DNA from: Candidatus Zixiibacteriota bacterium
GTDB taxonomy: Bacteria > Zixibacteria > MSB-5A5 > GN15 > FEB-12
Length of the DNA: 48,423 nucleotides
Assembly (NCBI GenBank): GCA_040752815.1
Contig: JBFMGC010000018.1
Location: 1 to 48,423 of the forward strand
Direction of reading: 5' to 3'
A model generated the notes under the pieces. It was not told the DNA's origin. It saw only the letters and a list, made by a program, of their open reading frames with translations, and made no database searches. Both the position numbers and the translations under genes were made by a program. Of this stretch, positions 1 through 48,423 are shown piece after piece. Each line of letters opens with the position of its first letter. The stretch's first letter is position 1.

Positions 1-54
1 GTGTCGTTCCTGCGGCCGCAGTCGACGCAACCTGATCTCTACCGGACGGGCCAT
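1..54 (-). CDS. N-terminus of an unidentified leftward gene, cut by the window edge
   Basis: An ATG at 54-52 opens a reading frame of 18 codons (MARPVEIRLRRLRPQERH) that runs off the left edge without a stop. It is preceded by a perfect AAGGAGG with 7 bases to the ATG, which is why I believe it is a real start. The peptide is very arginine-rich, and 18 residues are too few to name a family. The same upstream stretch holds a palindromic operator and a hairpin that includes the Shine-Dalgarno, so the gene is probably tightly regulated. It could be a DNA-binding protein or a transporter N-terminus; I cannot tell. Confidence 0.55.
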   Translation of the reverse strand, partial: MARPVEIRLRRLRPQERH

Positions 55-58
55 ACCA

Positions 59-75
59 GTTCCTCCTTGAGGAAC
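59..75 (-). promoter_or_regulatory. Hairpin that masks a Shine-Dalgarno sequence
   Basis: On the minus strand the leader reads GTTCCTC-AAG-GAGGAAC: a perfect 7-bp stem with a 3-base loop, extendable by one G-U pair. The Shine-Dalgarno AAGGAGG of the leftward gene starting at 54 lies in the loop and the 3' arm, so the folded RNA would hide it from the ribosome. This is the usual architecture of an RNA thermometer or a translational switch. The stem is seen directly; the function is inference. Confidence 0.5.
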
Positions 76-118
76 CAATATGCACTTGTTGAATATTCTT
101 AGCAACTAATAGTTGCTA
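72..118 (-). promoter_or_regulatory. Promoter with a 19-base palindromic operator over the -35
   Basis: A perfect inverted repeat, TAGCAACTA-T-TAGTTGCTA on the minus strand, occupies 100-118: 9-base arms around one central base. Its last six bases (TTGCTA) could act as a -35, with CATATT 17 bases further on as the -10 (about 77-82). Protein binding there would block RNA polymerase at the gene starting at 54. The arm length and single central base resemble sites of MarR-type dimers, but the regulator is unknown. Confidence 0.5.
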
Positions 119-249
119 TGGCACTAGATCAAACTTGTGTCAGGTGTTGATCCCGGTCGAATCCCGTTTCACGGGACAGGGTCGGGCGGTGACCTGACGC
201 CGTTGGTCCGAAGCAGAATAGTGGCGTCTTTTGGGAGTACTCCCTCCCC

Positions 250-1638
250 TTACTTCGCTGATACCTTCCTCGCCAAAGCGCCCGTCCACGACGCGACAAG
301 CCAGATCACCCCGGCAACAATTACCGCGGCAAGCAAGACTGTCCAAATCAGATAAGCCGCGAATGCCAGAAGTGTCAGCTGCCACGACACCATCGGTTTA
401 GGCGGCTGTTCCTTGCGGAACACACTCGGATATATCGGGTCGAGCGCGAACCACAGGCTCTTGACATCGCGCCAGTACGCGAGGTGCGCCAGCACTGGAA
501 GATGGGCGAGCCTGATATGGAAATTGGCCGGCTCAACGACCCGGCATATGCGACGCGCATCGAGCGAACCCGAGACCGGGTCGAGCACATGGTAGCAGTT
601 GACCCACCACGGCGCTGCGTGCGTGGTCGCATGAGCGTATGCCGCGGCGGTCCACGGTGTCAACCGATGAGGATAGAGCGTGGCAACTTTATCAAGTGGA
701 CTGCCGAGGGTCACGAATCGCACGAGACCATTGCGAAATAGAGCGACACCTTTTTTTCGAGTATCGTTGTCCGGTCCCGCCGGGAGCCGGTCAATTTCCT
801 CCGCGCGCCTGAAAAGATCAGCAAGCACGTTGTAGCTTATCACCGTGCCCAAGCTGTGCGCGACCCAGACGACCTTCTCGAATGCGTACCTCTCCCCGGC
901 GACATCGAGTTTCTCGTGGTCCTGCAGCGGCTCGAAATCGGGACTGAGCCCGAGAAGCTGCATGAAGCGGGTTCGCACCACTTGATCGATGCGCTGAACT
1001 ATCGCCCCCTCGGTTACCCCTTTCGGGCGCATGTAAAGGCGGACATCGGTCAGATAACCGGACACGACTCGCGGATGCCGCAGCCATGCGAAAAACCAAC
1101 TGAACAGCAGCGGCAGTTGCATCAACACATAGACCAACCCGGCCCACGGCTTGACTCGAAGAGTGAGCGCCGCCCAAAGAAGGCGGAGTTGCTGACCGAT
1201 AAGCCACCCGACTGTCCCAAGCGCCGAAAAAAGCCGCTGCTTCCAGAGGGTCTCAAAGAAGAGCTTCGTGGGCTCGTTGTACGGGCGCAGTTCCTTCTCG
1301 AAAGTAGTTCTGACGTCGTCGTAATTGGCCCAGTAGCCGTCGCGGATGTACGGCGGCGGCAGCGACGGACCGTCAAAGCGGGCGTTGCGATCAAGACGCT
1401 CCAGCAGATCGTCAGTGCCCGATCTCAGCGCCGCGGCAGTTTCCGCGACCGTCTGTGTGCCGATACCGTGCACCACAAATACAGCCGTTCTCCACACGGA
1501 GGCCCCAACCGAATCGTCGTCGGGACCGGTCGGCCTGGGAACCACGCCGATATGCCAGGGGAAGGCGCTAAGATCGTCCGACGGACGACGCAATCTCCTG
1601 ACACTTCGGAATCGGAATCGCCGCCACTTCTCAGACAT
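250..1638 (-). CDS. Membrane-associated alpha/beta-hydrolase (lipase-like) of unknown substrate
   Basis: 462 residues. It has the landmarks of an alpha/beta-hydrolase: an oxyanion-type HGIG at residues 57-60 after a hydrophobic beta strand (TAVFVV), and a nucleophile elbow AHSLGT with the putative catalytic serine near residue 265. A D-containing loop (LDPVSGSLD) and a C-terminal histidine region (NFHIRLAHLPVLAH) could complete the triad. Two hydrophobic stretches, near residues 150-190 between oxyanion loop and elbow and near 425-455 at the C-terminus, look like membrane segments, so the enzyme probably sits at the inner membrane. There is no signal peptide; the N-terminus is arginine-rich. 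The start is supported by GGGAGGA before the ATG. It stands alone, with non-coding DNA on both sides. Substrate (lipid, ester or peptide) is unknown; the hydrolase fold is a motif-based call. Confidence 0.7.
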   Translation of the reverse strand: MSEKWRRFRFRSVRRLRRPSDDLSAFPWHIGVVPRPTGPDDDSVGASVWRTAVFVVHGIGTQTVAETAAALRSGTDDLLERLDRNARFDGPSLPPPYIRDGYWANYDDVRTTFEKELRPYNEPTKLFFETLWKQRLFSALGTVGWLIGQQLRLLWAALTLRVKPWAGLVYVLMQLPLLFSWFFAWLRHPRVVSGYLTDVRLYMRPKGVTEGAIVQRIDQVVRTRFMQLLGLSPDFEPLQDHEKLDVAGERYAFEKVVWVAHSLGTVISYNVLADLFRRAEEIDRLPAGPDNDTRKKGVALFRNGLVRFVTLGSPLDKVATLYPHRLTPWTAAAYAHATTHAAPWWVNCYHVLDPVSGSLDARRICRVVEPANFHIRLAHLPVLAHLAYWRDVKSLWFALDPIYPSVFRKEQPPKPMVSWQLTLLAFAAYLIWTVLLAAVIVAGVIWLVASWTGALARKVSAK

Positions 1639-2024
1639 GTTATCCTCCCATTTCCGGTGCGGCTTGGGTAGTTTGTCGCACTACCTGTCGCATCCCGGGA
1701 TGAATTAACGCCTTGAAACTCGCAACAGAAAACTGGCTTACTCAAGTGTGATTGTCAAGACAAAACGCGCAAGAACTGACGCTCCCGCACGGCGTCAGCT
1801 CACTATCCGACCCGGCCCGTTACTGCTGATTCCATGCTTATCGCTACAGCCTATCCGTGTCATCGCGAGGCTCGTCCCGCCCGACTCATACGGGGCGGGA
1901 GGAGCCGTGGCGACCTCAACCTGCACCTACATAACATGTTGAGATTGCCGCGCTACGATGCGACCGCCAGGACGCGGCGCATGTCCGCTCGCAGTGACAA
2001 TTCCGAGTGCTTTCTGCTACCCCC
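1639..2024. repeat. Intergenic region with a REP-like palindromic repeat
   Basis: Between two leftward genes. At 1776-1798 is a simple hairpin (CTGACGC ... GCGTCAG). From 1858 to 1999 lies a long imperfect palindrome that begins TGTCATCGCGAG and ends CTCGCAGTGACA, with inner arms CCCGCCC/GGGCGGG (1876-1899) and CTCAAC/GTTGAG (1915-1943). This is the look of the widespread intergenic repeat (GTCATTGCGAG ... CTCGCAATGACA) seen in many environmental genomes. A TTGACA occurs on the minus strand at 1759-1754, without a good -10. I see no gene here. Confidence 0.6.
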
Positions 2025-3395
2025 TCACACTACTGTCGCCTGCATGAACTCCGGAGCGGAGAGTTTCTCGCAATTGAAGATCGTGTCTTTGACATTCTGC
2101 CGCCGCTCGGCGCTCAGTAACTTCTCGGCCAGGCCCGCGAACTTGATATCAAGGTCCTCCTCGGTCATAGGCTCGCGGGGATCACCTTTCGGATATTCGA
2201 GATAAGCGGAGTACTCGCGACCGTCTTCGGTGCGCACGACCACTTTCGACGGCTGTTTGGCGGGGAACATCTTCTCGAATTCCATAGATGCCTCGCCCTT
2301 GATCTTGTCGATCACCGCCCAAATGCGCGGGTCTTTGAGTTTCTCCTCCGAGAACGACGCCGTGCTGATCTGGCGATCGACAATCGCGGCCGCGAGACAG
2401 TACGGCAACGAATGATCGGCAGTCTCGCGAGATTCGGGGCGATATTTGTGCGGATCAAACAGGATATCACAAGCGCGGGCGATAGTGGTCACTGTCGCTG
2501 TTTCAATCTGCTCCGGCTTGATATCGTTCTCGCGGATCACTTTCAACATGCAGGTCAGGTGCGTGTGGGTGAGCGCCTCGGTCGGAAAGCCCTTCATCGA
2601 GCATTCGAGGATTTTGAATTTCGTGCCCAGCCCGCCCAGCAGATTATCCTTTTCCCATTTCGGACCGAATACATCCATCAGCCCCTCTTTCCCCTCGAAC
2701 ACCGCCTCGGTGCCGGTATATCCGCGCCGCGCCATCAGCGCGGCCACCACGCCCGCCTGGACCGCCATCGGATCGACCGTATTCTTCATCATGGTGAGTT
2801 TCCCGGCTGTCGGACAGCCGATCGTGTGATTATGGCAGCCGCTGATACCGATCGCGTGGACCATCTGATCGACAGTCAAGCCAAGCATCTTCCCCGCGAC
2901 AATCGGCGAGACGAACTGTGTCAGTGTGGCATGGTGCCACTTGCGCTCGCGCACGCCGGGAACGGCAAACTCGCACAGCCGCATTTCAAACTCATAGGCG
3001 AGGACGATTCCAACGATGACTTCTTTCATCGAGGCGCCCACCATTTCGCCCACCGAGAGCGCCGCCGGTATTATATCCGACGGGTGCGACGGGTCTTCTT
3101 TCCAGTAGATGTCGTTGTAATCAAGTGCGCGGATCATCAGCGAGTTGACCAGTGCGGCGTTGGCTGCGGGCAGCTTGTCGCCGAAACCGAACAGGGTCGC
3201 CTGAGGCTTCCCGCCCATATCTGTGTAAATCCCGCGGAGGATGCCCACGTCCTTGGTGTGATACCCACCATAGGCACATCCAAGCGAATCATAGAGATAC
3301 CGCTTGACCTCATGAATCGCTTCAGGTGTCAGGTCATTGTAGCCGAGCCCGACCGCGAACTCAGCGATCTGGCGGGAGATTGACTTGTCTGGCAT
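2025..3395 (-). CDS. MmgE/PrpD family protein (2-methylcitrate dehydratase-like)
   Basis: 456 residues, the usual length of the MmgE/PrpD family (2-methylcitrate dehydratase PrpD, cis-aconitate decarboxylase and relatives). The N-terminal helical domain begins around residue 5 with the typical LYDSLGCAYGG segment and continues through LNSLMIRALDYNDIYWKEDPSHPSDIIPAALSVGE, in which DYND and the HPSD histidine/aspartate match the conserved active-site region. The family dehydrates or decarboxylates tricarboxylates and needs no cofactor. It is the last gene of a leftward group with a homoaconitase-like enzyme. A PrpD plus an aconitase gives net isomerisation of a methylcitrate-type acid, as in the methylcitrate cycle, but no prpB or prpC lies here, so the substrate is open. 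The Shine-Dalgarno is weak. Confidence 0.85.
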   Translation of the reverse strand: MPDKSISRQIAEFAVGLGYNDLTPEAIHEVKRYLYDSLGCAYGGYHTKDVGILRGIYTDMGGKPQATLFGFGDKLPAANAALVNSLMIRALDYNDIYWKEDPSHPSDIIPAALSVGEMVGASMKEVIVGIVLAYEFEMRLCEFAVPGVRERKWHHATLTQFVSPIVAGKMLGLTVDQMVHAIGISGCHNHTIGCPTAGKLTMMKNTVDPMAVQAGVVAALMARRGYTGTEAVFEGKEGLMDVFGPKWEKDNLLGGLGTKFKILECSMKGFPTEALTHTHLTCMLKVIRENDIKPEQIETATVTTIARACDILFDPHKYRPESRETADHSLPYCLAAAIVDRQISTASFSEEKLKDPRIWAVIDKIKGEASMEFEKMFPAKQPSKVVVRTEDGREYSAYLEYPKGDPREPMTEEDLDIKFAGLAEKLLSAERRQNVKDTIFNCEKLSAPEFMQATVV

Positions 3396-3421
3396 GTGTT
3401 GCTTTCAGAAGTTGTTTCCTT

Positions 3422-3509
3422 GTAGGGCAGAACCCAGGCGCCGCGCGCGGAAGCGAGCGGCTGTTGTGGTTCTGCCATCTCAAAGACATGCTGAGCCTGT
3501 CGAAGCATG
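3422..3509. repeat. Left copy of a composite intergenic repeat
   Basis: A hairpin starting TAGGGCAGAACCCA at 3422 closes with TGGTTCTGCC at 3467-3476. It is followed by CATGCTGAGCCTGTCGAAGC at 3487-3506, which continues into ATG. The same two blocks occur in the same order and direction at 4022-4117, on the other side of the small gene 3578-3997. Confidence 0.75.
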
Positions 3510-3577
3510 ACCACGGGAATCCGGTTTCTTGTAGGATCGCCATGGGTGCCACGTTCGTTTCAATCTAATGATGCTCT

Positions 3578-3997
3578 CTATCTGGGCGAGTGCCTTAAAG
3601 CCTCTTCTACCTTGTGCCATGCCTCACGATGACCCAGTTTCATTGCCGTGGCATGGCAAATGACTCCTCGCGTGGGGTACTGCTTCGTGCTTTCCCTTGC
3701 TTCGTGCTCGGTCATGATGGAGTACGACGGCGGTTCCCCGGGTTCGTTCAAGCAGACCAGTACGTAGACCACATTCTTCTCTATCTTGTCCTTCATGATT
3801 GGCCAACCGGTCTTGCGCTGCACACTCTTCACCTGAACCAGGGCAGCTCCTCCCCGTTTCTCTGCCAGAATGTCAATCGCTTTGGCATTCCCCATTGTCA
3901 GCGCCACGTTGTAACCCCTCTTGCAGAGTTCCGCAGCAACAAAAAACTCTCCCGCGAGGTGCACGCAGTTCCTGTCGATCTTCTTGTGACTCGCCAT
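3578..3997 (-). CDS. Small PD-(D/E)XK nuclease-like protein
   Basis: 139 residues, function not recognised beyond fold. The N-terminal half has the spacing of a restriction-endonuclease-like core: Glu17 (AGEFFVAAEL), then Asp42 at the end of a short strand (AKAIDIL), then Gln55-Val-Lys57 in the strand ALVQVKSVQ. E...D...QxK is the metal-binding and catalytic signature of PD-(D/E)XK proteins, with Q in place of the usual E/D as in many Holliday-junction resolvase-like members. The family includes nucleases, but many small members are uncharacterised. The gene is flanked by two copies of a composite repeat and interrupts an otherwise metabolic group, so it may have been inserted. It begins 219 bases after the homoaconitase-like gene ends. 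A weak GAGG precedes the ATG. Confidence 0.6.
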   Translation of the reverse strand: MASHKKIDRNCVHLAGEFFVAAELCKRGYNVALTMGNAKAIDILAEKRGGAALVQVKSVQRKTGWPIMKDKIEKNVVYVLVCLNEPGEPPSYSIMTEHEARESTKQYPTRGVICHATAMKLGHREAWHKVEEALRHSPR

Positions 3998-4021
3998 GTA
4001 CTTCTTACCTCACAAATAGCG

Positions 4022-4160
4022 TAGGGCAGAACCCTTGGCGGTTCTGCCGTTTCCATGCGCATTGCCGGGACCGTCGGGCCTCTGCCCTGCTATGTCATGC
4101 TGAGCCTGTCGAAGCATAACTCGCACCCTTGATGTCACCCTTCGACAAGCTCAAGGTGAC
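4022..4160. repeat. Right copy of the composite intergenic repeat, with an extra arm
   Basis: TAGGGCAGAACCC and GGTTCTGCCG form a hairpin at 4022-4049. At 4096-4117 the CATGCTGAGCCTGTCGAAGC block returns (22 bases shared with 3487-3508). At 4133-4160 follows TGTCACCCTTCGACAAGCTC with AAGGTGAC after it, roughly the reverse complement of the same repeat family. Similar sequences are common between genes in environmental bacterial genomes. Confidence 0.7.
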
Positions 4161-4213
4161 GTTTCGCACATTGTCGAGACTACGCCACAGCGGCCAGGCG
4201 AAACGGATCCGCC

Positions 4214-6181
4214 TTACAGTTTCTTCTTTACCCAATTTTCCAGCCCGCCCTCAATCACCAACTCCTGTGCGGCGACACCCACCGGATCAATCGCGTACGT
4301 CTTGCCGCCCGCTTCGAGAGTCGCCGTATCGAAACGGATCTTTGCCGTTATACCTGTCCGCACAGTAAGAGCGTCCGTACCGAACCGCTGCTTCAGGTCA
4401 CGGCACAGACCAGGTGTTTCGAGCGCGAGAAAACCGTTGTTGAGTGCGTTGCGTTGGTACGTCTGATTCAGCGAGCCGGCCAGCACCAGCCTGATGCCGC
4501 GATATTTCAACGCCGTAGCCGCCTGCTCGCGCGAGCTGCCGGTGCCAAAATTAAACCCGCCGACCAGGATATCACCTTTGTTGACAATCGTACCGAACTC
4601 CGGATCGTAGTTCTCCATGACTACCTGCGCCTGCTGCTGCGGGGTGAAGTCATCGATATAGGTGTACTTGCCGGGATAGATACCATCGGTATTGAGATTA
4701 TCTTGATGGCAAAAGATCAATTCGCCCGCGATTTCATTTGGGAAGTCTTTCAGTACGGATACGGTAGGTCGTGTGGAGGGCCGCGATGCAACGGTTGTCG
4801 ACGCCTTCACCTCGGGTACGTCGCCGACGTCCGGGCCGTCGATATACCCGGCCACCGCCGACGCGGCCACTACCTCGGGCGAACCAAGATAAGCCTGTGC
4901 GTCGCGCGAACCCATCCGGCCTTTGAAATTGCGATTGGTCGCCGAGATCCCCACTTCGCCGTCCTGCAGAAGGCCGACTCCCAAACCGATACACGGCCCG
5001 CAGCCGGGCGGAAGCTCTCTCGCGCCGGCATCGGTCAGCGACTGCCAGTCGCCACGGCGGGTTGATTCGGCCTGCACCTCACTCGACGCCGCCGAGATGT
5101 AGAATTCAACACCGTCAGCGACTCGCTTCCCCTTGATCACTTTCGCGGCAGCGGCGATGTCTTCGACACGGCTGTTCACGCAGGAGACGAGGTACGCCTT
5201 CTGGATTTTGACATGGCGCTTGCGAATCTCCGGAATCGACGTGTACGTCTTGACGTTATGCGGGCCGGATACGTGCGGCGACACCGTGGACAGGTCGAGC
5301 TTTAGCTGTTTAGCGTAGAAGGCGTCCGGATCGGCATAAAGTATATTCTTAGATAATCCATCTATCCTCTTGTCGTTCAATCTGGTGCTTGATCCGTCTG
5401 TCGCGCCCGCCTCGGACGGCTGCCCGGTCGGCCCGCGCCTTCGCACAAACTCTGATCGCCTCCGCAGCCAATCCAGCGTGACCTTGTCGGTTGGGAACAG
5501 GCCGACCAACGCCCCCCATTCGGTGGTCATATTGGCAATTGCGAGCCGATAGTCAACTGACAAATGCGCGACCCCATCGCCGCAAAACTCGACTGCATGG
5601 TTCAGGACCTCGTCTTTATTGAAAGCGCCGCACAGCGTGATGATGACATCCTTGCCGGTCGAGCCGGCGCGGAGCCGCCCGTTCAGCTCCACCCTGGCCA
5701 CCGGCGGCACCTGCCACCAGGTGCGACCAGTGGCCCAAATCGCGGCGGCATCGGTGCGAACGATTGGAGTGCCGAGACATCCCAATCCACCGTACATGTT
5801 GGAGTGCGAGTCCGAGGCCACCGCCAATGTCTGCGGCCAGGCGTATCCTTCCTCGCACATAATCTGGTGTCCGATACCGCGCCCCGCCGGATAGAAGTCG
5901 ATTCCGTGCTGTTTGGCGAACGCCTCGATCGCGGCATATTTCTTGAGATTCGCCTCGCTCCGGTCCTGCACGTTGTGGTCGAGCGTGAACACCGGCTGAC
6001 GTGGATCGAGGATCTTCGTGGCGCCGATAGATGTGAACTTCGGAATGACCGCGCCGGTGTTGTCATGAGTCATAACATGGGCCGGGCGAATTGACACGAA
6101 GTCTCCCGCATGAACCTCCTGCCCCGGTTCGAGACCAACCGCGAACCGCTGGACAATCTTTTCGATGAGGTTCTGCGCCAT
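4214..6181 (-). CDS. Homoaconitase-like aconitase-family hydratase (single chain)
   Basis: 655 residues. The N-terminal part (MAQNLIEKIVQ, VMTHDNTGAVIPKF, YPAGRGIGHQIMCEEGYAWP, ASDSHSNMYGGLGCLGTP, DAAAIWATG, MTTEWGALVGLFPTD) has the pattern of fungal-type homoaconitases (Lys4) and the aconitase superfamily. Three cysteines for a [4Fe-4S] cluster are seen: one in VSCVNSR and two in GCGPCIGLG. The C-terminal swivel domain carries GTGSSREQA, so the LeuC-like and LeuD-like parts are fused in one chain. The enzyme interconverts a hydroxy-tricarboxylate and its isomer through an unsaturated intermediate in the cytoplasm. It begins one base after the HD-protein gene ends, so the two are co-transcribed. 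Substrate could be homocitrate (lysine by the aminoadipate route), methylcitrate or citrate; the PrpD neighbour favours a methylcitrate-type acid, but that is inference. Confidence 0.85.
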   Translation of the reverse strand: MAQNLIEKIVQRFAVGLEPGQEVHAGDFVSIRPAHVMTHDNTGAVIPKFTSIGATKILDPRQPVFTLDHNVQDRSEANLKKYAAIEAFAKQHGIDFYPAGRGIGHQIMCEEGYAWPQTLAVASDSHSNMYGGLGCLGTPIVRTDAAAIWATGRTWWQVPPVARVELNGRLRAGSTGKDVIITLCGAFNKDEVLNHAVEFCGDGVAHLSVDYRLAIANMTTEWGALVGLFPTDKVTLDWLRRRSEFVRRRGPTGQPSEAGATDGSSTRLNDKRIDGLSKNILYADPDAFYAKQLKLDLSTVSPHVSGPHNVKTYTSIPEIRKRHVKIQKAYLVSCVNSRVEDIAAAAKVIKGKRVADGVEFYISAASSEVQAESTRRGDWQSLTDAGARELPPGCGPCIGLGVGLLQDGEVGISATNRNFKGRMGSRDAQAYLGSPEVVAASAVAGYIDGPDVGDVPEVKASTTVASRPSTRPTVSVLKDFPNEIAGELIFCHQDNLNTDGIYPGKYTYIDDFTPQQQAQVVMENYDPEFGTIVNKGDILVGGFNFGTGSSREQAATALKYRGIRLVLAGSLNQTYQRNALNNGFLALETPGLCRDLKQRFGTDALTVRTGITAKIRFDTATLEAGGKTYAIDPVGVAAQELVIEGGLENWVKKKL

Positions 6182-6182
6182 G

Positions 6183-6716
6183 CTATTTCACCAGCTCGAA
6201 ATCAATAAAATCAGCGTGATGGAAGATAATGCTCTCCGGGCTGCGTTTCTCGCCTGTTCCCTCTTTGGAGTGCGTGGCGATAATATGCATCACCTCGGAT
6301 GGTAGTCCGTGTTTGAAAGCGAGCCCAACTCCCGAGAACGGATGCCGGATATGCATACCATAGTTGGATTTCACCGGCTTGCCGTCGACAATTTCGAACT
6401 CGAGCAGCTTACCGACATCGGCCAGTAGCGCCCCGGCAACGAGATGATCACGATTGACCGGCGTGCGTTTGGCGTCGTGGAAGTCACTCAAAACCTTGTC
6501 GCAGGCGATACACATCGCGCACACCGCCCGCACATGACTGATAAACGTGATCTGCACGTTTTCGGCCAGCAGTGTAAATGGCATGTTCCGCAGCAGTTCT
6601 TCGGTCCAGCCACGGAATTGGATCGCCTCGCTCCAGCACGCGATGACCTGCTCACGTAATTTGTGGTCGGTTATCTCGTTTATCTCCGGCAGCAGCCGCA
6701 ACACCGTCTCTTTCAT
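6183..6716 (-). CDS. HD-fold protein with a changed HD motif
   Basis: 177 residues from the ATG at 6716, which has GAGGAAC before it; an in-frame start at 6776 would lie upstream of the promoter and is rejected. The order of landmarks fits an HD-domain phosphohydrolase: ISHVRAVCAM, then ALLADVGKLLEFE where HDxGK is expected, then HIRHPFSGVGLAF, IIATHSKEG and a terminal HHADFIDFE. Only the histidine of the central HD pair is missing (Ala instead), while the Asp, the following GK and the later histidines remain. The metal site may therefore be altered, or the protein may bind rather than cleave. It is the first gene of a leftward operon with the homoaconitase-like gene one base downstream. Role unknown; a helper or regulator of that enzyme is possible. 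Confidence 0.75.
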   Translation of the reverse strand: MKETVLRLLPEINEITDHKLREQVIACWSEAIQFRGWTEELLRNMPFTLLAENVQITFISHVRAVCAMCIACDKVLSDFHDAKRTPVNRDHLVAGALLADVGKLLEFEIVDGKPVKSNYGMHIRHPFSGVGLAFKHGLPSEVMHIIATHSKEGTGEKRSPESIIFHHADFIDFELVK

Positions 6717-6754
6717 CTGTTCCTCGCCGTCATTGCTTAGTACTTCTCCCGGCC

Positions 6755-6783
6755 ATGATACGCGGCGGCCGAGCACCGGTCAA
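6755..6783 (-). promoter_or_regulatory. Sigma70-like promoter for the HD protein / homoaconitase operon
   Basis: On the minus strand TTGACC (6783-6778), a 17-base spacer, then TATCAT (6760-6755). Five of six bases match at both hexamers. Transcription would begin near 6748, about 30 bases before the ATG at 6716. Confidence 0.65.
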
Positions 6784-6880
6784 ACGGATTCGTGCTTTCG
6801 GAATCGCAGTTTTGCTTGAACCTCTCGCGCGATATTACGTAGTTAACAAGAACGGACACTCGAGGACCAGCAAAACCACG

Positions 6881-7569
6881 ATGGAAACCCCGCTCCTTAA
6901 GACCACAAATCTCTGCCGCTACTTCAGGCGGGGTCCGCAAGAGGTACGGGCGATCGACCACGTGAGTCTGTCCGTGGACGAAGGCGAGTTCCTGGCACTG
7001 ATGGGGCATCGGGGTCGGGCAAATCGACTTTACTGGCCATGCTCGCCGGTCTTGACACCCCCACTTCCGGGCATATCGAAATCGGCGGCCGCAGGCTGGG
7101 TGATCTTTCGCGCCGGGAGCTGGCCGCCTATCGCGCCAACCGAGTCGGGATGATCTTCCAGTCATTTAACCTGGTGGCCCACCGTACGGCCCTCCAGAAT
7201 GTGGAACTGGCGCTTTATTTCAATCAGACGGCTCGCGCGGAGCGCGCCCGCCTGGCGCGCCAAACCCTTGAGCGGCTCGACCTGTGTGACCGGCTCGATC
7301 ACAGACCGGCCGGCCTATCCGGCGGCGAACAACAGCGTGTCGCGATCGCCCGGGCACTGGTGAAGAGCCCGGAGATGCTGTTTGCCGACGAGCCGACCGG
7401 CAATCTCGACTACGAGCACAGCCGACAGATCGCGGCGATTCTTGCTGATTTGAATCGGCATGGCATCACAGTGCTCATGGTCACGCACGACACCGAACTT
7501 GCGGCGCAGTATGCCCATCGGACGGTCCGCCTGGTCTATGGACGAATGGCCGGAGAGCCGATAGCATGA
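6881..7569 (+). pseudogene. MacB/LolD-type ABC transporter ATPase, frameshifted in Walker A
   Basis: The reading frame starting METPLLKTTNLCRYFRRG is lost at ALMGHRG and resumes in another frame at LAMLAGLDTPTSGHIEIGG. Reading with one extra C after about 7006 turns ATGGGGCATCGG into a normal Walker A (GPSGSGKST) and gives one chain of 229 residues, the normal length for LolD/MacB ATPases. The rest is intact: Q-loop (FQSFNLV), signature LSGGEQQR, Walker B MLFADEP, D-loop GNLD and H-loop VTHD. It overlaps the permease start by 4 bases (ATGA). The chain would energise a MacB-like transporter at the inner membrane. Because only one base is missing and no other damage is seen, a sequencing or assembly error is as likely as a true mutation. 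Confidence 0.8.
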
Positions 7570-9026
7570 CTTTCTACGACAAGGTCAGTATCCCGCTAGG
7601 TAACCTCTGGCGGATGAAGCTGCGCTCGTTTCTGACCAACTCCGGCGTGATGATCGCGATCGGCGCGTTTGTCGCCATGCTCTCGTTCGGCGCAGGCAAT
7701 CAGAAGTATGTTACCGAACAGTTCAATCAGCTCGGACTGTTCAGCACGATGTACGTCTACCCCAGGACCAACGGGGAATCGTCCGATACCACCAAACCGT
7801 CGCCGCTCAACGACTCGGTAGTAACCTGGCTGGCCGGACTGCCCGGAGTCGATCTGGCGTATCCGTACAACGCCTACGAGGTAACGGCGGCGACCGCCGA
7901 CACCGCCCTGAAGATTCAGGCGCAGGCGGTCCCTCATAGCGCTACGACTACTAAGATGTTCACCCGTTTGGAGGCCGGGCGGTTGTTTGAGTCGGATTCG
8001 GCCCGTGAGGCCGTGGTGACAACGATGTTTCTTCGTGAGGCCGGAATCGATTCAGCCGAATCAATCATCGGGCAACAATTGGTCGTATCGGTTCAGCGGA
8101 TTCGCCTCGATTCCGGGTTGGTGCACGTGCTTCGGGGATCGTCAGACCTTGCCGATCGGGTATTCGTCAAAGGCTGGATCGACTCAGTGCGGCGTGTCGA
8201 ATTCCCGAAGCGGATCGTCCGCAATGAACTCAATCAGGCGGTAGTCCGGTTCAGCGACGGGATCTTCAATCATCCGACCACGATCACCGACACGCTTACT
8301 ATTGTCGGCGTGCTGAAGACCGGCGAAGGGCAAAGTCGGCTCGAACCGATTCTCGTGCCGGTCGCTACCGCCGGGCGGTTTTCGTCGGAAGGGATGTCCA
8401 ACGACCCGACCGAATTGTATGCTGCGCTCAGCGGCGGCGGGTTCTTCAATGAAGCGGGCGACCCCGGATATCAGACCTACCCGCGCGTGACCCTGCAGCT
8501 CGATCCCCATCTGCCGTTCAAGCCGATCAAGGATTCGGTTGAGGCTCGCGGTTTCCGATCGTTTAGCTACGCCGAGGAATTCGAGGAAATCCAGAAGTTC
8601 TTCATCTACTTCGACATGGCGCTCGCCCTGGTGGGGATGATTGCGCTGGTTACCGCCTCGCTCGGCATTGTCAACACCATGGTTGTGTCGATTATGGAGC
8701 GGCGGCGCGAGATTGGCGTGCTGAAATCTTTAGGCGCGGCCGAGGGTGATATCCGCACGCTGTTCCTCTTTGAGTCTGCCCTTATCGGCCTCATCGGTTC
8801 GCTTGCCGGAATAGCTCTTGGCTGGGCGGTCAGCCGGGTATCGTCGGCAGTGGCCCGCTATTTCATGGCGCGGGAAGGGTTCGACGAAATCGAATTGTTC
8901 GCCCTCCCCAGGTGGCTGGTGCTGCTCGCGCTTGGGTTCGGCCTGGTGGTAAGTATTGCCGCCGGGGCGTATCCGGAAGCGCGCGCCGCCCGTGTCGACG
9001 CAATCGAGGCGCTGCGGGTAGAATAG
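7566..9026 (+). CDS. MacB-like ABC transporter permease (FtsX fold)
   Basis: 486 residues. One membrane helix near the N-terminus (about residues 19-40, LTNSGVMIAIGAFVAMLSFG) is followed by a large periplasmic domain (about 45-345) and three C-terminal helices (IALVTASLGIVNTMVVSIM; FLFESALIGLIGSLAGIAL; LVLLALGFGLVVSIAAGAYP). MVVSIMERRREIGVLKSLGA is the conserved FtsX-type coupling motif, and PEARAARVDAIEALR is the usual C-terminal end. MacB-type permeases do not pass substrate through the membrane; they drive periplasmic movement for efflux pumps or lipoprotein release. There is no adaptor (MacA) or outer-membrane partner nearby, so the cargo is unknown. The start overlaps the end of the ATPase gene by 4 bases, so the two are translationally coupled. 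Confidence 0.88.
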   Translation: MTFYDKVSIPLGNLWRMKLRSFLTNSGVMIAIGAFVAMLSFGAGNQKYVTEQFNQLGLFSTMYVYPRTNGESSDTTKPSPLNDSVVTWLAGLPGVDLAYPYNAYEVTAATADTALKIQAQAVPHSATTTKMFTRLEAGRLFESDSAREAVVTTMFLREAGIDSAESIIGQQLVVSVQRIRLDSGLVHVLRGSSDLADRVFVKGWIDSVRRVEFPKRIVRNELNQAVVRFSDGIFNHPTTITDTLTIVGVLKTGEGQSRLEPILVPVATAGRFSSEGMSNDPTELYAALSGGGFFNEAGDPGYQTYPRVTLQLDPHLPFKPIKDSVEARGFRSFSYAEEFEEIQKFFIYFDMALALVGMIALVTASLGIVNTMVVSIMERRREIGVLKSLGAAEGDIRTLFLFESALIGLIGSLAGIALGWAVSRVSSAVARYFMAREGFDEIELFALPRWLVLLALGFGLVVSIAAGAYPEARAARVDAIEALRVE

Positions 9027-9042
9027 ACGACCGGATTATCGT

Positions 9043-9071
9043 TTGGCTTCCGATTGGCCGACTCATATATT
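9043..9071 (+). promoter_or_regulatory. Promoter of the sugar dehydrogenase gene
   Basis: TTGGCT (9043-9048), 17 bases, TATATT (9066-9071). The transcript would start near 9078 and fits the ATG at 9115 but not the in-frame start at 9043. Confidence 0.6.
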
Positions 9072-9114
9072 ACGGCCCGGCGAAAACCAACCTGTGAGAG
9101 GACAGAGATACCGC

Positions 9115-10062
9115 ATGGCGAAGAATTTCGCGATTACCGGGGTCGGCGGCTATGTCGCCCCGCGCCATCTGAAGGCTATCAAAGAGACCGGCCACAACTT
9201 GGTGGCGGCGGTCGACCCGGCCGACTCGGTCGGCATTCTCGACCGGTATTTCAACGATGTAGCGTTCTTTACCGAGTTCGAGCGGTTCGATCGGCATATC
9301 GAAAAGCTCCGCCGCCTCGATGACTCACAGCGCATTCACTATGTTTCAATCTGCTCGCCTAACTACTTGCACGACGCCCACTGCCGGTTTGCGCTTCGGG
9401 TCGGCGCCGACGCCATCTGCGAAAAGCCGCTGGTGCTGAATCCGTGGAATATCGACGCCCTCGCCGAACTCGAGCAAGAGAGCGGGCGGAAGATCAATAC
9501 TGTGTTGCAGCTACGAGTCCATCCCGCGCTGATTGCGCTGCGCGAAAGGATTCAGAAAGAGCGGCCGTCGGATAAGCATGAGGTGCAACTAACATATATC
9601 ACTTCACGCGGGCCGTGGTATCTCGTCTCGTGGAAAGGTCATGTCGATCGTTCCGGCGGACTGGCGACTAATATCGGCATTCACTTCTTTGATCTGCTGA
9701 TTTGGCTTTTCGGCCCGGTGGAGAAGAACGAGCTGCACGTTTCTCAGGCGACCTCGGTAGCAGGATATCTGGAGCTTCAGCGGGCGCGCGTGCGGTGGTT
9801 CTTGTCGATTGATCGCAGCATGTTGCCGGACGAAGTCAAGGCCAAAGAGCATACGACTTATCGCTCTATCTCAATCGACGGCAAGGAAGTCGAGTTCTCC
9901 GAGGGGTTCACCGACCTGCACACCGAGGTCTACCGCCGCACTCTGGCCGGACAGGGCTTCGGTCTGGAGGACGCCCGCCCATCAATCAATCTCGCACATG
10001 ATATTCGCGTGGCAGTACCGGCTGGGGTGAGCGCAAATTCGCATCCGATGGTGAAAAGTTAG
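9115..10062 (+). CDS. Gfo/Idh/MocA oxidoreductase, WbpB/WlbA-like
   Basis: 315 residues. A Rossmann fold opens with ITGVGGYVAPRHLKAI (about residues 6-21). CEKPLVLNPWNIDAL carries the family EKP motif (Lys near 104), and GGLATNIGIHFFDLL in the second domain supplies the usual D/H region. Whole-length similarity, including RVHPALIALR and the GPWYL segment, resembles WbpB/WlbA, the NAD-dependent 3-dehydrogenase of UDP-GlcNAc-uronic acid that makes diacetamido-mannuronic acid units of O-antigen. The partner aminotransferase (WbpE) and acetyltransferase (WbpD) are not in the window, so the surface-sugar role is inference. The gene has its own promoter and a GAGAGG ribosome site, and the last 25 residues diverge from the family. 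Confidence 0.82.
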   Translation: MAKNFAITGVGGYVAPRHLKAIKETGHNLVAAVDPADSVGILDRYFNDVAFFTEFERFDRHIEKLRRLDDSQRIHYVSICSPNYLHDAHCRFALRVGADAICEKPLVLNPWNIDALAELEQESGRKINTVLQLRVHPALIALRERIQKERPSDKHEVQLTYITSRGPWYLVSWKGHVDRSGGLATNIGIHFFDLLIWLFGPVEKNELHVSQATSVAGYLELQRARVRWFLSIDRSMLPDEVKAKEHTTYRSISIDGKEVEFSEGFTDLHTEVYRRTLAGQGFGLEDARPSINLAHDIRVAVPAGVSANSHPMVKS

Positions 10063-10493
10063 GACGGGGATCTGGTGCCCCAGTCCGCCGATGGCGGACG
10101 CTGGGATTGGGAACGCAGTAAGCCGGCTATTTGTGGGCGGCAGACGTCCTCGTCTGCCCCCTTGGACAATCTTAAACTCGCGTGCGTCTGGAATTCCAGC
10201 TGTAGGGCGGGATGCTTGCCATCCCGACACATCACTTCATCGGTCGGCAGGCCTCCGAGCCTGTAGAGACACCGAGCGGCAGGGGTGGAACCCTGCCGAT
10301 TATAAACACAACCACCTCTTTAGTCTGGTGCCCCACCCCTTGGGGTGGGAGCAGATTGGGAGGAGACGACGGTGCGAGCGGCACGATGATCCTGTTTGGT
10401 GCGCGTAATGTTACCGCTCAATCCTCACCCACCGCAGGCGGTGGGGCACCGCGAAGCGATCCCGCCCCACCGTCACTCCTCAAGTTCGCGTCA
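10063..10493. repeat. Cluster of at least seven short palindromes between convergent genes
   Basis: No gene is seen in this stretch between two converging genes. It contains the hairpins TCCGCC-GAT-GGCGGA (10084-10098), GGCAGACGTCCTCGTCTGCC (10139-10158), GGGATGCTTGCCATCCC (10209-10225), CAGGCCTCCGAGCCTG (10248-10263), GGCAGGGGTGGAACCCTGCC (10278-10297), CCCCACCCCTTGGGGTGGG (10331-10349) and CCCACCGCAGGCGGTGGG (10428-10445). They share a stem-loop form but not one sequence, so they are not a CRISPR array. Some may end transcription from both sides. Confidence 0.7.
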
Positions 10494-12089
10494 CTACTCC
10501 ACCGGCGTCCACTCGCCGATGTTCTCGACCACTACCTTGCACTTCCCTTTCGACGTCCACCGCTCGTTGCCGTTGTAACCCCAGTCCATGTACTCCGAGC
10601 CGCCCCCGCCGACAGTCGTCACCAAACAGTTGTTTGCAACAAAACCAAATGAACCGGCTACATCCGCCGGCCATTTGCTGTCGCCCCGCGACGGGTCCAC
10701 CGGCACCCAGCCGTACCCCGGCAGGTAGACCTCCACCCAGCGATGAAACACGTCATCATAGGAGGCGTCATCGTTGCGTACGACAATCGCACCGGCATAT
10801 CGCGCCGGAAGCCCGGCCGCGCGACACATGGCGATGTATACAAAAGTGTATTCCGAACATGAACCGTTGCCCCGCTCGAGCACTGCCGGAGCGACATTCC
10901 ATCCGCCGACCCGCTCGTATTCGAGCTTGTCGACACAATACTGCTGGATGCGGCGTGCGATCCAGTACGGGTTCGTCTCCACTCCCACGGCGTCCTGTAC
11001 GGCCTGGCGGATAGTGTTGCTGCCGATATCGAATTTGGTGTCATCCACTAAGTATTCATCGCGGATGGCCTTGGGAATTTCGTCAAGGCGACCGACCTTC
11101 TCCGGGAACACAAAGAATCTCGTCTCGTACATGTTAGCCGAGACTGTCATGCGCAGCTCGGTGAACTGATCCGGGCCGAGATCGTCAAACCGGAAATGTG
11201 CCACCTTCTGTCCCCACTTATCAGTGAGCACGTCGGTAACTGTCGGTGAAAACTCAACAGTGCTGAGAAGATCCTGGTTCGCAAAACTCTCTGGGAGCGC
11301 CATGTAGACATCGAGTGTTTTCAGAGTATCCGGCCCGAAGCTTCGTACCTGGTGCAGGAAATCGACCTTCTGCTTTTTGACTTTGGTGCGCGCATAGGGT
11401 GTGTCATCATCGCGAACCAACTGGTATATCCGATCAGTCTGATAGTCCACTGCCCACAGGTTCTTGCCGTCCCAGGCCAACCCGCACGGGTACGGCCCCG
11501 GCGACGGATAACTCATGACCACGTCCCCGCGCACCGGCGCGACCATGTAGATCCGATCCGCAAACCGGTCCGCTACCCAAAGGTACGCGCCATCATAAGA
11601 CAGACTTGTCGTGTGCGACGTCGGTGACGGGATAGATACAATCGTAGTGCCGTCGTCGATACTGATAAGATCAATCTTGTTGTACCCGTCGCCGCTGATC
11701 CACAAGCGCTTGCCGTCCCACGCCAGACCCGTGGGTTCGGAGATTGGACTCGGAATTGTTCGCTCAACTATCTTACTGGACGGATTGATCGCGAATAGAC
11801 GCTCTTCCTCAGCGTCGGCTACCCACAGCAGTCTGCCGTCGAACGCCAGTCCGCGCGGCACGTAGCCGGGGGTTGAGATCGAATCCTGAATGGCGCCGTC
11901 GGTGCGGCTGACAGCGTAGATCTGATCACTCCGCCGATCCACACACCAGAGGTACTTGCCGTCGTAGGCAAGTCCCTGCGGGCACATATACGGCGCTGGG
12001 ATTGACTTAAGGGTGTCGCCGGGAGCAGCCAGAGCGCTGCCTGCGAGGGTAAGCACTGTCAGGAACAGAGCGGTAGCAGTTTTGCTCAT
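10494..12089 (-). CDS. Secreted beta-propeller/transglutaminase-domain protein
   Basis: 531 residues from the ATG at 12089, which has a perfect AAGGAGGA before it; an in-frame start at 12152 lies in the promoter. Residues 1-21 (MSKTATALFLTVLTLAGSALA) form a signal peptide. About residues 30-235 are five or so repeats of about 42 residues with the core GLAWDGKxLWxxD, an NHL/SMP-30-like propeller. The C-terminal third is a transglutaminase-like core: Cys in NGSCSEYTFVYIAMCRAAG, His in VFHRWVEVYLPGYG and Asp in VPVDPS, the cysteine-protease-like triad. It probably acts in the periplasm or outside the cell on protein cross-links or peptide bonds; the propeller may bind the target. The substrate is unknown. 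It stands alone, converging with the sugar dehydrogenase gene. Confidence 0.85.
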   Translation of the reverse strand: MSKTATALFLTVLTLAGSALAAPGDTLKSIPAPYMCPQGLAYDGKYLWCVDRRSDQIYAVSRTDGAIQDSISTPGYVPRGLAFDGRLLWVADAEEERLFAINPSSKIVERTIPSPISEPTGLAWDGKRLWISGDGYNKIDLISIDDGTTIVSIPSPTSHTTSLSYDGAYLWVADRFADRIYMVAPVRGDVVMSYPSPGPYPCGLAWDGKNLWAVDYQTDRIYQLVRDDDTPYARTKVKKQKVDFLHQVRSFGPDTLKTLDVYMALPESFANQDLLSTVEFSPTVTDVLTDKWGQKVAHFRFDDLGPDQFTELRMTVSANMYETRFFVFPEKVGRLDEIPKAIRDEYLVDDTKFDIGSNTIRQAVQDAVGVETNPYWIARRIQQYCVDKLEYERVGGWNVAPAVLERGNGSCSEYTFVYIAMCRAAGLPARYAGAIVVRNDDASYDDVFHRWVEVYLPGYGWVPVDPSRGDSKWPADVAGSFGFVANNCLVTTVGGGGSEYMDWGYNGNERWTSKGKCKVVVENIGEWTPVE

Positions 12090-12151
12090 CGTATCCTCCT
12101 TAGACATTGAGCTTGAGCTCGAAACTCGTGGACAAGGGCACACACGCGCCA

Positions 12152-12180
12152 AAAATCAGCATTCAAGATAGCGATGTCAA
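12152..12180 (-). promoter_or_regulatory. Possible promoter of the propeller/transglutaminase gene
   Basis: On the minus strand a perfect TTGACA (12180-12175) stands 17 bases before GATTTT (12157-12152). The -10 is weak. The predicted transcript starts near 12145 and supports the ATG at 12089. Confidence 0.4.
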
Positions 12181-12449
12181 GGGTTGTAAGACAAGACGAG
12201 CCCCGCCCGCAGAGGAGCCGTTACGGCATTTCGTTCGCGGCAGACGACTTCTTCTGCCCGTCCATCGAGACAGTTGTAGGTCGAAACCGGCCCGCTTCGG
12301 GCGGTTTCGACAACCACTGCTTAGTGCAACCCGCGAGGGTGTCGAAACCTCTCGACGCCATGGCGAGTCCGCGGCTTCGGTCAACGAGATGGATGGGGCA
12401 GACCGGGAGGTCTGCCGCCCACAAGAACAACGGTGGGTCACCATGCCCC
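12181..12449. repeat. Hairpin repeats downstream of the RelA/SpoT gene
   Basis: Three stem-loops: GGCAGACGACTTCTTCTGCC (12239-12258), a long one from GTCGAAACCGG at 12280 to CGGTTTCGAC ending at 12311, and GGCAGACCGGGAGGTCTGCC (12397-12416). The first and third are relatives of the GGCAGAC hairpin at 10139. They lie after the stop of the RelA/SpoT gene and may end its transcript. No gene is seen here. Confidence 0.6.
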
Positions 12450-14630
12450 CTACTCCCCCGGGTCGTAGCGACGGGAACGTTGCACCTGGATCACACCCTT
12501 TACCTTCTTCATCTTGTCGATAATCCGATTGAGATGTGACAGGCTTGATACCTCGATCAGAAACTTTCCCTGCGCGGTCGTGTCGAGTGAATAGATCTCC
12601 GCGCCGCGCACGTTGGTATTGGAATCGGCAATAGCCTCGGTGATATCGTGCAGCATCCCTTTGCGGTCCTCAACGACCACATCGAGCTGCACCACGAATG
12701 ACTGGTCCATGCCGGCGTCCCAACTAACAGCGATTTTCCGCTCCGGCGCCTGGTTGGCCAGGTCGATTGCCAGCTTGCAACTGGCATGATGGATAGTCAC
12801 GCCGCGACCTCGCGTGATGAAACCGACGATGTCCTCGCCCGGCACCGGCTGACAGCAGCCCGCGAAACGGAACATCATGTTGGCCATCCCCTGAACCCGC
12901 ACACCCTTGGTGCCGCGGATACGCTCGACCAGCCGACCGACAATTCCCGGCGGCGCCTCGGGGATGTCCTCGGGATGAATCAGGTTGATGACCAGCCGTG
13001 GTGCCAGCGCCCCGCTGCCGATCGCAGCGAGCATGGTTTCGGCGGACTTCTGATCGAGATGCTCTGCGTATTCCTGAAGCTGGGCATCGTTCGGCATCGC
13101 CAACCGCATCTCTTTCAAACGGCGCTCGAGTATCTCTCTTCCGAGCGCCACCGACTGCTCGAACTTCGCCTGGTTCAGCCATCGACGGATACGCGAGCGT
13201 GCCGACGACGTCTTGACCAGTTTGAGCCAGTCGTGTGACGGCGTGTGGGTCGGATTGGTTATTATATCAACCATGTCACCCGATTGCAGCTTGGTTGACA
13301 GCGGCTGAAGACGGCCGTTGATTTTCGCTCCGGCGCAATGGAAACCGATCTCGGTATGAATCTGGAACGCAAAGTCGAGCGGCGTAGCGCCCCGCGGCAA
13401 GTGAACCAACTTCCCTTTGGGCGTATAGACGAAGATGTCCTCCGAGTAGAGATCCATTTTGAGATATTCCATAAACTCGGTCGGATTGAGCAGGTCGTCT
13501 TTTTGCCATTCGAGCACGCCGCGCAGCCAGATCATCTGTTTGTCGTCGCGGCTGAGATACTGTCGCCCCTCTTTGTACAGCCAGTGGGCGGCGATTCCGT
13601 TTTCGGCGAACTCGTGCATCTTGCGCGTGCGAATCTGGATTTCGACTGTCTTATTGCGTGGGCCGAAAACGGTCGTGTGAAGCGAGCGGTACCCATTCGG
13701 TTTGGGATTAGCAATGTAGTCATGAAACCGTCCCGCCACCGGCTTCCACATGGCGTGGAGAATACCCATGGTGTGGTAGCATTCGCGCTCGTTTTGCACG
13801 ATCACACGGATAGCAAGTAAATCGTAGATTTGATCGAATGGTACGCCGCGTTTGACGATCTTGTGATAGATGGAGTCGAGGTGTTTGGCTCGCCCGTAGA
13901 CATCCGCTTTGATGCCGTCCCTGGCGAGCGCTTCCTTTATTGGCTTGGTTATCTCCTCGATGTAGGCCTCGCGCTCTTCCTTCTTCTCCTTCACGGCCTT
14001 GGCCAGCTCCGCGTAAATCTCCGGCTGCAGGTGCTTGAGCGCAAGATCCTCCAGCTCGGTTTTGGCCTTATAGATGCCGAGACGGTGCGCCAGCGGGCCG
14101 TAAACGTCGTGTGTCTCCTGGGCGATCCGTTTCCGCTTGGCGAGCGGCAGCGCTTCGAGCGTGCGCATGTTGTGCATGCGGTCGGCCAGTTTGATGATGA
14201 TCACGCGGATATCCTTGGCCATGCTCAGGAGCATCTTGCGAAAGTATTCGGCCTGCTGCTCCTCGATCGAGTTGAACTCGACCGCACTGATCTTGGAGAC
14301 ACCGTCGACCAGGTCGGCCACCTCGTCGCCGAACTCCTCGCGAACCTGCTCGAGAGTGCATGGCGTGTCCTCGACCACATCATGAAGCAGCCCGGCGGCA
14401 AGAGTGGTCGAGTCCATGTGCAGTTCCGCCAGGAAGAGCGCCACCTCGTGACAGTGCTCGATAAACGGCTCGCCCGAGGAGCGCCGCTGGCCGGCGTGAG
14501 CCGTGTCCGAAACCTCGTATGCCCGGCGCAACAGGGCTACGTCGATATTGGCGTTGAGCGCCTCGACCTGTATGATAAACTGCGCCAGGTTGTACTTGAC
14601 CTGAGGTTTACTTTCTGACGGCACCGTCAT
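12450..14630 (-). CDS. Bifunctional (p)ppGpp synthetase/hydrolase RelA/SpoT
   Basis: 726 residues, the normal length of a long RelA/SpoT protein. It makes and breaks (p)ppGpp, the alarm nucleotide of starvation. Domains in order: an HD hydrolase at about 30-180 with an intact LLHDVVEDT; the synthetase at about 230-360 (YDLLAIRVIV, NPKPNGYRSLHTTV, VEIQIRT); TGS at about 390-450 (EDIFVYTPKGKLVHLPRGAT); a middle region with FAGCCQPVPGEDIVGFITRG; and a C-terminal ACT domain at about 650-720. The intact HD motif means hydrolase activity is likely. It is the last gene of a long leftward string and overlaps the preceding glycosyltransferase gene by 23 bases, with GGAG before the ATG. Linkage to cell-surface sugar genes may tie envelope synthesis to growth state; that is inference. 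Confidence 0.95.
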   Translation of the reverse strand: MTVPSESKPQVKYNLAQFIIQVEALNANIDVALLRRAYEVSDTAHAGQRRSSGEPFIEHCHEVALFLAELHMDSTTLAAGLLHDVVEDTPCTLEQVREEFGDEVADLVDGVSKISAVEFNSIEEQQAEYFRKMLLSMAKDIRVIIIKLADRMHNMRTLEALPLAKRKRIAQETHDVYGPLAHRLGIYKAKTELEDLALKHLQPEIYAELAKAVKEKKEEREAYIEEITKPIKEALARDGIKADVYGRAKHLDSIYHKIVKRGVPFDQIYDLLAIRVIVQNERECYHTMGILHAMWKPVAGRFHDYIANPKPNGYRSLHTTVFGPRNKTVEIQIRTRKMHEFAENGIAAHWLYKEGRQYLSRDDKQMIWLRGVLEWQKDDLLNPTEFMEYLKMDLYSEDIFVYTPKGKLVHLPRGATPLDFAFQIHTEIGFHCAGAKINGRLQPLSTKLQSGDMVDIITNPTHTPSHDWLKLVKTSSARSRIRRWLNQAKFEQSVALGREILERRLKEMRLAMPNDAQLQEYAEHLDQKSAETMLAAIGSGALAPRLVINLIHPEDIPEAPPGIVGRLVERIRGTKGVRVQGMANMMFRFAGCCQPVPGEDIVGFITRGRGVTIHHASCKLAIDLANQAPERKIAVSWDAGMDQSFVVQLDVVVEDRKGMLHDITEAIADSNTNVRGAEIYSLDTTAQGKFLIEVSSLSHLNRIIDKMKKVKGVIQVQRSRRYDPGE

Positions 14631-15648
14631 AAACTGCTCCAGCAGCCTCAGCTACCTGCTCGGCTGTAATCGTCTCCATGCAGCGGCACTGGCCGGCGGG
14701 GCAGCGGCAGGGATCGGATTCCGGCTGCATCACCCGATGCCCCTCGCCGATCGGCCCCCAGCGCACCGGCGACATGATTTGCCGACCGGGATAAAGCCCC
14801 ACCACCCGAGTACCCACCGCTACAGCCAGGTGGAGCGGCCCGGTGGAATTCGCAATCACTGTCGACGCCAGCGAGAGAACGGCCGCTAAGGTCCTAAGAT
14901 CGGTTTGACCGGTCAACTCTTTGATCGCGATGCCCATCTCAACAGCCAACTCCCGTACCGCTTTTCCCTCGCTGTCCGATCCTGTGATAACAACCGTGTG
15001 CCCTCTCCGGTTCAGGGCGGCGTATAGCTCGAGGAAACGGCGCATCGGCCAGCGTTCGGCTGAGCCGCCCGAGCCCGGATGAATGACCATGAACGGCGTG
15101 TCTATTCCCCGCATCTCGAGTATCCGCCGCGCATTCTTCAATTCCTTGGCGGTCGGGTAGACCGTAGGATGAGTGATCGTCCGCCCTGGACGGAAATACT
15201 CCAGGAAGTCGAGATTGTATTCCGCTTCGTGCTTCTTGTTCGACTTGCGGCTATGCAGCAGCCGATGTGTGAAAAACACCGAATGAAACCGACCTGCGGT
15301 GCCAATCCGCACCGGTACGCCCATGCGATAGAGCAGGCGACTGATCTGCCGCTCCGGATAGAGCAGTACCGCCGCCTTGTAGTTTCCCTTCTTGACCCGC
15401 TGCTCCAGTTCCTTGCGGTAGTTGCGGCTGGAAACGAGTTGATCGTTCTGGACTCGCACGATTCGATCGATGCCGGGGTTGTTTTCGAGGATGGGCGATG
15501 CATACAGCGACGCCATTACGTCAACCGGGCAGTCCGGGTAGCGCGCCTTCAGCGTTTCGACAAACGGCAACGCAAGGACCAGGTCGCCGAGGCGATCGGT
15601 GCGGCAGATCAGCAGTCGATCGCCTGATTGTAAATCAATCTCCGGCAT
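14608..15648 (-). CDS. Glycosyltransferase family 9 (heptosyltransferase-like), second copy
   Basis: 346 residues. The N-terminal Rossmann half begins DRLLICRTDRLGDLVLALPF, the GT9 motif for acceptor binding with the Asp of RLGD as likely catalytic base. The C-terminal half has VIHPGSGGSAERWPMRRF and later NSTGPLHLAVAVG, the donor-binding features of GT9. Such enzymes add heptose or a similar sugar to the lipooligosaccharide core on the inner face of the inner membrane. The tail holds CRCPAGQCRC, a cysteine cluster also seen in other GT9 proteins. It is in a tight leftward operon (14-base overlap with the GT2 gene, 23-base overlap with the RelA/SpoT gene). Which sugar is added cannot be read from sequence. 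Confidence 0.9.
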   Translation of the reverse strand: MPEIDLQSGDRLLICRTDRLGDLVLALPFVETLKARYPDCPVDVMASLYASPILENNPGIDRIVRVQNDQLVSSRNYRKELEQRVKKGNYKAAVLLYPERQISRLLYRMGVPVRIGTAGRFHSVFFTHRLLHSRKSNKKHEAEYNLDFLEYFRPGRTITHPTVYPTAKELKNARRILEMRGIDTPFMVIHPGSGGSAERWPMRRFLELYAALNRRGHTVVITGSDSEGKAVRELAVEMGIAIKELTGQTDLRTLAAVLSLASTVIANSTGPLHLAVAVGTRVVGLYPGRQIMSPVRWGPIGEGHRVMQPESDPCRCPAGQCRCMETITAEQVAEAAGAVYDGAVRK

Positions 15649-16417
15649 CAGATTTACTCCGACTCCGAATCCTTCCTCGCCGCAGGTCCCAGAGCTTCGC
15701 GTATTTGGTCATCACATAACCGGCCGAGAGCACCGCCAACAGCAGCCCCTCACGACCGTCGAGAAACCCGGCTCTCAGTATATACTGTTTAAGGAACTTG
15801 GCAAGCGGGTTGAAAATGATCCGCGCCGGACCGGCGGTCTGACCTCTTCGCAGCGCGTCCTCTGCGGCGAGTGTCGTGTACTTGTTGAGCTTATCGAGAT
15901 ATACATCGAGATTTGGATAGCTGTAGTGCAGCAGATCATGTCCGAGGCATCCCGTAGGACCATCTACCAGCACCTCCTCATGGACATGCGCGTCGGTGAA
16001 ACGACCACGGCCACGACGATAGAGGCGTAAAACCAGGTCCGGATACCAGCCGCCGTGGGCGATCCATCGGCCAAGAAACTGCGTGCGCCGCGGCAGCCGG
16101 AACCCCACGATGCCTCCGGAGTCGGCAATCGCCGCCCTGATTTCGTCCGCCAGGTCCGAAGTGACCTCCTCGTCGGCGTCGATAGAGAGAATCCACTCAC
16201 CCTCGGCGTGATCGGTTACTATCTGTTTGGCCGGACCAAAGCCGCGCCAGACATACGTGACAATCTTCGCGCTGTAGCTTTGAGCGATAGGCACAGTTCG
16301 GTCGTCTGAGCCGGAATCGCCAACAATGATCTCGTCGGCCCACTGCACGGACTCGAGACACCGCGAGATATTGGCCTCTTCATTGCGGGCGATTATCACC
16401 ACCGAAAGCTTTTTCAT
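15635..16417 (-). CDS. Glycosyltransferase family 2, WaaE/KdtX-like
   Basis: 260 residues with the family 2 fold: LSVVIIARNEEANISRC at the start, ADEIIVGDSGSDDRT (nucleotide-sugar binding) and ILSIDADEEVT, the DxD-type metal site near residue 90. The order and wording match WaaE (KdtX), which adds the first glucose to the lipopolysaccharide core heptose. The C-terminus has a hydrophobic segment (GREGLLLAVLSAGYVMTKYAKLW), so it may attach to the inner membrane. Overlaps both neighbours (4 and 14 bases), so it is co-translated with the two GT9 genes; together they build an inner core. Sugar specificity is inferred from context. Confidence 0.88.
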   Translation of the reverse strand: MKKLSVVIIARNEEANISRCLESVQWADEIIVGDSGSDDRTVPIAQSYSAKIVTYVWRGFGPAKQIVTDHAEGEWILSIDADEEVTSDLADEIRAAIADSGGIVGFRLPRRTQFLGRWIAHGGWYPDLVLRLYRRGRGRFTDAHVHEEVLVDGPTGCLGHDLLHYSYPNLDVYLDKLNKYTTLAAEDALRRGQTAGPARIIFNPLAKFLKQYILRAGFLDGREGLLLAVLSAGYVMTKYAKLWDLRRGRIRSRSKSDAGD

Positions 16418-17520
16418 TCTTGCCCCGCCTTCATTCGCGCGAGCACCTGTTTCACCCGCTCGAACACTCGGTCAACGCTGATATCGGCGATAGTGTCATC
16501 ATCGGCGCCGACCACCGCGCCGTCCGGCTGGCGATATGGCTGCCAGCGACGGAAATTCTTGGCTGCTCGATTGTAAAGACCGACCACCGGAATCTGAAAG
16601 CTGCGCGCGATATGAATCAGCGACGTATCCGGCGAGATCAGCAGATCAAGCCGCGCAATCAGGGCGCTCACCTCGATCAGGCCCATGCCGGCGGGAGCAA
16701 GGCGCACACGATCACCTGCCTCAGCCGCCACTTCTTCGGCGTTTCTTCGATCCGAAGGCATGGATATCAGGACGATGCGGCTATCGGCTTTCCATGAGAT
16801 CAAAGCACGACAGAGCGCGATGACCTTTTCCCGCGGCCAGATGCGATTCGGTTTGCCCGCTGAGAGGTTAAAGCCGAATCTGAGCGTTCCGGGCGGGTCG
16901 ATCGCCACGGCGGCTTCGGCCTTAGCGCGCGCCTCAGCCGTCATGAACGGCGGCGCGAAACCGGACACTGTCGACCCGTTGATGCCGAACGGCGCCAGCA
17001 GCTTCAACGTGTTGTCGACTATATGCTCGCCGATTCCGTCAGAGTGAATATGGTTGTAGTCATAGAAGATAGCGTGGCGCGTTTTGCCGACTCCGATCCT
17101 CACCGACCGCTTGCCCGCAAGCTGCGAAAAAAAGAGCGCTGTTACCGAGTCATTGTCGATCATGTCGATCACACAGTCGAAATGCTCCCTGCGAACTGCG
17201 GCCAGTTGCCGAAAGTCCTCCCATTGCCATTTTCTGTATATGAAGATTCGTTCGAAGCGCGAATCGTTCCTTATGAGAGCTACATTACGCGGGGATGCCA
17301 GCACGGATATGCGGATGTGAGGGTATCGCGTTCGGAGAGCATCGAACACGGGCAGCGAGATCACCATGTCGCCGATTTTCTCAGGGCGGAGGAACAGTAC
17401 TTTGGATATGCGCGCACCATCGATAGCCGGCGCCGGGGTGCGCCCCTTGCGAAAGAATAGCCGGCACAATCCGAACACGGCGTCTTTGGTACGATGTTCC
17501 AGCCAGTTAAGCAAGCTCAC
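16414..17520 (-). CDS. Glycosyltransferase family 9 (heptosyltransferase-like), first copy
   Basis: 368 residues, GTG start. Near residue 40 it has VLFLRPEKIGDMVISLPVFD, the GT9 start motif, and later PDTSLIHIARSFQIPVVGLY, the donor-site motif. Between them are the two Rossmann domains of a GT-B fold. Similar to heptosyltransferases I/II (RfaC/RfaF) and to the later GT9 gene in this operon, but only loosely. Eight bases separate its start from the end of the GT4 gene, and its end overlaps the WaaE-like gene by 4 bases. It acts at the cytoplasmic face during lipooligosaccharide core assembly. Two GT9 proteins suggest a core with at least two sugars added by this family. Confidence 0.9.
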   Translation of the reverse strand: MSLLNWLEHRTKDAVFGLCRLFFRKGRTPAPAIDGARISKVLFLRPEKIGDMVISLPVFDALRTRYPHIRISVLASPRNVALIRNDSRFERIFIYRKWQWEDFRQLAAVRREHFDCVIDMIDNDSVTALFFSQLAGKRSVRIGVGKTRHAIFYDYNHIHSDGIGEHIVDNTLKLLAPFGINGSTVSGFAPPFMTAEARAKAEAAVAIDPPGTLRFGFNLSAGKPNRIWPREKVIALCRALISWKADSRIVLISMPSDRRNAEEVAAEAGDRVRLAPAGMGLIEVSALIARLDLLISPDTSLIHIARSFQIPVVGLYNRAAKNFRRWQPYRQPDGAVVGADDDTIADISVDRVFERVKQVLARMKAGQE

Positions 17521-17528
17521 CGCGCAAC

Positions 17529-18638
17529 CTACCGTTCCAACAACTTTCCGAAGTATGTCTCCACCTTGCGCATCATGGTGCTAAGACGGAACTCCTCGCG
17601 CCAGCGCTGCTGAGTCGCTTGACTGTACTTAGCTCGCAATTCGGCCGACAAGAGCATCTTGATTACTGCCTCGGCTAATTGACTCGAATCGCACGGCGGC
17701 ACCAGGAGTGCGCTTTTACCGTCTGTCAGCTCTTCCGGAATACCACCCACCCGGCTGGCCACGGTGGGCAACCCGGCCCTCATACCTTCGACTATGGCAA
17801 AGGACGCCGGTTCTTCCACGGCGGGGTGGATCATTAAATCGGCGCCGGCTAGCTCAACGTCGATGTTATCCAGCATGCCGCCGAATATAAAGCGGTTATC
17901 CAAGCCAAGCTGAGCGATTCGCGTGCGCAGCAAAGTCTCGAGGTGACCATCGCCGAGCAAGAGAAAAACCGCCGAAGGCACCCGTCTAACAATCTCCGGG
18001 GCCGCCTCTACCAGATAGATATGTCCTTTCTGATCGACGAATCGTCCGACCGTTACGGCGACCAGGCTGTCAGCATCCAGCCGATATTTCTGTCTGAGCG
18101 CAGCAGCGGCGGGCGGGTTCGGTCTCTCAAAAACTCGGTCTTCGATACCGATATGAACCACTTCCACCATGGCATCAGACAGATAGCCATGCCGTGTCAC
18201 CTGTCGTTTGAGGGCGTGCGAGCATACCATGACGCCATCAACAAGCCGGGGCGACAAATATCGGTGCGCCCACCCATTGCGAGTTACGTCAAGCCCCATT
18301 CGCCAGCAGACTTTTGTTCGACCGTACCAGCGCGCGGCCAACCCGCCGAGGCGGACGTCCTTGTTGAAATTCACCGTCAGAAGATCGATCCGCCGATCCT
18401 GGAGAAGGCGCCTCATACGGACGATTGTCGCTGGGTTAAAATCCCCGGCAATTGGCAACTCGACCACTTCGATTTTGTCTGAGAGTAACGAGGCCCGTCG
18501 GAGATACTCGGCGCCTGGACGCCCTACCACGGTCGCCCGGTGACCGCGCTCCAGAAAGTGGCGCGCCGTTAGCAGAATCCAGTTTTCGTATCCCCCGAAA
18601 GTCCGCGCGTCGACCGAATCGAGAAAGAGCAGGTTCAT
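17529..18638 (-). CDS. Glycosyltransferase family 4 (GT-B)
   Basis: 369 residues. The N-terminal half has GGYENWILLTARHFLERGH, typical of GT4 enzymes that bind the acceptor. The C-terminal half has AVTVGRFVDQKGHIYLVEA, LLLGDGHLE and HPAVEEPASFAIVEGMRAG, the last carrying the E-x7-E donor-binding pair. It is retaining in mechanism by family rule and acts on a nucleotide-sugar donor. The start overlaps the end of the ABC exporter gene by 4 bases (ATGA), and the GT9 gene follows 8 bases later. It is likely part of lipooligosaccharide or surface-glycan assembly, though the sugar is not predictable. Confidence 0.9.
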   Translation of the reverse strand: MNLLFLDSVDARTFGGYENWILLTARHFLERGHRATVVGRPGAEYLRRASLLSDKIEVVELPIAGDFNPATIVRMRRLLQDRRIDLLTVNFNKDVRLGGLAARWYGRTKVCWRMGLDVTRNGWAHRYLSPRLVDGVMVCSHALKRQVTRHGYLSDAMVEVVHIGIEDRVFERPNPPAAAALRQKYRLDADSLVAVTVGRFVDQKGHIYLVEAAPEIVRRVPSAVFLLLGDGHLETLLRTRIAQLGLDNRFIFGGMLDNIDVELAGADLMIHPAVEEPASFAIVEGMRAGLPTVASRVGGIPEELTDGKSALLVPPCDSSQLAEAVIKMLLSAELRAKYSQATQQRWREEFRLSTMMRKVETYFGKLLER

Positions 18639-20536
18639 CCCCAGTCCCTGAACTGCATCAGATAAAGCCGGTTATACAGACCATCACGGGACATCAGCTC
18701 GTCATGAGTCCCGGACTCGACTATCCGCCCTTTGTCCAGCACTATGATGCGGTCGGCATTCTTGACCGTGGATAAACGGTGCGCGATCACCAGAACTGTG
18801 CGACTGGCCATCAACCGGTCGATCGCCTCCTGTACCTGCGCTTCCGATTCGGTGTCCAGCGCCGATGTTGCCTCGTCGAATATCAATATCTGCGGATTAC
18901 GCAGAAGCGCGCGGGCGATTGCCACCCGCTGCCGCTGTCCCCCGGAGAGCTTCACCCCCCGGTTGCCGACCAGCGTATCATAGCCGTGCTCCAGCGCCGA
19001 GATGAACTCGTGCGCGTTGGCCATCCGCGCCGCCTCTTCGACTTTTCCCGGCGCGATACCGTTTTGGCCATAAGCGATGTTGCTGTGCACGGTATCGTTA
19101 AAAAGGTACGTCTCCTGGGTGACAATGCCCATCAGGCCGCGAAGTGATCTAAGCGACAGGTCGCGAATATCGACACGATCGATGCTGATAGCCCCTTTCT
19201 GCGGATCGTAGAATCGCGGCAGCAGGTCGAGCAGGGTCGATTTGCCCGCACCCGACGGACCCACTACGGCGATAACCTCGCCCCGCCTGACCTCGAGCGA
19301 AACATCGCTCAGGACTTCGCTCGTACCCTTGTAGGAGAAGGACACATTGTCGTAACGGATCGAACCGCTGAAATGATCGAGGGTTCGGGCATTGACTTTC
19401 TCGCTGACATCTTCCGGCGCATCGAGCACGCCGAAAATCCTCTCCGATGCCGCCATCCCCTCCTGTATTTTTACGTGAATCTGGGAGAGCGATTTCACCG
19501 GTTTGATCATGGCAAACATGACCAGCACAAAAGTAATAAAGTCGCCGGCGTCCAGCGCCCCCGTACCCTGGACTATCCGTGTGCCCGCAAAGTAGAGGAT
19601 GACTATTCCGGCGATCGTGGCCAGCAGATCGTTTATCGGCGACGACAGGTGACGGATACGACGCATACGCACCAGGGCACGGAAGTAATCGAAGGTCGTG
19701 CGAAAGAACTTCTTCGATTCGAAATCTTCCATCGAGAACGCCTTGACAATGCGCACGTTGCTGATCGCTTCCTCGAGCACCGAGTTGACATCGGCCATCT
19801 TGCGCTGCGCCCGCTCGGAATACTTGCGCATCTTGCGGCCTATAAACCAGATGAATCCGAACACCGCCGGCAGCACCACCGCGGCCATCAGGGTCAATTC
19901 CCAGCTCAGAATCACCAGCGAAATCGCCAGCACCAGAGTCAGAACGGCATCGGAGACGAACTGGTTGAAGCCGATGTCAATCGATTCGTTCAGCACGGCG
20001 ACATCATTGGTAACCCGCGAAATGATCTGACCGGTGCGCCTGGAATGAAAATAGGCAAGCGACAGCCGCTGGTACTTGGCGAACAGCCGGTCACGAAAAC
20101 TTCGCATGACCGACTGCTGAACCCAAACCATGTAGTAGGCCTGGATGTAGTAGAAGATGTTTTTGATCAGAGCGACTATGAGGATGAGCACGCAGAAGTT
20201 GGCCAGGGTCGAGGCGTGCGAATCTCCCTGGACTGCCTGATCGATCCACCCCTTGAGGGCGTCTTTCAGGTGGTAGATCCAGCCCTGGGCGATTTCGGGG
20301 GCGATCGGACCGGGAGCGACCGGCTCCGTAAGTGTCAGGGGGGCGGGCTGCGTTTCTACCGGTCCGGACTCGAACAGCGGACCAGACTCAACCTGGAAAA
20401 GCGTCATCAGCAGCGGGCCGATCATCCAGAGCATAAGCCCGGTCAGGAGCGAGTACATGGCGGCAGAACTCGACGCTGTCACCAACTGCTTCCAGAACGG
20501 CTTGAGAAACGAAAATGTCCGCGAATAGAGGTTCAT
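18635..20536 (-). CDS. MsbA-like ABC exporter (membrane and ATPase fused)
   Basis: 633 residues from the ATG at 20536 (a TTG at 20560 is possible but lies very near the promoter). An N-terminal membrane domain has about six helices, the first at about residues 20-45. The ATPase starts near residue 385: Walker A GPSGAGKST, Q-loop VTQETYLF, signature LSGGQRQR, Walker B ILIFDEAT, H-loop IAHR. This is the lipid A/multidrug exporter class that flips the lipid A core across the inner membrane. Unusual is a proline- and glutamate-rich stretch of some 40 residues between helices 1 and 2 (about 48-90: GPLFESGPVETQPAP ...), which would extend into the periplasm. Its stop overlaps the GT4 gene, fitting export of the glycolipid that the following enzymes build. 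Confidence 0.9.
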   Translation of the reverse strand: MNLYSRTFSFLKPFWKQLVTASSSAAMYSLLTGLMLWMIGPLLMTLFQVESGPLFESGPVETQPAPLTLTEPVAPGPIAPEIAQGWIYHLKDALKGWIDQAVQGDSHASTLANFCVLILIVALIKNIFYYIQAYYMVWVQQSVMRSFRDRLFAKYQRLSLAYFHSRRTGQIISRVTNDVAVLNESIDIGFNQFVSDAVLTLVLAISLVILSWELTLMAAVVLPAVFGFIWFIGRKMRKYSERAQRKMADVNSVLEEAISNVRIVKAFSMEDFESKKFFRTTFDYFRALVRMRRIRHLSSPINDLLATIAGIVILYFAGTRIVQGTGALDAGDFITFVLVMFAMIKPVKSLSQIHVKIQEGMAASERIFGVLDAPEDVSEKVNARTLDHFSGSIRYDNVSFSYKGTSEVLSDVSLEVRRGEVIAVVGPSGAGKSTLLDLLPRFYDPQKGAISIDRVDIRDLSLRSLRGLMGIVTQETYLFNDTVHSNIAYGQNGIAPGKVEEAARMANAHEFISALEHGYDTLVGNRGVKLSGGQRQRVAIARALLRNPQILIFDEATSALDTESEAQVQEAIDRLMASRTVLVIAHRLSTVKNADRIIVLDKGRIVESGTHDELMSRDGLYNRLYLMQFRDWG

Positions 20537-20561
20537 CGACCGGTCCGTACCTAACCACAAA

Positions 20562-20595
20562 CTTATAAAATGGCCAACTTCCAGGCTTTTGTCAA
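20562..20595 (-). promoter_or_regulatory. Possible promoter before the MsbA-like gene
   Basis: TTGACA on the minus strand (20595-20590) is exact. A -10 is less clear: CATTTT lies at the correct 17 bases (20572-20567), and TATAAG lies 22 bases away. It could re-start transcription between the lipoprotein gene and the glycolipid cluster. Confidence 0.35.
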
Positions 20596-20615
20596 TTGAG
20601 TTAACCGATTGATTT

Positions 20616-21326
20616 TCAGGGGGTTATTCGCGTCGCGTCAGGCGGGATAACTACCTCGAATCGCTTCCGCGGGACTCGGACTCCCTGGCGGTAGCGTTCC
20701 CGCGTGGCTTTCAGAACCAACTCGTCGCCGCTGACGAAGCGGAAATCGCGAACACTCCAGCCTGATTTCTCGCGGTCGTATATCAGATTCACCTGCCAGA
20801 CACAGGAAGTGTCGGTGGGTCCTATGTCGAACTCCAGCCTGTTCTGGCGGCGATTGTCGGTGGTCACGAGTATCCGATTCGCCAGTGCCGCAGAATCCGG
20901 CGGAGTCGTAGCCAGACCCAACAGATTCAGGCCGGTCACAGTCACCGGGCAATCTGTCTTGTGCGCGACTTGATCGAGTGACTCGTATAGATACTCGTTT
21001 GTGCCTGGGAAAAAGACCTTGATCGAATCACCGGTCAGCCACCCCTTGAGGGCCCCCTTGCCGAGATACCCTCGGCCCGATAGTCCCACCACGCTGTCGG
21101 TCACATACAGCTCAAGTTTGAAACTGGTCGGCTTACCCTCACGCCAGAGGCGGGCATTGAACGAGAGAGCGTCGGCCACGACGCCAGTCTCGGCCTTCTC
21201 ATCGCCGACAACCATATCTCTCGATGTCTGACAACCGGCCAAGAGACAGATAATGGATAAACAAGCCCCTAACCTGCTGAGCGCGGGGAGACACCGTGGC
21301 GGCTGCATCATGATCTGTGTGGCCAT
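20616..21326 (-). CDS. Lipoprotein, possibly LolA/DUF4292-like
   Basis: 236 residues. Residues 15-31 form a lipoprotein signal peptide ending in LLAGC, so the mature protein starts at a lipid-bound Cys. The body is rich in short strands (SFKLELYVTDSVVGLSGRG, SIKVFFPGTNEYLYESLD, RLEFDIGPTDTSCVWQVNL), which recalls the half-barrel of lipoprotein carriers and DUF4292 proteins. A cargo role for lipids or lipoproteins at the outer membrane is possible but not proved. GAGAGG precedes the ATG. Six bases separate it from the M50 gene, and it lies upstream of the glycolipid exporter, which fits an envelope role. Confidence 0.6.
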   Translation of the reverse strand: MATQIMMQPPRCLPALSRLGACLSIICLLAGCQTSRDMVVGDEKAETGVVADALSFNARLWREGKPTSFKLELYVTDSVVGLSGRGYLGKGALKGWLTGDSIKVFFPGTNEYLYESLDQVAHKTDCPVTVTGLNLLGLATTPPDSAALANRILVTTDNRRQNRLEFDIGPTDTSCVWQVNLIYDREKSGWSVRDFRFVSGDELVLKATRERYRQGVRVPRKRFEVVIPPDATRITP

Positions 21327-21332
21327 TCCCTC

Positions 21333-21938
21333 TCAGATTCCGAGCAAGAACCTTACCACGGCACCCACCACCGGTCCAAGCACCCGCCAGAATAAGCCGC
21401 TGACTACGACAATCAAGAGCAGCCATGGGGCGAACTGCTCGAAACGCTCATACCCGGCTGCCATCTCGCGTGGCAGGAGGTTGCGGAGAACGTGGGAACC
21501 GTCGAGAGGGAACAGCGGAATCATATTGAAAAACGCCAGCGTGACGTTGATAACCACCCCGGCCATGAGAAGACGTTGAACCACTTCGGGGGCGTCGGTC
21601 ACTCGAAATATCAAACCGCACAGAAGCGCAAGCGCGAGATTGGAGAGCGGCCCGGCGGCGGAAATCCAGATATCGGCGACCCTGGGATTGCGAAGATTCA
21701 GCGGGTTGACCGGCACCGGCTTGGCCCAGCCGAAACGAAAACCTGATGCCACCATCACTATCGTACCCATCAGGTCCAGATGGGCCAGCGGATTGAGTGT
21801 CAAACGCCCCAGGCGCGCCGCGGTCGGGTCACCAAATTTCATCGCCGTCCAGGCATGAAAGAATTCGTGCAGAGTCAGGGAGAACAGAATGACCGGCCCG
21901 TATATAATAGCTCGATGAATCAGATCTTGTTCGAACAA
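21333..21938 (-). CDS. Site-2 protease family membrane protein (M50)
   Basis: 201 residues from a TTG at 21938, chosen because GGGAGA lies 9 bases before it and because longer frames would run 155 bases into the previous gene. The zinc-binding HEFFHAWTAMKFGD (HExxH) lies in the first membrane helix, and PLFPLDGSHVLRNLL supplies the third ligand (Asp) in another helix. About five hydrophobic segments are seen. This is the compact YwhC/FpsA-like branch of S2P proteases, which cut within membranes. It lacks a PDZ domain, so it is not RseP. It follows the DNA glycosylase by 61 bases and precedes the lipoprotein gene by 6. Substrate is unknown. Confidence 0.85.
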   Translation of the reverse strand: MFEQDLIHRAIIYGPVILFSLTLHEFFHAWTAMKFGDPTAARLGRLTLNPLAHLDLMGTIVMVASGFRFGWAKPVPVNPLNLRNPRVADIWISAAGPLSNLALALLCGLIFRVTDAPEVVQRLLMAGVVINVTLAFFNMIPLFPLDGSHVLRNLLPREMAAGYERFEQFAPWLLLIVVVSGLFWRVLGPVVGAVVRFLLGI

Positions 21939-21999
21939 CTTGCCGTATCTCCCAAAAGAGGTCAGGTTCTTTATACGCAGGAACTTGCCGCGGGGACAG

Positions 22000-22617
22000 C
22001 TAAAACTTACCTGTTGGAATCGGGGAGTGCCGCAACTCGCGCGGGCCCGATACCGCCTCCGATCCCGCGACAAAAAACCGATACGGCAACGTATCCCCCT
22101 TATTGATACCGATCCGTCGTGTGACGATGATCTCGCCGGCATCTGATCCATCATCGCACAGAAAAAGCTCCGGACCAGTCAAATCGACACCTGACTGCCG
22201 TGTGGTCAAGCCGAATGAGCGACAGAACTTGCCCGGCCCGCTCAGGATAGCGCTGGGTCGAGAACGAGGCGAGTGCTCTCTCATGATATGGATACCATTA
22301 AGCGGCTCGGCAGCGCGCACCAATACCGCGGCCGGGAAGCCTGCTCTTTCGGTTACCACGTTGAAGCAGTAGTACATGCCGTAGATGAAGTAGATGTAAC
22401 TGAATCCCGCCTTGCCGTACATGATCTGGTTGCGCTTGGTCGGACCGGGCGCCGCGTGGCAGGCGGGGTCGTCCTCGCCGATATACGCCTCGACCTCGAC
22501 AATGCGCCCCGAAAGCATCCCCCGTCGGGAACGATAGGAGATGATCTTGCCAAGCAGTTCGCGGGCCACCTGCAGAGTGGGCCGATTATAGAAAGACCGG
22601 GGAAGCTTCCTGTTCAA
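22000..22617 (-). CDS. 3-methyladenine DNA glycosylase (AAG/MPG family)
   Basis: 205 residues, TTG start (an internal ATG would remove the conserved NRPTLQVARELLGK). RIVEVEAYIGEDDPACHA carries the catalytic Glu of the AAG family, and YIYFIYGMYYCFNVVTE and VLVRAAEPLNG match the DNA-binding core. Removes alkylated and deaminated purines from DNA as the first step of base excision repair. Unrelated in fold to AlkA, and typical in length. It lies 21 bases after the PHP phosphatase gene; no repair partner is next to it. Confidence 0.92.
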   Translation of the reverse strand: MNRKLPRSFYNRPTLQVARELLGKIISYRSRRGMLSGRIVEVEAYIGEDDPACHAAPGPTKRNQIMYGKAGFSYIYFIYGMYYCFNVVTERAGFPAAVLVRAAEPLNGIHIMREHSPRSRPSAILSGPGKFCRSFGLTTRQSGVDLTGPELFLCDDGSDAGEIIVTRRIGINKGDTLPYRFFVAGSEAVSGPRELRHSPIPTGKF

Positions 22618-22638
22618 ATCGCTCGGCCTGTGACCGTC

Positions 22639-23487
22639 TCAATCTTCGCACCAGGCCTCGAACCAGGGCGACACCAGCGCTACGGCCGCGTCGAAATCGT
22701 ACCCCACCTGGTCGGGAGCGTGGGCATCGGATCCAAGGTAGCGCACTTCGATACCGGCTTTTCGCGCCGCATTCACGATCGCGGCCCGGGGGAAATAATC
22801 GTCGAACTTGCGGCGAATCGCCGAGGTATTGACTTCGAGCGCCGTCCCGGTAGACCTGAGCACCGGGAACGCCACGCTGATCAAGCGGTCCAGCAAAAGT
22901 TCGTTCAGCCGCGGACCGTAGAAACCCTGACCGTATTTCCGCAGATAATCGAGATGGGCGATACAGTTGAATAGACCGGTTTCTGCCGCCGCGACAATCT
23001 CGCCCACGTACTTGTCCACGATCTGTTCGACTGAGTAGTGCGGAAAGCAGTTTGGGAAACACCCCTCGCACGAGAAACAGCGCCCGTCCAATTCATGAAC
23101 CCCGCACAAGACAAAGTCGAAATGGTACCTGTCTTTCAGAGCTATTACCGATTCCTGACAGTTGGGGTACCAACCGTACTCGAGACCCAGGACCACCCAG
23201 AGGCCACGCTGGTAGTACTTTTCGCGCGCTCGAAGGACGTCGTCGACATACGGCGCCAGGTTGTCCGGCACGGCCGGCTTCTCGTGGCCGTCGATTCGAA
23301 TTCGATCTCCGCTCAGCGGCCCGGTATCCCAGTGAGTGGTGAAACACAGCTCGGCCAGCCCGCGTTTGAGCGCCGCCTCACAGTACTCGTCGATGGTGCC
23401 GACCGCGTCGATACTGTAATCGCAATGGCAGTGGTAGTCGGTAAGCCCAAGATTGTTCAGAGGGACGATATTGTCGAGTTCACGCAT
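22639..23487 (-). CDS. PHP-domain phosphatase, histidinol-phosphatase-like
   Basis: 282 residues. TDYHCHCDYSID at the N-terminus is the HxH metal motif of the PHP domain, followed by ELCFTTHWD. Near residue 190 the chain keeps NCIAHLDYL, and LGSDAHAPDQVG at the C-terminus completes the metal set. It resembles HisK/HisJ, which remove phosphate from histidinol-phosphate in histidine synthesis, but no his genes lie near. A second substrate is possible, as many PHP proteins are loose phosphatases. A cysteine-rich insertion (CFSCEGCFPNCFP) near residue 140 is uncommon in the family. Overlaps the MBL gene by 8 bases. Confidence 0.8.
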   Translation of the reverse strand: MRELDNIVPLNNLGLTDYHCHCDYSIDAVGTIDEYCEAALKRGLAELCFTTHWDTGPLSGDRIRIDGHEKPAVPDNLAPYVDDVLRAREKYYQRGLWVVLGLEYGWYPNCQESVIALKDRYHFDFVLCGVHELDGRCFSCEGCFPNCFPHYSVEQIVDKYVGEIVAAAETGLFNCIAHLDYLRKYGQGFYGPRLNELLLDRLISVAFPVLRSTGTALEVNTSAIRRKFDDYFPRAAIVNAARKAGIEVRYLGSDAHAPDQVGYDFDAAVALVSPWFEAWCED

Positions 23488-24127
23488 AGCGGCCTTTGAT
23501 AAGGAACGGATTGGAGACGCGCTCGGTTCCCACCGTGGTCTGCGGCCCGTGGCCGGGATACACCGTCACATTGTCAGGCAGGGGCATGATCTTAGTCTCG
23601 ATGGATCTTATCAACTGCTCATAGTCGCCGCCGGCCAGGTCGGTCCGGCCGATCGATCCTGCGAACAGCGTGTCACCACTAAACAACCGGCCGGCCTCTT
23701 CCTCCAGGTAGCAAACCCCGGCCGGCGTATGGCCCGGCGTGGCCAGGACCAGAAGTTCGATTCCGGCTACCCGGATCAGTTGTTCGTCGCGGACCGAAGA
23801 ATCTGGCTTGGGCGCCACTATGGGGTGGTCGAAAAAGGCTGAGATGTTGGCGCTTGGGTCGGCCAGGAGCTCTTCCTCGCCTCGTCCAATGTACATTGGC
23901 ACGTTGTAAAGCTGCTTGAGTTCGGCAACCGCGGCGATATGGTCGCCATGCCCGTGGGTCAGCAGGATAGCCTTGGGGGCGATCTGAAACTCGTCCACCG
24001 CTTGGGCGATCTCATCGGCTTCGGCGCCCGGATCGATAATCAGACCCTCCGCGGTGTCTCTTTCCCAGAGGAGGTAGCAATTGGCCGCAAACGGCCCCAC
24101 CACCAGCGTGTGCACCTGAGTTGCCAT
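23480..24127 (-). CDS. Metallo-beta-lactamase-fold hydrolase (glyoxalase II-like)
   Basis: 215 residues from ATG 24127. ILLTHGHGDHIAAVAEL is the THxHxDH zinc motif; ATPGHTPAG, LFSGDTLFAGSIGRTDL and YPGHGPQT supply the other ligands. Length and pattern match the YcbL/GloB-like group that hydrolyses thioesters such as hydroxyacyl-glutathione. The predicted -10 box ends 6 bases before the ATG, so the mRNA may begin at or near the start codon (see promoter). It is first in a long leftward gene string and overlaps the PHP gene by 8 bases. Confidence 0.85.
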   Translation of the reverse strand: MATQVHTLVVGPFAANCYLLWERDTAEGLIIDPGAEADEIAQAVDEFQIAPKAILLTHGHGDHIAAVAELKQLYNVPMYIGRGEEELLADPSANISAFFDHPIVAPKPDSSVRDEQLIRVAGIELLVLATPGHTPAGVCYLEEEAGRLFSGDTLFAGSIGRTDLAGGDYEQLIRSIETKIMPLPDNVTVYPGHGPQTTVGTERVSNPFLIKGRYA

Positions 24128-24133
24128 CGCGCT

Positions 24134-24161
24134 AAAATACACACGCTGACCGGACTGTCAA
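24134..24161 (-). promoter_or_regulatory. Promoter of the leftward string; probably leaderless
   Basis: TTGACA (24161-24156), 16 bases, TATTTT (24139-24134), then six bases and the ATG at 24127. Transcription would start on the A of that ATG. No Shine-Dalgarno is visible, which agrees with a leaderless message. Confidence 0.55.
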
Positions 24162-24240
24162 TACTTGGCGTGACCAATAACGGCTTATCGGACAGATATT
24201 TATACGCACGCGAATTGTGGGCGGAGAGGTCGAATAAGTT

Positions 24241-24269
24241 TTGACCTCCTTCGGAAAAAAACATATATT
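24241..24269 (+). promoter_or_regulatory. Promoter of prfB and the central-carbon string
   Basis: TTGACC (24241-24246), exactly 17 bases, TATATT (24264-24269). The transcript would begin near 24276, leaving about 25 bases before the GTG at 24301. Confidence 0.7.
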
Positions 24270-24300
24270 CTCGGCCTGATTTTGGCCCGGAGTGCGAACC

Positions 24301-25411
24301 GTGGTTACTGCTGAACTAAGAACTCTTATACCGCAACTCAAAGACCGTGTGGACAAGCTAGCGAGGTATCTTTGACCTCGACGAGCGTCAGAAGAAAGTG
24401 ACCGAGCTTGAAGCCCGGACGGTCGAGGCCGGTTTCTGGGACAACAATCAGACCGCTCAGGAGACCCTCAAGGAAGTCGCCAGCCACAAGAAGTGGATCG
24501 CGTCGATTGAAAGCCTCCAGCGGGAGCTTGACGATTCCGCGGAGCTGCTTGAGATTATCGATCCGGACTCTCCCGAAGTCGCTGAGCTCGATCGTTCACT
24601 GACCACACTCTCACAGGAGCTGGGGAAACTCGAACTGGCGGCCATGCTCTCCGGGCCGGACGACCACCGGAACGCCATTTTGACAATCCACCCCGGCGCG
24701 GGGGGCACGGAATCTCAGGACTGGGCCGACATGTTGTTCCGGATGTTCAACCGCTGGGCGGAGCGGCGGAATTTCGAGGTCGAACTACTTGACTATCAAC
24801 CCGGCGAAGAGGCCGGACTAAAATCGGCTACTCTCGAGTTCAAGGGCGACTACGCCTACGGGTTCCTGCAGGCTGAATCCGGGGTGCACCGGCTGGTCCG
24901 GATTTCGCCGTTCGACGCCAACGCCCGGCGGCACACGTCGTTCGCCTCGATTCACGTCTACCCGGTCGTGAAAGACAACGTGGAAATCGAAATCAAAGAC
25001 GAGGACGTGCGAGTCGATACGTACCGGTCTTCCGGCGCAGGCGGCCAGCATGTCAATAAGACGTCGTCGGCTATCCGGCTCACCCATATCCCGACTGGGA
25101 TTGTCGTAACCTGCCAGTCGGAGAGAAGTCAGTACAAGAACAAAGATGCCGCCTTTACCGTGCTGAAGGCACGGCTCTACCAGCTTCACCGCGAGGAAGA
25201 AGCCAGGAAGATGGAGAAGTTCGAGAAGGCCAAGAAGAAGATTGAGTGGGGTTCGCAGATCCGCTCATATGTCTTTCATCCCTACAACCTTGTCAAAGAC
25301 CATCGCACCCTGCACGAAACCTCAAACGTGCAGGCCGTCATGGACGGTGATCTCGATCCGTTCATCCAGGCGTTTCTGTCCAATCCGGAACTTCGCGAGC
25401 AACTTGTTTAG
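24301..25411 (+). CDS. prfB: Peptide chain release factor 2, with programmed +1 frameshift
   Basis: The gene starts at GTG 24301 (GGAG upstream) and after 24 codons meets TGA at 24373-24375 in the context GAGGTATCTTTGAC. This is the classic RF2 frameshift site: a Shine-Dalgarno-like GAGG, then CTT TGA C. Moving one base gives [15 protein letters not shown] and continues to TAG at 25411, for 369 residues in all. RF2 recognises UGA and UAA and releases the finished peptide; the site lets RF2 limit its own synthesis. Landmarks: the codon-reading SPF in [16 protein letters not shown] and the catalytic GGQ in [14 protein letters not shown] (near residue 245). The interrupting stop is UGA, as expected for self-regulation. 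It heads a rightward group; the phosphate acetyltransferase gene follows after 26 bases. Confidence 0.96.
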
Positions 25412-25437
25412 CCGATATTACAGTATTTGGAGATGTC

Positions 25438-26430
25438 ATGAGCGTAGTTGCTGCCATACATGAAAAAGCCCGCAAATTGCATCGGCGAGTGGTGCTCCCC
25501 GAAGGGACCGAGCCGCGCATGATCGATGCCGCCAGGGTGCTCACGTCCGAGCAGATCGCCTCGGTCACCCTGCTCGGCAACCGCAAAGAGATTGAGAAGC
25601 TGGCCGGCAACCACGGGCTCGACCTGAATCGAGTTGAGGTCGTGGAACCAGCGGCGGCAGCCGACTATAAAGGTTATGTCGATGAGTTCATGGATCTGCG
25701 GAAAGCGAAGAATATCACTAAGGATGCTGCTCGCGAGGCTATCGCCCAGCCGCTGTACTACGGCGCGATGCTCGTGCGCCATGATAAGGCGGCCGCATCG
25801 GTGGCCGGCTCGGTCAATACCACAGGCGACGTACTCCGCGCAGCCATCCAGGTGATCGGATTGAAACCGGGGATCAAGGCGGTGTCGAGCTCCTTCCTGA
25901 TGACCCTTCCGGAGTATCGCGGAGTCAAGGACAAAGTATTCGCTTTCGGCGACTGCGCGGTCATCCCCAATCCCAATCCGGAACAACTGGCCTCGATAGC
26001 CGTCTCCACCGCCGAGACTATGAAGTACCTCACGGGCGAGGAGCCGCGCGTGGCGATGCTGTCGTTCTCTACCAAAGGCTCCGCCCGGCATGAGGATGTC
26101 GATAAGGTACTGGCCGCTCTCGAACTCGTCCGTAAGAACTTTCCCAATCTGAAAATAGACGGCGAGTTTCAAGTGGATGCGGCGATTGTCCCCGACGTAG
26201 CCAAACGTAAGGCCCCCGATTCGCCGCTCGGCGGCGAGGCCAATGTGCTTATATTCCCTGACCTCGATGCGGGCAATATCGCCTACAAGCTGGTGCAGCG
26301 CCTCGCCGGGGCAACCGCCACCGGCCCGATCATACAGGGCCTGGCCAAGCCGGCCAACGACCTGTCGCGCGGGTGTTCCGTTCAAGACATTGTTGACGTG
26401 TCCGCTATTGCGACACTACTGAGAGGATAG
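25438..26430 (+). CDS. pta: Phosphate acetyltransferase
   Basis: 330 residues, the short form holding only the catalytic PTA domain. Motifs: [19 protein letters not shown] at the start, [40 protein letters not shown], and near the end [20 protein letters not shown]. The enzyme swaps acetyl between CoA and phosphate (acetyl-CoA + Pi to acetyl phosphate). With acetate kinase it links acetate to acetyl-CoA; ackA is not in the window. GGAG precedes the ATG, and the aminotransferase follows after 4 bases. Phosphate butyryltransferase is a close relative, but the motifs favour Pta. Confidence 0.9.
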
Positions 26431-26434
26431 AGCC

Positions 26435-27652
26435 ATGAGTATCAGTCAACTGGCCAGAGAAGTCAAGGAGTCGCCGACCCTTCGCCTCAACGAAGAAGCC
26501 GGGCGGCTTCGCGACAAGGGCGAACCGGTTATTCATCTTGGATCGGGCGAACCGAAAACCAAGGTGCCGCTCGACGCCATCCTGGCCGCGTCCGCCAAAC
26601 TGAAAACCGCCGACATCAGGTACACACCCACCGAGGGCATCCCGTCGCTCATCAAAGCGATCATTCGCTACACCGAGGACGTCTACCACAGAGTGGTCGC
26701 GCCGGAAAACGTCTGCGTTCACGCCGGAGCCAAGCAGGCGGTTTACAACATCCTGATGACCATCCTTAACCCGCAGGACGAAGTCATCATTCCCGCCCCC
26801 TACTGGGTCAGCTACCCGGAAATCGTCAAGATGCTTCACGGCGTGCCGGTAATCGTGCAGCCGGAGGACGGCCGCTTTCATCCAAGGATGGCCGACATCG
26901 CCGAAGCGGTCGGATCATACACCAAGGCGATTATCATCAACAGCCCCAACAACCCGTCGGGCGAAGTCTACTCCGAGGACTTCATCCGGGAGATTATCGA
27001 GTTCTGCGAAAAGAAGCAGATTTATCTCCTCATGGACGATATCTACCAGCGGCTCATATTCGACGGCCGCCGCCCGGTTTCTTGTTACGACTACGCAAGG
27101 GATCACTCCGACAACTCGCGCCTGATCGTGCTCAACGGCGTCTCCAAGATGTACGCGATGACCGGTTTCCGTATCGGCTGGTCCATTGCTAATACCAAAG
27201 TGACATCGACACTCATCAACGTCTCCGCGCAGAATACGTCGTGCCCGTCGATCGTGCTCCAGGCCGCCGCCGCAGGCGCCCTCGAAGGTGTGCAGTCAGG
27301 CGTGGAGAGCCTGAGGCAGACGCTGGAAAACTCCCGCGACGTAATGCTGCGTGAGCTCGACGCTTTCACCGGCATACGGACCATCAAACCGGGCGGAACA
27401 TTCTACTGCCTGCCCGACTTCCGCGCCTACGAAAAGGACTCTGTCAAACTGTCCCGATTCCTGCTGGATAAAGCGCTGGTGGTGACTGTACCCGGTGTAG
27501 AGTTCGGCATGGAGGGCCATCTGCGGCTCAGCTATTGCGGCACAATCAAGGAGATTACCGAGGGCATTCGGCGCATCAAGTGGGCGCTCGATCCTGACTC
27601 GCCCAACGAGATTTACATTGGCGACCGGAAGTTCAGAAGGGATTGGAAATGA
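26435..27652 (+). CDS. Class I PLP-dependent aminotransferase (aspartate-type)
   Basis: 405 residues. Fold type I: VIHLGSGEPKTKVPLDAI at the N-terminus, the cofactor-binding VCVHAGAKQAVYN, the NSPNNPSGEVYS loop, LLMDDIYQRL (Asp holding the pyridine N), and LNGVSKMYAMTGFRIGW with the PLP-bound Lys. The C-terminus has LRLSYCGT with the substrate-binding Arg. This is the AspC/AspB-like group (aspartate + 2-oxoglutarate to oxaloacetate + glutamate), though broad specificity is common. The ATG overlap with the PEP carboxykinase gene (ATGA) suggests coupled translation: the oxaloacetate it makes is the carboxykinase's substrate. Exact substrate is inference. Confidence 0.88.
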   Translation: MSISQLAREVKESPTLRLNEEAGRLRDKGEPVIHLGSGEPKTKVPLDAILAASAKLKTADIRYTPTEGIPSLIKAIIRYTEDVYHRVVAPENVCVHAGAKQAVYNILMTILNPQDEVIIPAPYWVSYPEIVKMLHGVPVIVQPEDGRFHPRMADIAEAVGSYTKAIIINSPNNPSGEVYSEDFIREIIEFCEKKQIYLLMDDIYQRLIFDGRRPVSCYDYARDHSDNSRLIVLNGVSKMYAMTGFRIGWSIANTKVTSTLINVSAQNTSCPSIVLQAAAAGALEGVQSGVESLRQTLENSRDVMLRELDAFTGIRTIKPGGTFYCLPDFRAYEKDSVKLSRFLLDKALVVTVPGVEFGMEGHLRLSYCGTIKEITEGIRRIKWALDPDSPNEIYIGDRKFRRDWK

Positions 27653-29316
27653 GTCAGTACATTATAGACATCAAAACCCCCGCCTTGCGCGAGGCCCAGG
27701 CGCTCAAGGCCGAGTACAGCCTGTCCAACTACGGCTTTCGCAATCTCCACACGGTGTACTGGAACCTCCCCACCGAGGCCCTCTACGAGGAAATCATCTT
27801 TCGGGGCGAGGCCGGACTCTCTTTCCAGGGACCGGTTGTCGTCAACACCGGCAAACACACCGCCCGTGCCGCCAACGACAAGTTTGTCGTGCGCGAACCC
27901 AGCAGCGAAGAGCATGTCTGGTGGGGCGAGTACAACCGCCCGTTCAACATCGATAAGTTCAACTCCGTGTTTCAGCGAATGCAGGGCTATCTTCAGGGGC
28001 GCGACCTGTTTGTGCGAGATTGTTATGCGGGCGCCGATCCCAATTACCGCCTGCCTGTGCGTGTCATCACCGAATACGCGTGGCACTCGCTGTTCGCGCG
28101 CAACATGTTTATCGAACCCCAGACGAACGAGGAAATGCGCCGCTTCGTGCCGGAGTTCACGGTCATATCGCTGCCCTCGTTCCAGGGCCTGCCTGAGGTC
28201 GACGGCACCCTCAGCCCCACCTTTATCCTGCTGAATTTCGAACAGCGTCTCTGCCTTATTGGCGGCTCAGGCTACGGCGGCGAGATCAAGAAGTCGGTCT
28301 TCACGATTCTCAACTACCTGCTGCCTCTCGACGGCGTTCTGAGCATGCACTGCTCGGCCAATGTCGGCCAGGACGGCGACACCGCCCTGTTCTTCGGTCT
28401 GTCCGGCACGGGCAAGACGACGCTGTCGGCCGATCCGCGCCGTCGGTTGATCGGCGACGACGAGCACGGCTGGAGCGACGAGGGGGTGTTCAATTTCGAG
28501 AACGGCTGCTATGCCAAGGTGATCGCCTTGTCGCCGACTGCCGAGCCCCAAATCTACGCCTGTACGCAGCGCTTTGGGACGGTGCTCGAGAATGTCATCT
28601 ACGACCGAGTAACCCGGCGATTGGACCTCGACGACGAGAGCCTTACGGAGAACACTCGAGCCGCTTATCCGCTCGACTTTATCGCCAACCATGTCCCTGA
28701 AAAGATGGCTGGTCACCCAAGGAACATCGTCATGTTGACCTGTGACGCATCCGGCGTGATGCCGCCGATCGCGCGCCTGACCCCTGAACAGGCTATGTAC
28801 CACTTCATTTCAGGATATACTTCCAAAGTGGCCGGAACTGAGATCGATCTGGGTAAGGAGCCGGAGCAGACTTTCAGCGCCTGTTTCGGCGCTCCGTTCA
28901 TGGTGCACCACCCTTACAAATACGCCGAAATGCTCAAGAATAAGATGCTCAAGCACCAGGCCCAGTGCTGGCTGGTCAATACCGGCTGGACCGGCGGGCC
29001 GTACGGAATCGGAAAGCGCATGAGTATCCATCACACCCGCACCCTGCTCGACAACGCTCTGAGCGGCGTCCTGCAAAAAGTCCGCTACCGGACCGACCCG
29101 TTTTTCGGATTCGAGGTCCCGATCAGTTGCGACGGAGTACCGGACAAGGTGCTCAATCCGAAAGAGACCTGGGAAGATCCCCAGGCCTACGAGGAAAAGT
29201 ACATCCAGTTGGCGTCGCTGTTTATCGAGAACTTCAAGAAGTTCCGCGACGGCTGCCCGCCGGAGATCGTAAAGGCCGGTCCGGATGTCGGCCGGGTGCG
29301 AACCGCCAGCCGCTGA
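27649..29316 (+). CDS. pckA: ATP-dependent phosphoenolpyruvate carboxykinase
   Basis: 555 residues from ATG 27649, slightly longer than the usual 530-540. Kinase motif 1a (P-loop) FFGLSGTGKTTLSADP and motif 2 LIGDDEHGWSDEGVFNFENG lie near residues 250-295; KVIALSPTAEPQIY and FISGYTSKVAGTE follow. FQGPVVVNTGKHTARAANDK is the substrate Arg region (residues about 60-80). It makes PEP and CO2 from oxaloacetate with ATP, or runs in reverse during CO2 fixation. Its start overlaps the aminotransferase stop by 4 bases. The G-rich P-loop and metal-binding Asp/His are intact, so activity is expected. Direction in the cell is not predictable from sequence. Confidence 0.95.
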   Translation: MSQYIIDIKTPALREAQALKAEYSLSNYGFRNLHTVYWNLPTEALYEEIIFRGEAGLSFQGPVVVNTGKHTARAANDKFVVREPSSEEHVWWGEYNRPFNIDKFNSVFQRMQGYLQGRDLFVRDCYAGADPNYRLPVRVITEYAWHSLFARNMFIEPQTNEEMRRFVPEFTVISLPSFQGLPEVDGTLSPTFILLNFEQRLCLIGGSGYGGEIKKSVFTILNYLLPLDGVLSMHCSANVGQDGDTALFFGLSGTGKTTLSADPRRRLIGDDEHGWSDEGVFNFENGCYAKVIALSPTAEPQIYACTQRFGTVLENVIYDRVTRRLDLDDESLTENTRAAYPLDFIANHVPEKMAGHPRNIVMLTCDASGVMPPIARLTPEQAMYHFISGYTSKVAGTEIDLGKEPEQTFSACFGAPFMVHHPYKYAEMLKNKMLKHQAQCWLVNTGWTGGPYGIGKRMSIHHTRTLLDNALSGVLQKVRYRTDPFFGFEVPISCDGVPDKVLNPKETWEDPQAYEEKYIQLASLFIENFKKFRDGCPPEIVKAGPDVGRVRTASR

Positions 29317-29362
29317 TGGTTGTTGTGGGTAACTTGAACGACTGAGCGGAGACAAAGTCGCG

Positions 29363-29665
29363 ATGCCGACCTACCAATATCGCTGTCATGATTGCGGCCA
29401 TGAATTCGAGGAGTTCCAGTCCATGGCCGATGACCCGATTTCGGTCTGCCCCAAATGCCACGGCCACACGCGCCGCCTGATCACGGGCGGCGCCGGCCTC
29501 CTGTTCAAAGGCAGCGGTTTCTATATCACCGACTACCGGAGCAGCCAGTACAAGGCCGACCAAAAGAAAGACTCTTCGCCAACGGCAAGCTCGTCGAGCG
29601 ACAAGTCGACAGCGTCTCCCGAGTCCAAACCGGCATCGACAAGCAAAACAACCCCCGGCACTTGA
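29363..29665 (+). CDS. FmdB-family zinc ribbon protein
   Basis: 100 residues. The first 70 match the FmdB/CxxC_CxxC_SSSS family: PTYQYRCHDCGHEFEEFQS followed by VCPKCHGHTRRL, two CxxC pairs that should bind one zinc, then the family's GSGFYITDYRSS. The last 35 residues are almost all Ser, Thr, Lys and Pro and probably disordered. Family members are linked to regulation or redox; function is poorly known. GGAGA precedes the ATG. It lies between pckA and a GlcD-like oxidase, which need not mean a shared role. Confidence 0.85.
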   Translation: MPTYQYRCHDCGHEFEEFQSMADDPISVCPKCHGHTRRLITGGAGLLFKGSGFYITDYRSSQYKADQKKDSSPTASSSSDKSTASPESKPASTSKTTPGT

Positions 29666-29696
29666 TCCGAGACACCCGACAAAACAGGAGCCGCTA

Positions 29697-31067
29697 TTGA
29701 ACCAGACCCAGGCTGAACGGCTGCGCGGCCTCCTGAAAGCACCGGAGACTCTGCTCGCGGGGACGAATATCGATCCCAAGTACTTCCGCGATGCCACAAA
29801 GTACGAAGCGGTCCCTTCGGCTCTACTCATGGCGGAATCGGTCGAAGACATCGTCACCGCAGTCCGTTTCTGTGCAGCCGAGCATATTCCAATTACCGCA
29901 CGAGGGGCGGGCACCGGGCTTTCCGGCGGGTGTGTGGTCTCCCCTCAGGGGCTGTTAGTTTCTACCGAGAAACTTCGCAGGCTCGACATTCTACGCGACC
30001 AACAGATAGCTATCTGCGGTCCCGGAGTAATTACGAAAGAACTCCAAAACGCCGCCGCAAAGTACGGCCTTACGTATCCGCCGGACCCTGCCAGCTACGA
30101 GGAATGCACCCTGGGAGGCAATGTGGCCGAGAACGCGGGCGGCCTTCGCTGCAAGCGCTACGGAGTCACGCGGGACTACGTTCTCGGCTTGGAGGCGGTA
30201 TTGCCCGACAGTTCGATGCTCAAAACCGGCTATTTCAACCAAAGCCGCGGGTTTTCACTAGGCGACATAATTGTCGGATCAGAAGGCACACTTGGAATCA
30301 TCACGAATCTCGCGCTCCTTCTCAATCCCCTCCCCGGCCGAGGCGAGACCATTCTTGTAGCGTTCGATGACCCGAAATCGGGCGCGCAGACAGTTAGTGA
30401 CATTAACACGGCGGGCATTGTCCCCACTGTGATGGAGTTCCTCGATGGCGATGCCGCCGCTTGCTCCAAGGAATACGAAAAGTCCGAGGGTTTTGACCGG
30501 GCGGCTGCGATCCTTCTGCTGGAGACATCTGACAAAGACGCGTCCGACCAGGCCCTACAAATCCGCCAGATTTGCGAAAAGAACCACTGTTCCTACCTTC
30601 GCAGCGAGTCCGACCCGGGTCGGGCCGAGGAACTCTGGCGGGTCCGCCGGAACATCTCCAAGGCGGTCAAGGCGATGGCCGGGCTCCGGGTATCCGAGGA
30701 CGTGGCCGTGCCGAACAGCCGCTTCCCGGATTTGGTCGGATTCGTAGCCGAAATGAACCGTCAGAGCAGGCTCAGAATCAACTCGTTCGGCCATGCCGGT
30801 GACGGTAATCTCCATGTGAATTTTCTGGCCCCGACTGACTCCGAGGCCGATCGGCGTGAAGTCGACAAATGGGTCGAAAAGCTGATGCGGAAGACTATCG
30901 AACTGGGCGGCACCCTGACTGGCGAGCACGGAATCGGCCTGGCCAAACGGCACCTGATGACCCTCGAATTCAACCGCCCGGCGCTCGACCTCATGGCCAC
31001 AATCAAAGTCGTCTTTGATCCAGGCCACCTGCTCAACCCGGACAAACTGCTTCCCGAGACCAAATAA
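29697..31067 (+). CDS. FAD-linked glycolate/lactate oxidase, GlcD-like
   Basis: 456 residues, TTG start with AGGAG 6 bases upstream. The N-terminal FAD-binding (PCMH-type) domain has ITARGAGTGLSGGCVVSP and LGGNVAENAGGLRCKRYG (about residues 60-155). The C-terminal cap domain has FGHAGDGNLHVNFLAP and LTGEHGIGLAKR, the histidine-rich substrate site. This is the D-2-hydroxyacid dehydrogenase group (GlcD, D-lactate, 2-hydroxyglutarate). GlcE and GlcF partners are absent, so a single-subunit D-lactate or hydroxyacid dehydrogenase fits best. It is the last gene of the string; citrate synthase follows under its own promoter. Confidence 0.87.
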   Translation: MNQTQAERLRGLLKAPETLLAGTNIDPKYFRDATKYEAVPSALLMAESVEDIVTAVRFCAAEHIPITARGAGTGLSGGCVVSPQGLLVSTEKLRRLDILRDQQIAICGPGVITKELQNAAAKYGLTYPPDPASYEECTLGGNVAENAGGLRCKRYGVTRDYVLGLEAVLPDSSMLKTGYFNQSRGFSLGDIIVGSEGTLGIITNLALLLNPLPGRGETILVAFDDPKSGAQTVSDINTAGIVPTVMEFLDGDAAACSKEYEKSEGFDRAAAILLLETSDKDASDQALQIRQICEKNHCSYLRSESDPGRAEELWRVRRNISKAVKAMAGLRVSEDVAVPNSRFPDLVGFVAEMNRQSRLRINSFGHAGDGNLHVNFLAPTDSEADRREVDKWVEKLMRKTIELGGTLTGEHGIGLAKRHLMTLEFNRPALDLMATIKVVFDPGHLLNPDKLLPETK

Positions 31068-31090
31068 ATCCCGGACCTTTGCGGTATCGC

Positions 31091-31119
31091 TTGACAACCC
31101 CTGCGGCGCGGTTTAAGTT
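31091..31119 (+). promoter_or_regulatory. Promoter of the citrate synthase gene
   Basis: A perfect TTGACA (31091-31096), 17 bases, then TAAGTT (31114-31119). The -10 has half the consensus. The start would be near 31126. Confidence 0.5.
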
Positions 31120-31129
31120 TTGGAAGAAC

Positions 31130-31147
31130 ATGTGAAACATTTCACAT
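31130..31147 (+). promoter_or_regulatory. CRP/FNR-type operator in front of citrate synthase
   Basis: ATGTGAAACATTTCACAT: an 8-base perfect inverted repeat with a 2-base centre. Written as TGTGA-N6-TCACA it equals the core consensus of CRP-family regulators. The centre lies about 13 bases after the predicted start, a place for repression rather than activation. Confidence 0.6.
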
Positions 31148-31207
31148 CGGCTATGAATATGATCCATGTAGTCCACAAATGCAATAAGCCTATAAAAGGA
31201 GATCGAC

Positions 31208-32518
31208 ATGGCTAAAACCCTCAAAGAAAAACTGGCTGACATGATTCCGAAGCTCCGCCAGGAGCGCACCGCGCTGCTAAAGGAAACAGGCGATGTCAAA
31301 ATTTCGGAGGTCACCATCGCGCAGGCCATCGGCGGCATGCGCGGCGTCAAAGGAATGGTCTGCGATACCTCGGTTGTCGAACCGGACCAGGGTCTGATCA
31401 TCCGCGGCAAACCGATCATGAAGATCAAGGAACGCTGGCCGGAGGAAATCTTCTGGCTCCTCATGACCGGCGAATTCCCCACCAAGGAAGAGCTGGCCGG
31501 CCTGCAGAAGGAACTCAAGGCTAACGGCGAAGTTCCGGCGTATGTCTGGAGAGTCCTCAAGGCCATGCCCAAGACCTCCCACCCCATGGCCATGCTTGAC
31601 ACGGCTATCCTGACCATGGAGAATGAATCGGCCTTCCGTCGCGAGTACACCAAGGGTGTCCACAAGAACGACTATTGGATTTCAACTCTCGACGATGCCA
31701 TGCGCATTCTGGGCACCATTCACACGATTGCTGCCGGCGTGTACCGCATCAAGTACTTCAAGGGCGACCTGATTGAGCCGTCGAAGAAGCTCGACATGGG
31801 CGCCGACTATGCCCGTATGCTTGGCCTCAAGCCGCACAAGGGCGAGACGGCCGAAATGATGCGCCTCTACCTCACGCTCCACTGCGACCACGAGGGCGGC
31901 AACGTGTCGGCCTTCAGCTGCCACACGGTCGGCTCGGCGCTGTCCGACCCGTTCTATGCGGTCTCGGCAGGCCTGAACGGTCTGGCCGGCCCTCTGCACG
32001 GACTGGCCAACCAGGAGTGCCTGGCCTGGATTCTCCAGACTATCGAGAAATTCGATGGCGCTCCCACCGAGAAGCAACTCGAAGACTACGCTTGGGAGAC
32101 CCTGAACGCGGGCAAAGTGGTGCCGGGCTACGGCCACGCCGTGCTTCGTGTGACCGATCCGCGCTTCACCGCCTTCAACGAATTCGGCAAGAAGTACCTC
32201 AAGGACGATCCGGTCTTCCAAACAGTCGACCGCGTCTTCAACGTGGTGCCGAAGGTACTCCTGAAAGCCGGCAAAGCGAAGGATCCGTGGCCGAATGTTG
32301 ACGCCGGTTCCGGCGCGCTGCTCTACCACTACGGCTTGACCCAGTTCGAGTACTATACGGTGCTCTTCTCGGTCTCGCGTGCGATGGGCATGCTTTCGCA
32401 GCAGGTGCTTAACCGGGCGTTGGGTACGCCGATCACGCGGCCCAAGTCGGTCAGCACCGAATGGCTGAAGGCTCAGGCCCAAAAGGTCAAGACCCCCGAG
32501 CCTCAGCCGGTGGGATGA
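31208..32518 (+). CDS. Citrate synthase, eukaryote-type
   Basis: 436 residues with AAAGGAGA 6 bases before the ATG. Active-site residues: His in LHCDHEGGNVSAF, His in PGYGHAVLR, and Asp in NVDAGSGALLYHYG. MRGVKGMVCDTSVVEPDQGLIIRG and IMKIKERWPEEIFWLLMTGE resemble mitochondrial and other eukaryote-type enzymes more than the usual bacterial dimer or hexamer forms. It condenses oxaloacetate with acetyl-CoA at the entry to the TCA cycle. Type is judged by eye and could be a bacterial clade with the same sequence style; an Re-type is excluded because the sequence is a normal Si-synthase. The promoter and a CRP/FNR-type site lie upstream, and a rho-independent terminator follows. Confidence 0.93.
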   Translation: MAKTLKEKLADMIPKLRQERTALLKETGDVKISEVTIAQAIGGMRGVKGMVCDTSVVEPDQGLIIRGKPIMKIKERWPEEIFWLLMTGEFPTKEELAGLQKELKANGEVPAYVWRVLKAMPKTSHPMAMLDTAILTMENESAFRREYTKGVHKNDYWISTLDDAMRILGTIHTIAAGVYRIKYFKGDLIEPSKKLDMGADYARMLGLKPHKGETAEMMRLYLTLHCDHEGGNVSAFSCHTVGSALSDPFYAVSAGLNGLAGPLHGLANQECLAWILQTIEKFDGAPTEKQLEDYAWETLNAGKVVPGYGHAVLRVTDPRFTAFNEFGKKYLKDDPVFQTVDRVFNVVPKVLLKAGKAKDPWPNVDAGSGALLYHYGLTQFEYYTVLFSVSRAMGMLSQQVLNRALGTPITRPKSVSTEWLKAQAQKVKTPEPQPVG

Positions 32519-32549
32519 TGATCTTGTAGTAGTATCTGCTTTTCAAATG

Positions 32550-32578
32550 AGCGGCTCAGGCAACTGGGCCGCTTTTTT
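32550..32578 (+). terminator. Rho-independent terminator after citrate synthase
   Basis: An 8-bp stem (AGCGGCTC ... GGGCCGCT, one G-U) with a loop of about 7 bases, followed by TTTTTT. It lies 32 bases after the citrate synthase stop. Confidence 0.85.
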
Positions 32579-32601
32579 CTGTCCGACAGCAGACTCGCAG
32601 T

Positions 32602-34269
32602 CTAAATCATGATGACGAATTTCGTACCGGACGTGTAGTTCGGGTCGATAACGATCTCCCCTCCGAGATCCGAGATTATCCGCTGCACGGTCGGAAGGCC
32701 GAGACCGGTGCCCCCCTCTTTGGAAGTGTAGTACGGCGCGAACACTCTTTCGCGCAGTTCCTCCGGTATGCCCGGACCGGTGTCGCTGACGCTGATACGA
32801 ATCCGATCACCGTCGCGGGCCGCCTCGATCATGAACTTCCCCGGTCGACCGCCCAGCGCCTCTTTGGTGTTGTTGAACAGATTGTGAAACGCCTCTTTCA
32901 GTCGGTCAGGGTTCGCCGTTAATACGATCCCCGACTCGCAGGTTACCGTCACGGCCAGCCCGATCTTGTCCCCCTCTACCTTAAGCAGCTCACCGATCTC
33001 GACAAGAAGCAAATCGAGCCTAATAGTTGTTTGCTGCTTTTGTTCATCGCGGGCCAACGCCAGAAACCGTGTAATGATGTCGTTGAGGCGACTGGTCTCC
33101 GTTCGAATCTGGGAGGTGAACCCCTGATACTGGTCATGATTCGCGGTGGGTGTGAACTCCCGGGCGAGACGCTGCGCGGCGATCGAAATGGTGTTGAGCG
33201 GGTTGCGAATCTCATGGGCCACACCGGCAGCGAGGTTGCCCATCTCCGACAGGCGTTCCCGACGCTGGGCCTCGCGCTCGTAGTCAGCCATCATCTCGTA
33301 GCGCTTGCGACGGCCGCGGATATACGCCAGAGCCACCAGCAACAGCACGACCAACACTCCCGACAATATTATGGTCTGGCGGTCAAACCCTCGACTAACC
33401 GTGTAGTATCGATCCAGCGATAGCCCCACTCGAAACAGACCCCCGGGATACTGCGAGGTCGAAAACGGCCTCACCATTTCCAGAATCTTCTTACCCTGAT
33501 GCTCATGGACGCGTTGAACGATACTGTCGGCGTCGAGCGCCTGCGTGAGAAATGAATCCTCGCTGATCGCCGATAGCCCGTCCAGCCTGCGCGATGAAAA
33601 CACGATCTCGTCAATGGTCTGGTAGACGATATACTCCACCCCCCGCTCGCGCGCCATTGCCTGCGCCAGATGGCCAATCCCGGTTTCGCTCAAAGCGCGT
33701 GTATAGAACAGAGCATCACTGGCAAACACTACCACCTGGTTCAACTGACTGGTCAGCTCAAGGTAGTAGTGGACCGACTTGCCGGGCGTGTCGCCCTCTT
33801 CGAGCAAAAGAACAAATCTGGTTTCGGGGTCGGCAAACAGCGAGTCGACCTCCGCTTCCACGTGTGCCGGAGGACGCATCTGCACCCCTCGTACGGTGGC
33901 CCCGGCGACCAGGCCGCTGTCATGGCGATAGAGGTACGCTCCTAGGAGATCATGGGTGAGCGCAAAGGACGCCCAATCCCGATCGGAGAGCTTGTCCACG
34001 TCCATATCCATGAGCGTGACCACCAGATCGGAATACCGCTGGCGCACGAGATGATCGTAGAACAGCTCTGAGGTGATGGCGTTCTGCGACGCTTGCGCAA
34101 GTGATTCGGTGAATGCCCGCCCCTGTTCTGCCAGGAGCTCGAAGCTGTCTGAGCGGCTCTTGCGAATGGAAAACCAGGTGATCAGGAACACCGCTACCGC
34201 CAGAATCACTGCCAGCGTTGTCAGATAACGCTGGTCCTGTGCGGTGCTGCCTTGGGCCGTGGGCGACAT
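32602..34269 (-). CDS. Sensor histidine kinase, two membrane helices, no HAMP seen
   Basis: 555 residues. Helix 1 at about 17-36 (LTTLAVILAVAVFLITWFSI), a periplasmic sensor of about 250 residues, helix 2 near 300 (LSGVLVVLLLVALAYI). The kinase core follows: LSEMGNLAAGVAHEIRNPLN with the phosphorylated His, then HATPase boxes N (FHNLFNNTKEAL), G1 (VSDTGPGIPEEL) and F/G2 (YYTSKEGGTGLGLPT). The sensor lacks a family I know. It autophosphorylates and passes phosphate to a regulator, but no response regulator lies in the window. It is followed by a second kinase upstream (34349-36322); both run leftward, 79 bases apart. Confidence 0.92.
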   Translation of the reverse strand: MSPTAQGSTAQDQRYLTTLAVILAVAVFLITWFSIRKSRSDSFELLAEQGRAFTESLAQASQNAITSELFYDHLVRQRYSDLVVTLMDMDVDKLSDRDWASFALTHDLLGAYLYRHDSGLVAGATVRGVQMRPPAHVEAEVDSLFADPETRFVLLLEEGDTPGKSVHYYLELTSQLNQVVVFASDALFYTRALSETGIGHLAQAMARERGVEYIVYQTIDEIVFSSRRLDGLSAISEDSFLTQALDADSIVQRVHEHQGKKILEMVRPFSTSQYPGGLFRVGLSLDRYYTVSRGFDRQTIILSGVLVVLLLVALAYIRGRRKRYEMMADYEREAQRRERLSEMGNLAAGVAHEIRNPLNTISIAAQRLAREFTPTANHDQYQGFTSQIRTETSRLNDIITRFLALARDEQKQQTTIRLDLLLVEIGELLKVEGDKIGLAVTVTCESGIVLTANPDRLKEAFHNLFNNTKEALGGRPGKFMIEAARDGDRIRISVSDTGPGIPEELRERVFAPYYTSKEGGTGLGLPTVQRIISDLGGEIVIDPNYTSGTKFVIMI

Positions 34270-34348
34270 AGTGCGCTAAACGTACTGCCGCTTGCGCGTA
34301 TGGGCAACTAAAACCGATGTTTGAGCGATGGAACGAAAACGAGCTTGG

Positions 34349-36322
34349 CTACGATATCGCCGTCAGGGTGTCAGCGGTCAGTTCCGATTCACCCGCCGCC
34401 CTGACTTTGACAGGCAGATGGACGGTGAAAGTAGCGCCATTATCGAATCGATAATCCACACTGCCGCCGTGGTTGTCGACAATCTTGCGACAAGTGATCA
34501 GTCCAATTCCGTGGCCCCGTTTCTTGGTCGTGAATCTGGTTTTGAACAGCAGCGGTACTTTGTTAGGCACCACACCCGGGCCGTTGTCGCGAACCGTGAT
34601 GGATGCCACCTGCTCCCCGTCTTTTCTGACTAAAGCGGTCGCGACCCGGATGGTCCTCTCCCCGTCAGTTTCGGCCAGCGCCTCGGCGGCATTGTAGATC
34701 AGGTTTACCAGAAGCTGCTGGACCTGCCCGGTGTCGATATGCATGATCGGGATCTCGGTGGAAAGTTCCTTGACCACTTCGACCACGTCGAACTTGTTTT
34801 GCGGCTTAAGAAATGCAATGACGTTCTCAACCGCCTGGTTCAGCGACGCAGGTTCAAGCCTGACCGTATCAGGCGAGCTGTCCAGAAGGCCGTCGGCAAA
34901 GCGGGCGATCTTCTCGAGTGTGGTCTTCATTACCTCGAGTTTCTTGTTTACCTTCTCGTGGTCTCCCCTGCTGAGCAACATGGGCATCAACTCCACGTTT
35001 CCCAGCAAAACGGCCAGGTAGTTGTTTATCTCGTGGGCTATATCACCGGCCATCTCGCCCTTGGTGTAGTACCTATCGAGGCGGATAATCATCTCCTGGA
35101 AATTACGGCTGTCCGTGATATCACGGCAGATGTACAGCCTGGCCAGGAGCCGGCCATCGTCCGTGCACACGTCGCCCGTATTGGCAAAGGCCGGGAACAA
35201 CACGCCGTCCTTGCGACGGCAGATTATCTCGAACTCCCGACTTCCTGGATCCTCGGGTGAGAACACGGCGTGGTCGGAGTTCTCAGCCAGCAGCAGATCG
35301 AAGGGCCGTCCGATAACCTCCTCCGCACGGTAGCCAAACTCTGCTGTTGCGGCTCTGTTAAAGAGGACAATTCTCCTGTCGGGCGACGTTACCACCACGC
35401 TCAGCGGGGAGCAGTCCACCAGGGTAGATAGAAACGTCTGCGATTCCTTCAAGTCGGCATTGGTACTGGCCAGGCGATTGACAAAGCTGTCCAACTGGCG
35501 GCGATCTTCCCAGAGACGACGCGTCATTTGATTGTAGGCCCGGGCCAGCTTCCCCAGCTCGGGGTCATTCTCAAGCTCGGCGAGATGGTGCATTTTGCCT
35601 TCGGCGGTTTCACTGAGTCCGCTGATTATCTGATCCAGCGGCCGCTTGAATTTTCGCAGCAGCAGGCTCACAGTCAGAAGCGAGATCAGCGCCGCGCAGA
35701 GAAACAGAACAAACACCGCGTACTGCAATCCAGCTCGCGACGATACCGCCAGGCCGTGCTCGGCCGCTACAACCAACACTAACGGGCCATACTCCCAATC
35801 AGAAGGAAGTTTATGATAATACGCGAGATGACTGGTGGAGACGGCCGGATGCGCCGGACCCGACTGGGTTTGCTCGGCGACGTGTCGCAGTGCGACCGGA
35901 TCAACAAAGTCGGAAATGTCCTCGTCGGAGTCATCGCTGCTCTCCCTGACAGACGTACCGGCATATACGTAGAGAACGTCCAGACGGGTCGAGTCCCCGA
36001 CCCGGACGAGAGCGGCGCGCTCGATGGCAGGGTGCGCGGCCAGGCGATCGTGCAAAATCGAGTACGGTTCGCCCGCAGTGTAGTAACCTTCCGACCACAG
36101 GCTCTGGTACTTCACTCCGTCTGCGATTGCCTGCCCGGAAACATAAAGAGCATGTCCTCGGCGTCGGAATTCAGCGGAGCCGGAGCGGTCAGAGTCAGGG
36201 ACGAACAGGATCAGCGCCAGGGCCGCAAATACGAAAAGCACCTGGAGGATTATCAGATTGCTCAAGCGTACGATAATACCGGGTTTCGAACCGGTTCTGG
36301 TAAGCCCTTTGAGAAACTCCAT
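34349..36322 (-). CDS. Sensor histidine kinase with periplasmic, HAMP and PAS domains
   Basis: 657 residues. Helix 1 at about 20-43, a periplasmic domain to about 195, helix 2 (AVFVLFLCAALISLLTVSLL), HAMP (about 225-275, KFKRPLDQIISGLSETAEGK), PAS (about 300-420) and the kinase core. MAGDIAHEINNYLAVLLGN carries the phospho-His in an HEINN context, as in some NtrB/HK4-like kinases. HATPase boxes: LVNLIYNAAEAL, VRDNGPGVV and TKKRGHGIGLITC. The PAS domain may bind a small ligand or sense redox. The periplasmic domain is unrecognised. Upstream lies an RNA-like structured region, and no partner regulator is seen. Confidence 0.92.
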   Translation of the reverse strand: MEFLKGLTRTGSKPGIIVRLSNLIILQVLFVFAALALILFVPDSDRSGSAEFRRRGHALYVSGQAIADGVKYQSLWSEGYYTAGEPYSILHDRLAAHPAIERAALVRVGDSTRLDVLYVYAGTSVRESSDDSDEDISDFVDPVALRHVAEQTQSGPAHPAVSTSHLAYYHKLPSDWEYGPLVLVVAAEHGLAVSSRAGLQYAVFVLFLCAALISLLTVSLLLRKFKRPLDQIISGLSETAEGKMHHLAELENDPELGKLARAYNQMTRRLWEDRRQLDSFVNRLASTNADLKESQTFLSTLVDCSPLSVVVTSPDRRIVLFNRAATAEFGYRAEEVIGRPFDLLLAENSDHAVFSPEDPGSREFEIICRRKDGVLFPAFANTGDVCTDDGRLLARLYICRDITDSRNFQEMIIRLDRYYTKGEMAGDIAHEINNYLAVLLGNVELMPMLLSRGDHEKVNKKLEVMKTTLEKIARFADGLLDSSPDTVRLEPASLNQAVENVIAFLKPQNKFDVVEVVKELSTEIPIMHIDTGQVQQLLVNLIYNAAEALAETDGERTIRVATALVRKDGEQVASITVRDNGPGVVPNKVPLLFKTRFTTKKRGHGIGLITCRKIVDNHGGSVDYRFDNGATFTVHLPVKVRAAGESELTADTLTAIS

Positions 36323-36788
36323 CTCGAAAGATATCGGAAGTATTCACCAGAAAATTATTGGAGCAGTACTTTCTGAAGGCCAGACAAAAAGATAGGGAGT
36401 GGTGGAGGGGGGATGCCCGACTCTTACGTCAGGTGGCTGGAGTACCAGCACACACCACTCCCTAAGTTTTACAACAACCAGGGAAGCGACCAGGTTACGA
36501 GCAATTGTGGTGCCCGGCTCCCTGGAGCTGCACCCTTAAATTCTACTTCAAATATAGAGGCTAACAGGTTATGGGGCAAACGGAATGTTTCGTGGGGCTT
36601 GTCGGTGCTATGCCGAAGCCGGAACGGTCCGGGACCCCGTGGCCCGGCATTCCATACTGTTCGCAACCGGTTGCATCACAAGCAGGTTGGGGAAGTGGTT
36701 GTGTACGGGGAACGACTCCCGCACATCAATCAAAAGGCGGGGGTCTCTCCTGAAACCCCGGCCGGTTCTTGCTCGCGAATATCAGATC
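36323..36788. other. Non-coding interval with several stem-loops
   Basis: Between two leftward genes, no plausible gene. It holds the three-way structure at 36393-36464, a hairpin CCAGGGA/TCCCTGG (36478-36525), and ATGCCG ... CGGCAT arms at 36610-36650. Short open frames exist but lack a ribosome site. I see no tRNA or known riboswitch core. Confidence 0.6.
36393..36464. repeat. Long inverted repeat that folds as a three-way junction
   Basis: TAGGGAGTGGTG (36393-36404) and CACCACTCCCTA (36453-36464) are perfect 12-base arms. Between them on the minus strand are two inner stems: GCTGG-TACT-CCAGC and CCTGAC-GTAAGA-GTCGGG (with one G-U). TTTTT lies just beyond the outer stem on the minus strand (36390-36386) and TTTT on the plus (36467-36470). 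It could end transcription from either side or be a regulatory RNA before the histidine kinase starting at 36322. Confidence 0.6.
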
Positions 36789-38339
36789 TTAAAGTCTCTG
36801 GATCTTCGCTGTAATCTTGGGTAGCCCTTGTGCGCCGGTGGCCAATCCAGCCTGGCTCCGGAGCGACCAAACATTCAGGAACGTGCCAAAAACCGGCTCA
36901 AATGCAGGCCAGGAACTGGGCAGATTCCGCGCGAAAATGATAATCGGAAAGTTGGTCGAATCGTGGACCAGGTTTATCGGCTCGATGCTTACGAATACCG
37001 TACCGGTATTAGCACTCAGATCCTGCAATAGGTTGTACGGGGTCGTGATGACTCCGCCGGTAGCGGCGCTCAGGGCAGCACCGTCAAGGAAATCCTCGCC
37101 CGGGAATCGAGGCCGCTTTAGCACGGTGTCATAGAAACTGCCGCTATCCACCACCCATTTGACTTCGAGCGTAAAGGGATTGGAGAGATCATTGTCGGTC
37201 TCGTCGACAAACGGGCCCGTAGTCAATAAGCCGCCCCGATAACCGGGGATCAGTAGCTCGCCGGTGGTGAAATCCCATGCGGGTGGAGTGAACTCGCCAA
37301 CAGCGGCTTTGGGAATATGGTCGGCTACCACCCAACCCTTGTACCGCCAGCCATAGTCGCTCAGGTCAGGAATCGAGTACAAATCCTGGACGAACACATC
37401 TACGAAAACCGACCGCCTCACCGTCGTCGGAAAGATTCCTGAGATCGTATCGTAGTCGCCAGGAGATATAGTATCTATGTCGTTCCCGTAGTCTTTGATA
37501 ATCCTCGGGATAGTCGAGTCAACATCATAATGCACATTCTGCTTGGCTGCATAGTGGATAAAAGAGTCAATTCCCAGGGCCAAGACGTCACGACCGAAGT
37601 CAACAAGGATCGTGTCGAATTCAAACCAGACCGAATCCGCGTACGGTGCATACAGGGAGGCGAAGTTCAGGGTTTCGTATTCCGGATCTGACGGCCCCTC
37701 CTGGTTGGTAACCACCTCTATGGTATCCCACACGTACTTTATCAAAACGTCGAGAGTATCCTCGATTTCGAGGCGAACCGGCTGGTAGTTGCAGAACCAG
37801 AGGCCGTACCCGTCGTTGCCACGATTGTCATCAGTCGGCGTCTCGAAATTACATCTGATGGTGGCTTCAAACAGGGAATCATGCTGAGGGAAGGACATAC
37901 GGATAGTATCCGTTCTGCCCGTGATGGACTGCATCAACATGACCGGCCCGGGCAGCGACGGATAGGAACCGTCGACTTCAACCGTCACAAACAGGAAATC
38001 GAACTCAAAGAGGTCTCCTTCGAGCTGAAACAGGTTGCTGTCGGCCCGAACGTTGCCATTCTCGTCCAGAAAAGCAACCAGCGTGTCGCTGGTGAGATAC
38101 GAAAACCGGCCGAGCGGGATCACCTCCGCCCGTTCCTTAATCTCCGGGTACGCAACTTTCGAAACCCAGACTCCATAGATCATTCCCGGTGGCGGCTCGG
38201 GCAGCCGTTCGGGGCTTAACCAGATTTTGGTCAAGGACTTGGAGGCGGTAATGTCTTCCGTCTGGCTGCAACTCATGATCAAGGTCAGAGCGCCAAAGAC
38301 AGCGGCCAAAAACGCCAGACGACTATCAAGCTTGAACAT
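36789..38339 (-). CDS. Secreted lipoprotein of unknown function
   Basis: 516 residues from the ATG at 38339 (GGAAGGAAGGG upstream). Signal peptide about 1-22 with a lipobox-like LIMSC, so the mature protein would be lipid-anchored at Cys23 or so. The rest has many short beta strands and acidic loops: YGVWVSKVAYPEIKE, FEFDFLFVTVEVDGSYPSL, LPGPVMLMQSITG. I do not recognise a domain; it may be a beta-sandwich protein on the outer membrane. Own promoter and a short upstream frame in the leader. It is co-directional with the histidine kinases but separated from them by 466 bases of structured DNA. Confidence 0.65.
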   Translation of the reverse strand: MFKLDSRLAFLAAVFGALTLIMSCSQTEDITASKSLTKIWLSPERLPEPPPGMIYGVWVSKVAYPEIKERAEVIPLGRFSYLTSDTLVAFLDENGNVRADSNLFQLEGDLFEFDFLFVTVEVDGSYPSLPGPVMLMQSITGRTDTIRMSFPQHDSLFEATIRCNFETPTDDNRGNDGYGLWFCNYQPVRLEIEDTLDVLIKYVWDTIEVVTNQEGPSDPEYETLNFASLYAPYADSVWFEFDTILVDFGRDVLALGIDSFIHYAAKQNVHYDVDSTIPRIIKDYGNDIDTISPGDYDTISGIFPTTVRRSVFVDVFVQDLYSIPDLSDYGWRYKGWVVADHIPKAAVGEFTPPAWDFTTGELLIPGYRGGLLTTGPFVDETDNDLSNPFTLEVKWVVDSGSFYDTVLKRPRFPGEDFLDGAALSAATGGVITTPYNLLQDLSANTGTVFVSIEPINLVHDSTNFPIIIFARNLPSSWPAFEPVFGTFLNVWSLRSQAGLATGAQGLPKITAKIQRL

Positions 38340-38380
38340 CAGACCCTTCCTTCCGGGGAGCACGCAAACAAGAAGCTCAT
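38339..38380 (-). CDS. Possible 13-residue leader peptide before the lipoprotein gene
   Basis: AAGGAG, two bases, then an ATG at 38380 opens the frame MSFLFACSPEGRV and ends in TGA at 38341-38339. The stop shares its A with the ATG of the lipoprotein (TGATG), so translation of the two could be coupled. The Shine-Dalgarno is stronger than most here. No repeated codons for attenuation are seen. It is too short to test by family, hence the low confidence. Confidence 0.35.
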   Translation of the reverse strand: MSFLFACSPEGRV

Positions 38381-38405
38381 ATCTCCTTAAGCATTACAGA
38401 GCGCC

Positions 38406-38435
38406 AATATAGACGGCCCTACGAGTAGCTGTCAA
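38406..38435 (-). promoter_or_regulatory. Promoter of the secreted lipoprotein gene
   Basis: TTGACA (38435-38430), 18 bases, TATATT (38411-38406). It is near consensus. The transcript would start near 38399, about 20 bases before the leader frame. Confidence 0.65.
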
Positions 38436-38568
38436 GCCAGATTTTGGACGCCTTACTCTCGGACCGGCCGTCATCCTATTTGACGAACAACCCCTGTTGT
38501 CCATTCAAGAATCACTCAACCCTTTCCGATACTACTGAAGTACCAAACCCTAACACTTGCAGAAATCT

Positions 38569-40737
38569 ATGGCACTAAAAGACACGCCGGAAACGATACC
38601 AAGCCCTCCCGCCGACCAGGCCCCTTCCGCCACCGGGCAAGACCCGGCCGCCAACTCGAAGCGGCCTGCCGACGTCGAAGATGACAACCTGGACTTCGTA
38701 GTAACGGAAGCACACGGCGACGATCACGAGCTCGTGGGCGGATTCAAGTCTTCCGGGGCCGACAACCTGGGCATAGAGACGCCTGCGGACCTGATGGATG
38801 CCGAGGCCTCTTCAGTCCAGGATTCCAAAGCGCGGCACCGCCAGTACACCGACGTTCTGGCAGGTCAGGCTGACTGGCCGAATGAGGCCGACATGTTCGC
38901 CGAGACCGGTCCGCTGGAAGTCCCAGCCGCCAGAGACAGAAACAGCGAGCCGAACGGCGGCTTTGAGCGCCTGTCCGACGCACAGGTCCAGGAGATCTCC
39001 CGTCGGATGCGCGCCGAGGCCAGTCGGTCAGGATACCTGTCGGAAGAAGAAAAACAGAAAATCGTAAGCGGGATCGGTGTGGCGACTGTGGGATATGGCT
39101 CGGAAGCCGATCCGTCCGCCCGTCCGCGTGGCACCGGTTTCCACAATGAGCCGATCATCCCTCCCAAACGGGCCAAAGACAGCCGCCCCATCACGACTGA
39201 CTTCGAACTGATGGGAGACTCTCCCAAGATCTCCAAGAGGTCTCGCGGGATTGCCTATTTCGCTAAAGGGTATATCCAGGTCACAGGGCAGCAGGAGTTG
39301 CATGATGGTGACGAGTTGGTCATCAGTGGCCGCGAGTACGTGTTGCGGAAGAAGAAGCTCTCAAACAAGGCTATCATGGTCACGGTCGGCTCCCTGGCAG
39401 CGATTGTCGTTTTCACCCTTGGCATGCTTTTCAGTTCGAGCGCAGAGATCGGCGCCGGACGTTTGGTCGGGGTCGTACTGGACCAGAGCGGCCAGCCAAT
39501 TCTGACGGGCGGCAAGGTACAGTTGCCCGAGCTAGGTCACTCATACGACATAAATGGCCAGGGTCTGTTTAAGTCCGACCGCCTGGATGCCGGCAGCTAC
39601 AAGCTTGAGTTTGTGGTGGGGCAACAGGTAATCGCATCTGATTACGCCACCGTCACGGACAACAACATAACCACCATCGTGCTCAAGCCTACCTCTCACG
39701 TGGCAATTGTGCCGGCCGAACAGCAAACTTCTGAAGCCTCGCCTCGGGGCGGATTCACGGCGCATACAGCGGAGCCTGAGACCAGACCGGTGGAAAACCA
39801 GCCGCCTCGGCCGGCGGCAGTCAGCGCCCCAGTCTCTCGCCCGACTCCGCCGCCCGCCGCTTCTTTCGCCAGGCTAACACTAGCCGCGAACGTGGATAAT
39901 GCCCGGCTGAGCATTGACGGATCCGTAATCGGGGCCGGAAATCTCACCTATTCGCAGCTCAAACCCGGCATCCATAAATACACGGTTTCCAGGGATGGTT
40001 ACCAGGACGCAACCGGCATAATAGACCTGAAGACGGACGAAACCAATACCCTTAAAGTAACACTTGAACCTTCGTCGGTCCAAACCAAGCCGCGCCAGCG
40101 GGCTGAGCTGGAATATTACCAGTCGGCGCTAAGCGCCATTGACCGGGGCGATTTGAGCTCCGGGCTTAACGACCTGAATCAGGCAATTGCTATTGATCCC
40201 AGCTATAGCAAGGCGTATGTCAAGCGCGGCGAGATCTATCGCCATCTTCGCAACAACGGCGCCGCCCATGACGATTTCGTGCGGGCAGCCGAGATCTTCC
40301 AGATGAATAATGAGCCCAGCCAGGCCCTGGCTGCTTATGAAGATGCTCTTAAGGCCAACTCGAAGAGCGTCCCGGCCTACCTCGGGCGAGGCAGCCTCTA
40401 TCTTGCCCGTAATGAAGCCATCGCCGCCCTGGCCGATTTCGACATGGTGACCCGTCTCGACAAACGGAATCTGGACGGGTATATCGGTTTGGGCCGTGCC
40501 CGCTACAACCAGGGCAATTTCGACAAGGCCGAGAAGCACTTTCGAGACGCGCGTTCGCTCGAACCGAACAACCCGGTCATTCATCAGTACCTGATGCTCA
40601 GCCACTTCGGAATGGGCGAATTCAAGGAAGTCCAGAAGGACTACGAGAAGTTCCTCAAGTGTGCTTCGGAAGCGCAGATCACTCAGATCAAAACGGATCC
40701 ACGGTTCGCACCGGTGCTGCGAGTAATCGAGAACTGA
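38569..40737 (+). CDS. Membrane protein with a PEGA domain and TPR repeats
   Basis: 722 residues from ATG 38569. The first 240 are acidic and low in complexity, probably cytoplasmic and disordered. One helix at about 270-288 (AIMVTVGSLAAIVVFTLGML) places the rest in the periplasm. Next is a carboxypeptidase-regulatory-like beta-sandwich (GRLVGVVLDQSGQPILTG), a Pro-rich linker, a PEGA domain at about 440-500 (LTLAANVDNARLSIDGSVIG ...), and four or more TPR units (AIAIDPSYSKAYVKRGEIY, AIAALADFDMVTRLDKRN, AEKHFRDARSLEPNN). PEGA and TPR modules bind other proteins or glycans at the cell surface; the function is unknown. It is followed by a two-CW domain gene 17 bases on. Confidence 0.8.
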   Translation: MALKDTPETIPSPPADQAPSATGQDPAANSKRPADVEDDNLDFVVTEAHGDDHELVGGFKSSGADNLGIETPADLMDAEASSVQDSKARHRQYTDVLAGQADWPNEADMFAETGPLEVPAARDRNSEPNGGFERLSDAQVQEISRRMRAEASRSGYLSEEEKQKIVSGIGVATVGYGSEADPSARPRGTGFHNEPIIPPKRAKDSRPITTDFELMGDSPKISKRSRGIAYFAKGYIQVTGQQELHDGDELVISGREYVLRKKKLSNKAIMVTVGSLAAIVVFTLGMLFSSSAEIGAGRLVGVVLDQSGQPILTGGKVQLPELGHSYDINGQGLFKSDRLDAGSYKLEFVVGQQVIASDYATVTDNNITTIVLKPTSHVAIVPAEQQTSEASPRGGFTAHTAEPETRPVENQPPRPAAVSAPVSRPTPPPAASFARLTLAANVDNARLSIDGSVIGAGNLTYSQLKPGIHKYTVSRDGYQDATGIIDLKTDETNTLKVTLEPSSVQTKPRQRAELEYYQSALSAIDRGDLSSGLNDLNQAIAIDPSYSKAYVKRGEIYRHLRNNGAAHDDFVRAAEIFQMNNEPSQALAAYEDALKANSKSVPAYLGRGSLYLARNEAIAALADFDMVTRLDKRNLDGYIGLGRARYNQGNFDKAEKHFRDARSLEPNNPVIHQYLMLSHFGMGEFKEVQKDYEKFLKCASEAQITQIKTDPRFAPVLRVIEN

Positions 40738-40754
40738 GACTTCTGAGGCCCGCC

Positions 40755-41042
40755 ATGGAACGCAAGCTAAACTGCTGGGAGTTCAAGAACTGCGGACGGG
40801 AAAGAGGCGGGCTGATGGCGGCCACACTGGGTGAGTGCCCGGTGTCTACGTCGATGGCTTTCGATGGCACCAACGGCGGCATCGCCGCCGGGCGCTCCTG
40901 CTGGATGGTCAGGGAGTCGAACAGGCTGGCGCGAGTACAAGTCTGCACCGGCGCGTCTTGTCATACCTGCGAGTTCTACCGCAGGGTCATCCACGAAGAG
41001 CGCTCCGCGGCCAAGCACCAGTTCAGCACCACCGTGGCCTGA
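40755..41042 (+). CDS. Two-CW domain protein (cysteine-rich, probably metal-binding)
   Basis: 95 residues. CW pairs at 7-8 (NCWEFKNCG) and 49-50 (GRSCWMV) and further cysteines at 13, 28, 64, 69 and 72 (TGASCHTCEFY). This is the pattern of the small two-CW proteins found near PAS-type sensors in many bacteria. The cysteines could bind zinc or a cluster, or take part in thiol redox; no function is shown. It sits 17 bases after the PEGA/TPR gene and converges with lexA. Confidence 0.75.
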   Translation: MERKLNCWEFKNCGRERGGLMAATLGECPVSTSMAFDGTNGGIAAGRSCWMVRESNRLARVQVCTGASCHTCEFYRRVIHEERSAAKHQFSTTVA

Positions 41043-41054
41043 CCAATGTTTGGT

Positions 41055-41672
41055 TCACGCCATTTTCCGCAGCAATCCCACCACCTTGCCGGCGATCCGG
41101 AAATCGCCCGACTTGCGACTGACATAGATCGGCTCGTAGGCGGCGTTCTCCGGCTGAAGGCGGATTCGCTGGCCCTCGGGATAATACCGCTTTACCGTAG
41201 CTTCGCCGTTGACTACCGCCACCACAATGTCCCCTTTCTGGGCGACAGACTGTTTACGCACGATGACCACGTCGCGATCGTGAATACCGGCGTCGATCAT
41301 CGAATCTCCCTTGACTGTCAGGCTGAACGTGTCCCCTTTCGGCATAAATGAGACATCCAGCAGGATCTCACCCTCGACATTTTCGGCCGCGTCAATCGGC
41401 TGGCCCGCCGGCACCGCACCGACCAGAGGCACTCGCCCAGCGCCTGCCGCCAGACTTCGAGTCAGCTCAAGCCCTCGAGAGATGAAATCCGATTTCTTGA
41501 GATACCCCTTTCGGATCAAGGCCGCGAGGTGGGTGCGAACACCGTTGGTGGAGCTAATCCCAAATCGCTCCCCGATCTCGCGTATAGTCGGTGAATGCCC
41601 CTTCTCGGTAATGAGCCGCTCGATAAAATCGAGAATCCGCCGCTGCTTCAGTGTAAGTTCTGCTCTGGTCAT
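41055..41672 (-). CDS. lexA: LexA repressor
   Basis: 205 residues from the ATG at 41672, the usual LexA length. Winged-helix DNA-binding domain: LTLKQRRILDFIERLITEKG, then PTIREIGERFGISSTNGVRTHLAAL. The cleavage site is the Ala-Gly in VGAVPAGQP, and catalytic Ser (VKGDSMIDAG) and Lys (EATVKRYY) are intact. When RecA filaments form on damaged DNA, LexA cuts itself and frees the SOS genes. An earlier in-frame start (41723) is unlikely because it lies inside the promoter/operator. AAAGGG is the probable ribosome site. No SOS target besides itself is seen here. Confidence 0.95.
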   Translation of the reverse strand: MTRAELTLKQRRILDFIERLITEKGHSPTIREIGERFGISSTNGVRTHLAALIRKGYLKKSDFISRGLELTRSLAAGAGRVPLVGAVPAGQPIDAAENVEGEILLDVSFMPKGDTFSLTVKGDSMIDAGIHDRDVVIVRKQSVAQKGDIVVAVVNGEATVKRYYPEGQRIRLQPENAAYEPIYVSRKSGDFRIAGKVVGLLRKMA

Positions 41673-41706
41673 CCTGCGCCCTTTCAGCCAGTCCTTGCCT
41701 GCCTGA

Positions 41707-41738
41707 TTGACACTACTGCTCATTTGAGCATCTGTCAA
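41707..41738 (-). promoter_or_regulatory. lexA promoter with a self-operator in its spacer
   Basis: TTGACA (41738-41733), 17 bases, TAGTGT (41715-41710). In the spacer lies the perfect palindrome TGCTCA-AA-TGAGCA (41730-41717). A repressor between -35 and -10 is the classic autoregulation site. The pattern TGCTC-N4-GAGCA differs from the E. coli (CTGT-N8-ACAG) and Gram-positive boxes and is close to the reported Fibrobacter box TGCNC-N4-GTGCA. Confidence 0.6.
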
Positions 41739-41916
41739 TAACAAGTTTCGGCCGAAATCGCTCTTCTTTGAGAACGGGGACTGGTGAAGGACCGGCCAGG
41801 TGCTATCCGGCCTGCCATGGCCGACTGACCAGCAATTGCAGGAGTACAGCTGTCAGGTAGGGTCACCCGATAGCACGTTTAGGGAACCAGTTAGCCTGGA
41901 TAATCCGGAGTACCGA

Positions 41917-43995
41917 CTAAGACTCAGCCTGCCTGGCGGCCTGGGCCTCAGCGATAATCTTCTGAGCAATCTCGTGGGGAACCTGCTCATACCGGTCAAA
42001 CTCCATCGAGTAGAACCCCTGGCCCTGGGTCATGGAACGAAGGTCGACCGAGTACTGGTACAATTCCGCCTGGGGCACCGACGCACGAATCCGCTGTGAC
42101 GCGCCCTCGCGCTCCATGCCGGAAATCTTCCCGCGGCGCGAGGAGAGGTCGCCCATCACATCGCCGGTAAACTCATCCGGTACGAGCACCTCGATATTGC
42201 AGATCGGTTCGAGAATAACCGGTTTGGCTTTCATGAACCCGTCGCGGAAGGCCATCAGGCCGGCGATCTTAAAAGCCATATCCGAGGAATCAACCTCATG
42301 ATACGAACCGAAAAACAGAGCCACCTTGATGTCAACCACCGGCGCCCCGCATAAATTCCCGTCCTGCATCGCCTCGACAATCCCCTTTTCGACAGCGGGA
42401 ATGAACTTGCCCGGGATTACGCCACCCTTGATCTCGTCGATAAACTCAAAGCCGCCGCCGCGCAGATTCGGTTCGATGCGAATATGCACGTCGCCGAACT
42501 GCCCCCGTCCGCCGCTCTGCTTCTTGTGGCGGTATTGCGTTTCAGCTTTCGCGGTGACTGTTTCCCGGTATGGGACCTTCGGCTTGGTCAGTTCGACCTC
42601 TACCCCAAAGCGCTTCTGGAGCTTTTCCATGAGAACTTCTATGTGGGTCGATCCCTGCGCATAGAGCACCTGTTGCTTGAGAGCCGGATCGGCCTTCAGC
42701 TCAAAGGTGGGATCTTCGCTTCGCAACTTGGCCAGACCGGATGCAATCTTCTCCTCGTCCCCCTTCTTCCTGGGCCGCATGGCCACGTCCATTACCGGCT
42801 TGGGGTATCTCACGGGCGTGATGCTCACGCGGCCGTCCTTGAGCGAGAGCGTATCGCCGTTGCGCGTGTCCCGCAGCTTGACCGCCACGCCGATATCTCC
42901 CGCGGCCAGCGAGGTAACGTCGATCCGGTTCTTCCCCTGCAGAGTGTAGAGCTGCGCCAGCCGCTCGGTAACGCCTGTATGCAGGTTATGCAGTTCCAAT
43001 CCGGGCTTGATCGTCCCGGAGTACATTTTGAACCAGGTCATCTCGCCGAGATGCCCCTCAGTGACTGTTTTGAACACATAGGCGATAGACGATCCGGCCG
43101 GGTCGATTTTTAAATCGACTGCTTGCCCGGAGCCCGGAGCCGAGGCGGCCGGCTTTCGACCTTGATTGGGCGCAGGCAGGAATTCGACCGCAAAATCCAG
43201 CAATGCTTCCACACCGATATCTTTGGCGGCTGAGCCGAACAAGATCGGGAATAGTGTCCCCTTGAACACCCCTGTACGCAGCCCCTGGATGGTTTGGGCG
43301 GCGTCGAGTGTCCCCTCCTCAAAAAACTTCTCGAGGAGCGCATCGTCGGATTCAGCGGCCATCTCCACCAACTTTTCTCGCAGCGACTCCGCCTCTCCCT
43401 TGAGATTGGCAGGTATCTCGGTTTCGGCCTGCTTGCCGCCTGAATAAGTGTAGGCTTTCATGTGGACCAGGTCGATGATCCCCTTGAAGGAATCCGCCTC
43501 GCCAATCGGCACCTGCACCGGCACCGCGCGATTGCCAAAAGCGGACTGGAGAGACTGAACGGCGGCTAGCCACTTCACGTTTTCCTTGTCCATCTTGTTG
43601 ACGAAAAAGAACCGAGCCAGGCCGGTCGGCATCATCCGCCACTGCAGCTGTGTGCCGACCTCGGCTCCGGCAACAGCGTCGACGAGAACTCCGGCGGCAT
43701 CGGCCACCGCCACACTTGAAAGCAAATCCCCCACGAAATCGGCGTGCCCCGGACAGTCAAGCAAATTGACTTTGCGATTCTTCCATGTGGTCGCCATCAG
43801 TTTGGCGGAGATTGTCGACTTTCGGGAAACCTCGGACTCGGTGTAGTCGAAATAGGAACTGCCGTCGTCTACCCGGCCGATCCGGTTGTTAGCGCCGGTA
43901 TGAAACGCGAGGGCATCGGCCAGGCTGGTCTTACCGCAGCCGCGCTGGCCGGTCAGACAAAGATTGCGAATGTTATCAGTAGTGAATTCCTTCAC
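41917..43995 (-). CDS. Elongation factor G-like GTPase (EF-G paralogue)
   Basis: 692 residues, GTG start with GGAGG 8 bases before it. GTPase motifs: G1 GQRGCGKTS, G3 DCPGH, G4 NKMD. Domains II to V follow, ending near the usual EF-G end. The G1 loop (GQRGCGKTSLADAL in place of AHIDAGKTTT) and the FVNKMDKENVKWL region set it apart from canonical EF-G, so it is likely an EF-G2-like paralogue rather than the main translocase; the true fusA is not in the window. It may act in ribosome recycling or as a stress-time EF-G. It is monocistronic, with a perfect consensus promoter. Confidence 0.88.
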   Translation of the reverse strand: MKEFTTDNIRNLCLTGQRGCGKTSLADALAFHTGANNRIGRVDDGSSYFDYTESEVSRKSTISAKLMATTWKNRKVNLLDCPGHADFVGDLLSSVAVADAAGVLVDAVAGAEVGTQLQWRMMPTGLARFFFVNKMDKENVKWLAAVQSLQSAFGNRAVPVQVPIGEADSFKGIIDLVHMKAYTYSGGKQAETEIPANLKGEAESLREKLVEMAAESDDALLEKFFEEGTLDAAQTIQGLRTGVFKGTLFPILFGSAAKDIGVEALLDFAVEFLPAPNQGRKPAASAPGSGQAVDLKIDPAGSSIAYVFKTVTEGHLGEMTWFKMYSGTIKPGLELHNLHTGVTERLAQLYTLQGKNRIDVTSLAAGDIGVAVKLRDTRNGDTLSLKDGRVSITPVRYPKPVMDVAMRPRKKGDEEKIASGLAKLRSEDPTFELKADPALKQQVLYAQGSTHIEVLMEKLQKRFGVEVELTKPKVPYRETVTAKAETQYRHKKQSGGRGQFGDVHIRIEPNLRGGGFEFIDEIKGGVIPGKFIPAVEKGIVEAMQDGNLCGAPVVDIKVALFFGSYHEVDSSDMAFKIAGLMAFRDGFMKAKPVILEPICNIEVLVPDEFTGDVMGDLSSRRGKISGMEREGASQRIRASVPQAELYQYSVDLRSMTQGQGFYSMEFDRYEQVPHEIAQKIIAEAQAARQAES

Positions 43996-44075
43996 CGGCG
44001 GACCTCCAAATCCGGATAAATACCAGTTCGTACCTCAGCGCGGACCTACCTTGGGGCCGCGCGGCCAAGACCGCC

Positions 44076-44104
44076 ATTATATGCCAATGCGCCCAGGCTG
44101 TCAA
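44076..44104 (-). promoter_or_regulatory. Perfect sigma70 consensus promoter for the EF-G paralogue
   Basis: TTGACA (44104-44099), 17 bases, TATAAT (44081-44076): twelve of twelve bases match. A G/C-rich inverted repeat (CTTGG ... CCAAG) lies in the leader of about 75 bases. Confidence 0.75.
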
Positions 44105-44133
44105 ACGGAATTGAGAATCCTGTTGCCGGATGC

Positions 44134-44161
44134 AAAAACGGGCCGATCGTGTCGGCCCGTT
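44134..44161 (-). terminator. Rho-independent terminator of the YceI gene
   Basis: AACGGGCCGA - 5-base loop - TCGGCCCGTT (44137-44161) is a perfect 10-bp stem. On the minus strand it is followed by TTTTT. It lies 10 bases after the YceI stop codon. Confidence 0.9.
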
Positions 44162-44171
44162 AAGTCGGCGT

Positions 44172-44759
44172 TTACGCCACTTTGTCAAACTCGAATTCGA
44201 GCGTAATCTCTACGTCGTTCCCCGCTACCAGGCCGCCGCTGTCCAGCGTTTTGCTCCATGCGACGCCGAAATCCTGGCGGTTGATCGTGGTCGTAGCCGT
44301 GAAACCGGCCTTGATCCCTTGCCCAAAATCCACTGTCCCGTTGAATTCGCAATTGAAGGTCACTTCCTTGGTCACGCCGCGCATAGTCAAATCGCCGACC
44401 AACTGAAACTTGTTTCCCTCGCCCTTGATTACCTTTTTGGACTTGAAGGTGATCTCGGGGTATTTCTCGGCATCAAAGAAATCGGGCGACTTGAGATGTC
44501 CGTCGCGTCGTTCGTTGTCGGTGCTAATCGATGCAGTCTTGGCGGTCGCCTGCACAGACGCGGTGCTTACGTCTTCACCGTCGAAATCGAGCGTGGCGTC
44601 AAACTCCTTAAACTCGCCATTGACCTTGGCGATGACCATGTGCGAGACCTTGAAGTGCACTCCCGAGTGCACCGGGTCTACCTTCCATTGCTCGGCCTGA
44701 CTTGGCGCCGCTGCTACAGCGACCAGCGCCACCACCATCAACACATTCTTGAACATCAT
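44172..44759 (-). CDS. YceI-family periplasmic protein
   Basis: 195 residues. Signal peptide MMFKNVLMVVALVAVAAAPSQA (1-22), then the YceI beta-barrel: WKVDPVHSGVHFKVSHMVIA, FKEFDATLDFDGED, EITFKSKKVIKGEGN, GDLTMRGVTKEVTFNCEF. YceI proteins bind isoprenoid quinone-like lipids in the periplasm. Two ATGs stand side by side (44759 and 44756), and the AGAGG before them suits the second better. A strong terminator follows. No cytochrome b561 partner is next to it. Confidence 0.9.
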   Translation of the reverse strand: MMFKNVLMVVALVAVAAAPSQAEQWKVDPVHSGVHFKVSHMVIAKVNGEFKEFDATLDFDGEDVSTASVQATAKTASISTDNERRDGHLKSPDFFDAEKYPEITFKSKKVIKGEGNKFQLVGDLTMRGVTKEVTFNCEFNGTVDFGQGIKAGFTATTTINRQDFGVAWSKTLDSGGLVAGNDVEITLEFEFDKVA

Positions 44760-44913
44760 AAAACCTCTGTATTCGGTGATTTGTTGAGGCTATCCGCCTT
44801 GTTTCTACACTCTGCTGAAAGACACCTTGCCACACTACCGGCTCAAAATCACGCTGCCGGCGGTACATCTGTCGCATTCAACACCAGACCGGGCGGTTGG
44901 TTCCGCGCTCCTG

Positions 44914-45285
44914 TTATCGCCGTCCCATAACCAGAATCGCGCCGGTAATGTACGCGAATATCCACCAAGTGTAAGCAAGCCGCGTATACAGATGCAGTCC
45001 GCGCGGCACTTCTGCCTCTCTCCGCCCGCGCCTGTGCCGCCACACCAGGGCGGTTTCGACCGCCATCGCGATGAGCGACGAATACCCCAGAATCCCGTGA
45101 AGTGAGAACGGTGACTTGGTCGAACCGATTATCATGCAGGCGGTGGCGGTTATGTCAAACAGCACGCCAAGTGTCAAAAAAGTCAGAACCGGTGTCGTCA
45201 CCCGGTGTCGGCGCTGTTCGATTATTATCCCCACCGTATAGAAAACCAGAGCCGGATTTACAATGGCGGTGCCGGCGATTAGCAT
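44914..45285 (-). CDS. Small membrane protein, HsmA/TIGR03987-like
   Basis: 123 residues from the ATG at 45285 (a TTG at 45312 is possible). Four hydrophobic stretches: AIVNPALVFYTVGIII, TPVLTFLTLGVLFDITATACMI, ILGYSSLIAMAVETALVW and AYTWWIFAYITGAILV. The order (ALVFYTxGIIIEQRR, FDITATACMI, HGILGYSSLIAM) recalls the HsmA/TIGR03987 family, whose role is poorly known. The Arg-rich cytoplasmic loop near residue 85 (WRHRRGRREAEVPRG) suggests topology. No ribosome site is clear. Product function is unknown. Confidence 0.5.
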   Translation of the reverse strand: MLIAGTAIVNPALVFYTVGIIIEQRRHRVTTPVLTFLTLGVLFDITATACMIIGSTKSPFSLHGILGYSSLIAMAVETALVWRHRRGRREAEVPRGLHLYTRLAYTWWIFAYITGAILVMGRR

Positions 45286-45386
45286 GGGTGTCAATGTGTC
45301 GTCCTCATCCAATTCAAAACGATTGCCCCACTAAACGCCATTTGAGCGGATTCGTTCCTAATACGCCTGACAGAGCTGCGCGCGGC

Positions 45387-45968
45387 TCAAGTCGACCGTC
45401 CGGATCGCTGGCGAACAGCCTCGTACAAGCAGATTCCGGTGGCAACCGATACGTTCAGGCTGCTCACAGTCCCGTGCATGGGGAGGGAAACGAGGAAGTC
45501 GCACTTCTCAGACGTGAGCCGCCGCAATCCTTTCCCCTCCGAACCCATTACCAGGGCCAGCGGACCCTTCAGATCGATCTGATACAGTGATTGGGCGGCT
45601 TTGTCCGATGTCCCCACCAGCCATATCCCCGCCTCCTTCAACTGATCCATCACCCGCGCAAGATTCGTGACCTCTACCACCGGCACATGCTCGGCCGCCC
45701 CGCACGCGACAGTTCGCACCGTGGACGTGAGGTGCACCGAACGATCTTTGGGGATGATTACGGCGTGCACGCCGGCGCCGTCGGCGGTGCGAAGACACGC
45801 CCCGAGATTGTGCGGGTCCTGGATGTTATCCAAAATCAAAAGAAATGGGGGCAACTCCGGACTTTTGATCAGCTCAAACAGAAAAGACTCGTCGCGGGCG
45901 GTCGGCTCGACTGTAAAATCGGTATGGCGGTGGGTGCGCGCCGATGTCGAACGTGAATGTGGTTTCAT
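45387..45968 (-). CDS. SpoU/TrmH-type RNA 2'-O-methyltransferase, RlmB-like without its N-terminal domain
   Basis: 193 residues. The SpoU catalytic domain is complete: motif 1 [21 protein letters not shown], motif 2 [13 protein letters not shown], motif 3 [19 protein letters not shown]; these bind S-adenosylmethionine through a knot. Wording is nearest to RlmB, which methylates G2251 of 23S rRNA (E. coli numbering). RlmB normally has a further 70-residue N-terminal domain; here only 45 loosely related residues precede the knot. It may methylate rRNA with a partner or a different RNA. It stands alone, head-to-head with a lipoprotein gene. Confidence 0.82.
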
Positions 45969-46040
45969 AAGTCACGCCTGGCTACGGCCATAACTAATGG
46001 CATTGCCTGCCCGATGCAAAGAAAAACACGGATCGCCCGG

Positions 46041-46069
46041 TTGGCGATTCCGGTCTTGGGGGTTATATT
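46041..46069 (+). promoter_or_regulatory. Promoter of the 14-repeat lipoprotein gene
   Basis: TTGGCG (46041-46046), 17 bases, TATATT (46064-46069). Start near 46076, which fits the ATG at 46089. Confidence 0.55.
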
Positions 46070-46088
46070 CTCGCTGGAGGAATTGGAG

Positions 46089-47933
46089 ATGTCTTCGATG
46101 GTTTCGACAAATCGTGTTGCGTTTCTGAATGGAGCACTGATCTTTGCTGTTCTCAGTGCGGGCTGCCAGGACCGTCCCACCCCACCGGGGCCGCCCGATA
46201 TCGGGGCAGAGTGGCGGACGGTCGAATTCGGTATCGGTAACACGATCCGGGGAATCGCAACCACGGATAGTCTCGCGGTGATAGTGGGCGACGGCGGCTT
46301 AATCTATACGAGCGATGATGCCCGACACTGGCAGCAGCAGAGGGGATCCGGCCCCAACGACGGCCTCCAGGACATTGTCCGGTTCGACTCGCTTTACGTC
46401 GCTGTCGGCATGAACGGCACGCTGATTACATCGCCTAACGCCAGGGATTGGACCTATGTGGGGATCGAAGACCAGGCCCACATGTATGGTATCGCTGTCG
46501 GCGATACGCTGGCAGTAGCGGTTGGCGCCGGCGGTTCGATCTATACGTCTGATGATGGTGTCGAATGGGTCCTGAACCATCAGGATCCCCCAACGGACTT
46601 CCGCGACGTCGCTCGCCGTGACAGCACCTGGGTGGTTTGCGGCGAGTCGGGCACTATACTGGCCAGCACCGACGCCCTCTCCTGGGAACCTGCGATCACC
46701 ACCTTCGACCCGGCTATCATGTTCCCGGCGGTGACCGTCGCTGACTCGACATTTTTTGCCATATCGGTGGACCCCAACGCCGATCCCTCGTCACGGTGCC
46801 AGGTTCTCAGCTCCGATGACGACTATGTCTGGTTCGTCAAGGCGAACCTCGACGCCTGGTATCTTCACGACATTTTCTGGACCGGTTACGAGCTTGTTGC
46901 AGTCGGCGAGGGGACTGAATACCATCTCGGCTTTCCCGATGGTCTGTTGTTTTCCTCCCCGGACGGCCTCACCTGGACTCCGCAAACCACCGCGGCGCCT
47001 TTCGCCCTCACTTGCGCCGGGTCCCTGGCCGGCAACCTCATAGTTGGAGGCTCGAGCGGATACGTGTTAGCCGGATCGTCCGCCGATGACGTCGAAATCG
47101 TGACTTCCGGCGCAGGGATAACCGGAGCGGTCTGGACGGGCAGTAAGTTCGTAGCGGTGACTGATCGCGGAACGGTTATGCAATCGGCCGATGGCATCAC
47201 CTGGTCGGAGCGTCACAGCCGGGCCTCGGTGAGCTTTGACCGACTGGCCTATGGCGAGGGAGTCTATGCCGCGCTGGGCGGCCTGGGCGCACCCACCGAA
47301 ATCTATCAATCCACCGACGGGACCAACTGGTCCCGCGTTCTGGAATTTCAGGAAGTGGTCCTCAAAGATATTGTCTTCGGAGGTGGCCTCTTTCTGGCCT
47401 GCGGCCAGGATGGAGCCGTGTTCGTTTCGGACGACGGCCAAGCGTGGGGTCGGCAGTTTGTCGGCGACAGCGTGACTCTTCGGGCGGTAATCTGGGACGG
47501 CCGCCGTTATTTGGCGGCCGCGTCGGACATAGTCTATACCTCCGACGATGGCGTGTCCTGGACCAAACCGACCATTGACCCGATCGCCGTGGCCCCCGTA
47601 ATCAGCCGGATCGTCTGGACGGGATCACAGTATGCAACGGTCGGCAATAGCGAGGTCGGCCCCAACGATCTTCGAGGCTTCGTGTACACGTCTCCCAACG
47701 CGGTTACCTGGCAGATGCACGCTTTGGGTCAGGTAGAGCAGCTTAACGACATCGCCTGGACCCGGACGCGACTGGTTATCTGTGGGCGGGAAGGCACGCT
47801 ATTGAGCTCGACCGATGCTGATTCCTGGCAGGTAGCAGGGTCCGGAACCACGCAGCATCTGACGGATATCGTAGTCGGGGGCGGGAAAGTAATCGCGGTG
47901 GGCGGCAATCGCACGGTTTTGGTCTCCCCGTAG
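46089..47933 (+). CDS. Lipoprotein made of 14 propeller-type repeats
   Basis: 614 residues from the ATG at 46089 (GGAGG eight bases upstream). Signal peptide with lipobox LSAGC at about residue 26. The rest is 14 units of about 40 residues with the pattern DIxxxxxxxVAVGxxGxIYTSxDGxxW, like the YCF48/sialidase-type (Asp-box-like) repeats. Fourteen is twice seven, so two seven-bladed propellers in tandem are predicted. Propellers of this sort bind proteins, sugars or minerals on the cell surface. Function is unknown. It precedes another surface lipoprotein by 65 bases. Confidence 0.8.
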   Translation: MSSMVSTNRVAFLNGALIFAVLSAGCQDRPTPPGPPDIGAEWRTVEFGIGNTIRGIATTDSLAVIVGDGGLIYTSDDARHWQQQRGSGPNDGLQDIVRFDSLYVAVGMNGTLITSPNARDWTYVGIEDQAHMYGIAVGDTLAVAVGAGGSIYTSDDGVEWVLNHQDPPTDFRDVARRDSTWVVCGESGTILASTDALSWEPAITTFDPAIMFPAVTVADSTFFAISVDPNADPSSRCQVLSSDDDYVWFVKANLDAWYLHDIFWTGYELVAVGEGTEYHLGFPDGLLFSSPDGLTWTPQTTAAPFALTCAGSLAGNLIVGGSSGYVLAGSSADDVEIVTSGAGITGAVWTGSKFVAVTDRGTVMQSADGITWSERHSRASVSFDRLAYGEGVYAALGGLGAPTEIYQSTDGTNWSRVLEFQEVVLKDIVFGGGLFLACGQDGAVFVSDDGQAWGRQFVGDSVTLRAVIWDGRRYLAAASDIVYTSDDGVSWTKPTIDPIAVAPVISRIVWTGSQYATVGNSEVGPNDLRGFVYTSPNAVTWQMHALGQVEQLNDIAWTRTRLVICGREGTLLSSTDADSWQVAGSGTTQHLTDIVVGGGKVIAVGGNRTVLVSP

Positions 47934-47998
47934 ACAGTGACACCTTTTGAACCGGCCCAAGTTTTGCTCTGTTTAATGGTTCGAGGCCGTACGACTGC

Positions 47999-48423
47999 AT
48001 GAGAATATTGCCCTCCAACAGACACATCGCCGCTTTTCCCGCCATAGCCCTCGGCACAGCCTGGGCTTTCATAATCGCCTCCTGTGGCGAAAACCCAGTT
48101 GACAACGGCGGGCAGAAAGACACCACCCGCCCGACCGTCGTGAGCACGATTCCGGCGGACAACGATTCCACGGTGTCGGTCAACACGACTATCAGCGTCA
48201 CTTTCTCCGAGGAAATGGACGGCGAGGTGCTCACCGGCACGGTGCTGGTGCTGAACCCGCCTGTTGCCGGTTCATTGAATTACTCGAACGAAATCCTCAC
48301 CCTGAGCCCCTCCGAACCGCTGGACACCAACGTGATCTACCAGGCCACAGTCACCACCGATGCCCGCGATATGGCCGGTAACGCGCTCGCGAGCGCTTAT
48401 GTTTGGCATTTCGGTACGTATCG
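47999..48423 (+). CDS. Lipoprotein with an Ig-like (SbsA/Big_5) domain, cut by the right edge
   Basis: The frame from ATG 47999 is open for 141 codons to the end. Signal peptide MRILPSNRHIAAFPAIALG to AFIIASC gives a lipobox-like SC near residue 29. Next DTTRPTVVSTIPADNDSTVS and the pattern ISVTFSEEMDGEVLTG...VTTDARDMAGNALASAYVWHF match a bacterial Ig-like domain (SbsA-type), often repeated in surface or secreted proteins. Only one copy is seen before the edge. No ribosome site is obvious; it may be co-transcribed with the 14-repeat gene. Confidence 0.75.
   Translation, partial: MRILPSNRHIAAFPAIALGTAWAFIIASCGENPVDNGGQKDTTRPTVVSTIPADNDSTVSVNTTISVTFSEEMDGEVLTGTVLVLNPPVAGSLNYSNEILTLSPSEPLDTNVIYQATVTTDARDMAGNALASAYVWHFGTY

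Follow-up and report, generated by a model that had tools for sequence, protein, structure and literature searches.

The window, that is, the whole analysed stretch of 48,423 nucleotides, carries on its minus strand at 41055..41672 an ORF of 205 amino acids starting with MTRAEL, which was assigned to the LexA repressor/autoprotease family by TIGR00498 with 212.4 bits (cut-off 110.95; E 5e-63). Both the LexA winged-helix DNA-binding domain (PF01726, 74.1 bits vs. a cut-off of 23.7) and the S24 peptidase domain (PF00717, 113.3 bits vs. a cut-off of 23.3) were detected, and alignment with the E. coli LexA chain placed the Ala-Gly cleavage site within VPAGQP, corresponding to VAAGEP of the E. coli protein. 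In the same alignment the Ser and Lys residues of GDSM and ATVKRYY matched those of E. coli LexA, and we take these two residues to be the catalytic pair. The recognition helix reads STN[GS]VR in all 30 LexAs compared, whereas that of E. coli reads SPNAAE. Judged by its sequence, with both domains, the cleavage site and the Ser/Lys residues present, the gene is a genuine LexA.

A gene for an EF-G-like GTPase (41917..43995, minus strand; an ORF named by inspection) is the upstream neighbour of lexA on the same strand and leaves lexA a promoter region of its own. This region contains a -35 hexamer TTGACA (41733..41738, minus strand) and a weak -10 hexamer TAGTGT (41710..41715, minus strand) that are separated by the 17-nt spacer GATGCTCAAATGAGCAG (41732-41716, minus strand). 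As the original prediction had stated, this 17-bp spacer is filled by the perfect palindrome TGCTCAAATGAGCA (41717..41730, minus strand), the predicted core of a LexA operator. Comparison of lexA promoters showed that the form of the operator conserved among relatives is TGNNCANNTGNGCAGTA, which reads TGCTCAAATGAGCAGTA in the window (41714..41730, minus strand). The -10 hexamer is poor, with 3/6 consensus letters. Across 60 aligned lexA promoters of relatives, every letter of TTGAC was conserved in 58 to 60, while in the -10 element the T was found in 60, the A in 57 and the last T in 43.

The palindrome had been proposed to define a separate SOS box class, with TGCTC-N4-GAGCA as its motif and as a tool for finding the SOS genes of the lineage. 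The literal string proved unsuitable for either purpose. Its exact form occurs in the window as a single site (41717-41730), and when up to two mismatches were allowed 23 matches were obtained vs. 25 expected. Genome-wide, three exact sites were found in 3.19 Mb, where about three are expected from 4^-10; no recognised SOS gene was seen alongside the other two, and of the loci in this genome that bear a box, lexA was the only one recovered by the exact scan. Scanning with this string was therefore rejected as being at chance level in window and genome alike, and the significance of the palindrome lies in its conservation across relatives and not in any rarity of the literal string.

This conservation was determined on lexA upstream regions from 62 of the 63 genomes over the family cut-off, among 79 related genomes; the remaining one (G010), in which the gene is cut by a contig end, was left out. 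Thirty of these promoters were used to build a consensus, the other 32 were held out as a test, and the 62 sequences were randomised 50 times by a first-order Markov model (3100 in total) as control. The results showed that the promoters share, with few departures, the layout TTGAC-N3-TGNNCANNTGNGCAGTA. In the first count the box was exact at 30 promoters and present with one mismatch at 24 and with two at six, the remaining promoters being those of G074 (three mismatches) and G028 (no match). The G028 copy counted at first is a secondary lexA, and the copy adjoining the EF-G-like gene of that genome carries TTGACAAG-TGAACAAATGAGCACTA with one mismatch. After this correction the box was found within one mismatch at 55/62 lexA promoters and within two at 61/62, vs. 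2/3100 randomised promoters within one mismatch. The held-out promoters gave 13 exact boxes, 15 with one mismatch and three with two, plus G028, in the first count, which places 29/32 within one mismatch after the correction and 28/32 before it. Since some lexA boxes (7/62, including those of the distant G074, G076 and G078) deviate by two or three mismatches, the consensus applies to the order of the window. When TTGAC was required in register (17 fixed letters in total), 90/132 genomes of the phylum were matched and the reversed control matched 0/132; the exact box by itself gave 109 matches in the 79 genomes vs. 11 for the reversed pattern. With a genuine lexA downstream and the box conserved to this degree, the predicted LexA operator in lexA's own promoter was upheld, and we are highly confident that the palindrome in the window is the operator of lexA itself, at which LexA would bind and repress.

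The best conserved parts of the 60 aligned boxes were the spacer letters TG, CA, TG and GCAG (each in 49 to 60), with the TA of the -10 element coming next, and the conserved lexA operator in relatives can be written (C)TGNNCA-N2-TGNGCAG(TA). Letters 3 and 4 of the half-sites vary across lexA boxes, and for this reason TGCTC/GAGCA is just one realisation of an operator whose class in the phylum is, on the promoters compared, (C)TGNNCA-N2-TGNNCAG. The left half of the lexA boxes begins with TGAAC in 27/62, often as TGAACA, and nearly all of them have TGNGCAG as their right half, which makes the lexA operator a hybrid. The promoters of secondary LexA homologues carried no box (0/6; the second LexA of G009 had too little upstream DNA to judge and was left out), and eight LexA relatives from named records had no box within two mismatches.

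In the window's own genome (G000) the exact form of TGNNCANNTGNGCAGTA was found at three sites, namely lexA, C12:16174 and C42:24231. The box at C12:16174, TTGACACC-TGCACAAATGTGCAGTA, precedes a gene for an 86-aa protein and a gene for an 898-aa helicase, and it carries TGCACAAATGTGCA, an exact fit to TGCNC-N4-GTGCA. The helicase was found in 69 genomes, and all 61 with readable upstream DNA had the box at this operon (50 exact, 11 with one mismatch). Eight genomes (G015, G026, G033, G057, G060, G063, G069 and G077) were left out as the gene start or upstream DNA lay off the contig; in G060, G063 and G077 the box and the small-protein gene are present on another contig. The best profile for the helicase was PRK02362 with 247.8 bits, below the equivalog cut-off of 887, and NF040935 (Hel308) gave 169.4 bits vs. 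a cut-off of 1200; the PADLOC HamB profiles match it too, more weakly. Motif IVa, F/YHHAGL, is described as a Hel308/HELQ feature in the abstract of PMC10484726. The helicase lacks this motif and has FHNSDL at the apparent place, as judged by eye. Although the solved structures nearest to it are those of archaeal Ski2-type/Hel308 helicases, the scores below the equivalog cut-offs led us to class it, from its sequence, as Hel308-like only (Ski2-type).

The 86-aa protein (L145:2236-2496, on contig C12) has a cysteine-rich, zinc-ribbon-like tail. It had no Pfam match at 0.01, and the only NCBIfam profile matched (E 9e-5) was that of the B12-dependent ribonucleotide reductase C-terminal tail, which its relative in L164 matched with E 3e-6. 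A tail of the form CPDC...C..C..CG..SC is conserved in most of 30 aligned small proteins, with the distant L289 and L290 deviating. The small protein may link the SOS response to nucleotide supply. The two-gene operon of zinc-ribbon-tail protein and Hel308-like helicase would be, as judged from its box, the most constant LexA target besides lexA. In the vicinity of this operon, G000 has a gene that resembles Lon protease by eye (L145:7107-9566), and the same seems to hold for G009, G017 and G073.

ImuA proper (E below 1e-70) was identified in 14/79 genomes, not counting a piece of ImuA, 42 residues long, located where a contig of G019 ends. Neither ImuA nor ImuB was found in G000, where the empty ImuB search shows little. 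The imuA box was present within one mismatch in 12/14 genomes, being exact in seven (G008, G020, G026, G028, G037, G046 and G078) and one mismatch away in five (G009, G010, G029, G041 and G045); G036 had it with two mismatches, and no box was found at imuA of G030, a gene with an internal stop. In G020 the box lies about 600 bp ahead of the longest ORF, and in G078 one box lies between diverging imuA and helicase genes. At several imuA promoters the box is situated downstream of a TATAAT-like -10 element, outside the spacer. The cassette at L160 encodes RecA-like, IMS and PHP domains in the order of imuA, imuB and dnaE2, with the ImuA profile NF033429 scoring 45.5, below its cut-off of 150. 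We infer that imuA-imuB-dnaE2 is a LexA target in most genomes having the cassette. The third exact box of the window's own genome, C42:24231 (L146:6232), is of the imuA-promoter type; no recognisable gene was found after it on the contig, which ends about 234 bp on.

An exact box was also found between uvrA and a divergent gene in G016. This divergent gene (L187:1618-3063) has an HD-type look by eye and starts about 16 bp from the box. As a general target uvrA was rejected, with 0/19 promoters having the box within two mismatches; five further genomes over the cut-off, with incomplete genes or genes at contig ends, had no box within two mismatches in the stretches examined. Promoters of recA were examined in 70 of the 77 genomes with a recA match, and none had the box within one mismatch, the window's own genome included; for the family of the window, recA was therefore discarded from the targets. 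At two mismatches the box was matched at two recA promoters, those of G041 (unconvincing) and G074. In this family recA thus appears to stand outside control by the LexA box. Absence of the palindrome from recA and other SOS promoters had been named at the outset as what would count against the original prediction; the box is indeed absent from 70 recA and 19 uvrA promoters, but imuA-imuB-dnaE2, the helicase operon and one uvrA region have it. Leaving aside its exact boxes and the mirror of C42, G000 has five one-mismatch sites, which were rejected as members since the reversed control pattern gives six. Exact boxes in some relatives were also found at genes without evident SOS role: those at L177, L182, L188, L192 and L203, located within ORFs or beside unrelated genes, seem to be chance matches, and those at L152:3417 (G022) and L199:2084 (G051) precede genes that are possibly lineage-specific SOS genes.

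Binding of the box by LexA, repression and RecA-triggered release are most likely, as judged from the protein family, the anatomy of the site and established knowledge of LexA. A LexA dimer would occupy the 17-bp spacer between the -35 and -10 elements of lexA and so block RNA polymerase, and would likewise sit in the spacer at the promoter of the helicase operon and, at imuA, in the start region. After DNA damage, RecA on single-stranded DNA would trigger self-cleavage of LexA, upon which lexA and the other box-bearing genes would be switched on. It is improbable that the box is instead the operator of another repressor controlling lexA and the repair genes, with LexA binding elsewhere. In favour of such a regulator is another conserved element (ATGTGATAT / ATATCACAT), which is found at recA and, in reversed orientation, ahead of many lexA genes, but the box stands at lexA in nearly all genomes with a lexA promoter examined, its form is lineage-specific at unrelated targets (TGCACA vs. 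TGAACA types), and several of the genes that carry it are classic SOS genes, i.e., imuAB-dnaE2, uvrA (one genome) and recA (family f5). The box is moreover two-fold symmetric, and two-fold symmetric sites are the kind used by LexA dimers. That the palindrome arose by chance between the two hexamers, or that nothing but the promoter is conserved, would agree with the chance frequency of the literal TGCTC-N4-GAGCA in the genome and with TTGACA and TA being promoter letters. The conserved TG, CA, TG and GCAG are, however, spacer letters, and the box is conserved at other operons, at imuA outside the spacer and downstream of a TATAAT-like -10 element; together with the counts given above (90/132 genomes vs. 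none for the control, 55/62 promoters vs. 2/3100 randomised ones and 29/32 held-out), this refutes chance and leaves the whole explanation with next to no probability. A LexA operator at lexA is the reading that we retain.

That this operator is simply a box of the classical E. coli or the strict Fibrobacter type, with nothing new about it, is no more credible than chance, as comparison with the known types shows. The LexA box of Fibrobacter succinogenes is TGCNC-N4-GTGCA, and that of Gram-positive bacteria (Bacillus/Actinobacteria) is GAAC-N4-GTTC; the Fibrobacter box was reportedly the subject of Mazon et al. 2004 (Microbiology 150:3783). The literature describes the F. succinogenes LexA as characterised (PMC3091678), cites Mazon et al. 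2004 (PMC3108266), and mentions 17 distinct LexA-binding motifs, with motifs that change between groups, as well as the Geobacter operator GGTT-N10-AACC (PMC8565304). The E. coli consensus is given as TACTG(TA)5CAGTA, i.e., TACTG-N10-CAGTA (PMC9578287). The outer CTG-N10-CAG of the helicase and imuA boxes has the same spacing as this consensus, but the fourth and inner letters differ, as does the recognition helix (STNGVR vs. SPNAAE), and no CTGT-N8-ACAG was found in about 350 bp upstream of lexA or recA of the window's genome; the predicted difference from the E. coli box was thus confirmed. The likeness to the Fibrobacter box, which had also been claimed, was borne out in half-site length, in the N4 centre and in the TGCAC/GTGCA arms of the helicase box, which is an exact fit in the window's genome and of the same kind in most relatives examined. 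Across 60 loci, which mostly represent the helicase operon, 42/45 exact boxes linked to TTGAC fit the Fibrobacter consensus. The lexA box of the window, in contrast, has GAGCA and not GTGCA, lexA boxes deviate at inner arm positions, and the strict consensus fits 2/62 of them. As in Geobacter sulfurreducens, for which a title cited in PMC3108266 speaks of an autoregulated lexA and of LexA not binding the recA promoter, lexA has a box and recA does not, but the operator is a different one.

The relation to the Gram-positive type is closer than had been supposed. The N4 palindrome is the same and 27/62 lexA boxes start with TGAAC, but the right half is TGNGCAG at most lexA genes, and GAAC-N4-GTTC was absent from the roughly 350 bp that precede lexA and recA in the window's genome. 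Searches for TGAACA-N2-TGTTCA in 26 genomes gave exact matches in four, three of family f5 (G074, G126 and G128) and one of family f19 (G125); it is located at the helicase operon in G074, G125 and G128 and upstream of recA in G074 and G126. This form contains GAAC-N4-GTTC and is one letter per half-site away from TGCAC-N4-GTGCA. The claim of a class separate from that of Bacillus therefore holds for the lexA boxes, none of which (0/62) has strict GAAC-N4-GTTC, and not for the phylum as a whole, because the box of deeper relatives contains it. The phylum thus shows both the Gram-positive and the Fibrobacter types, with mixed half-sites at lexA.

Regarding the second element, ATGTGATA or AGTGATA-type letters were seen in 42/50 recA upstream regions, including the recA promoter of the window's own genome (contig C2, L113). 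The form AAWGTGATATAYT was present in 35/50, in most cases some 105-115 bp ahead of the start of recA, often with CTATTTTA about 20 bp further upstream. It was found in 62/79 genomes, usually once or twice and in many cases at recA, and its reversed control matches too. Possible readings of the element are a CRP-like half-site and an extended -10. In reversed orientation (TATCAC) it was seen in 28/62 lexA upstream regions (e.g., L022, L045 and L105, all of relatives), seven of which have it twice, in direct orientation and at a distance of 13-14 bp. It may be that recA and lexA share another regulator that does not depend on LexA.

Taken by its sequence and anatomy, the site is a LexA operator of known kind with a variant motif and an unusual regulon. 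LexA motifs change between phyla and the motif is the key to the regulon, so that the corrected motif can serve to read this phylum's SOS regulon with nothing but sequence at hand. A box of its own in a new lineage would not surprise specialists; less expected are the mixed half-sites and the constant Hel308-like helicase target. Among the presumptive LexA targets the most constant is a relative of the archaeal Hel308 and metazoan HELQ/PolQ helicases, and the TGAACA, hybrid and TGCACA half-sites may represent living intermediates for how a LexA operator may shift class. In a literature search that most subscription papers lay beyond, we found no work joining Hel308, LexA and the SOS response; none joining LexA with a Ski2-like helicase or HELQ was found among the best matches listed, nor was an SOS study of a comparable uncultured phylum among the matches listed. 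We tentatively propose, at somewhat less than even confidence, a phylum-wide SOS response in which a Hel308/PolQ-like helicase is the principal LexA target together with a co-expressed small protein resembling a ribonucleotide reductase tail, in which recA stands outside LexA control in the main order, and whose operators preserve the steps between GAAC-N4-GTTC and TGCAC-N4-GTGCA with hybrid half-sites at lexA. Dockerin-like repeats, which together with genome size and G+C may point to Zixibacteria, were also seen at L141:2671-3015.
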